Positions 1-35,938 of a DNA stretch of 35,938 nucleotides are shown in pieces. The notes beneath the pieces are model-generated. The model was not told the origin of the DNA. It was given only the letters and a program-made list of their open reading frames with translations, and did no database searches. How positions within the stretch are numbered: position 1 is the stretch's first letter; each line of letters starts with the position of its first letter. This DNA is from Nitriliruptorales bacterium (GTDB lineage Bacteria > Actinomycetota > Nitriliruptoria > Euzebyales > JAHELV01). Location: positions 17,532 to 53,469 of the forward strand of contig JAHELV010000007.1 in assembly GCA_024644015.1 (NCBI GenBank), read 5' to 3'. Both the position numbers and the translations under genes were made by a program.

Positions 1-1292
1 GGGTGCCCGCTCAGTCTGGCGCGCACGGCGGCGGCGTGGGCAGGCAGGTCCTCGGCGGCGGCGAGTGCATCGACGACCGGGAGCAGATCGGCGAGAGCGT
101 CACGCCCGTACTCGACCCAGTTGACGCGGACCATGAAGTCGGCGGTCGAAAGCCCACCGGAGAACCGTGCCGTGCCGCCGGTCGGCAGCGTGTGGTTCGG
201 GCCGGCGCAGTAGTCGCCCAGCGCCACCGGTGTGTCACGTCCGACGAAGATCGCTCCGGCAGAACGGACGCGCGCCGCCACTGCCGGCGCGTCAGCCGTC
301 TGCACCTCCAGGTGCTCCGCGGCGAAGGCGTCGGCGGCGGCCACGGCCTGATCGAGATCACGGACCAGGAGCGCGATGCCACGCCCGGTGAGCGCTGTCC
401 GCACGCGGTCGGCGTGGCGGGCGCGTGCGACCTCGGTGGCGAGCGCCGCGTCGGTCCGGTCGATCAGGGAGGCATCGTTGGTGATCAACAAGCACAACGC
501 ACGAGGGTCGTGCTCGGCCTGCGCAACGAGATCGCAGGCGAGCAGGCGCGGGTCGGCGGTCTCATCAGCGATGATCGCGATCTCCGTCGTGCCTGCCTGC
601 GAGTCGATGCCGCACGCGCCGGAGGCGGCGACCTGCATCTTTGCTTCGGCGACGTAGGCGTTTCCGGGCCCGACGACCTTGTCGCAGCGTGGCACGGTCG
701 ACGTGCCGTACGCCATGGCTGCGACCGCCTGCGCTCCGCCGATCCGCAACACCCGGTCGGCGCCGACGATCTCGGCAGCGGCCAGGATCGTCTGGTTGAC
801 GACACCATCCACACCAGGCGGTGTGCACAGGATCACCTCGTCGACACCCGCGACGCGTGCCGGTACGACTGTCATGACGACCGTCGACGGATACGCGCCG
901 AGGCCGCCCGGCACGTACACACCGACACGGCGCACAGGTCGATGGGCCAGACCGAGGCGGGCACCGTCGCGGTCGACGTACCAGTCGTCGGGACGAGCCC
1001 GCTGATGGAACCACCGGACCTGTTCGGCCGCACGCTCGAGGGCTGAACGCAGCGACGGATCAAGTCCGGCAAGCGCCTGGGCGCGATCGGCGGCGGAGAC
1101 CTGCCACCGGTCACCCCGCCATCCGTCGAACCGCGCGGTGAGCTCGGAGACCGCCGCGTCGCCACGCTCCCGCACGGCCGCGATGGTCTCGGCGACGCTT
1201 CCGCGCACCTGTGCCACGGCCTCGTCCTCCGGGCGTCGAACGTGGCTGGTGAGATCACCGAAGTCTGCTCGAACATCTACTCGGGTCAGCAC
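1..1292 (-). CDS. hisD: Histidinol dehydrogenase, C-terminal end cut by the window
   Basis: Catalyses the last two steps of histidine synthesis in the cytoplasm, oxidising L-histidinol to L-histidine with NAD. The minus strand reads through 430 codons from the GTG at 1292 to the window edge, about the full length of the family, so only the last residues are missing. The NAD/substrate core is visible: AMAYGT, then a stretch reading DKVVGPGNAYVAEAK, then GIDSQAGTTEI and AQAEHDPRA. The C-terminal part carries the GPNHTLPTGG motif and AEHLEV. The start is chosen because the protein opens MLTRVDVR, typical of the family; the start codon lies 88 bp from the divergent LON-domain gene. No other his gene is visible in the window. 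Identification is firm; the exact 3' end is not visible. Confidence 0.95.
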   Translation of the reverse strand, partial: MLTRVDVRADFGDLTSHVRRPEDEAVAQVRGSVAETIAAVRERGDAAVSELTARFDGWRGDRWQVSAADRAQALAGLDPSLRSALERAAEQVRWFHQRARPDDWYVDRDGARLGLAHRPVRRVGVYVPGGLGAYPSTVVMTVVPARVAGVDEVILCTPPGVDGVVNQTILAAAEIVGADRVLRIGGAQAVAAMAYGTSTVPRCDKVVGPGNAYVAEAKMQVAASGACGIDSQAGTTEIAIIADETADPRLLACDLVAQAEHDPRALCLLITNDASLIDRTDAALATEVARARHADRVRTALTGRGIALLVRDLDQAVAAADAFAAEHLEVQTADAPAVAARVRSAGAIFVGRDTPVALGDYCAGPNHTLPTGGTARFSGGLSTADFMVRVNWVEYGRDALADLLPVVDALAAAEDLPAHAAAVRARLSGH

Positions 1293-1380
1293 GGTGCGAA
1301 AGCCTAGCGTCCGGTGCGGCGAGCACAGCGCTCGGCACGTAGCCTTTGAACATGGCGAACCGCCGACACGCCGGTCTGAA

Positions 1381-2031
1381 ATGGTGAGCCGAGAGCTCCC
1401 GCTGTTTCCTCTGCACGTCGTGCTGTTTCCGGGCCGTCCGCTACCACTGCACATCTTCGAACCCCGCTATCGCGAGTTGCTCGACGACTGCCTGGCCGCG
1501 GACCGTCGTTTCGGTGTCGTCGCCATCAGGTTCGGGCGGGCCGAGGACGGTGGGGCCGATGTGTACCCGGTTGGAACCGTCGCCGAGATCGTCCGTGTGG
1601 AGCAGCTCGACGACGGCCGTTCGAACATAGTGACCAGGGGCGCCGAGCGGTTTCGCGTGACGCAGCTGCTCAGCGACGGGCCATACCTGCGCGCACAGGT
1701 CGAGCTGCTGGACGATCCGCCGGCCGACGCGAGGCTCACGCCGCTCGTGTCGATGTTGCGCGTTGAGCTCGAGGCCTACCTTCAGGACATCGGCGCCGGT
1801 GAGCCGCTGGCGGGCAGACTGCCGGCCAAGCCCGCGGCGCTCGCATGGCTCGCCGCCTGCGCCGCCGAGCTCCAGCTGTCCGAGCAACAGCAACTCCTCG
1901 AGATCGACTCGCTCGCCGAACGCCTGCACACGACCATCCGCTTTCTTCGCCGTGAACACAGCCTGCTGCGCCGCCTCGGGCACGTCACGATCCTGCGCCC
2001 CCAGGGCCCGGCGGGTGCGACGCTCAACTGA
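1381..2031 (+). CDS. LON substrate-binding domain protein
   Basis: A 216-residue stand-alone LON N-terminal (substrate-binding) domain protein, without the AAA+ or protease parts of Lon. It opens with ELPLFPLHVVLFPGRPLPLH followed by FEPRY, the hallmark start of this family, and ends in an alpha-helical segment rich in Gln, Leu and Arg (about residues 165-200). Such proteins are widespread in actinobacteria but their role is not settled; substrate or adaptor binding is an inference from the Lon domain. The ATG at 1381 is preferred because the conserved domain begins immediately after it. The frame is open further upstream but that part shows no family similarity. There is no clear ribosome-binding site. 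It lies 87 bp upstream of lgt on the same strand. Confidence 0.85.
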   Translation: MVSRELPLFPLHVVLFPGRPLPLHIFEPRYRELLDDCLAADRRFGVVAIRFGRAEDGGADVYPVGTVAEIVRVEQLDDGRSNIVTRGAERFRVTQLLSDGPYLRAQVELLDDPPADARLTPLVSMLRVELEAYLQDIGAGEPLAGRLPAKPAALAWLAACAAELQLSEQQQLLEIDSLAERLHTTIRFLRREHSLLRRLGHVTILRPQGPAGATLN

Positions 2032-2118
2032 CCCGCTGGATGCCATCGCCCCGATACTCCGTCGCGCTGATGGCCGTCGGTTCGCTCACCGGTTGATGCG
2101 GCGGTACCGTCTGGCCCC

Positions 2119-3096
2119 ATGATGCTTGCGACCATTCCTCCGCCTCCCGGCCAGCAGATCGACATCGGCCCGTTGTCGATCCACTACTACGGCGTGTTGA
2201 TCGGCATCGGCGCGCTGGTCGCCATCGCCATCGGTCGGCGTCGCTGGGCCGCACTGGGCGGCGACCCTGATCAGGTCGATCGCGTGGGGTTCGTCGCCGT
2301 GTTCGCCGGCCTGGCAGGCGGCCGAATCGGTTATGTGCTGACCCACCTGAGCAGCTTCGCCGAGAGGCCGTGGGCGGTCCTGTTCGTGTGGGAGGGTGGC
2401 CTTGCGGTCTTTGGCGGCCTGACGGTCGGGATCGTCGTGGGCGTCTGGTACGCGCGCCGACTGGGCATGCCGGTCGCCGCTGCGGTCGACGCGATCATCC
2501 CGGGCCTGCCGGTCGCGCAAGCCATCGGCCGGTGGGGCAACTACTTCAACCAGGAGCTGTACGGTACCCCGGCCGACCTGCCGTGGGCGCTCGAGGTCGA
2601 CCCGGCGCGACGCGTCGCGCCGTACACCGAGTTCGCGACGTTCCATCCGACGTTCCTGTACGAGTCGCTGCTCAACCTCGCGTTGTTCGGCGTGCTGGTG
2701 TTCCTGGGCAACCGACAGCGGCTGCGTCAGGGATCGCTGTTGTGGGTGTACCTCGCGGGGTACGGGCTCATCCGCTTCTCTGTGGAGCTGCTCCGCACTG
2801 ACACGACGTTCCGGCTGCTCGGGCTGTCGCGGAACAACTGGATCGCGTTGCTCGTCTTCCTGGGCGGGCTCGCCGGTCTCCGCTGGTGGCAGCGCCGGGG
2901 TCCTGACCGCCCCGTCGGCACCCCGATCGACAGCGAGGATGCGTCAACCGACATTGACGCGTCAACCGACATCGCGAACGGGTCGACCGACGCTGCCTCG
3001 GCGACCACGACGGCATCCGGTACGGGTCCGTCATCCGACGACGACCCTGCAGCCGGTGGCGACAGCACCACACCCAGCACGACGCCCACCGGATGA
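2119..3096 (+). CDS. lgt: Prolipoprotein diacylglyceryl transferase
   Basis: Membrane enzyme that transfers diacylglycerol from phosphatidylglycerol to the lipobox cysteine of prolipoproteins, the first step of lipoprotein maturation; LspA, encoded further along the window, does the next. The Lgt signature GRWGNYFNQELYG is at about residues 139-151, with HPTFLYES and a conserved Arg in RFSVELLR further on. Several hydrophobic segments span residues 18-255. The last 60 or so residues form a Ser/Thr/Asp-rich tail containing repeated ASTDI units, a feature often seen on actinobacterial Lgt proteins and probably a disordered cytoplasmic extension. Two adjacent ATG codons (2119, 2122) could each be the start. 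The stop overlaps the tag start by four bases (ATGA), indicating coupled translation. Confidence 0.96.
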   Translation: MMLATIPPPPGQQIDIGPLSIHYYGVLIGIGALVAIAIGRRRWAALGGDPDQVDRVGFVAVFAGLAGGRIGYVLTHLSSFAERPWAVLFVWEGGLAVFGGLTVGIVVGVWYARRLGMPVAAAVDAIIPGLPVAQAIGRWGNYFNQELYGTPADLPWALEVDPARRVAPYTEFATFHPTFLYESLLNLALFGVLVFLGNRQRLRQGSLLWVYLAGYGLIRFSVELLRTDTTFRLLGLSRNNWIALLVFLGGLAGLRWWQRRGPDRPVGTPIDSEDASTDIDASTDIANGSTDAASATTTASGTGPSSDDDPAAGGDSTTPSTTPTG

Positions 3097-3683
3097 GCGA
3101 CGCCGTCGTCGTTGGCGACGATGGCGTCGCCAGGTGCTGGTGGGCGGCCGGGGACCCGCTGTACCGGGCCTACCACGACGACGAGTGGGGACGCCCGGTG
3201 CGCGACGATCGCGGGCTGTTCGAGCGCATCAGCCTCGAGGCGTTCCAGTCGGGGCTGTCCTGGCTCGTGATCCTGCGCAAGCGCGCGGCGTTCCGGTCAG
3301 CGTTCAACGACTTCGATGTCGCTACGGTCGCCACATTCGACGACGGCGATCGCGCACGTCTGCTCAGCGACGCGGGCATCGTGCGCAACCGCGCCAAGAT
3401 CGACGCCACGATCGCCAACGCGTGCGCGACGCTCGCGCTGCAGGCCGACGGCACGACGCTCCACGATCTGCTCTGGTCCTTCGCGCCCGCGCCGCAGCCC
3501 CCACCGACGTCGTTCGATGACGTGCCTGCCATCACCCCCGCCTCAACGGCGATGGCCGCGGAGTTGAAGCGCCGGGGTTTCCGCTTCGTCGGTCCCACGA
3601 CCTGCTACGCGCTGATGCAGGCCGTGGGAATGGTCAACGACCACGTGGCCGGCTGCGACGTTCGCGATCGCGTGCCTGCCTGA
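3093..3683 (+). CDS. tag: DNA-3-methyladenine glycosylase I
   Basis: Base-excision repair enzyme that removes 3-methyladenine from alkylated DNA. The 196-residue protein matches the Tag family along its length: RCWWAAGDPLYRAYHDDEWG near the N terminus, FQSGLSW, the FVGPTTCYALMQAVGMVNDH segment, and a closing Cys. The family's structural zinc is held by two Cys and two His. Here candidates are Cys15, the His of YHDDEW, the His of VNDH and the Cys five residues later, all present. The start codon overlaps the lgt stop (ATGA). The stop codon touches a strong inverted repeat that probably ends the LON-lgt-tag transcript. Confidence 0.95.
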   Translation: MSDAVVVGDDGVARCWWAAGDPLYRAYHDDEWGRPVRDDRGLFERISLEAFQSGLSWLVILRKRAAFRSAFNDFDVATVATFDDGDRARLLSDAGIVRNRAKIDATIANACATLALQADGTTLHDLLWSFAPAPQPPPTSFDDVPAITPASTAMAAELKRRGFRFVGPTTCYALMQAVGMVNDHVAGCDVRDRVPA

Positions 3684-3713
3684 CGACGCCGCGACGGCCG
3701 GTCGCGGCGTCGT
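3683..3713. terminator. Strong hairpin between converging genes tag and the first propeller gene
   Basis: A 13-base stem ACGACGCCGCGAC at 3683-3695 pairs perfectly with GTCGCGGCGTCGT at 3701-3713 across a five-base GGCCG loop. It begins on the last base of the tag stop codon and sits 54 bp from the stop of the oppositely oriented propeller gene. There is no run of T on either side, as is common for actinobacterial terminators, so it could stop transcription from both directions. Confidence 0.75.
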
Positions 3714-3766
3714 GCGGTTCGGGCGTCATTGCACCCATCGGGTGCGACCGCTGCGCATACGTGGCG

Positions 3767-5899
3767 TCAGCAGCGGATCTTTGTGCCTCCACCCGGATAG
3801 CTGCAGCGATCCCGGACGACACCGGAGGCCTTCTTGAGTGTGGCGCGGTCGCCACCGTTGTTCCACACGTACCGCCGGCGGTTCCAGAACAGGTCGTTGC
3901 TGTCGTTGGTGCCCCTGCCGGTGTGTATGCGCACGTAACCGCCGGCACGGAGCCTGAAGCCCTGTGGGATCTTGTAGCGGTTGCCGGCCCTGTCCCGGAC
4001 GATCCAGTTGGAGATCTTGCGACCCTTCCCGCCGAAGTTGTGCAGGACGATCATCTCTTTGTTCAGGTGCGCGTTCTTGCGGGTGTCCTTGCCCGGCGGG
4101 TTGTAGACGATCCGGTAGAACTCGATCTTGGGGGCTGGTGCAGGGGCTGGCGGAGGGTCGACCGGTGCTCCGCCGATGTCGGGTGCGGTGATCTCGAAGA
4201 TCTTGCCGTCGTTCTCGGTCGGGTCCGGGCCGTTGTCGATCGCGCGGTCGACGATCCACAGGTTCATCTGGCCGCTGCCGTTGCTCGCCGGCGCCACCGC
4301 CAACCCGGAGATGTACTTCATCGCGCTGACCGGCGCGGAGATGGTCCGCACCAGCGTCCCGTCGTGGGTGACCTCAAAGATCTGCTTGGTCGTGCGGGCA
4401 CCCACGTACAGGGTGCGCCGCTCCGCGTTCGACGTCATACCCTCGAAGTCGGTCGGACCCAGATGGCTGATGTCGAAGTGCGTCACCGAGTCGTTGCCGT
4501 TGCCAAAGACCCCGTCAACCGGATTGATCCGGTAGATCTCCCTCCCGACCCCGTCGAGGTAGAACAGATGCCCCGACACCGGGTCGAACTCGGGATCCTC
4601 GGTGTCGACATTTCCGAAGGGGGATATGTCGATCGCGGTGACGACGTCGTCCCGGGTGCCGTGCACACCGTCGGCGCCGCGCTTGACCACGAAGATCTTC
4701 CTCTTGTCGTCGTCGGAGACGAACAGCGTCTTCGTGGCGGCGTCATACCCGAGGCCCGTGGGCTCCCGCGAATAGTTGCTCGGCGCGTTCGGGCCGTACG
4801 TCGCGCCGGTCCCCACCACGCTGCCGGTGCGTGTCGAACGCCACAGATTGACGTTGTTCCAGCCGGCACCCGTCGTCTCGTCGACCTCCGAATCGGCCAC
4901 CACCAACTCGTCGGACGCAGGCATCCACACGATCCCCGAAGGATCCGGCGACGCCGGACTCCACGACGACGTCTGCACCGTACGGACCAACGTCGCGGTG
5001 TCCACCGGCGCCGCCGGCGCAACCACCGCCGCAAGCGACACCTCCGTCACACCACCAAACGTCGACGCGCCACCCGCATCAGCGACGTACAAGTTCACAT
5101 CCCCCGGATCGTCGGTCGGGTCGGTGCTCGGCGCGAACGTCATCGCAACCGGAGCCGACAACTCGGTCGACGCCACACTGAAACGCTTCTGCACAGCACC
5201 GTCGAGATCCACCGCGTCGACACGATCCCGGTCCGGATCCATCACATACAACAGATCGTCGGTGGCATTGAACGCAATCAGCCGGTCCGCGTCACTCGGC
5301 GCAAGCGGCACCTGCTCCGCCGCACCCCCACCGTCCTGCCCGGCCACGACCGCAACAGAATCCGCACCCTCCTCCAGAACCAACCAGCTGTCGGTCTGCG
5401 GGTCGAACGTCGCGCTCTGCGGCGCCTCCAACTGCAACCCGTCGATCGCCACACGCTCGGCCGCCGGCCTCCGAGCATCCAAAGCGGCACCCGACACCTG
5501 CACCTGCTCACCACCGTCGACCGCGGTCAGCTCACCCTGCGCCGCATCAAACGCCAACGTCTGCGGGTCCGACAGCTCCGGCAGCGTGAACGCCCCCCGC
5601 CGCTGCTCATCGGGACCGAGCCGCAACACCGGCGTCGCGCCAGCCTCATCCCCAGCCACAAGGAACTCGCGGCGCGCCGGGTCATACGCCAACCCGGCCG
5701 GATGCGCGACACCCAACTCGTTGGTCCAGACCGTCCGCACCTCCTGCGCCTCCAGCACCGGCACCGAACCCGCGGACGCCGCCGCCGCCCGCGGCGCGCC
5801 AACACCCACAAAGACCCCCGCAGCCCACACCACCAAGACCACACCAACCACCAACACCCGCCAGCCGGTCGCCCTCCCGCAACTGCCCACGTCTGCCAT
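3767..5899 (-). CDS. Secreted beta-propeller protein with C-terminal lamin-tail domain (copy A)
   Basis: A 710-residue exported protein. The ATG at 5899 is chosen over an upstream in-frame start because GGAAGGA lies six bases before it and a signal peptide follows directly (hydrophobic residues 14-32, Ala-rich cleavage region near 38-41). Residues 45-575 hold about ten repeats of a propeller type, each with a pattern such as GLAYDPARREFLVAGDE or LIAFNATDDLLYVMDPD; some carry Asp/Gly loops that could bind calcium (GVFGNGNDSVTHFD). A Pro/Ala linker leads to a lamin-tail (LTD) domain at about 590-710, beginning PKIEFYRIVYN and ending in a likely disulfide pair. Residues 1-578 are identical to the neighbouring copy B; the C terminus is unrelated. 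Function unknown; an envelope or extracellular binding or hydrolytic role is inference. Confidence 0.85.
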   Translation of the reverse strand: MADVGSCGRATGWRVLVVGVVLVVWAAGVFVGVGAPRAAAASAGSVPVLEAQEVRTVWTNELGVAHPAGLAYDPARREFLVAGDEAGATPVLRLGPDEQRRGAFTLPELSDPQTLAFDAAQGELTAVDGGEQVQVSGAALDARRPAAERVAIDGLQLEAPQSATFDPQTDSWLVLEEGADSVAVVAGQDGGGAAEQVPLAPSDADRLIAFNATDDLLYVMDPDRDRVDAVDLDGAVQKRFSVASTELSAPVAMTFAPSTDPTDDPGDVNLYVADAGGASTFGGVTEVSLAAVVAPAAPVDTATLVRTVQTSSWSPASPDPSGIVWMPASDELVVADSEVDETTGAGWNNVNLWRSTRTGSVVGTGATYGPNAPSNYSREPTGLGYDAATKTLFVSDDDKRKIFVVKRGADGVHGTRDDVVTAIDISPFGNVDTEDPEFDPVSGHLFYLDGVGREIYRINPVDGVFGNGNDSVTHFDISHLGPTDFEGMTSNAERRTLYVGARTTKQIFEVTHDGTLVRTISAPVSAMKYISGLAVAPASNGSGQMNLWIVDRAIDNGPDPTENDGKIFEITAPDIGGAPVDPPPAPAPAPKIEFYRIVYNPPGKDTRKNAHLNKEMIVLHNFGGKGRKISNWIVRDRAGNRYKIPQGFRLRAGGYVRIHTGRGTNDSNDLFWNRRRYVWNNGGDRATLKKASGVVRDRCSYPGGGTKIRC

Positions 5900-6064
5900 C
5901 TCGGTTCCTTCCAGCGCCTGCAACGAACGCGGGCGACGGCGTCGGGTCGCGGCGGGAACGACGGACACGTGGGTCGTGTCAGCATGCGCTGACGCGGTCA
6001 CACCAGACCATCCCGATGCCAAGCACGGCCCCGGTTCCCGCCAAGGCCCAGATATGGATGCTGC
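4164..6064. repeat. Direct repeat unit A, 1,901 bp
   Basis: This segment recurs in the same orientation at 8554-10454, a constant offset of 4,390 bp. I saw no mismatch when reading the two, and translations in several overlapping frames agree throughout. The left edge falls in the codons after DIGG of the propeller protein, at the border between propeller and C-terminal domain. The right edge lies 165 bp upstream of the start codon. Homologous recombination between the units would delete the interval with ldcA and the EamA remnant. Confidence 0.95.
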
Positions 6065-6221
6065 CGCAACTTATACGCTAGAACCAACCGGCCGACATAC
6101 CAAATCTGCGGTAGTTCTCGCTTCCGAGGCTCAACCGCCGCCCGCGAGCTGACGAAGGTCCCGTTTGCGAGCAACATGCCTGCTCATCTGCCTCTGACCG
6201 CGCGGCCATCTTCAGGACGCG
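5900..6221. other. 322-bp spacer between propeller gene A and ldcA
   Basis: The part nearest the gene (to 6064) belongs to the perfect repeat. Beyond it, 6065-6120 is similar but clearly diverged from 10455-10511: on the minus strand both contain AGAAC, TACCG, GGTAT and GCGTATAA in the same order and nearly the same spacing. GTATAA is a plausible -10 element about 170 bp before the start codon, but no convincing -35 box is seen. The remainder (6121-6221) shows no gene or clear structure; it follows the ldcA stop. Confidence 0.5.
5906..5912 (-). promoter_or_regulatory. Ribosome-binding site that fixes the start of propeller gene A
   Basis: On the minus strand GGAAGGA stands six bases before ATG 5899. 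It is the main reason to reject the 41-codon in-frame extension upstream, which would bury the signal peptide. The identical site occurs before the second copy at 10296-10302. Confidence 0.8.
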
Positions 6222-7193
6222 CTAGGCCCGTAGCGGCAGGCGGTCGTGCGCCTCCAGCTGGCCGGTCGCCCCGTCGAGCGTGACCTTCCCCCCGTGCAGC
6301 ACGGCGGACTGGTCGGGCATGTGCCCGATGGGCAGGTCGGTGACGACCGGGATGCCACGGTCGCCCAGCCGATCAGCGATCACATCGGCAAAGGTGCTCG
6401 ACGGCCGGGTGAGCGGAGGATCGCACCGCACCGCCGCGCCGACGGCGACGCCGGCGACGCCGTCGAGCGCGCCGCTGTGCCGTAACTGCGTCAGCAGGCG
6501 ATCCACGCGGTACGGTGCCTCCCCCACCTCCTCCAGTAACAGCACGTGGCCTGCGGCGTTGACCGCGTCGGGCGTGCCGGCAAGCGCCGCGAGCACGGTC
6601 AGATTGCCGCCAATGAGCGGGACACGGACGCGTGTCGCGGGCGCGCCCCGCAGCGGCGTGCCGGTCAACGGTGGCAGCTCGGGGTCACCGAAGAGCAGTC
6701 GGCGGAGCCGGTCACGGACGCCGTGCGGCTGGACCGTCAGACGTCCCACGAAAGGCCCGTGCACCGTGACCAGGCCGATGCGCTGCCACGCCGCCAGCAA
6801 CAACGCGGAGACATCGCTGAACCCCACGATGATCTTCGGGTGTGCGGCCAGGGCGGCCCAGTCGATGCCGTCGAGGATGCGTGTCAGCCCATAGCCTCCG
6901 CGCGCAACCCAGATCGCCGAGACGGCCGGGTCGGCGATCGCCGCGTTGAGGTCGGCAGTACGCTGCTCGTCGGTGCCCGCCAGGTGGCCGGCGGCGGCAC
7001 GGACGTTGGCGCCCTCCACAACCCGCAGCCCCCACGACGAGAGCAGCGCGATCGCCGCATCGAGCAATCGGTGGTCGAGCACCGGCCCGCACGGACTGAC
7101 GACCGCGATGCGGTCACCAGATCGCAGCGCCATCGGGTGTCCCACATGCAGATGCGCGGGCCACCCGACGGAGCCTGACGCCGCCGCGCTCAT
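6222..7193 (-). CDS. ldcA: LD-carboxypeptidase (peptidase family S66)
   Basis: Family S66 serine peptidases of the LdcA/MccF type cleave the L,D-bond that releases the terminal D-Ala from murein tetrapeptides during wall recycling; some relatives give resistance to microcin C-like compounds. Visible landmarks are the opening LRSGDRIAVVSPCGPV, the arm WVARGGYGLTRIL, the nucleophile-region motif GFSDVSALL, the acidic motif LLEEVGEAPYRVDRLL that supplies the catalytic Glu, and the His motif DLPIGHMPDQ near the C terminus. The three-part catalytic set therefore looks complete. The ATG at 7193 overlaps the stop of the EamA remnant (ATGA); an alternative start is ATG 7133, where family similarity begins. 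The gene sits between the two halves of a large direct repeat. Which S66 subtype it is cannot be decided here. Confidence 0.9.
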   Translation of the reverse strand: MSAAASGSVGWPAHLHVGHPMALRSGDRIAVVSPCGPVLDHRLLDAAIALLSSWGLRVVEGANVRAAAGHLAGTDEQRTADLNAAIADPAVSAIWVARGGYGLTRILDGIDWAALAAHPKIIVGFSDVSALLLAAWQRIGLVTVHGPFVGRLTVQPHGVRDRLRRLLFGDPELPPLTGTPLRGAPATRVRVPLIGGNLTVLAALAGTPDAVNAAGHVLLLEEVGEAPYRVDRLLTQLRHSGALDGVAGVAVGAAVRCDPPLTRPSSTFADVIADRLGDRGIPVVTDLPIGHMPDQSAVLHGGKVTLDGATGQLEAHDRLPLRA

Positions 7194-7576
7194 CGAGGCG
7201 GCCGTCCCACAAGACCAATGCCAGCCAGAACCATTGCGTCACCGACCACGCCGCCGGCCCGCAACCGCTCGTGCGGGATCACTGCCGCGAACATCGCCGC
7301 CGTGATCGGCTCGAGCAGAAGAACCAACGCCGCGGTCGGCGAGGCCAGACCGGCCACGGTCGGCGCGGTCAGACCGGCCACGCCGCGGAAGAAGAGCCCG
7401 TACGCCATCGCTGTCGGCACAAGCGCGATGTGCACCAGCAACGCCACGCCGGCCCACGACAGCGGTGGCACGTTACGGTTCAACAGCGGCGAGAATACCA
7501 CGAGCAGGAACCCCACCATGCCGGCACCACGCCGCCGCCACCGGGACGGGACGGCAGAGGGGCACGTCCACGACAC
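7190..7576 (-). pseudogene. 5'-truncated EamA/DMT-family transporter
   Basis: Only the last third of an EamA-type drug/metabolite transporter is present. From the internal ATG at 7519 the translation has four hydrophobic stretches in the order of the second EamA domain, including LSWAGVALLVHIALVPTAMA, then GLFFRGVAGL, SPTAALVLLLEPITAA and a closing IGLVGRPPR. Full members have about ten membrane segments and 280-320 residues. The N-terminal domain and the start of the second are missing. Upstream the similarity stops and the second propeller gene ends only 13 bp beyond the frame's first GTG (7576). The missing part is nowhere in the window. The fragment may still be translated, since its stop overlaps the ldcA start, but a working transporter is unlikely. 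Confidence 0.75.
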
Positions 7577-7589
7577 CCCTCGAACCGGG

Positions 7590-10289
7590 TTATCCGCCGG
7601 ACGTCACCGGGGCGAGGATGATGGTGAAGGCGCTACGACGGTTCTCCAGTGTGCTGCTGGATCCGCTCGCAGTGGACGTGCCCACCGCCCCTGCGACAGC
7701 CTTCACGTGATCAGCCGCCAGCACACGGTTGCGATCGCTGTTGGAGTGACCCACCTGCTCCGTCCAGCGTTCGGTCACTCCCGCCGGCACCACATTGAAC
7801 CCGACATCCGCGTCCGTCGCCGACACACCTCGCCAGCCCCACAGCCGCACGACTCTCGTGTCGTTGACGCTCGACGTCGCGTTGGGTGCGACGAGGGCCG
7901 CGGTGTCGACCGCCGACGCCGCCCATGCGTTGATCGGTGACTGCGGATCGACACCGGCGTAGGCACCGATGCCACCGGCCATCCGTCCGGCGTCGTTGAC
8001 CTGATTGAAGGCGTACGAGGCGGGTTCGGAGCCCCCGGCGATCTTGTAGAACACGCTGTGGTGGGCCGTGCTGCGTGAGATCGTTGCGATCTCGGTCCAA
8101 CCGGACGGGGCGACCAGCTTGCTGGTGGTTCGGTGCCTGACCTGCGCGAGCAGCAGGTCACCTGCCTGCAGACCGGCCGGCCGGGCGATCGTCAACGTCG
8201 TGCCACTGGCCTTCGTGACGATCGCCGACGTGGCGGAGCGGAACGTCGGGGCGCCGGACGGTGGGCCACCGCCCCCGGTCACGGTCACGGTCACCGTGGC
8301 CACGTTGGAGCTGGCCTGCCCGTCGTTCGCGGTGTACGTGAAGGTGGTCGTTCCGGTGAAGCCCGCCGTCGGTGTGTACGTCACGGTCTGGCCAGGAGCG
8401 ACCTGCGTTGACCCGTTCGCCGGTTGGGTGAGGTTGGTCACCGTCAAGGCATCTCCGTCAGGATCGGAGTCGTTCGCCAGGACAGGCACGGTGACGGGCA
8501 CGCCCGCGGACGTCGAAGCCGAATCATTCACCGCCACCGGCGCACGGTTGGCGGGTGCTCCGCCGATGTCGGGTGCGGTGATCTCGAAGATCTTGCCGTC
8601 GTTCTCGGTCGGGTCCGGGCCGTTGTCGATCGCGCGGTCGACGATCCACAGGTTCATCTGGCCGCTGCCGTTGCTCGCCGGCGCCACCGCCAACCCGGAG
8701 ATGTACTTCATCGCGCTGACCGGCGCGGAGATGGTCCGCACCAGCGTCCCGTCGTGGGTGACCTCAAAGATCTGCTTGGTCGTGCGGGCACCCACGTACA
8801 GGGTGCGCCGCTCCGCGTTCGACGTCATACCCTCGAAGTCGGTCGGACCCAGATGGCTGATGTCGAAGTGCGTCACCGAGTCGTTGCCGTTGCCAAAGAC
8901 CCCGTCAACCGGATTGATCCGGTAGATCTCCCTCCCGACCCCGTCGAGGTAGAACAGATGCCCCGACACCGGGTCGAACTCGGGATCCTCGGTGTCGACA
9001 TTTCCGAAGGGGGATATGTCGATCGCGGTGACGACGTCGTCCCGGGTGCCGTGCACACCGTCGGCGCCGCGCTTGACCACGAAGATCTTCCTCTTGTCGT
9101 CGTCGGAGACGAACAGCGTCTTCGTGGCGGCGTCATACCCGAGGCCCGTGGGCTCCCGCGAATAGTTGCTCGGCGCGTTCGGGCCGTACGTCGCGCCGGT
9201 CCCCACCACGCTGCCGGTGCGTGTCGAACGCCACAGATTGACGTTGTTCCAGCCGGCACCCGTCGTCTCGTCGACCTCCGAATCGGCCACCACCAACTCG
9301 TCGGACGCAGGCATCCACACGATCCCCGAAGGATCCGGCGACGCCGGACTCCACGACGACGTCTGCACCGTACGGACCAACGTCGCGGTGTCCACCGGCG
9401 CCGCCGGCGCAACCACCGCCGCAAGCGACACCTCCGTCACACCACCAAACGTCGACGCGCCACCCGCATCAGCGACGTACAAGTTCACATCCCCCGGATC
9501 GTCGGTCGGGTCGGTGCTCGGCGCGAACGTCATCGCAACCGGAGCCGACAACTCGGTCGACGCCACACTGAAACGCTTCTGCACAGCACCGTCGAGATCC
9601 ACCGCGTCGACACGATCCCGGTCCGGATCCATCACATACAACAGATCGTCGGTGGCATTGAACGCAATCAGCCGGTCCGCGTCACTCGGCGCAAGCGGCA
9701 CCTGCTCCGCCGCACCCCCACCGTCCTGCCCGGCCACGACCGCAACAGAATCCGCACCCTCCTCCAGAACCAACCAGCTGTCGGTCTGCGGGTCGAACGT
9801 CGCGCTCTGCGGCGCCTCCAACTGCAACCCGTCGATCGCCACACGCTCGGCCGCCGGCCTCCGAGCATCCAAAGCGGCACCCGACACCTGCACCTGCTCA
9901 CCACCGTCGACCGCGGTCAGCTCACCCTGCGCCGCATCAAACGCCAACGTCTGCGGGTCCGACAGCTCCGGCAGCGTGAACGCCCCCCGCCGCTGCTCAT
10001 CGGGACCGAGCCGCAACACCGGCGTCGCGCCAGCCTCATCCCCAGCCACAAGGAACTCGCGGCGCGCCGGGTCATACGCCAACCCGGCCGGATGCGCGAC
10101 ACCCAACTCGTTGGTCCAGACCGTCCGCACCTCCTGCGCCTCCAGCACCGGCACCGAACCCGCGGACGCCGCCGCCGCCCGCGGCGCGCCAACACCCACA
10201 AAGACCCCCGCAGCCCACACCACCAAGACCACACCAACCACCAACACCCGCCAGCCGGTCGCCCTCCCGCAACTGCCCACGTCTGCCAT
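7590..10289 (-). CDS. Secreted beta-propeller protein with Ig-like and unknown C-terminal domain (copy B)
   Basis: An 899-residue exported protein whose first 578 residues, including signal peptide and propeller, are identical to copy A; start and ribosome-binding site are the same relative to the repeat. After DIGGAP the sequences part. Residues about 580-680 form a cadherin-like/bacterial Ig-type repeat (RAPVAVNDSASTSAG, VLANDSDPDGDALTV, YTPTAGFTGTTTFTYTANDG) ending in a Gly/Pro linker. Residues about 685-899 form a beta-rich domain of a kind found at the ends of actinobacterial surface proteins (GDLLLAQVRHRTTS, GWTEIATIS, GGIGAYAGVDPQSPI); I cannot name its function. The Ig-type repeat suggests an extended, surface-exposed or adhesive protein. 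It is followed at once by the truncated transporter gene, so its 3' end lies at an old rearrangement junction. Confidence 0.85.
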   Translation of the reverse strand: MADVGSCGRATGWRVLVVGVVLVVWAAGVFVGVGAPRAAAASAGSVPVLEAQEVRTVWTNELGVAHPAGLAYDPARREFLVAGDEAGATPVLRLGPDEQRRGAFTLPELSDPQTLAFDAAQGELTAVDGGEQVQVSGAALDARRPAAERVAIDGLQLEAPQSATFDPQTDSWLVLEEGADSVAVVAGQDGGGAAEQVPLAPSDADRLIAFNATDDLLYVMDPDRDRVDAVDLDGAVQKRFSVASTELSAPVAMTFAPSTDPTDDPGDVNLYVADAGGASTFGGVTEVSLAAVVAPAAPVDTATLVRTVQTSSWSPASPDPSGIVWMPASDELVVADSEVDETTGAGWNNVNLWRSTRTGSVVGTGATYGPNAPSNYSREPTGLGYDAATKTLFVSDDDKRKIFVVKRGADGVHGTRDDVVTAIDISPFGNVDTEDPEFDPVSGHLFYLDGVGREIYRINPVDGVFGNGNDSVTHFDISHLGPTDFEGMTSNAERRTLYVGARTTKQIFEVTHDGTLVRTISAPVSAMKYISGLAVAPASNGSGQMNLWIVDRAIDNGPDPTENDGKIFEITAPDIGGAPANRAPVAVNDSASTSAGVPVTVPVLANDSDPDGDALTVTNLTQPANGSTQVAPGQTVTYTPTAGFTGTTTFTYTANDGQASSNVATVTVTVTGGGGPPSGAPTFRSATSAIVTKASGTTLTIARPAGLQAGDLLLAQVRHRTTSKLVAPSGWTEIATISRSTAHHSVFYKIAGGSEPASYAFNQVNDAGRMAGGIGAYAGVDPQSPINAWAASAVDTAALVAPNATSSVNDTRVVRLWGWRGVSATDADVGFNVVPAGVTERWTEQVGHSNSDRNRVLAADHVKAVAGAVGTSTASGSSSTLENRRSAFTIILAPVTSGG

Positions 10290-10454
10290 CTCGGTTCCTT
10301 CCAGCGCCTGCAACGAACGCGGGCGACGGCGTCGGGTCGCGGCGGGAACGACGGACACGTGGGTCGTGTCAGCATGCGCTGACGCGGTCACACCAGACCA
10401 TCCCGATGCCAAGCACGGCCCCGGTTCCCGCCAAGGCCCAGATATGGATGCTGC
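8554..10454. repeat. Direct repeat unit B, 1,901 bp
   Basis: Second copy of the segment at 4164-6064, same orientation and without observed mismatch. The left edge is at the propeller/C-terminal-domain border. The right edge is 165 bp upstream of the start codon, after which the two loci remain similar but differ at many positions. That pattern fits sequence exchange between old paralogues rather than a fresh whole-gene duplication. Confidence 0.95.
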
Positions 10455-10617
10455 GGCCAGTTATACGCGCAGAGCGACTCGCCGGATATACCTGATTCAC
10501 GGTAGGTTCTGGTGTTCGACGATGAACGACGACAGCTCGCCAGGTTCACCGACGTCGCCCAGCACCCGTCGGACGACACCGCCACGATCACCCTGCCGAC
10601 TCGCTACTGGTGGGGTG
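10290..10617. other. 328-bp spacer between dnaE and propeller gene B
   Basis: Positions 10290-10454 are part of the perfect repeat and contain the ribosome-binding site at 10296-10302. Positions 10455-10511 hold the diverged counterpart of the upstream region of copy A, with GCGTATAA on the minus strand as a possible -10 element. The remaining hundred bases up to the dnaE stop have a coding-like composition in one plus frame, but no gene I can support. Confidence 0.5.
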
Positions 10618-13600
10618 TCAGGCGACCGCCTCGGGACCGAGGATCTCGGACAGCTCTGCGAACAGGCCCGGGTTGCGCGAGACGCTGAAGTCGGACGGCA
10701 GCTGGAGGGTGGTCGGTCGCGCACGTTCGGTGAGACCGAGGCGCAGGTGCACCGGCACGGGGCCGGGATGGTCGGACAGGATCGCACGCAGCCGGTCGAC
10801 AACCGTGTCGGTGCACTGCTGCGGCGCCACCTGCAGCACCAGTGGCCTGCCGTCCGCGTCGGACGTATCGGGCGCGATCACGTCGAGCGCGATGATCTTG
10901 GGTGGATCGGCGTTGTCGAGGCGCCCCGACACCCGCAGGAGCGCATCGTTGGTCAGTAGATCGACCGCCTGCTGATAGACGCTTGGGAAGAAGATGCAGT
11001 CGATACTGCCTCGCAGATCCTCGAGCGTGCCCACCACGTACGGCTCACCCTTGCGCGTGAACTTCTTCTGCAGGCCGGTCAGGATGCCGGCAACCCGCAC
11101 ATCGTCGCGGCCGCCACCGGCGTCGATGAGCTCGCCGATCGACACCGACGACAGCTCGGCGAGCAACCGCTCCATGCCGAGCAGCGGATGGTCCGAGACG
11201 TACAGCCCGAGCATCTCGCGCTCGTGTGCCAGTTTCTCGCGGCGGTCGAACTCGACGTCGGCGATCGCGACCGCGTCGACGAGCGAGAGCTCCTGCTCGG
11301 CGTCCGGTGCGTCGAACAACGAGAACTGCCCCTCGGCCTCGGCGCGCTTGCGGGCGAGCGCCTCGTCTGCGATCGGCTCGAACGACAACAGCAGGCCCTT
11401 GCGAGGATGCCCGAGCGACTCGAACCCGCCTGCCTTGATCAACGATTCGAGGGTTCGCCGATTCAGGACGCCGGGATCGACCTTGGCGCAGAAGTCGGCG
11501 AAGCTGGTGAACGTGCCCTGTCGCGAACGCGCCTCGATGATGGCCTCGACGACCTGCTGGCCGACGTTGCGCACCGCCGACAGCCCGAAGCGGATCTTGC
11601 CGTCCGACGGCGCGAAGTCGAGCTTGCTGGCGTTGACGTCGGGTTGCAGGACGTCGATGCCCATCATTCGACAGGTATGCAGGTACAACGGCAATCGGTC
11701 CTTGTTGCCCTTGACCGATGTCAGCAGCGCCGCCATGTACTCGATCGGGTAGTTGGCCTTCAGCCAGGCCGTCTGGTAGCTGACCAGCCCGTACCCCGCC
11801 GAGTGGGACTTGTTGAACGCGTAGTCGGCGAACCCCTCGATGAGGTCCCACAGCTCGGCGCCGAACGCTTTCTCGTATCCGCACTCGACAATGCCTGACA
11901 GGAACTTCGCCTTCTGCGCCTCCATCTGGGCGCGCTTCTTCTTGCCGATCGCACGGCGCAGCATGTCGGCTTCGCCGAGCGAGAAACCCGCGACCTTCTG
12001 CGCGATCTGCAGCACCTGCTCCTGGTAGACCAGGATCCCGTAGGTCGGGTCGAGGAACTCCCCGAGGTCTTCGTGCAGCAGGGTGACTTCGGACTTGCCG
12101 TGCTTGCGGCGCGCGTACTCGGTGTGCAGCTCGGCCTTCATCGGCCCCGGGCGGTAGAGCGCGAGCAGCGCGACGATGTCGTCGAAGCGATCGGGCCGCA
12201 GCTGGCGCACCAGCGATTTCATGCCGGCGGAGTCGAGCTGGAACACCCCGTCGGAGTCGCCCTCCGACAGCATCTTGTAGGTGCGCTCGTCGTCGAGCGG
12301 GACCGACTCGATCACGATGCGATCGCCGGTCGTCGCTTCGATGTGGTCGAGCGCGTCGGAGATGACCGTCAGGTTGCGCAGCCCGAGGAAGTCCATCTTC
12401 AGCAGGCCGATGGCTTCGACCATGGCGCCGTCGTACTGCGTGACGATCTCACCGTCCGCCTCGACCCGCAGCACCGGTGCGTGGTTGGTGATCGGCTCGG
12501 CGCCGATCACCACGCCTGCGGCATGGATCGAATGCTGGCGCCGCAGCCCCTCGAGGCTGGCGGCGGTGTCGAGGACCTGCTTGGCGTCCGGCTCGGACTC
12601 CCAGGCCTCACGCAGCTCGGCGGACAGCTCGCGCGCCTGGTCCAGCGGGTATTCGCGTCCCATCACTGCAGGCGGCAGCATCTTCGTCAGCCGCTCGCCG
12701 AAGCCGTAGGGATAGCCGAGCACCCGTGCGGCGTCCTTGATCGCCTGCTTCGCCTTGATCGTCGAGAATGTGATGATCTGCGCCACGTGATCGGCGCCGT
12801 ACCGCTCGGTCACGTACCGGATCATCTCGCCACGGCGACGCTCGTCGAAGTCGATGTCGATGTCGGGCATTGACACGCGGTGGGGGTTGAGGAACCGCTC
12901 GAAGATCAGCCCGTGCGCGATCGGGTCGAGGTCGGTGATGCCCATGCAGTACGACACGGCGCAGCCGGCGGCAGACCCGCGGCCGGGGCCGACACGAATC
13001 CCGACGTCCCGAGCGTGCGTGCACAGGTCCGCCACGATGAGGAAGTAGGCCGGGTAGCCCATCTGCTCGATCACGCCGAGCTCGTGCTCGAGACGCTCGA
13101 CGACATCGGGTCGGAGCGAGCCATCGCCCTGCTCGCCGTAGCGGCGGCGCGCGCCGGCGAACACCTGCTCGCGCAGGACGTCGGCCTCCGTGCGTTCCGC
13201 GGGAACCGGGAACCGCGGTAGATGGTGCGTGCCGAACTCGATCTCGAGGTCGCACCGCTCGGCGATCTCGAGCGTGTTGCGCCACGTCTCAGGGTGATCA
13301 CCGAACAGCGCCCGCATCTCGGCGGCGGTCTTCACGTAGTGCTGGTCACCATGGAATCGGAATCGGTTGGTCTCGGCCTTCAGCGAGCCCGTCTGGATGC
13401 ACAGCAGCGCATCGTGGGCGTCGTGGTCGGCGCGCGTGGTGTAGTGGCTGTCATTGGTGGCCACCACGCCGACGCCGAGATCCCGGGCGATCTTGATCAG
13501 GTCGGGGTTGGTCTGCAGCTGCCCGTCGATGCCGTGATCCTGCAACTCGATGAAGTAGTTGTCGGCCCCGAAGATGTCGCGATGGCTCGCGGCGGCAGCG

Positions 13601-14118
13601 AGTGCCGCGTCGCGATCTCCGGCCAGCAGGAGCTGGTTGACCTCGGAACCCAGGCACCCGGACAGGCAGATCAGGCCTTCGGCGTACTCGGCGAGCAGTT
13701 CCTTGTCGGCCCTCGGTTTGTACCAGTAGCCCTCGAGGTACGCGCGCGACGACAGGCGCATGAGGTTGCGGTACCCCTGCTCGTTCTGCGCGAGGACGAT
13801 CAGATGGTGGTAGGGCTCGATCTTGCCGCTGCGCCCGCGTGCCTCGAACATCGTCTCGTCGCCCGCCGGGCCGCGGGCACCCTTCGAGTAGCGGCTGCCC
13901 GGAGCCATGTACAGCTCGACACCGATGATTGGCTTGACCCCGTGCCGCCGGCCGGCGCGGTAGAAGTCGAGCGCGCCGAACATGTTCCCGTGATCGGTCA
14001 TGGCCATCGCCGGCATGCCCTGAGCAGCAGCGGTACGCATCAGGTCGTCGACCCTGCTCGCCCCATCGAGCATCGAGTACTCGGTGTGCACGTGCAGGTG
14101 GACGAACGAGTCGGTCAC
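10618..14118 (-). CDS. dnaE: DNA polymerase III alpha subunit
   Basis: Replicative polymerase, 1,166 residues, the usual length for DnaE1. The GTG at 14118 is chosen because AGGAGGA stands just before it and the PHP domain begins at residue 7 with HLHVHTEYSMLDGA; the frame's upstream extension has no family similarity. The PHP metal ligands all seem present (HLHVH, TDHGNM, GVELYM, YHHLIVLA, CLSGCLGSEV, NDSHY and a downstream DAHD), as in actinobacterial DnaE1 enzymes where this domain proofreads. The polymerase core shows GPGRGSAAGCAVSYC and the catalytic PDIDIDF, followed by the helix-hairpin-helix region and the C-terminal OB fold (VRVAGILTGLQKKFTRKGEPY). A strong hairpin lies in the leader. 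It follows rluD on the same strand after 222 bp. Confidence 0.97.
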   Translation of the reverse strand: MTDSFVHLHVHTEYSMLDGASRVDDLMRTAAAQGMPAMAMTDHGNMFGALDFYRAGRRHGVKPIIGVELYMAPGSRYSKGARGPAGDETMFEARGRSGKIEPYHHLIVLAQNEQGYRNLMRLSSRAYLEGYWYKPRADKELLAEYAEGLICLSGCLGSEVNQLLLAGDRDAALAAAASHRDIFGADNYFIELQDHGIDGQLQTNPDLIKIARDLGVGVVATNDSHYTTRADHDAHDALLCIQTGSLKAETNRFRFHGDQHYVKTAAEMRALFGDHPETWRNTLEIAERCDLEIEFGTHHLPRFPVPAERTEADVLREQVFAGARRRYGEQGDGSLRPDVVERLEHELGVIEQMGYPAYFLIVADLCTHARDVGIRVGPGRGSAAGCAVSYCMGITDLDPIAHGLIFERFLNPHRVSMPDIDIDFDERRRGEMIRYVTERYGADHVAQIITFSTIKAKQAIKDAARVLGYPYGFGERLTKMLPPAVMGREYPLDQARELSAELREAWESEPDAKQVLDTAASLEGLRRQHSIHAAGVVIGAEPITNHAPVLRVEADGEIVTQYDGAMVEAIGLLKMDFLGLRNLTVISDALDHIEATTGDRIVIESVPLDDERTYKMLSEGDSDGVFQLDSAGMKSLVRQLRPDRFDDIVALLALYRPGPMKAELHTEYARRKHGKSEVTLLHEDLGEFLDPTYGILVYQEQVLQIAQKVAGFSLGEADMLRRAIGKKKRAQMEAQKAKFLSGIVECGYEKAFGAELWDLIEGFADYAFNKSHSAGYGLVSYQTAWLKANYPIEYMAALLTSVKGNKDRLPLYLHTCRMMGIDVLQPDVNASKLDFAPSDGKIRFGLSAVRNVGQQVVEAIIEARSRQGTFTSFADFCAKVDPGVLNRRTLESLIKAGGFESLGHPRKGLLLSFEPIADEALARKRAEAEGQFSLFDAPDAEQELSLVDAVAIADVEFDRREKLAHEREMLGLYVSDHPLLGMERLLAELSSVSIGELIDAGGGRDDVRVAGILTGLQKKFTRKGEPYVVGTLEDLRGSIDCIFFPSVYQQAVDLLTNDALLRVSGRLDNADPPKIIALDVIAPDTSDADGRPLVLQVAPQQCTDTVVDRLRAILSDHPGPVPVHLRLGLTERARPTTLQLPSDFSVSRNPGLFAELSEILGPEAVA

Positions 14119-14121
14119 ACT

Positions 14122-14128
14122 CCTCCTC
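14122..14128 (-). promoter_or_regulatory. Ribosome-binding site of dnaE
   Basis: AGGAGGA on the minus strand ends three bases before GTG 14118. It is a very strong site at slightly short spacing and decides the start against longer in-frame readings. Confidence 0.7.
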
Positions 14129-14207
14129 GCAACAGCCAGTCCGCGGGGATACCAACGCTGGCGGCCCGGCGCCGGCGCTTCACGGGCTCGATCCCGCAAC
14201 CTACCGC

Positions 14208-14239
14208 TCCGGGCGGCGGTCCTGCGACCTCCGCCCGGA
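14208..14239. terminator. Hairpin between rluD and dnaE
   Basis: TCCGGGCGG (14208-14216) pairs with CCGCCCGGA (14231-14239). Inside, after a single mismatch, GGTC pairs with GACC around a CTGC loop. It lies about 100 bases after the rluD stop and about 90 before the dnaE start on the minus strand. It could end the lspA-rluD transcript or form part of the dnaE leader; no T-run follows. Confidence 0.6.
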
Positions 14240-14340
14240 TGACCGGAGTCCGCCAGGAACGACACCCGTGTGACCCGGAACGCTAGCACACCGCCCCGCC
14301 GTTTCGGGGGTGGCGCACGCGTCATACCGCAGGGCCGTTC

Positions 14341-15258
14341 CTACACGACGACACCGTCGTCGAGACGCTGCACGGCCGTCCGCAGATCGCCCGCGAGCGG
14401 CTCGTCGACCTCGACTCCCGCGCCCGTCACGGGATGGACGAACCGCAGGTGAGCGGCGTGCAGCGCCGGGCGTTCCAGGCCCAGCGCGGAGCCGAGCGTG
14501 GTGGATGCGCCGTACGCCACGTCGCCGCAGACCGGGTGACCCAGGGCCGCCATGTGCACGCGCACCTGGTGGGTGCGGCCGGTCTCGAGGCGCACCGACA
14601 CACTGCTCGCGCACGACCACGCCCGTTCGACGGCGTAGTGGCTGACGGCGGCTCGACCGTCTGGCGCGGTCTGGAAGCGGGTGCGGTCCCTGGGGTGCCT
14701 GGCGATCGGCGCAGCGATCGTCGCCCTGGCGTGGTCGGGCACTCCATCGACCAGCGCCCAGTACCGTCGAGTGACGGCGTGGTCGTCGAACTGCGCACGG
14801 AGGCCGCGTAGCGCGTCGGTGGTCTTGGCGATCACCAGCAGGCCCGACGTCCCCCGGTCGATGCGGTGCACGATGCCGGGGCGCGCCGGGTCGTCCGCAG
14901 GCGCGAGCCGCATTCCCATCGCAAGCAGTGCGTCGACCAGTGTGCCGTCGCGCACACCGGCTCCGGCATGCACGACCACGCCCGCGGGCTTGGCGACGAC
15001 CGCGACGTGGTCGTCCTCGTACCGAACAGGCACGGGCGCCGGCGGTGGTGGTGGGTCGAACGCGACCGGGGCAACCTCGATCGACTCTCCGCCGCGCACC
15101 CGGTAGGACTTGCGGACGACTGCTCCGTCGATGGTGACTTCGCCCCGCTCGAGTCTGCCCTGCACCTGCGCACGCGGTTCGTCCAGCAGCGTCGCCACGA
15201 CCTGATCGATGCGGGCGCCGCGTGCGGCGACGGGCACCGTCCGGCGCGCTGCGCCCAT
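14341..15258 (-). CDS. rluD: RluD-family 23S rRNA pseudouridine synthase
   Basis: Large-subunit pseudouridine synthase of the RluA/RluD family. An S4 RNA-binding domain occupies about residues 15-70 (RIDQVVATLLDEPRAQVQ, GEVTIDGAVVRKSYRV). The catalytic domain follows with VVAKPAGVVVHAG, and the active-site loop HRIDRGTSGLLV contains the catalytic Asp; the usual form is HRLDRDTSG, so Gly replaces the second Asp, a non-catalytic position. Later family motifs are TGRTHQVRVHMAALGHPV, GDVAYG and LHAAHL. Length (305 residues) is normal. The start ATG overlaps the lspA stop (TGATG). The lspA-rluD pairing is a common actinobacterial order. The exact rRNA site modified cannot be read from the sequence. 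Confidence 0.93.
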   Translation of the reverse strand: MGAARRTVPVAARGARIDQVVATLLDEPRAQVQGRLERGEVTIDGAVVRKSYRVRGGESIEVAPVAFDPPPPPAPVPVRYEDDHVAVVAKPAGVVVHAGAGVRDGTLVDALLAMGMRLAPADDPARPGIVHRIDRGTSGLLVIAKTTDALRGLRAQFDDHAVTRRYWALVDGVPDHARATIAAPIARHPRDRTRFQTAPDGRAAVSHYAVERAWSCASSVSVRLETGRTHQVRVHMAALGHPVCGDVAYGASTTLGSALGLERPALHAAHLRFVHPVTGAGVEVDEPLAGDLRTAVQRLDDGVVV

Positions 15259-15863
15259 CAGCGCCGCGGTGTTCCGGTGTCAGGCCTGACCGATCGGCGC
15301 CGGGGCGCCGCGGCGTGCCGTCGTTCCTCGCGCTCGGCGAGCACGAGCAGCAGTGCCAGCAGGATCGCGCCGCACACGATCGCCGAGTCGGCGACGTTGA
15401 AGACCGGGAACCAGCGGAGGTCGAAGAAGTCGACGACGTGACCCCTCGGGAACCCTGGGAACCGTGCGAGACGATCGATGCCGTTGCCGACCGCACCCCC
15501 CGTCAGCAGACCGTATCCGATCGCGAGCGACAACCGGTCGGTGGACGGCAGGGTGCGCACGATCATCGTGACCACGACGACCGCCACGACGAGGAACATC
15601 CCGGGAAAGCCCGGGATGTCGAACGCCGCGTTGGGATTGCGTACCAGCCGGAGATCCATGACGCCCAGATCCACGACGCGATCGGACAACTCCGACACCG
15701 CAATGGCCTTCGTGGCCTGGTCGCAGACCGCAACGGCGCCGGCAACAGCGGCCCAGACCACCCATACCAGCCGTCCCGGCAGCGCACGTCGTGGTGCGAC
15801 GGGCGTCGCAGGATCGTGCGCCGAGGGTGCATCCCCCGGTGTCGTCTGCCTGTCGTTCTCCAC
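15258..15863 (-). CDS. lspA: Lipoprotein signal peptidase (signal peptidase II)
   Basis: Aspartic membrane peptidase that removes the signal peptide of diacylated prolipoproteins, the step after Lgt. Four hydrophobic segments and the two catalytic Asp motifs are visible: GNGIDRL and FNVADSAI, with the RNPNAAF element between the first segments and VVDFFDLRWFPVFNVAD before the last. The C terminus ends in a basic tail. The start is uncertain: GTG 15863 gives a 201-residue protein close to family length, whereas ATG 15992 would add 43 mostly polar residues. Neither has a good ribosome-binding site. It is divergent from the IleRS-like gene and overlaps rluD by one base. Confidence 0.93.
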   Translation of the reverse strand: MENDRQTTPGDAPSAHDPATPVAPRRALPGRLVWVVWAAVAGAVAVCDQATKAIAVSELSDRVVDLGVMDLRLVRNPNAAFDIPGFPGMFLVVAVVVVTMIVRTLPSTDRLSLAIGYGLLTGGAVGNGIDRLARFPGFPRGHVVDFFDLRWFPVFNVADSAIVCGAILLALLLVLAEREERRHAAAPRRRSVRPDTGTPRR

Positions 15864-16070
15864 GTGGCCATCCGGATCGTCGCCGCTCCGACTCTCGACG
15901 GCCGAGTGTACGCATCGCGCGGTCGCGCGGGCCGCCCGGGACAGGTCGCGGGTCCGCTGTGTTGGTGTGGCACCGGTATATCGTGCCCGCATCGTTCGGA
16001 TCCGGTTCGGCGCCGCGACACCGGCCACGCCGATCGTGACACTGCGAGGCTGCGGGAGGTGGTGCGTGCC
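15864..16070. promoter_or_regulatory. Divergent control region between lspA and the IleRS-like gene
   Basis: About 207 bp separate the two oppositely oriented genes (less if lspA starts at 15992). On the plus strand GGGAGG at 16054-16059 serves the IleRS-like gene at a rather long spacing of eleven bases. TGGCACCG at 15968-15975 resembles the core of a T-box (TGGNACCG), but no specifier stem or AG box was recognised. Promoter elements were not identified with confidence. Confidence 0.4.
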
Positions 16071-18905
16071 ATGACCAGGGGTCCGGTCGATCCGAGGCCC
16101 GACACGACCGACGAGTCCTTGGTGCGGCAGCGGTGGCGCGATCGTGACGTCGAAGCGCGCATCGTGATCCCCGACGAGGCGACCGCCCCGGCGTACGTGA
16201 TCCACCGCGGGCCGCCGTCGACCAAGGCGGACGATGGCGCCTTCTCGGTCGCCGCCCATGCCATCGTCGACCTCGTCGCGCGGTACCGCGCGATGTGCGG
16301 TACCGCCGTCGCGCGGATCGCGGGGCGGGACGGCGACGACCCCGCACGCGATGAGGCCGAGCGGTCACTGAGCCAGGGGCTCGGCTGCCTTCCCGACGGC
16401 GAGGTCTACCGCACGACGGACGCGACATACGTCGACAGCGTGTGGTGGGCGCTTGCGCAACTGTGGGACGCCGGCCTGCTGCGCGAGACGCACGACCTGG
16501 CGCCCTGGTGCCCCGCCTGCGCAGCGACGGTCGAGGACGTCGTCCCCGCTCACCTCGAGACGACCACGACGGCCGCTGTCGTGCGGTTCCCGCTGAACGG
16601 CGACAACGCGCTGCGACTGGTGGGCGCGTCGCTGCTCGTCGAGGTGACCGATCCGTGGATGCTGCCCTCGGTGACCGCCGTGCGCATCGATCCCGCGGCC
16701 GCCTACGTGCTGGCCAAGGCACCCGACGACGACTACCCGGTAGTGCTCGCCCGGTCCGCGGTGACGCCGCTACTCGGCGCGCAGGCGGCGGTTCACCGCG
16801 ACGTCGCAATCGACGAGCTGCTGGCAGCACGGTACCGGCCGGTCACCGGGGCCGGTGTGACGTCGGCGCGGCGGGACATCGTCATCGACGTCACTGGCAC
16901 GTCCGTCGTCACGCGCACCGGTCTGGCTCCGGTCGCGCCTGGCTGCAACGCCGCTGACCTGCGGATCGCCTTTGATCGCGACGTCGAGATCGTCGATCCG
17001 GTCGGACCCGACGGACAGCTTGCCGCAGCCGTCCGACCCGACGGCGACGGCGACCTCGCCGAGGTCGAGCGCGCCGTCATCGACGAACTTCGTGTTCGCG
17101 GTCTCGTCCTGTCGGCAGAGCCACGTACCCGGATCGCCGACGCCTGTAGTGGATGCGGTGGTGCAATCGTTGGCCGTGCACGCCCGACCTGGCTGATCAC
17201 GACCACCCGGATGCGCGATCGGCTGGGCACCGAACGCGCCGGTGTCGAAGGGCTCGCGGCCACCGAGGACCGCGCTGTCGGCTGGGCGACCGGCGACGCC
17301 GACTGGCCAGCGACGCGTGAACGCTCACACGGCGTCCCCGCGCCGTTGTGGCGCTGCGACGACTGCGCGCACGTCATCGCCATCGGCAGCCGCGCAGAGC
17401 TGTCCGCCCTGGCCGGACTCGACGTCGGCGGTCGCGAGCCACGGCTTGAGCGGCTCGACGGCGTCACCTTCGACTGTCGGCGTTGCCCGGACGGCGTTGC
17501 GCGGCGGGTCCCGCACGTCGTTGACACGCAGGTCGTGGCGGCGGCTGCGCCGTTCGCGCGGTTCGGCTTTCCAGCCGTTCCCGGCAGTGACACCGACGTC
17601 GCGCATCGTTGTCATGCCGATCTGGTGGTCGACGGGTCCCACCGACCTGGTTGGTGGGCGGACGCCGTCTCGGCGATGTCGATACTGCTGTGGGACGCCA
17701 ACGGGTTCAGCGCCGCACTGTGCCACGGCACGATGCCGGGCGTCGTACGCGACACGGCGCCGGCCACCGCGACCACCGTGGCGCCACACATCCGTACGCA
17801 TGGCGCCGACGCGGTCCGCTGGACCGCACTGACCGAGCCGACCGGGTGGGGCGCTGACGAGCTGGACGCTGCTCGCCGGTTCTTGCGACTGCTGTGCCAG
17901 GCGCGTCACGAGCACGCCGCGGCAGCTGACGCCGACGGGTGGCGTCCGTTCGACGTGTCAACGGTTGACACCGTTGGCACGATGGACCGCTGGGCACTGG
18001 CGGAGCTGTCGGACACGGTCGCTGTCGTCAGGCAGCGGCTCGACGACCTCGACATGATCGGGGCGGGCCGGCGCATCCGCCGGTTCGTGGAGGACCTGAC
18101 CAGCTGGTATCTGCCGCACGCGCGGCGAAGGCGCGCCGCGCCGGACGAACCGTCACCGGCACAGCGAGCCTACGCCCACGCGACGCTGCATGAATGCCTG
18201 GTCACCGTTGCCGCGCTGCTTGCGCCATTCGCACCGTTCACCGCCGACGAGCTGTATGAGCAGCTCGTCCGCGCGGCTGATCCGGCGGCGCCCGACAGCG
18301 TCCACCTGCTGCGTTTTCCGACCGTCGACCCCTCGGCACGCAACGAAGGCCTGCGCGCCGCCATGGTGGCAGCCCGCGCGATCGTCGCACTCGGCACCCG
18401 AGGTCGTGGCGAGGCCGGTGTCGACCGGGACCGCACGTTGCCGCGGGCAGCCGTGACCGCGTCGTCGTGCCTGCACCCGTACTGGGATCGGATCGCCCCG
18501 CTGATCGCCGCCGAGCTGATGGTCGCGCGCGTCGAGCACGTCGCTGGCCACGCCCTCGACCGGGGCAACACGGCCAGTGGGCCGTGGCACGTCGTGCGCG
18601 ACGGCGACATGACCGTTGCGTTGGATCTGAACGCTGCCGCCGTCCGCAGCGAACGCCTCGCGCGTGACGTGGTCCGGGCGGTCAACGACCTGAGAAGTCG
18701 GCAGGCACTGGCCCGGGACCGGCAGGTCATGGTCCGTATCGACGCCGATCCCGAGCTCGCAGAGGCCGTCGAGACGCATCGGCACACGATCGCCGCCGAC
18801 GTTCTCGCGACCCGCATCGAGATCGGCCCGACCGAACACGGGGTGACCGTGCCGCTCGGCGACGTCGGTGTCCGCATGGCGCTGCGCGAGGTGGTCCCCG
18901 GATGA
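16071..18905 (+). CDS. Isoleucyl-tRNA synthetase-like protein lacking HIGH and KMSKS (probable pseudoenzyme)
   Basis: A 944-residue intact protein that aligns by eye along a whole actinobacterial (eukaryote-like clade) IleRS, about 100 residues shorter. The fold markers are kept: HRGPP at 46, four CxxC pairs (147-150, 359-362, 429-432, 469-472), DWPATRERSHGVPAPLW at 411-427 where IleRS has the DWALSRERYWGTPLPIW element, GADAVRW at 578-584, FVEDLTSWY at 672-680 and LLAPFAPFTADELYE at 716-730. The catalytic parts are not: the HH of the HIGH-equivalent motif is FS (58-59), WDCHGLPVE is replaced by RDGDDPARD (86-94), WFDSG by QVVAA, and the KMSKS loop by a Thr/Ala-rich stretch (561-570). Editing-site motifs are altered too: WTTTPWTLPS is EVTDPWMLPS, and the acidic APAFGEDD is APGCNAAD. 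Aminoacylation is therefore very unlikely; tRNA binding or regulation is inference. Its stop overlaps the next gene (ATGA). Confidence 0.85.
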   Translation: MTRGPVDPRPDTTDESLVRQRWRDRDVEARIVIPDEATAPAYVIHRGPPSTKADDGAFSVAAHAIVDLVARYRAMCGTAVARIAGRDGDDPARDEAERSLSQGLGCLPDGEVYRTTDATYVDSVWWALAQLWDAGLLRETHDLAPWCPACAATVEDVVPAHLETTTTAAVVRFPLNGDNALRLVGASLLVEVTDPWMLPSVTAVRIDPAAAYVLAKAPDDDYPVVLARSAVTPLLGAQAAVHRDVAIDELLAARYRPVTGAGVTSARRDIVIDVTGTSVVTRTGLAPVAPGCNAADLRIAFDRDVEIVDPVGPDGQLAAAVRPDGDGDLAEVERAVIDELRVRGLVLSAEPRTRIADACSGCGGAIVGRARPTWLITTTRMRDRLGTERAGVEGLAATEDRAVGWATGDADWPATRERSHGVPAPLWRCDDCAHVIAIGSRAELSALAGLDVGGREPRLERLDGVTFDCRRCPDGVARRVPHVVDTQVVAAAAPFARFGFPAVPGSDTDVAHRCHADLVVDGSHRPGWWADAVSAMSILLWDANGFSAALCHGTMPGVVRDTAPATATTVAPHIRTHGADAVRWTALTEPTGWGADELDAARRFLRLLCQARHEHAAAADADGWRPFDVSTVDTVGTMDRWALAELSDTVAVVRQRLDDLDMIGAGRRIRRFVEDLTSWYLPHARRRRAAPDEPSPAQRAYAHATLHECLVTVAALLAPFAPFTADELYEQLVRAADPAAPDSVHLLRFPTVDPSARNEGLRAAMVAARAIVALGTRGRGEAGVDRDRTLPRAAVTASSCLHPYWDRIAPLIAAELMVARVEHVAGHALDRGNTASGPWHVVRDGDMTVALDLNAAAVRSERLARDVVRAVNDLRSRQALARDRQVMVRIDADPELAEAVETHRHTIAADVLATRIEIGPTEHGVTVPLGDVGVRMALREVVPG

Positions 18906-19435
18906 ACGCCCGTCGTGCCGCAGTGGCCGGCGCCGTCGTCACTGCCGCCGTGCTCGTGTGGCGGCTGCGGCCCGAGACCCCCGAACCAGGGCAGAAGGGG
19001 TTGGCACGCGGCGAGCCACGAGCGGTCGGCTGGCTGGCGACGTGGGCGCCGGCGCCGCCCCGTTCGACTCCGGGGCGCGCCGCCGCCTATGTGTGGGCCG
19101 CGCCGCTGACCGCCGCCGGGGTGCTGCTCGGCCTGCTGTCGGGAAGAACCCCGGACGTGCGCGACGGCGTGCTGATCTTCGCCGACGCCCGTGGTGTGGG
19201 CGGCCGCATGCTGCGTTGGCGTGGGTTTGCCGCGACGACGCTCGGCCACACGGTCATCGCCGCGGGACGTCCCAGCGCGTCACTGCTCCGCCATGAACTG
19301 GTTCATGTCCGGCAGGCCGAGCGGTGGGGTCCGCTGTTCGTGCCGCTGTATCTTGCAGGCCTCATCCGGTACGGCTATCGACAAAACCCTTTCGAGCGCG
19401 CCGCGTACGCCGCGGCAGGCCACACACCGACGTGA
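18902..19435 (+). CDS. Small membrane-anchored protein with HExxH motif
   Basis: A 177-residue protein of unknown function translationally coupled to the IleRS-like gene (ATGA overlap). Hydrophobic segments lie at about residues 8-20 (possible signal anchor) and 61-80. The C-terminal half contains HELVHVRQAERWG with an HExxH pattern at 131-135, a hydrophobic stretch, and then NPFERAAY, whose Glu at 165 could be the third zinc ligand as in gluzincin-type peptidases. Similar short proteins with HExxHxRQxERWG occur in actinobacteria without assigned function. Peptidase activity is not shown by the sequence. The gene ends eight bases from the convergent DUF47 gene. Confidence 0.7.
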   Translation: MNARRAAVAGAVVTAAVLVWRLRPETPEPGQKGLARGEPRAVGWLATWAPAPPRSTPGRAAAYVWAAPLTAAGVLLGLLSGRTPDVRDGVLIFADARGVGGRMLRWRGFAATTLGHTVIAAGRPSASLLRHELVHVRQAERWGPLFVPLYLAGLIRYGYRQNPFERAAYAAAGHTPT

Positions 19436-19443
19436 CCCGGCGG

Positions 19444-20082
19444 TCAGCCACGCTTGAGCACACCGGAGATCAAGGCGTCCGCGGCAGCCGCGAGACGCAA
19501 CCCGGCCACGTCGAGCCGGCGCAGCAGCTCCCGGTCGCGCAACGTCGCCATGGTGGCCTCGTCGCCGGCGAGCAGGACACCCATCTCCCGATGGAACGCG
19601 TCGCGCGCGTCGTTGGCTTTCTTCGCTGCCCGTGCGGGCCGGGCCGCGGCCGCGACGTCGTGCTCGACCCGGCCGATCGCCTCACCGAGCGCTTCGAGAC
19701 CCTCCGCCAACGCGTCGAGTGGGGCAATGAACCGCTCGTGGGGTTGCGCACCATACGTGTCCAGCTCGACCGCGAAGTCACGGAGGTTGTCGAGCACGTC
19801 GTCAAGCGATCCTGACAACCGATAGAGGTCTTCACGATCGATCGGTGTCGTCAATGCGTGCGCGAGCTCAGTCATCAGCTCCGAACGGACATCGTCGCCG
19901 GCCACCGCGAGTTCGACGATCTCAGCCGCGACGCGGGACGGCTGCCGACGCTCGCGCTGCGCAGCGACCAGACGGCGCGCTGCGTCCGACGCAATCGCCG
20001 TCTGGCGCACAAGCAGTTCGACGAACGCACCGTCGTTGCGGCCGAGCAGGTCTCGCCACAGCCTTGTCCAGCGTCCGCTCAT
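19444..20082 (-). CDS. DUF47/PhoU-like phosphate transport accessory protein
   Basis: A 212-residue all-helical protein of the DUF47 (PhoU-like) family, whose members accompany Pit phosphate transporters and are thought to control them, by analogy with PhoU. It contains the family's acidic helices: LYRLSGSLDDVLDNLRDFAV in the middle, DALAEGLEAL, an Arg/Lys-rich KKANDARDAFHREM segment and RELLRRLDVAG near the end. The ATG at 20082 is preceded by GAGGTG and overlaps the pit stop (20079-20081), so the two are translated together. An upstream in-frame extension of 23 codons lies in pit and is not family-like. Confidence 0.85.
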   Translation of the reverse strand: MSGRWTRLWRDLLGRNDGAFVELLVRQTAIASDAARRLVAAQRERRQPSRVAAEIVELAVAGDDVRSELMTELAHALTTPIDREDLYRLSGSLDDVLDNLRDFAVELDTYGAQPHERFIAPLDALAEGLEALGEAIGRVEHDVAAAARPARAAKKANDARDAFHREMGVLLAGDEATMATLRDRELLRRLDVAGLRLAAAADALISGVLKRG

Positions 20083-21008
20083 CCGACACCTCGTGATACC
20101 GCCACCACCGCGAGCCCGGCGACCGCAGCTGACGGCAGTGTGAGCATCCACGCCACTGCCAGCTGTCCCGCGACCCGCCAGCGGATCTGGCGCAGTCCGC
20201 GGAGCAGCCCGGTCCCGACGAGGCCCCCAGACACCGCCTGCGTCATGCTGACCGGTACCCCGAACGCCGCGCTCGTCAACACCGCGATGGACCCACCGAG
20301 CTGTGCAGTGACCTCCTCGTTCGGTCCGCCCGCCGCGATGCTGCGGCCCAGCGTTCCCGCTGCCATCACGATGCCCGGAATCGTGCCGACGACGAACAGG
20401 ACCGCCATCGCCACGATCAGCGGCGGTGTCACGCCCGCGGCCGAGACGGCCACCAGCGCCAGCATCTTCTGGCCGTCATTGGTCGCGTACGCAATCGCCT
20501 GTGTACCCATCGACAACCGGCCCATGGCGGCCAGCCCACGAGAACCCCCGCGCGCGTGGACCAGCTTCGTCGTCCGGGCCAGCGCCTGCGAGAGGATCGC
20601 ACCGACGACCGGCGCGGCCAGGCCGATGACCATCACCTTGGTGACGCCGGCGACCATCACAGGCAGGCCACGACCGATGCCCGCACCGATGATGCCCCCG
20701 ACCATGGCCAGCGTCAGGCTCGTTGGCAGCCCGGCACGGGTGAGCAGCGCGACCACGACGATCGCGGCAATCACACCGGATGCGATGAGCGCCGGTCGAT
20801 CGTCGGTCGGCGCGTCGACGAGTCCCGACGTCAACGTGGTGGCGACGCCGGTTCCGAACAGCAGGGGGACCGCGACGAGCGCAACGCCAAGCGTCGCGAC
20901 CGACGCGAGCACCCGCTGCCCCGGCACCCGCAGTGTCGCCGCGAGCATCGCGCCGCCGTCGTTCACGCCGTTGATGACCGCGAATGCGGTCGCGAGCAGC
21001 AGAAGCAT
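20079..21008 (-). CDS. Pit-family inorganic phosphate transporter
   Basis: A 309-residue integral membrane protein of the PiT (inorganic phosphate transporter) family, low-affinity uptake of phosphate, often as a metal-phosphate complex. The family's duplicated signature is present as INGVNDGGAMLAATL near the N terminus and YATNDGQKMLALV near residue 180, at the matching places of the two halves. About nine hydrophobic segments can be counted. The partner DUF47 gene follows with an overlapping stop/start, the normal arrangement. AGGTG stands four to five bases before the ATG at 21008. A small inverted repeat (CCGACG, TCA loop, CGTCGG at 21064-21078) lies upstream and may separate it from the preceding gene. 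Confidence 0.92.
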   Translation of the reverse strand: MLLLLATAFAVINGVNDGGAMLAATLRVPGQRVLASVATLGVALVAVPLLFGTGVATTLTSGLVDAPTDDRPALIASGVIAAIVVVALLTRAGLPTSLTLAMVGGIIGAGIGRGLPVMVAGVTKVMVIGLAAPVVGAILSQALARTTKLVHARGGSRGLAAMGRLSMGTQAIAYATNDGQKMLALVAVSAAGVTPPLIVAMAVLFVVGTIPGIVMAAGTLGRSIAAGGPNEEVTAQLGGSIAVLTSAAFGVPVSMTQAVSGGLVGTGLLRGLRQIRWRVAGQLAVAWMLTLPSAAVAGLAVVAVSRGVG

Positions 21009-21063
21009 GCACCTGTCCCAGGTGATTGGGTCCGCCGGCCGGACGTCGATCCACGATGGTGTG

Positions 21064-21078
21064 CCGACGTCACGTCGG
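21064..21078. terminator. Small hairpin upstream of the pit gene
   Basis: CCGACG and CGTCGG enclose a TCA loop in the 129-bp gap between the small membrane gene and pit. It is short, so a transcriptional role is only possible, not established. Confidence 0.3.
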
Positions 21079-21137
21079 GAGGTCAGCCTTCGACCGGTCG
21101 CGCCAGCGAACGCAGTGCTCGCAGCCCCCGGCGACCG

Positions 21138-21359
21138 TCAGTTGCCGATGTCGCCGTTGGTGTCCTGAGCGACCGGCGAAGGAACCCATGCGTTGCGAGG
21201 CGGACGCGCGCGCCGAACACCGGCCGCAGTGATCAGCAATCCGAGGAGCACCACGGGGATGCTGCTCCACAGCACACCGATGCCCGACCCCCCGATCAGC
21301 AGCCCGACGACGACGAGGACTCCGGCGACCAGCTCGACCGTCAGGCCGATCGTGATCAC
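21138..21359 (-). CDS. Small two-helix membrane protein
   Basis: A 73-residue protein with two hydrophobic stretches (about residues 7-24 and 31-47), a basic RRARPPR turn and a polar tail ending in TNGDIGN. The GTG start at 21359 overlaps the divIVA stop (GTGA), which supports it being translated with divIVA. I do not recognise the family. Position in the division cluster suggests an envelope role, but that is inference. Confidence 0.6.
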   Translation of the reverse strand: MITIGLTVELVAGVLVVVGLLIGGSGIGVLWSSIPVVLLGLLITAAGVRRARPPRNAWVPSPVAQDTNGDIGN

Positions 21360-22210
21360 GCGCTGTCGCGGTTCTCGCCTTCACCGTGCGGCCGACCCGA
21401 CGACGCGGCAGCGCGACGGGCGGCCATGTCGTCATTGCTGTCGAGTCCCTGGCGCCCGTTGTGCGTGCTCCACACGCCGTCGGGGCGTGGTGACCACGAG
21501 CCGTTGCGGTTGTCGGTGCCTTCGCCCGGTTTCGCATTCCAAGCCGAGCGTCTGGGGCCGGCGTCATCGCTCGGCGCTGGCTGCGGAGCCCCGGACGCGG
21601 CGGGCTGACGGGGCCGGCGCGGACCCTGGCTGTCAACGTCGCCTGTTTCGGCGGGCAACCGCTGGGGTTCTTCGACCGACAATGTGCCAAGTCGTTCGAC
21701 CGACGAGGGGATCTCGGGCAGGTCACCGACGCGGTCGAGCACCGCGAGCTGTTCGGCGATCGCACTGCGCACCCGCTCGGTGTAGTCATCGCGGAATGCC
21801 CGCAGGTGAGCGACCGCACGCCGCACGCGGTCGGCGCCGTCACGCGCTTCACGCCACTCACGGTCCGCCGCGGAGCGCGCACTTGCAAGGAGCTCGTCGG
21901 CGCGCCTGCGCGCGTCGCTCACCACGCGCTCGGCCTCGCTCTCGGCCTCGCTGACAACGCGGTCGGCAGTCTGTTCAGCGGCGATGAGGGTGCGCTTGAG
22001 GAGTCGTTCGGACTCGAGGGAACCATTGCCCCCTCCACTCCCACCTGAGCGCTCCAGCTCGCGGTTGCGTTCGAGCAGCCGGTCGCGCTCATCTTGCAGC
22101 GAGACCAGCCTGTCGGCCAAGCGCGACAGATGCTCGTCGACCTCATCGGGGTCGTAGCCGCGGAAGCGCTCTTTGAAGTCTCGCTGAATATCTTGCGGTG
22201 TCAGGCTCAT
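21356..22210 (-). CDS. divIVA: DivIVA/Wag31-type polar growth protein
   Basis: A 284-residue coiled-coil protein that marks curved membranes at the poles and septum and directs cell-wall growth in actinobacteria. The N-terminal membrane-binding module is clear: MSLTPQDIQRDFKERFRGYD followed by a coiled coil (DEVDEHLSRLADRLVSLQDE). A Gly/Ser linker at about 55-62 is followed by a second long coiled coil rich in Ala, Glu and Arg (residues 65-160). The last 110 residues are Pro/Ser/Arg-rich and probably disordered. The ATG at 22210 overlaps the yggT stop; a GTG two codons earlier is possible. The sepF-yggT-divIVA order is the classic one downstream of ftsZ. Confidence 0.95.
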   Translation of the reverse strand: MSLTPQDIQRDFKERFRGYDPDEVDEHLSRLADRLVSLQDERDRLLERNRELERSGGSGGGNGSLESERLLKRTLIAAEQTADRVVSEAESEAERVVSDARRRADELLASARSAADREWREARDGADRVRRAVAHLRAFRDDYTERVRSAIAEQLAVLDRVGDLPEIPSSVERLGTLSVEEPQRLPAETGDVDSQGPRRPRQPAASGAPQPAPSDDAGPRRSAWNAKPGEGTDNRNGSWSPRPDGVWSTHNGRQGLDSNDDMAARRAAASSGRPHGEGENRDSA

Positions 22211-22470
22211 CAGCACACCAAACTCTGCAGGATGACGATCGCAAGGAACAACAAGATCGGCGATACGTCAAGGGCCATTGCGCCCATCCTTATGCTTGGG
22301 AGCAGACCGCGCAACGGAATCAACAGCGGATCCGTGGCCGCGCGGACAGCCCGAGCGATCGGACGGATGGGCTCTGGGACCGACGGTACCCAGGACAACA
22401 CGATGCGTACGATCAGGATGAGATAGTAGACCGTGAGCGCGATACAGAACAGCTCGCGCAGCAGGCCCAC
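22210..22470 (-). CDS. YggT family membrane protein
   Basis: An 86-residue protein of the YggT family, with two hydrophobic segments and the family's central motif in SWVPSVPEPIRPIARAV, then ATDPLLIPLRGLLPS and a final hydrophobic helix. These proteins are encoded next to sepF and divIVA in Gram-positive bacteria; their function is not settled, possibly in envelope or division. GTG start at 22470 follows GGGAGA at a good distance. The stop overlaps the divIVA start. Confidence 0.9.
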   Translation of the reverse strand: MGLLRELFCIALTVYYLILIVRIVLSWVPSVPEPIRPIARAVRAATDPLLIPLRGLLPSIRMGAMALDVSPILLFLAIVILQSLVC

Positions 22471-22503
22471 AGTGTCTCCCGTCGTCGGATCGCCGTCACA
22501 AGC

Positions 22504-23010
22504 TTACGCCTGGTTGAAGAAACCACGCTCACTCAGCTTACGACGTTCCTCGGTCGAGAACTCCACCCCTCGAGGAGTGAGCAGAAAAACCCGGTCACCG
22601 ACCCGTTCGATGCGGCCGTCCAACCCGTAGATCAGGCCTGACGCGAAGTCGAGCACCCGTTTGGCCACGCTCTCGCTGGCTCCAGCGAGGTTCATGATGA
22701 CGGGTATCCCGTTGCGGAAGCGGTCGCCGACCTCCTCGACCTCATTGAACGTCATCGGCGCGGTGTAGTGGACAGTCGTGTGCGAGACCGGGTACGCGCG
22801 CTGCGAGACCCGCTCCGTGCGCACATCGTCCACCGTGCGCGTCCGCGTACCGTTTCCGGCGCGCACGCTCGAGATCCGGCGCACGTTGGTCTCGCCGGCC
22901 GGCTCCTCGGATGACCGCGGCGCCGTGGCCTCGATCTCGTCGACGTACTCGTCGTCGTAGTCCTCAGCCAGGCCGAGCCAAACCATCGCGTTGCGCAGCA
23001 TCGTCGCCAT
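22504..23010 (-). CDS. sepF: Cell division protein SepF
   Basis: A 168-residue SepF, the membrane anchor that ties FtsZ to the septal membrane. It has the N-terminal amphipathic helix (MLRNAMVWLGLAEDYDDEY), an acidic and then Ser/Arg-rich linker, and the folded C-terminal domain beginning near residue 83 with APMTFNEVEEVGDRFRNGIP, VIMNLAGASESVAKRVLDFA and SGLIYGLDGRIERVGDRVFL. FtsZ-binding residues lie in that domain. The ATG at 23010 follows GAGAGGATC. It is encoded between yggS and yggT as in other actinobacteria. Confidence 0.96.
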   Translation of the reverse strand: MATMLRNAMVWLGLAEDYDDEYVDEIEATAPRSSEEPAGETNVRRISSVRAGNGTRTRTVDDVRTERVSQRAYPVSHTTVHYTAPMTFNEVEEVGDRFRNGIPVIMNLAGASESVAKRVLDFASGLIYGLDGRIERVGDRVFLLTPRGVEFSTEERRKLSERGFFNQA

Positions 23011-23030
23011 GATCCTCTCGCTTTCTCACA

Positions 23031-23735
23031 TCACCCGTCGCGCGGTCGCGCGCCGAAGATCGCGGTGCCCACTCGGACCATGGTCGCCCCATGGATCACC
23101 GCTGATTCGAAATCGTTCGACATGCCCATCGACAGCTCGACGACGCCCGGCGCAGTTGATGCGAGCTGCGCACGCAACGCGCGCAGGCGGTCGAAGACCG
23201 CGTCCGGTTCGGCGGCCAGCGGTGGAATGGTCATCAATCCCGTGACGCGGATGCCGTCGAGCCCGGCGATCCGTTCTGCCAGCGCGCTCAGGTCGGCAGG
23301 ACGGCAACCGCCCTTGCGCTCCTCGCCCGTGACGTTGACCTGTATCAGCACGTCCTGGCAACCGCCGGTCGTTCGCATGTACGCGGCTATCGACTCGGCA
23401 AGTGCGGGCCGGTCGACCGAGTGGATGAGCACGACCCGCCCCGCGACCAACCGGACCTTGTTGCGTTGCAGCCGGCCCACGAAATGCCACCGCAGACCCG
23501 ACGGGGGATGCTGGGCGAGCTTCGCATCCAACTCCTGAGCGCGACTCTCGCCGAAGTCCATTTGGCCCGCCTCGTGCGCAGCCACGATCGCTGTCGAGGG
23601 GTGCAGTTTGCTGACCGCGACCAACCGCACGGCGGTCGGATCGCGACCGACCGACCGCGCAGCCACGGCGATGCGGTGGCGGACCGCAGCCAGACGCGCC
23701 GGTAGGTCCAGGCTGCCGGTCCGGGGTTCCATCAT
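23031..23735 (-). CDS. YggS family pyridoxal phosphate homeostasis protein
   Basis: A 234-residue PLP-binding barrel protein of the YggS/PLPBP family, which buffers pyridoxal 5'-phosphate and affects amino-acid balance; it has no known catalytic reaction. The PLP lysine lies in RLVAVSKLHPS near residue 44. Other family motifs are FGESRAQELDAK, WHFVGRLQRNKV, HSVDR, VNVTGEERKGG, GLMTIPP and SMGMSNDFESAVIHGATMVR. Two ATG codons in tandem (23735, 23732) overlap the pgeF stop, so pgeF and yggS are translationally coupled. It sits in the conserved ftsZ-pgeF-yggS-sepF run. Confidence 0.95.
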   Translation of the reverse strand: MMEPRTGSLDLPARLAAVRHRIAVAARSVGRDPTAVRLVAVSKLHPSTAIVAAHEAGQMDFGESRAQELDAKLAQHPPSGLRWHFVGRLQRNKVRLVAGRVVLIHSVDRPALAESIAAYMRTTGGCQDVLIQVNVTGEERKGGCRPADLSALAERIAGLDGIRVTGLMTIPPLAAEPDAVFDRLRALRAQLASTAPGVVELSMGMSNDFESAVIHGATMVRVGTAIFGARPRDG

Positions 23736-24505
23736 GCATGTCGTTTCCCGCCGCCCGCCGACCTGTCGCGCGAAGCGTCGCGGACCACGACACCCGCCTG
23801 GCGTCCCTCACCGGGCGCGCGGCGATGACTGAACCATCGTGACGGTGTGCACCTCGTGCAGTCACCCAGCACGGTGACGCGATCGACACCTTCCGCACGA
23901 AGCTGCGCCGCGACCGCTGCGGGCAGATCGAGACCGGGCGTGCCCCACGACGTGGTCGCCCGCGCCTGCGGGACTTCGGCTGCTACCGCGTCGGCGAGCT
24001 CGCGTTCGACCTCATAGCAGCAGCCACGGATCGAGGGTCCGATCAGCGCTTCGATCCGCGCAGGGTCTGGCGGCGCGATTGCCCCGACGGTCGCGCGGAC
24101 GACTCCGCTGACCACCCCACCGCGCCCTGCGTGTATCGCGGCGACCGCACGGCCCGGATCGGCCAGGAGCACCGGCACGCAATCGGCAACGAGCACGACG
24201 AGTGCCACCTTTTCGGCTGTCGTGACCAGTGCATCGACCCCTTCCACGCCATCGCCGTGGGCGTGCACCCCACGCCCCCGGTCCTCGGCATCGACGAGAG
24301 CGACCTCGCCACCGTGGACCTGCTGCATGAAGACGAGGTCGGCCGTCCGCACGCCCACGGCCGACGCCAGCCGCGACCTGGCGGCGGCGTCGGTCACGCC
24401 GACCGCCAGCGACTGGTTGCCGTGGCGCAGATCCGAGAACGAATAATGGATCGAGGGGTCCACCCCGGTCGCTCCGGTCAACGTGGCTCGCACAGCAACG
24501 GTCAC
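23732..24505 (-). CDS. pgeF: PgeF family peptidoglycan editing factor (laccase-domain)
   Basis: A 257-residue PgeF/YfiH-type protein, the purine-nucleoside phosphorylase or laccase-domain family; in E. coli it keeps L-Ser out of the first position of the murein stem peptide. The metal-binding motifs are seen: QVHGGEV, LVADCVPVLL with the conserved Cys, and AIHAGRGGVVSG, where the usual form is HAGWRG, so Trp is missing but the His is kept. GPSIRGCCYEV and the C-terminal GDCTRC complete the pattern. The GTG at 24505 follows the ftsZ stop after three bases. Function in this organism is by family resemblance. Confidence 0.92.
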   Translation of the reverse strand: MTVAVRATLTGATGVDPSIHYSFSDLRHGNQSLAVGVTDAAARSRLASAVGVRTADLVFMQQVHGGEVALVDAEDRGRGVHAHGDGVEGVDALVTTAEKVALVVLVADCVPVLLADPGRAVAAIHAGRGGVVSGVVRATVGAIAPPDPARIEALIGPSIRGCCYEVERELADAVAAEVPQARATTSWGTPGLDLPAAVAAQLRAEGVDRVTVLGDCTRCTPSRWFSHRRAPGEGRQAGVVVRDASRDRSAGGGKRHA

Positions 24506-24508
24506 TTG

Positions 24509-25705
24509 TCAGCGCTTCAGGAAGCTCGGGATGTCCAAGTCGTCGTCGGCATCGATGACCACGGCCGGCCGGGACCGCGGTCTGCCGTTGTCGGTCGTGG
24601 GGATCCGCGTGACATCCGGGGCCTCGGGGGCCGGTTCCGCGGGTCGCTCGACCTTCACCTCGGGCTCGGGCCGTGCCGCCGGCTGCTCGGCGGCCGCGCG
24701 AGCCGTGGACTTGCGCGCAGCCGTCTGCACCGGCCGAACCGGCGCCGTGCGGTTCGCGTGCTCGCCGGCGAACCCGGCCGCGATCACGGTCACCTTCACC
24801 TCGTCGCCGAGCGCGTCGTCGATCACCGTCCCGAAGATGATGTTCGCGTCCTCGTCCGCGGCGTCGGCGATGATCTCGGCAGCCTCATTGACCTCGTGCA
24901 GGCCGAGGTCGCTCCCGCCGGCGATTGTCAGCAGGACGCCCTGCGCACCTTCGATCGACGCCTCGAGCAGCGGCGAACTGACCGCCATCTTGGCGGCTTC
25001 GGCCGCCCGGTGGTCGCCGCGGGCCTGTCCGATCCCCATCAGTGCGCTGCCGGCGTCCCGCATGATCGCCTTGACATCGGCGAAGTCGGTGTTGATCAGC
25101 CCGGGGGTCGTGATCAGGTCGGTGATGCCCGCAACTCCCTGGAGCAGCACATCGTCGGCGAGCCGGAACGCCTGGAGCATCGTCGTCTGCTCGTCGGAGA
25201 TCTCGAGCAGGCGGTCGTTGGGGATGACGATCAGCGTGTCGACGGCCTCGCGCAGATCCTCGATGCCCTGCTCGGCCTGCAGGCCGCGCCGTCGCCCTTC
25301 GAACGCGAACGGCCGGGTCACCACGCCGATCGTCAGCGCGCCGACGCCTTTTGCGACCTCCGCGACGATCGGGGCGCCCCCCGTGCCCGTGCCGCCACCC
25401 TCCCCGGCCGTGACGAACACCATGTCCGCGCCCTTGAGCACCTCCTCGAGGTCATCACGGTGTTCCTCGGCCGCCTTGCGACCGATGTCGGGATTGCTGC
25501 CCGCTCCCAGCCCACGGGTGAGGTCCCGGCCGACGTCCAGCTTGACGTCCGCGTCCGACATCAGCAGGGCCTGGGCGTCGGTGTTGATGGCGATGAACTC
25601 GACGCCTTTGAGCCCGGCTTCGATCATGCGGTTGACCGCGTTGACTCCGCCGCCGCCGATGCCGACGACCTTGATCACCGCGAGGTAGTTCTGAGGTGCC
25701 GCCAC
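24509..25705 (-). CDS. ftsZ: Cell division protein FtsZ
   Basis: Tubulin-like GTPase forming the Z ring; 398 residues. The GTG at 25705 is chosen because GGAAGGAG ends five bases before it and the family's N-terminal part ([20 protein letters not shown]) begins at residue 6; an 18-codon upstream extension is not conserved. The GTP signature [10 protein letters not shown] is at 101-110, the T7 catalytic loop in [16 protein letters not shown], and the globular domain ends near VIAAGFAG. An Ala/Pro/Arg-rich linker leads to the conserved C-terminal tail LDIPSFLKR, the docking peptide for SepF and other partners. A separate promoter region lies between ftsQ and ftsZ. Confidence 0.98.
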
Positions 25706-25861
25706 GGCAGCTCCTTCCGGTCCTGTGAGGTGCGCGGAACCATTGCTGCGAACGCTCACCCTGAGGTAAAGGGTTAGTGTTATGTCAACCTACCGACTGC
25801 GCGAGACAATACGTAAGCACCTCCCTCGATTCAAGGAACCTCGACGGTGTGAACGGATAAA
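25706..25861 (-). promoter_or_regulatory. Conserved-type ftsZ promoter region
   Basis: This 156-bp gap is the largest inside the murE-ftsZ run. On the minus strand it holds TTGACATAACACTAACCC (25788 downwards), a sequence type that I recall before ftsZ in other actinobacteria. ACCCT and AGGGT then form an inverted repeat with a seven-base loop, a possible operator. TTGACA could be a -35 box but no -10 box is well placed, so the exact start is not called. Confidence 0.5.
25711..25718 (-). promoter_or_regulatory. Ribosome-binding site of ftsZ
   Basis: GGAAGGAG on the minus strand, five bases before GTG 25705, decides the start codon against longer in-frame readings. Confidence 0.75.
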
Positions 25862-26665
25862 TCACCCATCTGGAACTACAACGGGGTTGGCAGGTGCCCT
25901 GACGTCCAGGGCTCCACCCTGTTCGGCGGCCTGCGGCAGCAGCACACGGATGACCTCGGCCTTGAGCGCGAGGTCCCCAGCCGTGCCGAGACGCACGCGC
26001 ACCGTGGCCGGGTCGCCATCGGCAGCACCCTGCGGAACACGCAGTCGCAGGATGAGGTCGTCGGAATCCGACACCTCGTACGCCTGCACGCGCCGTCGCA
26101 GCCAGCCGGGCAGATGCGTGTGGACCTCGACCGCATCCCGCACGACACCGATATCGATCACGCGACCCAGCTCTGGCAGCTTGGCCGTCCCGAGCATGAC
26201 GGCCGGCGCGCCCTTGACCTTGCCGCCGTCGACCAGCACCGACTCGTCGTCGACCTTCCAGCTCGCGTCGTCCGTCTGCACCGTCAGCAACGGCGTCCGG
26301 CTGATGACATCGATCGCGACGGTCGACGGTGGCGAGCGGCGAACGACGGCGTCCTTGACCCACGGCAGTGACTCGACCCTGCGCTGGGCGTCAGCCAACG
26401 GCGCTGTCAGCATGTGCTGGCCGCGTTCGAGCGCAGCCGCGCGCTTGACGCTGGCGGCCCGGTCGCCCGAGACACCCGTCACCTGGACCGCGGTCACTTC
26501 GAACAGCGAGGATCGCAGCGCGACCGCGACACCCGCCACGACGATGAGCAGCGCGAACAGGCTCAGCGTTCTGCGCTGGCGACGCTTGACGGCGTCCGCG
26601 TGGACGCGGGCACGGCGCGCCCGGATGCGTGCGTCCATGTGCCCCGACCTGGCCGTGGCGGTCAT
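25862..26665 (-). CDS. ftsQ: Cell division protein FtsQ
   Basis: A 267-residue bitopic divisome protein. A basic cytoplasmic stretch (residues 11-32) precedes one membrane segment (about 33-50) and the POTRA domain beginning near LFEVTAVQVTGVSG (54-67), which binds FtsB/FtsL partners. PWVKDAVVRRSPPSTVAIDV and LLTVQTDDASWKVDDESVLV are typical of the following beta domain. The ATG at 26665 overlaps the murB stop (ATGA). A longer open frame upstream runs through murB and is not used. It is the last gene before the ftsZ promoter region. Confidence 0.93.
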   Translation of the reverse strand: MTATARSGHMDARIRARRARVHADAVKRRQRRTLSLFALLIVVAGVAVALRSSLFEVTAVQVTGVSGDRAASVKRAAALERGQHMLTAPLADAQRRVESLPWVKDAVVRRSPPSTVAIDVISRTPLLTVQTDDASWKVDDESVLVDGGKVKGAPAVMLGTAKLPELGRVIDIGVVRDAVEVHTHLPGWLRRRVQAYEVSDSDDLILRLRVPQGAADGDPATVRVRLGTAGDLALKAEVIRVLLPQAAEQGGALDVRAPANPVVVPDG

Positions 26666-27612
26666 GTTCGGACCTCCGCGGACTCCTCCCCCGCCGCACC
26701 ACCGTCGGCGTGGTCGTCGAACCCGGCCAGCACCACCTCTGTGCGCAGGCTGACCCCAGCTGTGTCGTACACACGCTGCCGCACCTGTCGAATGATGGCA
26801 TGCACGTCGGCGGCGCGGGCTCGTGAGCCGACCGTGATGAAGTTCGCGTGACGCTGACTGACCTGGGCGCCGCCCACCCGTAGGCCCTTGCAGCCCGCGG
26901 CCTCGATCAGCCGTCCGGCGGAATCCCCCTCCGGGTTGCGGAACACACTGCCACAGCTCGGTTGGTTGATCGGCTGGTTCTCCCGCCGCCAGCGGCGCAT
27001 CTCGGCCATGTCCTCGGCGAGCTGATCGGCGTCCGCCGGCCGCAGCTGCACCTCGACTCCGGTGACGATCGCATCGGCGGGCAGCTCGCTGTGACGGTAC
27101 GAGAAGCCCAGGCGGTCCGCCTCCCAGCGCTCGAGTGCGCTGTCCGCACGAATGCGTGCGACCTCGGCCCACACGAGCACGTCGCGGATCTCGCCACCGT
27201 GCGCACCGGCGTTCATCCGCACCGCCCCGCCGACTGTGCCAGGGATCGCGACGCCGAACGCCAGGCCCGCGAGACCGTGGCGCGCGACCTCCCGCGACAG
27301 CGCCGGCATCGGTTCCGCGGCGCCCGCACGGACAAGGTCGCCATCGACTTCGACTCCACGGAACCCCCGGCCGAGCACGACCGCGATGCCCGGCCACCCC
27401 TCGTCGGCCACCAGCAGGTTGCTGCCCCGGCCGATCACCATCCACGCGCAGCCCGTCTCACGGACCACCGCTGCGACAGCCCGCAGATCCGCGAGCGACT
27501 CGGCCTGCACGAGCGCCGCCGCCGGTCCCCCGACCCGCATGGTCGTGTATCCCGACAGGTCGACGTCGACTGCGACGCGGGCACCGACCGCCGCGCGCAG
27601 CGCCGCAACCAT
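26662..27612 (-). CDS. murB: UDP-N-acetylenolpyruvoylglucosamine reductase
   Basis: FAD enzyme that reduces UDP-GlcNAc-enolpyruvate with NADPH to UDP-MurNAc. The FAD-binding domain shows YTTMRVGGPAAALVQ, IGRGSNLLVADEGWPG and GVAIPGTVGGAVRMNAGA. The catalytic Ser lies in CGSVFRNPEGDSAG and the final Glu in LRTEVVLAG. Length (316 residues) is in the normal range. ATG 27612 is preferred, four bases after the murC stop (TAA); GTG 27624 is in frame inside the end of murC. murB between murC and ftsQ is a known dcw variant. The stop overlaps ftsQ. Confidence 0.96.
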   Translation of the reverse strand: MVAALRAAVGARVAVDVDLSGYTTMRVGGPAAALVQAESLADLRAVAAVVRETGCAWMVIGRGSNLLVADEGWPGIAVVLGRGFRGVEVDGDLVRAGAAEPMPALSREVARHGLAGLAFGVAIPGTVGGAVRMNAGAHGGEIRDVLVWAEVARIRADSALERWEADRLGFSYRHSELPADAIVTGVEVQLRPADADQLAEDMAEMRRWRRENQPINQPSCGSVFRNPEGDSAGRLIEAAGCKGLRVGGAQVSQRHANFITVGSRARAADVHAIIRQVRQRVYDTAGVSLRTEVVLAGFDDHADGGAAGEESAEVRT

Positions 27613-27616
27613 GTCG

Positions 27617-29017
27617 TTACCCACGCACACCTCGCAGTCGCTCCAACGCCACCGGACCAACCTCGGTGATGTCGCCGGCGCCGAGCGTCAAGACCAGATC
27701 ACCCGACCGCACCAGCTCGACAAGCTGGGGTGGCACGTCCACAACCGACGGCACGTAGTGCACCTCCGTTCCCGCTGCGGAAGCTGCGTCGGCGACGAGC
27801 TGCCCTGTCACACCGGCGACGGGACGCTCCCCTGCGCTGTACACGTCGGTGACGACGACGACGTCGGCGCCGGCCAGTGCGGCACCCAGCTCGGCCCCCA
27901 TCGCCGCGGTCCTGCTGAACCGGTGTGGCTGGAACACCGCGATCACGCGCCCGTCGGGCGCTGTCTGGTGCGCTGCGGCGAGCGTCGCACGCAGCTCGGC
28001 GGGGTGATGGCCGTAGTCGTCGACGACGGTGACGCCGCCGGCCGAACCGAGGCGTTCGAAGCGGCGGTTCGCGCCCGCGAAGATCGCCAGGCCACGGCGA
28101 ATCGCGTCCCAGTCGACCCCTGCGTGCACGCTGGCAAGTGCTGCGGCTGCCGCGTTCAACACGCTGTGCCGGCCCGGCAGGCTGATCTCGAACTGACCGG
28201 CATCCGCGTCCTTGTGGACGAGTCCGAACCGGGCTCCGTACGGATGCAGCGCGACATCGACGATCCGCAGCGTCGCGTCGGCGTGCTCGCCATAGGTTTC
28301 GATCACGCCGCCGACATCGGGCAGCACCCGTCGCACGCCCTCGTCATCGAGGCAGACGACCGCGATGCCGCCCGGCCGCCGTCGCTCGAGGAACGCGACG
28401 AACGTGCGGTCCACGGCGGCGAGGTCGGGAAACTCGTCATGGTGGTCGAGGTCGACGTTGGTCACGATCGCGATGTTCGGCTCGTACACGAGGAACGACG
28501 AGTCCGATTCGTCGGCCTCGGCGACGAACCAACGGCCGGTGCCGTGGTGTGCACTGGTGCCCGCATCGTGCAGCGTGCCGCCGATCGCGAACGACGGATC
28601 GAGTCCGCCGGTCTGCAGGCACACCGCGACCATCGACGTCGTCGTGGTCTTGCCATGCGTGCCCGCCACGTGCAACTGGTCGTGGTCGACCATCAACGCG
28701 GCAAGCAGCTCGGCCCGCCGTAGCACGGGCAGACCCAGCTCCTGCGCCCTGCGCAGCTCCTTGTTGCCCGGCGGGATCGCGGTCGACGCCACGACCAGCT
28801 CCGCGTCGTCCACAAGGTCCGCGTCGTGCCCGCTCTGGATCTCAGCGCCCATCGACCGCAGCGCCGTGATCGCCCTGCCCGCCCGCAGGTCGCTGCCGGT
28901 GACCGGGTGGCTGCGCTGCAGCAGGATCCACGCCAGGGCGCTCATGCCCGCGCCGCCGATGCCGATCAGATGCACCCGCATCCCGGGACGCAGCTTCGTC
29001 TGCAGTTCCGTCATCAT
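27617..29017 (-). CDS. murC: UDP-N-acetylmuramate-L-alanine ligase
   Basis: Cytoplasmic ATP-dependent ligase adding L-Ala to UDP-MurNAc, first of the stem-peptide ligases. The UDP-binding N-terminal part has VHLIGIGGAGMSALAWILLQ, the ATP loop GTHGKTTTTSM is at about residue 110, followed by DESDSSF and the central NVDLDHHDEF, and the C-terminal domain contains DDYGHHPAELRATL and FQPHRFSRT. Length 466 residues. The start at 29017 is supported by an overlapping stop/start (TGATG) with a mini-ORF in the preceding tandem repeat; a second ATG follows directly at 29014. murG, usually just upstream, is missing. Confidence 0.97.
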   Translation of the reverse strand: MMTELQTKLRPGMRVHLIGIGGAGMSALAWILLQRSHPVTGSDLRAGRAITALRSMGAEIQSGHDADLVDDAELVVASTAIPPGNKELRRAQELGLPVLRRAELLAALMVDHDQLHVAGTHGKTTTTSMVAVCLQTGGLDPSFAIGGTLHDAGTSAHHGTGRWFVAEADESDSSFLVYEPNIAIVTNVDLDHHDEFPDLAAVDRTFVAFLERRRPGGIAVVCLDDEGVRRVLPDVGGVIETYGEHADATLRIVDVALHPYGARFGLVHKDADAGQFEISLPGRHSVLNAAAAALASVHAGVDWDAIRRGLAIFAGANRRFERLGSAGGVTVVDDYGHHPAELRATLAAAHQTAPDGRVIAVFQPHRFSRTAAMGAELGAALAGADVVVVTDVYSAGERPVAGVTGQLVADAASAAGTEVHYVPSVVDVPPQLVELVRSGDLVLTLGAGDITEVGPVALERLRGVRG

Positions 29018-29052
29018 CAAGCCCTACCGCTGTCGCTACTTGAGGTCAGCAT
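29017..29052 (-). CDS. 11-residue mini-ORF 2, overlapping the murC start
   Basis: Eleven codons encoding MLTSSSDSGRA, then TGA, whose last base is the first base of the murC ATG (TGATG). Its own ATG overlaps the stop of mini-ORF 1 in the same way. It is a copy of the end of ftsW. Translation is not shown; the layout suggests reinitiation. Confidence 0.35.
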   Translation of the reverse strand: MLTSSSDSGRA

Positions 29053-29087
29053 CAAGCCCTACCGCTGTCGCTACTTGAGGTCAGCAT
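29052..29087 (-). CDS. 11-residue mini-ORF 1, overlapping the ftsW stop
   Basis: Identical in sequence to mini-ORF 2. The ATG shares one base with the ftsW stop codon (TGATG), and the TGA shares one with the next ATG. The last six residues SDSGRA equal the FtsW C terminus. No separate ribosome-binding site is obvious apart from a weak TAGGG. Confidence 0.35.
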   Translation of the reverse strand: MLTSSSDSGRA

Positions 29088-30325
29088 CAAGCCCTACCGC
29101 TGTCGCTCTCGGATCTGCGGCCGCCTGCTCGCTCTCGGGTCTGCGGCCGCGTATGACGCGCGATGGACAGCAGCAGGCCCGCGCTGACCATCGTGATCAC
29201 CAGGGACGTCCCGCCGAAGCTGACGAAGGGTAACGTCACGCCCGTGACCGGCAGCAGGCCGACCACGCTGCCCATGTTGATTGCTGCCTGGAGCAGGATG
29301 CCGGCGACGAGCCCCGCCGCGAGCAGACGACCGAACGAGTCGGGAGCCAGAATCGCGATCCGCAGGCCGACGACGGCGATGACAACGTACAGCGCCAGCA
29401 CCAACAGGACACCCAGCAGCCCCAGCTCCTCGCCGATGATCGCGAAGATGAAGTCCGTGTGGGCGTTGGGCAGATACAGCCACTTGCCCCGTCCGTCGCC
29501 GAGACCGGTGCCCAGCCAGCCGCCGCTGCCGAGCGCGTAGTACCCCTGAAGCGTCTGATAACCGTACACCGCCGCCGACGAGTTCGGATCGAGCCAAGCG
29601 CCGAACCGGCCCATGCGGAACCCCGCGGACGCGATCCCCAGGCCGACCAGCCCAGCGCCGGCGATGACACTCGTGACCAGCCAGCGGGTCGGCAGTCCGG
29701 CGACATACAGCATCACGACGCCGATCGCGACGAGCAACGCCGCTGTCTCGAGGTCGGGCTCGGCCATCACCAGCACCGCGACCACGGCCAGCATCGGTAG
29801 TGTCGGAACCAGCAGCGCGCGCAGATCGCCGGACTTGATCCGACCCCATGAGCGCGCGAGCGCGTCGGCGCAGAACAGGGGCACAGCCAGCTTCAACAGC
29901 TCGGCCGGCTGGAACACCAGCGGTTCCATCCCCAACCAGCGGCGTGCACCCGACCGCTCGATGCCGGCGGGTGTGACCACCACGACCGCCAGCAGGAGGG
30001 CGACGACAACCACCACACGGACGTACGGGCGCCAGACGCGATAGTCACGGAGGGCGACCGCGATCGTCACCGGGATGCCCAACAGGCACCACAGCAGCTG
30101 CCGGCGGAAGATGCGGAACGCGTCGCCCGCAAGAGCTGACTGCACGAATGACGCTGAGAACGTCATCAGCAGCCCGAGCAGGATGAGCACCACCACCGTC
30201 GCGGCCAGCACACCGAACAGCGTGTTGCTCTCGCCCGACGCAGGCGGCACGACCATCGCGCGTAGGCGGCCCTGCAGCGAGGACGGTGAGCGCGCCGTGC
30301 GTCGCGAGCGGCTGACCTGCGTCAT
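29087..30325 (-). CDS. ftsW: Septal peptidoglycan polymerase FtsW
   Basis: SEDS-family lipid II polymerase working with the septal transpeptidase; 412 residues, about ten hydrophobic segments. Conserved points include GARRWLG, FQPAELLKLAVP, the catalytic-Asp motif MAEPDLETA, GYQTLQGYYALGSGGWLGTGLG, FIFAIIGEELGLLG and the closing GVTLPFVSFGGTSL. The ATG at 30325 overlaps the murD stop (ATGA); upstream in-frame codons lie in murD. The last codons, encoding SDSGRA, are those repeated in the adjacent tandem repeat, which has displaced this stop from murC by 70 bp. No murG follows. Confidence 0.97.
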   Translation of the reverse strand: MTQVSRSRRTARSPSSLQGRLRAMVVPPASGESNTLFGVLAATVVVLILLGLLMTFSASFVQSALAGDAFRIFRRQLLWCLLGIPVTIAVALRDYRVWRPYVRVVVVVALLLAVVVVTPAGIERSGARRWLGMEPLVFQPAELLKLAVPLFCADALARSWGRIKSGDLRALLVPTLPMLAVVAVLVMAEPDLETAALLVAIGVVMLYVAGLPTRWLVTSVIAGAGLVGLGIASAGFRMGRFGAWLDPNSSAAVYGYQTLQGYYALGSGGWLGTGLGDGRGKWLYLPNAHTDFIFAIIGEELGLLGVLLVLALYVVIAVVGLRIAILAPDSFGRLLAAGLVAGILLQAAINMGSVVGLLPVTGVTLPFVSFGGTSLVITMVSAGLLLSIARHTRPQTRERAGGRRSESDSGRA

Positions 30326-31734
30326 CGCGCGCTCCGACCCACGGTGGCACCAGCGCCGACCAGCTCGCGGAAGCGGTCCCCGCGGGCGGCATAATCGACG
30401 AACTGGTCCATCGACGCGCACGCTGGTGCCAGAAGCACGACGTCACCGGACCGGACGCGGTCGAACGCAACGGCGACCGCGGTCTCGAGGTTGCCGGCCT
30501 CGACGGTCTCGACGCCGTGGGTACGGGTCAGGTCTGCCAGCTGGGACCCCGCCTCCCCGATGGTCACCGCCAATCGCACGCGGCCGGCGACGTCGGCGGC
30601 GAGCGGGTCGAACGACACGCCCTTGCTCAGGCCGCCCGCGATCCACACGACCGAGTCGAACGACCGCAGCGCCGCCGCTGCCGCGTGCGGGTTCGTCGCC
30701 TTGGAGTCGTTGACCCATCGCACGCCGCCGCGCTCGGCGACCACTTCGAGCCGGTGGGCGCCGACCCGCGCTTCCGACAGTGGGCGACCGAGCCGGGCGG
30801 GGGCAGCGCCCGCCACGATCGCCGCGGCGACCGCTGCAGCGACGTTGGCGACGTTGTGTGATCCTCGAACGCCGAGTGCGTCGACCCCGACGATCGGCGT
30901 CGGCTGCGTGCCCGTGATGCGCTCGACCACCACGCCGTCCAGCACGCCGACGCCGTCCCTCGGCGGCTCGCCGATCGTGAACGGGGCCCATCCCGCGGGC
31001 GGCGGATGATCAGCGACCAGCCGCGCACAGCCGTCGTCGTCGAGGTTGCCGACAGCCCAGTCGCAACCTCGCAGCCCGTAGCCGCCGGATGACCGCTGGC
31101 CGCGCCAGATGCGGGCCTTGGCCGCCGCGTAGGCGCGGCGGTCCCCGTGCCAGTCGAGGTGATCGTCAGCCACGTTGAGAACGACGCCGACATCGGCGCG
31201 CAGCGTATGCGTGTAATGCAGCTGGAAGCTGGAAAGCTCGGCAACGGCCAGTGGCGGCGGAGCGCCGGTCAGCGCCGACAGGGGGCGGCCGATGTTGCCG
31301 ACCGCGGGCACATCCAGGCAGGCGGCAAGCAGTTCGGTGGTCGTCGTCTTGCCATTCGTGCCGGTCACCGCTACGAGGCGCGTGCGCCCATCGAGCAGCC
31401 TCCACGCCAGCTCAGGCTCACTCCAGATGTCCACACCGGCGTTCGCAGCGGCAAGGAGCACCGCCGCTGACGGCGTCAGCCCCGGGCTTGCGACGACCAC
31501 GTCGAGTGCACCCGCGGACAGCATTGCCACGGGATCGGCGATCACCTCGACCCGGCTCGACAGCTCGACGCGCCCGCGCTCGACCGCAGCCGGTGCCGCA
31601 TCGTGGACCATCACGCTCGCACCGGCCGTCGCTGCGGCCCGCGCGGCCGCGATGCCCGACACGCCCAACCCCGCCACGAGCACCCGCAGCGAGCGCAACG
31701 GAGCTGACGGGTCCTCGGCTCGCCGAGCACTCAC
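30322..31734 (-). CDS. murD: UDP-N-acetylmuramoyl-L-alanine-D-glutamate ligase
   Basis: Adds D-Glu to UDP-MurNAc-L-Ala using ATP; 470 residues. The N-terminal nucleotide-binding part begins RVLVAGLGVSGIAAARA, the ATP loop is VTGTNGKTTTTELL, followed by VGNIGRPL, ELSSFQLHYTHTLRAD and LNVADDHLDWHG, with the C-terminal NDSKATNPHAA and WIAGGLSKG. GTG 31734 overlaps the mraY stop (GTGA), fixing the start and suggesting coupling. The stop overlaps ftsW. Confidence 0.97.
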   Translation of the reverse strand: MSARRAEDPSAPLRSLRVLVAGLGVSGIAAARAAATAGASVMVHDAAPAAVERGRVELSSRVEVIADPVAMLSAGALDVVVASPGLTPSAAVLLAAANAGVDIWSEPELAWRLLDGRTRLVAVTGTNGKTTTTELLAACLDVPAVGNIGRPLSALTGAPPPLAVAELSSFQLHYTHTLRADVGVVLNVADDHLDWHGDRRAYAAAKARIWRGQRSSGGYGLRGCDWAVGNLDDDGCARLVADHPPPAGWAPFTIGEPPRDGVGVLDGVVVERITGTQPTPIVGVDALGVRGSHNVANVAAAVAAAIVAGAAPARLGRPLSEARVGAHRLEVVAERGGVRWVNDSKATNPHAAAAALRSFDSVVWIAGGLSKGVSFDPLAADVAGRVRLAVTIGEAGSQLADLTRTHGVETVEAGNLETAVAVAFDRVRSGDVVLLAPACASMDQFVDYAARGDRFRELVGAGATVGRSAR

Positions 31735-32765
31735 CCGATGCCCCCGCTGGCGAGGAAGTCGTTGTAGAACAGCCCCAGACCGAACGCGACGGCGAGGCCG
31801 GCCACGATCCAGAATCGCACGATGATCGTGGTCTCACGCCATCCGACGAGCTCGAAGTGGTGGTGCAGTGGTGCCATCTTGAATACCCGGCGGTGCATGA
31901 GCCGGTAGCTGGCGACCTGCGCGATGACGCTCAGCGTCTCGACGACGAACAGCCCGCCAATGATCACCAGGAGCAGCTCGGTCTCGGTCAGCACCGCCAT
32001 GGCCGCGAGCATGCCACCGATCGCGAGCGATCCTGTGTCACCCATGAAGATCTTGGCCGGCGGACCGTTCCACCAAAGGAACCCGAGCGTGGCGCCGAGC
32101 GCGGCGGCGGCGGCGATCGCGATGGCATTCGCGTGGATCGTGACGCCGGCTGAGTAGAAGTCGGGATGGCGGAACTGCCAGAACGCGATCACGACATAGG
32201 CACCGAACACCAGCGCGCTTGTGCCGGCCGCCAGGCCGTCGAGCCCGTCGGTCAGGTTCACGGCGTTTGAGAACCCCGAAAAGATCAGGAAGATCGCGAT
32301 CGCGAAGAAGGGACCGAGGTCGATGCCGGTCGCACCGATGAACGACAGGTTCGTGGAGGTGTCGGCGACGTACTCGGCGCCGAATGCGAAGATCACGGCG
32401 ATCACCGCTTGGCCGATGAACTTCGCGGTCTTGTTGAGACCCAGGTTCCGCTTGCGTCGAATCTTCAGGAAGTCGTCGACGAAGCCGACCATGCCCATGC
32501 CGACCAGGACCCCCATGACCAGCAGCCCGCCGGGCGACAGCCGCGGCCCCAGCAGCAACGTCGCCACCAGATAGGCGATGACGGCCGACAGGATGATCGC
32601 CGCGCCGCCCATCGTGGGCGTACCGCGCTTCACGAAATGCGACCGGGGACCGTCCTCACGGATCAGCTGACCGTAGCCGCGGCTACGGAAGAAGCGGATG
32701 ACGACCGGCGTGCCGATCAACGACAGCACGAGCGCGAGGCTCGCAGCCAGCAGGATGGACCTCAC
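31731..32765 (-). CDS. mraY: Phospho-N-acetylmuramoyl-pentapeptide transferase
   Basis: Integral membrane enzyme that moves phospho-MurNAc-pentapeptide to undecaprenyl phosphate, giving lipid I. The catalytic motifs are all present: GFVDDFLKI, NLTDGLDGLA and IFMGDTGSLAIGG, followed by the MAPLHHHFE loop. About ten hydrophobic segments are seen over 344 residues. GTG start 32765 overlaps the murF stop (GTGA); the stop overlaps murD. MurG, which would make lipid II from this product, is not encoded in the window. Confidence 0.98.
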   Translation of the reverse strand: MRSILLAASLALVLSLIGTPVVIRFFRSRGYGQLIREDGPRSHFVKRGTPTMGGAAIILSAVIAYLVATLLLGPRLSPGGLLVMGVLVGMGMVGFVDDFLKIRRKRNLGLNKTAKFIGQAVIAVIFAFGAEYVADTSTNLSFIGATGIDLGPFFAIAIFLIFSGFSNAVNLTDGLDGLAAGTSALVFGAYVVIAFWQFRHPDFYSAGVTIHANAIAIAAAAALGATLGFLWWNGPPAKIFMGDTGSLAIGGMLAAMAVLTETELLLVIIGGLFVVETLSVIAQVASYRLMHRRVFKMAPLHHHFELVGWRETTIIVRFWIVAGLAVAFGLGLFYNDFLASGGIG

Positions 32766-34183
32766 GGCTGCCGCTCCCTGGACGCACTGTCGGGCTGGCG
32801 CAGCTCGGCCAGTCGGGTGACCACGTGCTCGAGCCCCGCCGAGCGGCTCGCTTTGACCAGGGCCACGTCGCCGGTCGCGGCCCTCGCGGCCAGCAGCGTT
32901 GCCGCCTCATCGACATCGCTGACCGCCCACCGGCGATCGCGGCCCGCCGGATCGCGCGCGTTCGCGCCGTCGCGGATCGCGGCGGCGGTCGCGCCGACGG
33001 TCACCAGCACGTCGACATCGAGGTCGGCAGCGACCGCGCCGGTCGCGCGGTGCTCGGCCTCGCTCGTCGTCCCGATCTCGGCCATCGCACCCAGCACCGC
33101 CCACCGCCGCCCGACGGTCGGCAGCGCGCACAGCGTCCGCAGGGCGGCGGCTACCGACGTCGGGTTGGCGTTGTATGCGTCGTTGAGGATCCGGACACCA
33201 TCGATCGTCGCCAGCTGCAGGCGCCACGGCGAGATGGTGGCCTGCTGCATGCCGGCCACGGCAGCCGGCAGCTCCACACCGGACTCGACGGCGGCTGCCA
33301 GCGCAGCGAGCGCGTTGCCGACGTTGTGGAGTCCGGCCACCGGCAGCTGGACGTCATGGCGGCCGTACGGGCTGTCCACCACGAACCCGGCACACGCCGC
33401 CTCGTCGAGAGCGACGTCGTGGGCGCGCCAGTCCGCCGAGTCCGAACGGCCGAACGTGACCACACGCGCCGCCGTGCGGTCGGCCATGGCCGCCACCAGC
33501 GCGTCGTCGGCCGACAGCACCGCGACCGCGTCGTCGTCGAGCGCCTCGACGAGCTCTCCTTTCGCCGCTGCGATCGCATCGACGCTGCCCAGCAGCTCCA
33601 GATGCACGGCGGCGACCGAGGTCACGACACCGACCGAGGGGCGCAGCAGCGCGGCAAGCTCAGCGATCTGCCCCTTCCCGCGCATCCCGATCTCGCTGAC
33701 CAGGATCTCGCTGTCGTGCTCGAGCCGGCAGCAGGTCAACGGAACGCCGAGCTCGTTGTTGAACGAGCCCACGTTGGCCACCGTACGCCGGTCGCGTGCC
33801 GCTGCCGCGATGAGGTCTTTCGTCGTGGTCTTGCCGTTGGAGCCGGTGACGGCGATCACCGTCGGATCGACGGCATCGCGCACCCACGATCCCAACGCCA
33901 GCAACGCGTCGGCCGGATCGTCGACAACGATGGCCGGGGCGTCCGGAGCGACGTCGTCGAGGCGCCCGGCGGCCACGAGCGCACCACCCGCACCCGCCGT
34001 CAGGGCCGGGCCGACGAAGCGGTGGCCGTCGGTCCGGGTTCCGGCCAGTGCGACGAAGAGGTCACCGTCGCTCACAGTCCGGCTGTCGATCGTCACACCA
34101 CGGACCGGGATGCGTCCGGTTGCAGCGTCGAGCAGCGCACCGCCCACGATGTCGGCGATCTCGCCGAGCGTCAGCGCGATCAC
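32762..34183 (-). CDS. murF: UDP-N-acetylmuramoyl-tripeptide-D-alanyl-D-alanine ligase
   Basis: Joins the D-Ala-D-Ala dipeptide to the UDP-MurNAc tripeptide; 473 residues. The GTG at 34183 is selected because the protein then opens with the family pattern IALTLGEIADIVGGALL. Further motifs are DSRTVSDGDLFVAL, VTGSNGKTTTKDLI, NVGSFNNELGVPLT, EIGMRGKGQIAEL, NDAYNANPTS and LGAMAEIG. A mini-ORF bridges the 70-bp gap from murE and ends in a TGA that overlaps this GTG. The stop overlaps mraY (GTGA). Confidence 0.96.
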   Translation of the reverse strand: MIALTLGEIADIVGGALLDAATGRIPVRGVTIDSRTVSDGDLFVALAGTRTDGHRFVGPALTAGAGGALVAAGRLDDVAPDAPAIVVDDPADALLALGSWVRDAVDPTVIAVTGSNGKTTTKDLIAAAARDRRTVANVGSFNNELGVPLTCCRLEHDSEILVSEIGMRGKGQIAELAALLRPSVGVVTSVAAVHLELLGSVDAIAAAKGELVEALDDDAVAVLSADDALVAAMADRTAARVVTFGRSDSADWRAHDVALDEAACAGFVVDSPYGRHDVQLPVAGLHNVGNALAALAAAVESGVELPAAVAGMQQATISPWRLQLATIDGVRILNDAYNANPTSVAAALRTLCALPTVGRRWAVLGAMAEIGTTSEAEHRATGAVAADLDVDVLVTVGATAAAIRDGANARDPAGRDRRWAVSDVDEAATLLAARAATGDVALVKASRSAGLEHVVTRLAELRQPDSASRERQP

Positions 34184-34257
34184 GCCGGCCTGCCTGTCGC
34201 CGCATCGGCGACTGGCGGGCCCCGACGAACCGCATGTTCGTCGCGGATGCCGATCAT
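34180..34257 (-). CDS. 25-codon mini-ORF bridging murE and murF
   Basis: The ATG at 34257 overlaps the murE stop (ATGA), with AGGA seven or eight bases before it. The frame runs 25 codons, starting MIGIRDEHAVRR, and its TGA overlaps the murF GTG (GTGA). It resembles nothing known. It may serve as a translational relay, or the double overlap may be chance; a frameshift that splits a longer murF N terminus is less likely, because the family similarity of MurF begins right at its GTG. Confidence 0.4.
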   Translation of the reverse strand: MIGIRDEHAVRRGPPVADAATGRPA

Positions 34258-35789
34258 GACCCGTTCCTGTCACGTAGCAGCGTGCGAGCGACCTCGCGAT
34301 CGTCGAAGGCGATCACGCGGTCCGCCAGCTGCTGCCCGGTCTCGTGTCCTTTGCCCGCGATCAACACCGCATCGCCTGGGCGAGCCTCCCGCAGCAATGC
34401 GGAGATCGCGGCGTGGCGGTCCGGTTCCACGGTCCACTCGCCACCGGCTACGGTCCGCGCACCGTCGACGATGGCCGCGAGGATCGCGTTGGGATCTTCG
34501 CCCCGAGGGTTGTCGTTGGTGAACACGACGCGGTCGGCGCCTGCAACAGCGGCTGCACCCATGTCGGATCGCTTGCCCTGGTCGCGCTCGCCACCACAGC
34601 CGACCGTGACGAGCACGCGTCCGGTCACCGTCTCTCGGGTAGCGTCCAGCACCCGGGTCAGTGAGTCGGGCGTGTGTGCGTAGTCGACCAGCACGGTGAA
34701 CGGCTGCCCCTCGTCGATGCGCTCCATGCGGCCGGGCACCGACCAGGGTTTGCGCAACGCCGCTGCGATCGTCGCGAACGACAGTCCCAACGCCCGCGCA
34801 GCGGTCAGCACCAGCACCGCATTGCTGACGTTGAAACGACCGGGCAGGCCGATCTCGAGTCGACGTTGCGCACCGTCGACGGTCACGGTGACGGTCGAGC
34901 CATCGGGCGCGGGCACGATGTCGGTGACCACGACGTCGGCGTCGGCGTCGGGGCGCAGTGACACCGTGGTCACCGGGATCGGCGCCTCGCGCGCGAGCCG
35001 CAGCCCCCACGGGTCGTCGACGGCGACCACGCCGGCCGCACTGAACTCCTCGGTGAACAGGCGCGCCTTGGCGCGATGGTACGCCTCCATCGTGTGATGG
35101 AAGTCGAGATGGTCGCGCGAGAGATTGGTGAACAACGCCGAAGCGAAGCGGGTGCCGTTGACACGGCCCAGCGCCATGCCATGGCTGGACACCTCCATGG
35201 CCACCGCCGTCACGTCCCGTGCGCGCATGAGGCGGAACAGGCGCTGCAGATCCGTTGCCTCCGGCGTGGTCCGGACGCCCGGCACCGCCCGGCCGGCGAT
35301 CCTCGTGGTGACGGTCCCCACGAGGCCCGTGGCGACTCCCGCCGCCGAAAGCACGCCTTCGAGCAGGGTCGCGCAGGTCGTCTTGCCGTTGGTGCCCGTG
35401 ATGCCCACGACCGACAGGTGCCTGCTGGGCTCGCCATGGACCACCGAGGCGACCCCGCCGAGGCGCTGCGCGACCGAGTCGACCTGCACCTGCGGCACCG
35501 CCAGATCCAGCGGCCGTTCGACGAGCAGCGCCGCTGCGCCACGGGCGACGGCGTCCGGCGCGAAGTCGTGGCCGTCTGCCACGAGCCCCGGTCGGCAGGC
35601 GAACAGCATGCCGGGACCGGCCATCCGGCTGTCATGGGTGACGTCCTCGATCTTCGCGGACCGACCACTGGAGGGCCCGACCGCACGCCCACCCGTGAGA
35701 GTGGCCAGGACGTCCAGCGGAACCGCGGCGACGTCGGATCCGCGGATCCGGTCGTCGCGTGCCGCAGAGGATGGATGTGTGGAAGCCAC
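34254..35789 (-). CDS. murE: UDP-N-acetylmuramoyl-L-alanyl-D-glutamate-2,6-diaminopimelate ligase
   Basis: Adds the third stem-peptide residue. The motif NDNPRGEDP is the DNPR signature of meso-diaminopimelate-specific MurE, so the wall is expected to be of the DAP type. Other marks are VTHDSRMAGPGMLFAC, the ATP loop GITGTNGKTTCATLL, the TTPEATDLQRL and AMEVSSHGMALGRV elements, TNLSRDHLDFHHTMEAY, VDYAHTPDSL and IAGKGHE. The start is uncertain: GTG 35789 gives 511 residues, while the frame stays open to GTG 35915 (553 residues) without family similarity in the added part. The stop overlaps the ATG of the bridging mini-ORF. Confidence 0.94.
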   Translation of the reverse strand: MASTHPSSAARDDRIRGSDVAAVPLDVLATLTGGRAVGPSSGRSAKIEDVTHDSRMAGPGMLFACRPGLVADGHDFAPDAVARGAAALLVERPLDLAVPQVQVDSVAQRLGGVASVVHGEPSRHLSVVGITGTNGKTTCATLLEGVLSAAGVATGLVGTVTTRIAGRAVPGVRTTPEATDLQRLFRLMRARDVTAVAMEVSSHGMALGRVNGTRFASALFTNLSRDHLDFHHTMEAYHRAKARLFTEEFSAAGVVAVDDPWGLRLAREAPIPVTTVSLRPDADADVVVTDIVPAPDGSTVTVTVDGAQRRLEIGLPGRFNVSNAVLVLTAARALGLSFATIAAALRKPWSVPGRMERIDEGQPFTVLVDYAHTPDSLTRVLDATRETVTGRVLVTVGCGGERDQGKRSDMGAAAVAGADRVVFTNDNPRGEDPNAILAAIVDGARTVAGGEWTVEPDRHAAISALLREARPGDAVLIAGKGHETGQQLADRVIAFDDREVARTLLRDRNGS

Positions 35790-35938
35790 GGACCAACGAG
35801 CGTCGACTGTGGGAGACGAATGGGAGGATACGCGGCGACTCGCGCGCCGCCGGCGATCCAATGTGACCGTTGGCCGACTTGCGCTCGCACTGCACGCCAT
35901 CACGATCAGCGACACCCGCCCTCAAGCAGCGCAGCGGT

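Follow-up and report, generated by a model that had tools for sequence, protein, structure and literature searches.

The window analyzed here, a stretch of 35,938 nucleotides from contig JAHELV010000007.1 of a Nitriliruptorales bacterium, encodes murF, mraY, murD, ftsW, murC, and murB in the order of the dcw cluster, the identities of murF and mraY being taken from the list of open reading frames. The junction between ftsW and murC harbors by far the strongest tandem repeat found by TRF in the window (period 35, 98% matches, score 189; Table 1). Read on the minus strand, it has the layout ...GGTAGGGCT-TGATG-CTGACCTCAAGTAGCGACAGCGGTAGGGCT-TGATG-...-GGTAGGGCT-TGATG-ATGACGGAACTG, in which the ftsW stop codon, two identical 36-nt (11-codon) ORFs, and the murC start codon are joined via three TGATG overlaps; a second ATG at 29014 follows the murC start. 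Elsewhere in the window, a 1972-bp segment is duplicated in direct orientation with 98.8% identity (4149-6118 and 8539-10510), giving two large secreted-looking proteins of 751 and 940 amino acids that have most of their sequence in common and differ at the C-terminus.

Table 1. Features of the ftsW-murC junction (coordinates refer to the window).
Feature	Coordinates	Strand	Description	Basis
ftsW	29087..30421	(-)	last codons (SDSGRA*) lie within repeat unit 1	NCBIfam equivalog
ftsW stop codon	29089-29087	(-)		sequence
Tandem array	29010..29107	(-)	2.8 copies of the 35-bp unit AGCGACAGCGGTAGGGCTTGATGCTGACCTCAAGT	TRF
Repeat cores in the array	29092-29107, 29057-29072, 29022-29037	(-)		
Mini-ORF 1	29052..29087	(-)	MLTSSSDSGRA*; start overlaps the ftsW stop (TGATG)	
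Mini-ORF 2	29017..29052	(-)	MLTSSSDSGRA*, same as mini-ORF 1; TGATG overlap at each end	
murC	27617..29017	(-)	start ATG at 29017, in the last TGATG	NCBIfam equivalog
Two degenerate ~20-bp copies (GGCCGCAGAYCCGAGAGCGA)	29105..29149	(-)	within the ftsW 3' end	sequence

The three overlaps confirm the stop/start relay from ftsW via two mini-ORFs to murC that had been proposed in the preliminary description, and relays of this type also occur at other loci. The arithmetic proposed there holds as well: with a period of 2 mod 3, each unit adds one intact step. We infer from the sequence that the mini-ORFs are translated and that reinitiation carries ribosomes to murC. In addition, independent or partly independent initiation may occur at the unit starts, because each unit carries a weak Shine-Dalgarno-like AGGG 4 nt before its ATG (duplex -5.9 kcal/mol vs -12.0 kcal/mol for the consensus). 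A TAGGCA beside the ATG was considered as a -10 promoter element and dropped, because in other genera the bases downstream of TAG vary together with the stem (see below). The mini-ORFs had also been described as copies of the FtsW tail. The units and the tail do share SDSGRA; the direction is probably the opposite one, with the repeat having extended FtsW, because FtsW of three relatives from the same genus ends without this tail. The degenerate copies in the ftsW 3' end, whose kinship to the unit we infer, are possibly eroded repeat units.

Rather than being a device peculiar to ftsW-murC, the array represents one locus of a repeat family dispersed through the genome. Allowing up to two mismatches, the core AGCGACAGCGGTAGGG has 78 sites in the genome of the window (G000) compared with 11 for the reversed pattern, and 56, 61, and 33 sites in three genomes of the same genus (reversed controls 19, 16, and 16). 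A covariance model built from 46 units gave 98 matches in G000 at E <= 1 and 81, 68, and 35 matches in the three congeners at E <= 0.01. Across the class, matches are patchy in other genera (51, 29, 14, 12, 7, 6, 6, and 4, plus a few singles) and 46 of the 61 genomes searched with the model have none. In a phylum-wide sample, the family is nearly restricted to this class, and named carriers of the exact pattern are mostly Euzebyaceae, Nitriliruptorales, and unclassified Actinomycetota MAGs. Single exact stem-loop matches were also seen in contigs catalogued as viral in IMG/VR (L217-L222). Tandem arrays do arise by slippage, which would fit a purely local duplication at ftsW-murC; with about 98 matching sites elsewhere, this origin is refuted by the dispersed family. 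The same applies to an assembly artefact, the array being only 98 bp long, below typical short-read length, and containing no run of N. Both are extremely improbable.

The unit, 33-39 bp in length, is a hairpin whose stem, some 5-6 bp long, encloses the loop TCA(A/T/G)G(T/C)AGCG-N-CAGCGGTA; the loop of about 19 nt is conserved, while the stem covaries freely. Among 110 distinct units, 103 have stem pair 3, 103 have pair 4, and 74 have pair 5, where column composition alone predicts 59.8, 51.2, and 42.0, respectively. For 46 units (A1), 48 stem cells are changed on both sides vs 26.6 when shuffled (0/500), and slid controls all scored lower than the true stem for covariation. In other genera, the inner CC/GG pairs also change jointly (CGAC/GTCG, TCAC/GTGA, GCGC/GCGC). 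The stem of the ftsW-murC array itself is mismatched, with pair 3 broken (GACC/GGGC), and folding of a single unit from the window gives an alternative stem, TCAAGT/GCTTGA. At several sites of one congener (G001; L048, L052, L056), the repeat core is linked to another element, about 100 bp long, which has an inverted repeat of its own (GTCGTTGG...CCAACGAC).

The same stem-loop extends beyond the phylum. It is present in 38 of 201 Sphingomonadales genomes, where it is usually followed by an ACAAA-like stretch, with 3, 13, and 16 matches in Erythrobacter/Porphyrobacter genomes. The Erythrobacter/Porphyrobacter copies (L116, L117, L120, L187-L216) lie in ordinary intergenic DNA and not at DTGA stop/start overlaps; thus, the hairpin is older or more mobile than the DTGA habit. 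A loop conserved and a stem covarying across genera and phyla, together with a co-directional downstream gene at most sampled arrays, would fit a cis-regulatory RNA hairpin, in which a protein or RNA binds the loop and tandem copies tune translation or mRNA stability of the downstream gene in many operons. Against this reading, neither the window nor seven array loci had a match in Rfam, the junctions examined form no coherent regulon, sites are often empty in sibling species (see below), and the covariation could equally reflect processing of single-stranded DNA. Such a role is rather unlikely.

A short, palindromic, dispersed, and patchy repeat that contains GTAG could also belong to the REP elements that RAYT (Y1) transposases mobilize. 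However, a search for Y1_Tnp detected the positive-control genomes and gave no match in G000, its three congeners (G001-G003), or seven other carrier genomes, and the GTAG of the unit sits in the loop and first stem pairs instead of forming an unpaired tag outside the stem foot as in the GTAG REPs of PMC3733652. With the transposase absent from the carriers examined, this origin is mostly refuted and very improbable. The family resembles the REP/GTAG palindromes in being short, dispersed, hairpin-forming, patchy, and sometimes clustered; it differs in its conserved loop and variable stem, in having no RAYT, and in its sense orientation at gene starts, whereas REPs are found mainly downstream of genes (PMC3733652).

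The placement of many arrays follows a common plan, judged from gene calls made with a simple codon model trained on the window genes. The upstream gene stops at a TGA that is part of an ATGA or GTGA, with the first CCTCA located 3-6 nt further on, and the last core is followed, at a distance of 8 nt, by the next such tetranucleotide. In these DTGA-type arrays the unit reads M(T/S..)SSSDSGR.... Periods of 35 or 38 bp result in a relay of separate mini-ORFs and periods of 36 or 39 bp in one fused ORF; both reach the next gene, and in most DTGA-type arrays the ORF or ORFs span the whole distance between the stop of the upstream gene and the start of the downstream one. Relay arrays comprise two steps in the window and in L118, three in L125, which is then fused to aroA, three in L098 as read by eye, and four unit-length mini-ORFs plus a truncated one (4-5 steps) in L092. 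Fused ORFs are found in L079, L081, L090, and L142. Arrays L082, L088, L092, L127, L135, and L138 end with a half unit (CCTCAAGTAGCG) instead of a full one. Counted as repeats and not as independent arrays, DTGA sites have periods of 34 (2), 35 (9), 36 (9), 38 (2), and 39 (7), and other co-directional sites have periods of 33 (8), 34 (3), 35 (1), 36 (18), 38 (1), and 39 (1). In G000, several contig ends and stretches of roughly 100 N fall at arrays (L069, L070, L072, L075, L082, L083, L085, L088, L091, L094, L095, L097), whose copy numbers are uncertain and probably underestimated.

Where the upstream stop is a DTGA no more than 12 nt from the first unit, 17 of 20 gap-free arrays chain into the downstream frame. 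The controls of this test also came out high, with 2024/4000 shuffles (51%), 26/82 wrong frames (32%), and 598/2000 random deletions of one or two bases, and the test was therefore rejected as proof of a relay; the chaining supports, but does not prove, a maintained chain. Arrays also occur away from coupling sites, namely 21 of the 41 gap-free co-directional arrays and 20 arrays without co-directional flanks.

The three congeners were searched for sequences flanking six of the G000 arrays. At ftsW-murC, a bare ATGA is found in G003 and a bare GTGA in G001; in G002, two units are fused into the MurC N-terminus (MTERGRARQPSDSDSGRARIDD) without a relay. In G027, which belongs to another genus, a three-unit array directly follows ftsW and is fused to the N-terminus of MurG. 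The efp-nusB junction is empty in G003 (GGGCGTGACGAG, in the wider context ...ACGGGCGTGACGAGC...) and occupied in G000 (...ACGGGC-GTGA-(four units)-GTGACGCG...). A bare GTGA is present in all three congeners between the genes for an acyl-CoA dehydrogenase and a thioesterase and between tyrA and aroA, and in G001 between modB and modC, all of which carry an array in G000. Between tsaD and an acetyltransferase-like gene, G000 has two fused units with a period of 39, G002 two units with a period of 38 in a relay, G001 one degenerate unit, and G003 about three units. Hence, copy number and type of the arrays vary between species at orthologous sites. In a subset of arrays, such as those at efp-nusB and at the acyl-CoA dehydrogenase-thioesterase junction, DTGA is found at both ends of the insert. 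The parsimonious history would be an insertion into DTGA that re-created the overlap, followed by expansion, fusion, and decay; deletion is less likely at two loci because their sites are bare in all three congeners.

Further junctions with assignments from NCBIfam are argD-argF and gatC-gatA, besides efp-nusB and those of TsaD and an oligoribonuclease; tyrA-aroA, modB-modC, and the acyl-CoA dehydrogenase-thioesterase pair were assigned by reading the proteins. These genes are functionally unrelated, which argues against a coherent regulon as well as against a dcw-specific function. The preliminary description had regarded the array as a length-adjustable translational rheostat of the dcw operon; on this reading, the number of relay steps would be under selection and would adjust how much MurC is made per FtsW. 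The exact relay with its period of 2 mod 3 would suit such a control, and added steps could lower the output, as reinitiation is rarely fully efficient. A specificity for dcw is not supported, with the same element present at many unrelated operon junctions. The bare junctions in G001 and G003, the fusion in G002, and the weak AGGG, which may make the starts partly independent, also speak against an adjustable control, and this function is quite improbable.

Taken together, the ftsW-murC array is likely a locus of an apparently mobile stem-loop family, the insertions of which are tolerated since coupling is kept. A ribosome finishing the upstream gene would reinitiate on the mini-ORF or mini-ORFs and then be delivered to the downstream gene, and insertions as well as later changes in copy number would be tolerated because translational coupling persists. 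The array at ftsW-murC probably grew by slippage, its 5' unit probably being absorbed into FtsW and its stem partly decaying. Judged from the sequence, its effect on MurC is probably a modest attenuation or none. Points against this explanation are the weakness of the chaining test, the many arrays off coupling sites, the intergenic copies in Sphingomonadales, the failure to find a mobilizing enzyme, and the mismatched stem in the window. A bolder version, in which a cross-phylum mobile hairpin inserts into DTGA overlaps in one actinobacterial class by a new mechanism, with mRNA or single-stranded DNA at translated junctions as a possible route, and in which the relays of mini-ORFs have a measurable influence on the ratio of neighboring operon products, is clearly unlikely.

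Literature searches with the sequence motif returned unrelated papers only, apparently with primer tables; nothing was found on such repeats in Euzebya or Nitriliruptor, and no paper on VNTR copy number affecting expression. The arrays use the same overlaps as ordinary ATGA/TGATG coupling and differ from it by an interposed mobile repeat that re-creates the overlap. To our knowledge, the covarying hairpin sets the family apart from the mycobacterial interspersed repetitive units (MIRUs), with which it otherwise has much in common. As far as described in the accounts summarising Supply 1997 (PMC12548453, PMC4213456), MIRUs are dispersed, located at gene starts, and present in tandem copies; they contain a small ORF that overlaps the next gene by 4 nt and is coupled to it in this way. 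Likewise, the present family is dispersed in many genome copies, its arrays contain small ORFs overlapping both neighbors, a subset lies at DTGA stop/start overlaps with DTGA at both ends, and copy number varies, in this case between species. The senX3-regX3 MIRUs of 77 and 53 bp (PMC4213456) are 2 mod 3 like the units of 35 and 38 bp and follow the same relay arithmetic. Promoter activity has been reported from the senX3-regX3 MIRU region (PMC4213456), which cautions that any effect of copy number may instead be exerted on transcription. The present units are shorter (33-39 bp vs the 53/77/101-bp mycobacterial consensus), include fused variants of 36/39 bp, and occur in non-mycobacterial lineages, namely Nitriliruptoria-type Actinomycetota and Sphingomonadales. 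The family thus works like MIRUs and is not classed as MIRU, the two being set apart by unit length and lineage.

MIRUs have been portrayed as peculiar to mycobacteria, and the present repeats would be a separate family that preserves coupling by the same logic. A stem that covaries around an invariant loop suggests that the hairpin has a specific partner. Dozens of natural arrays with matched empty sibling sites would provide a natural test set for asking whether expression of the following gene is attenuated by reinitiation chains of one to five steps, and by what means such elements reach stop/start overlaps when no transposase is evident.
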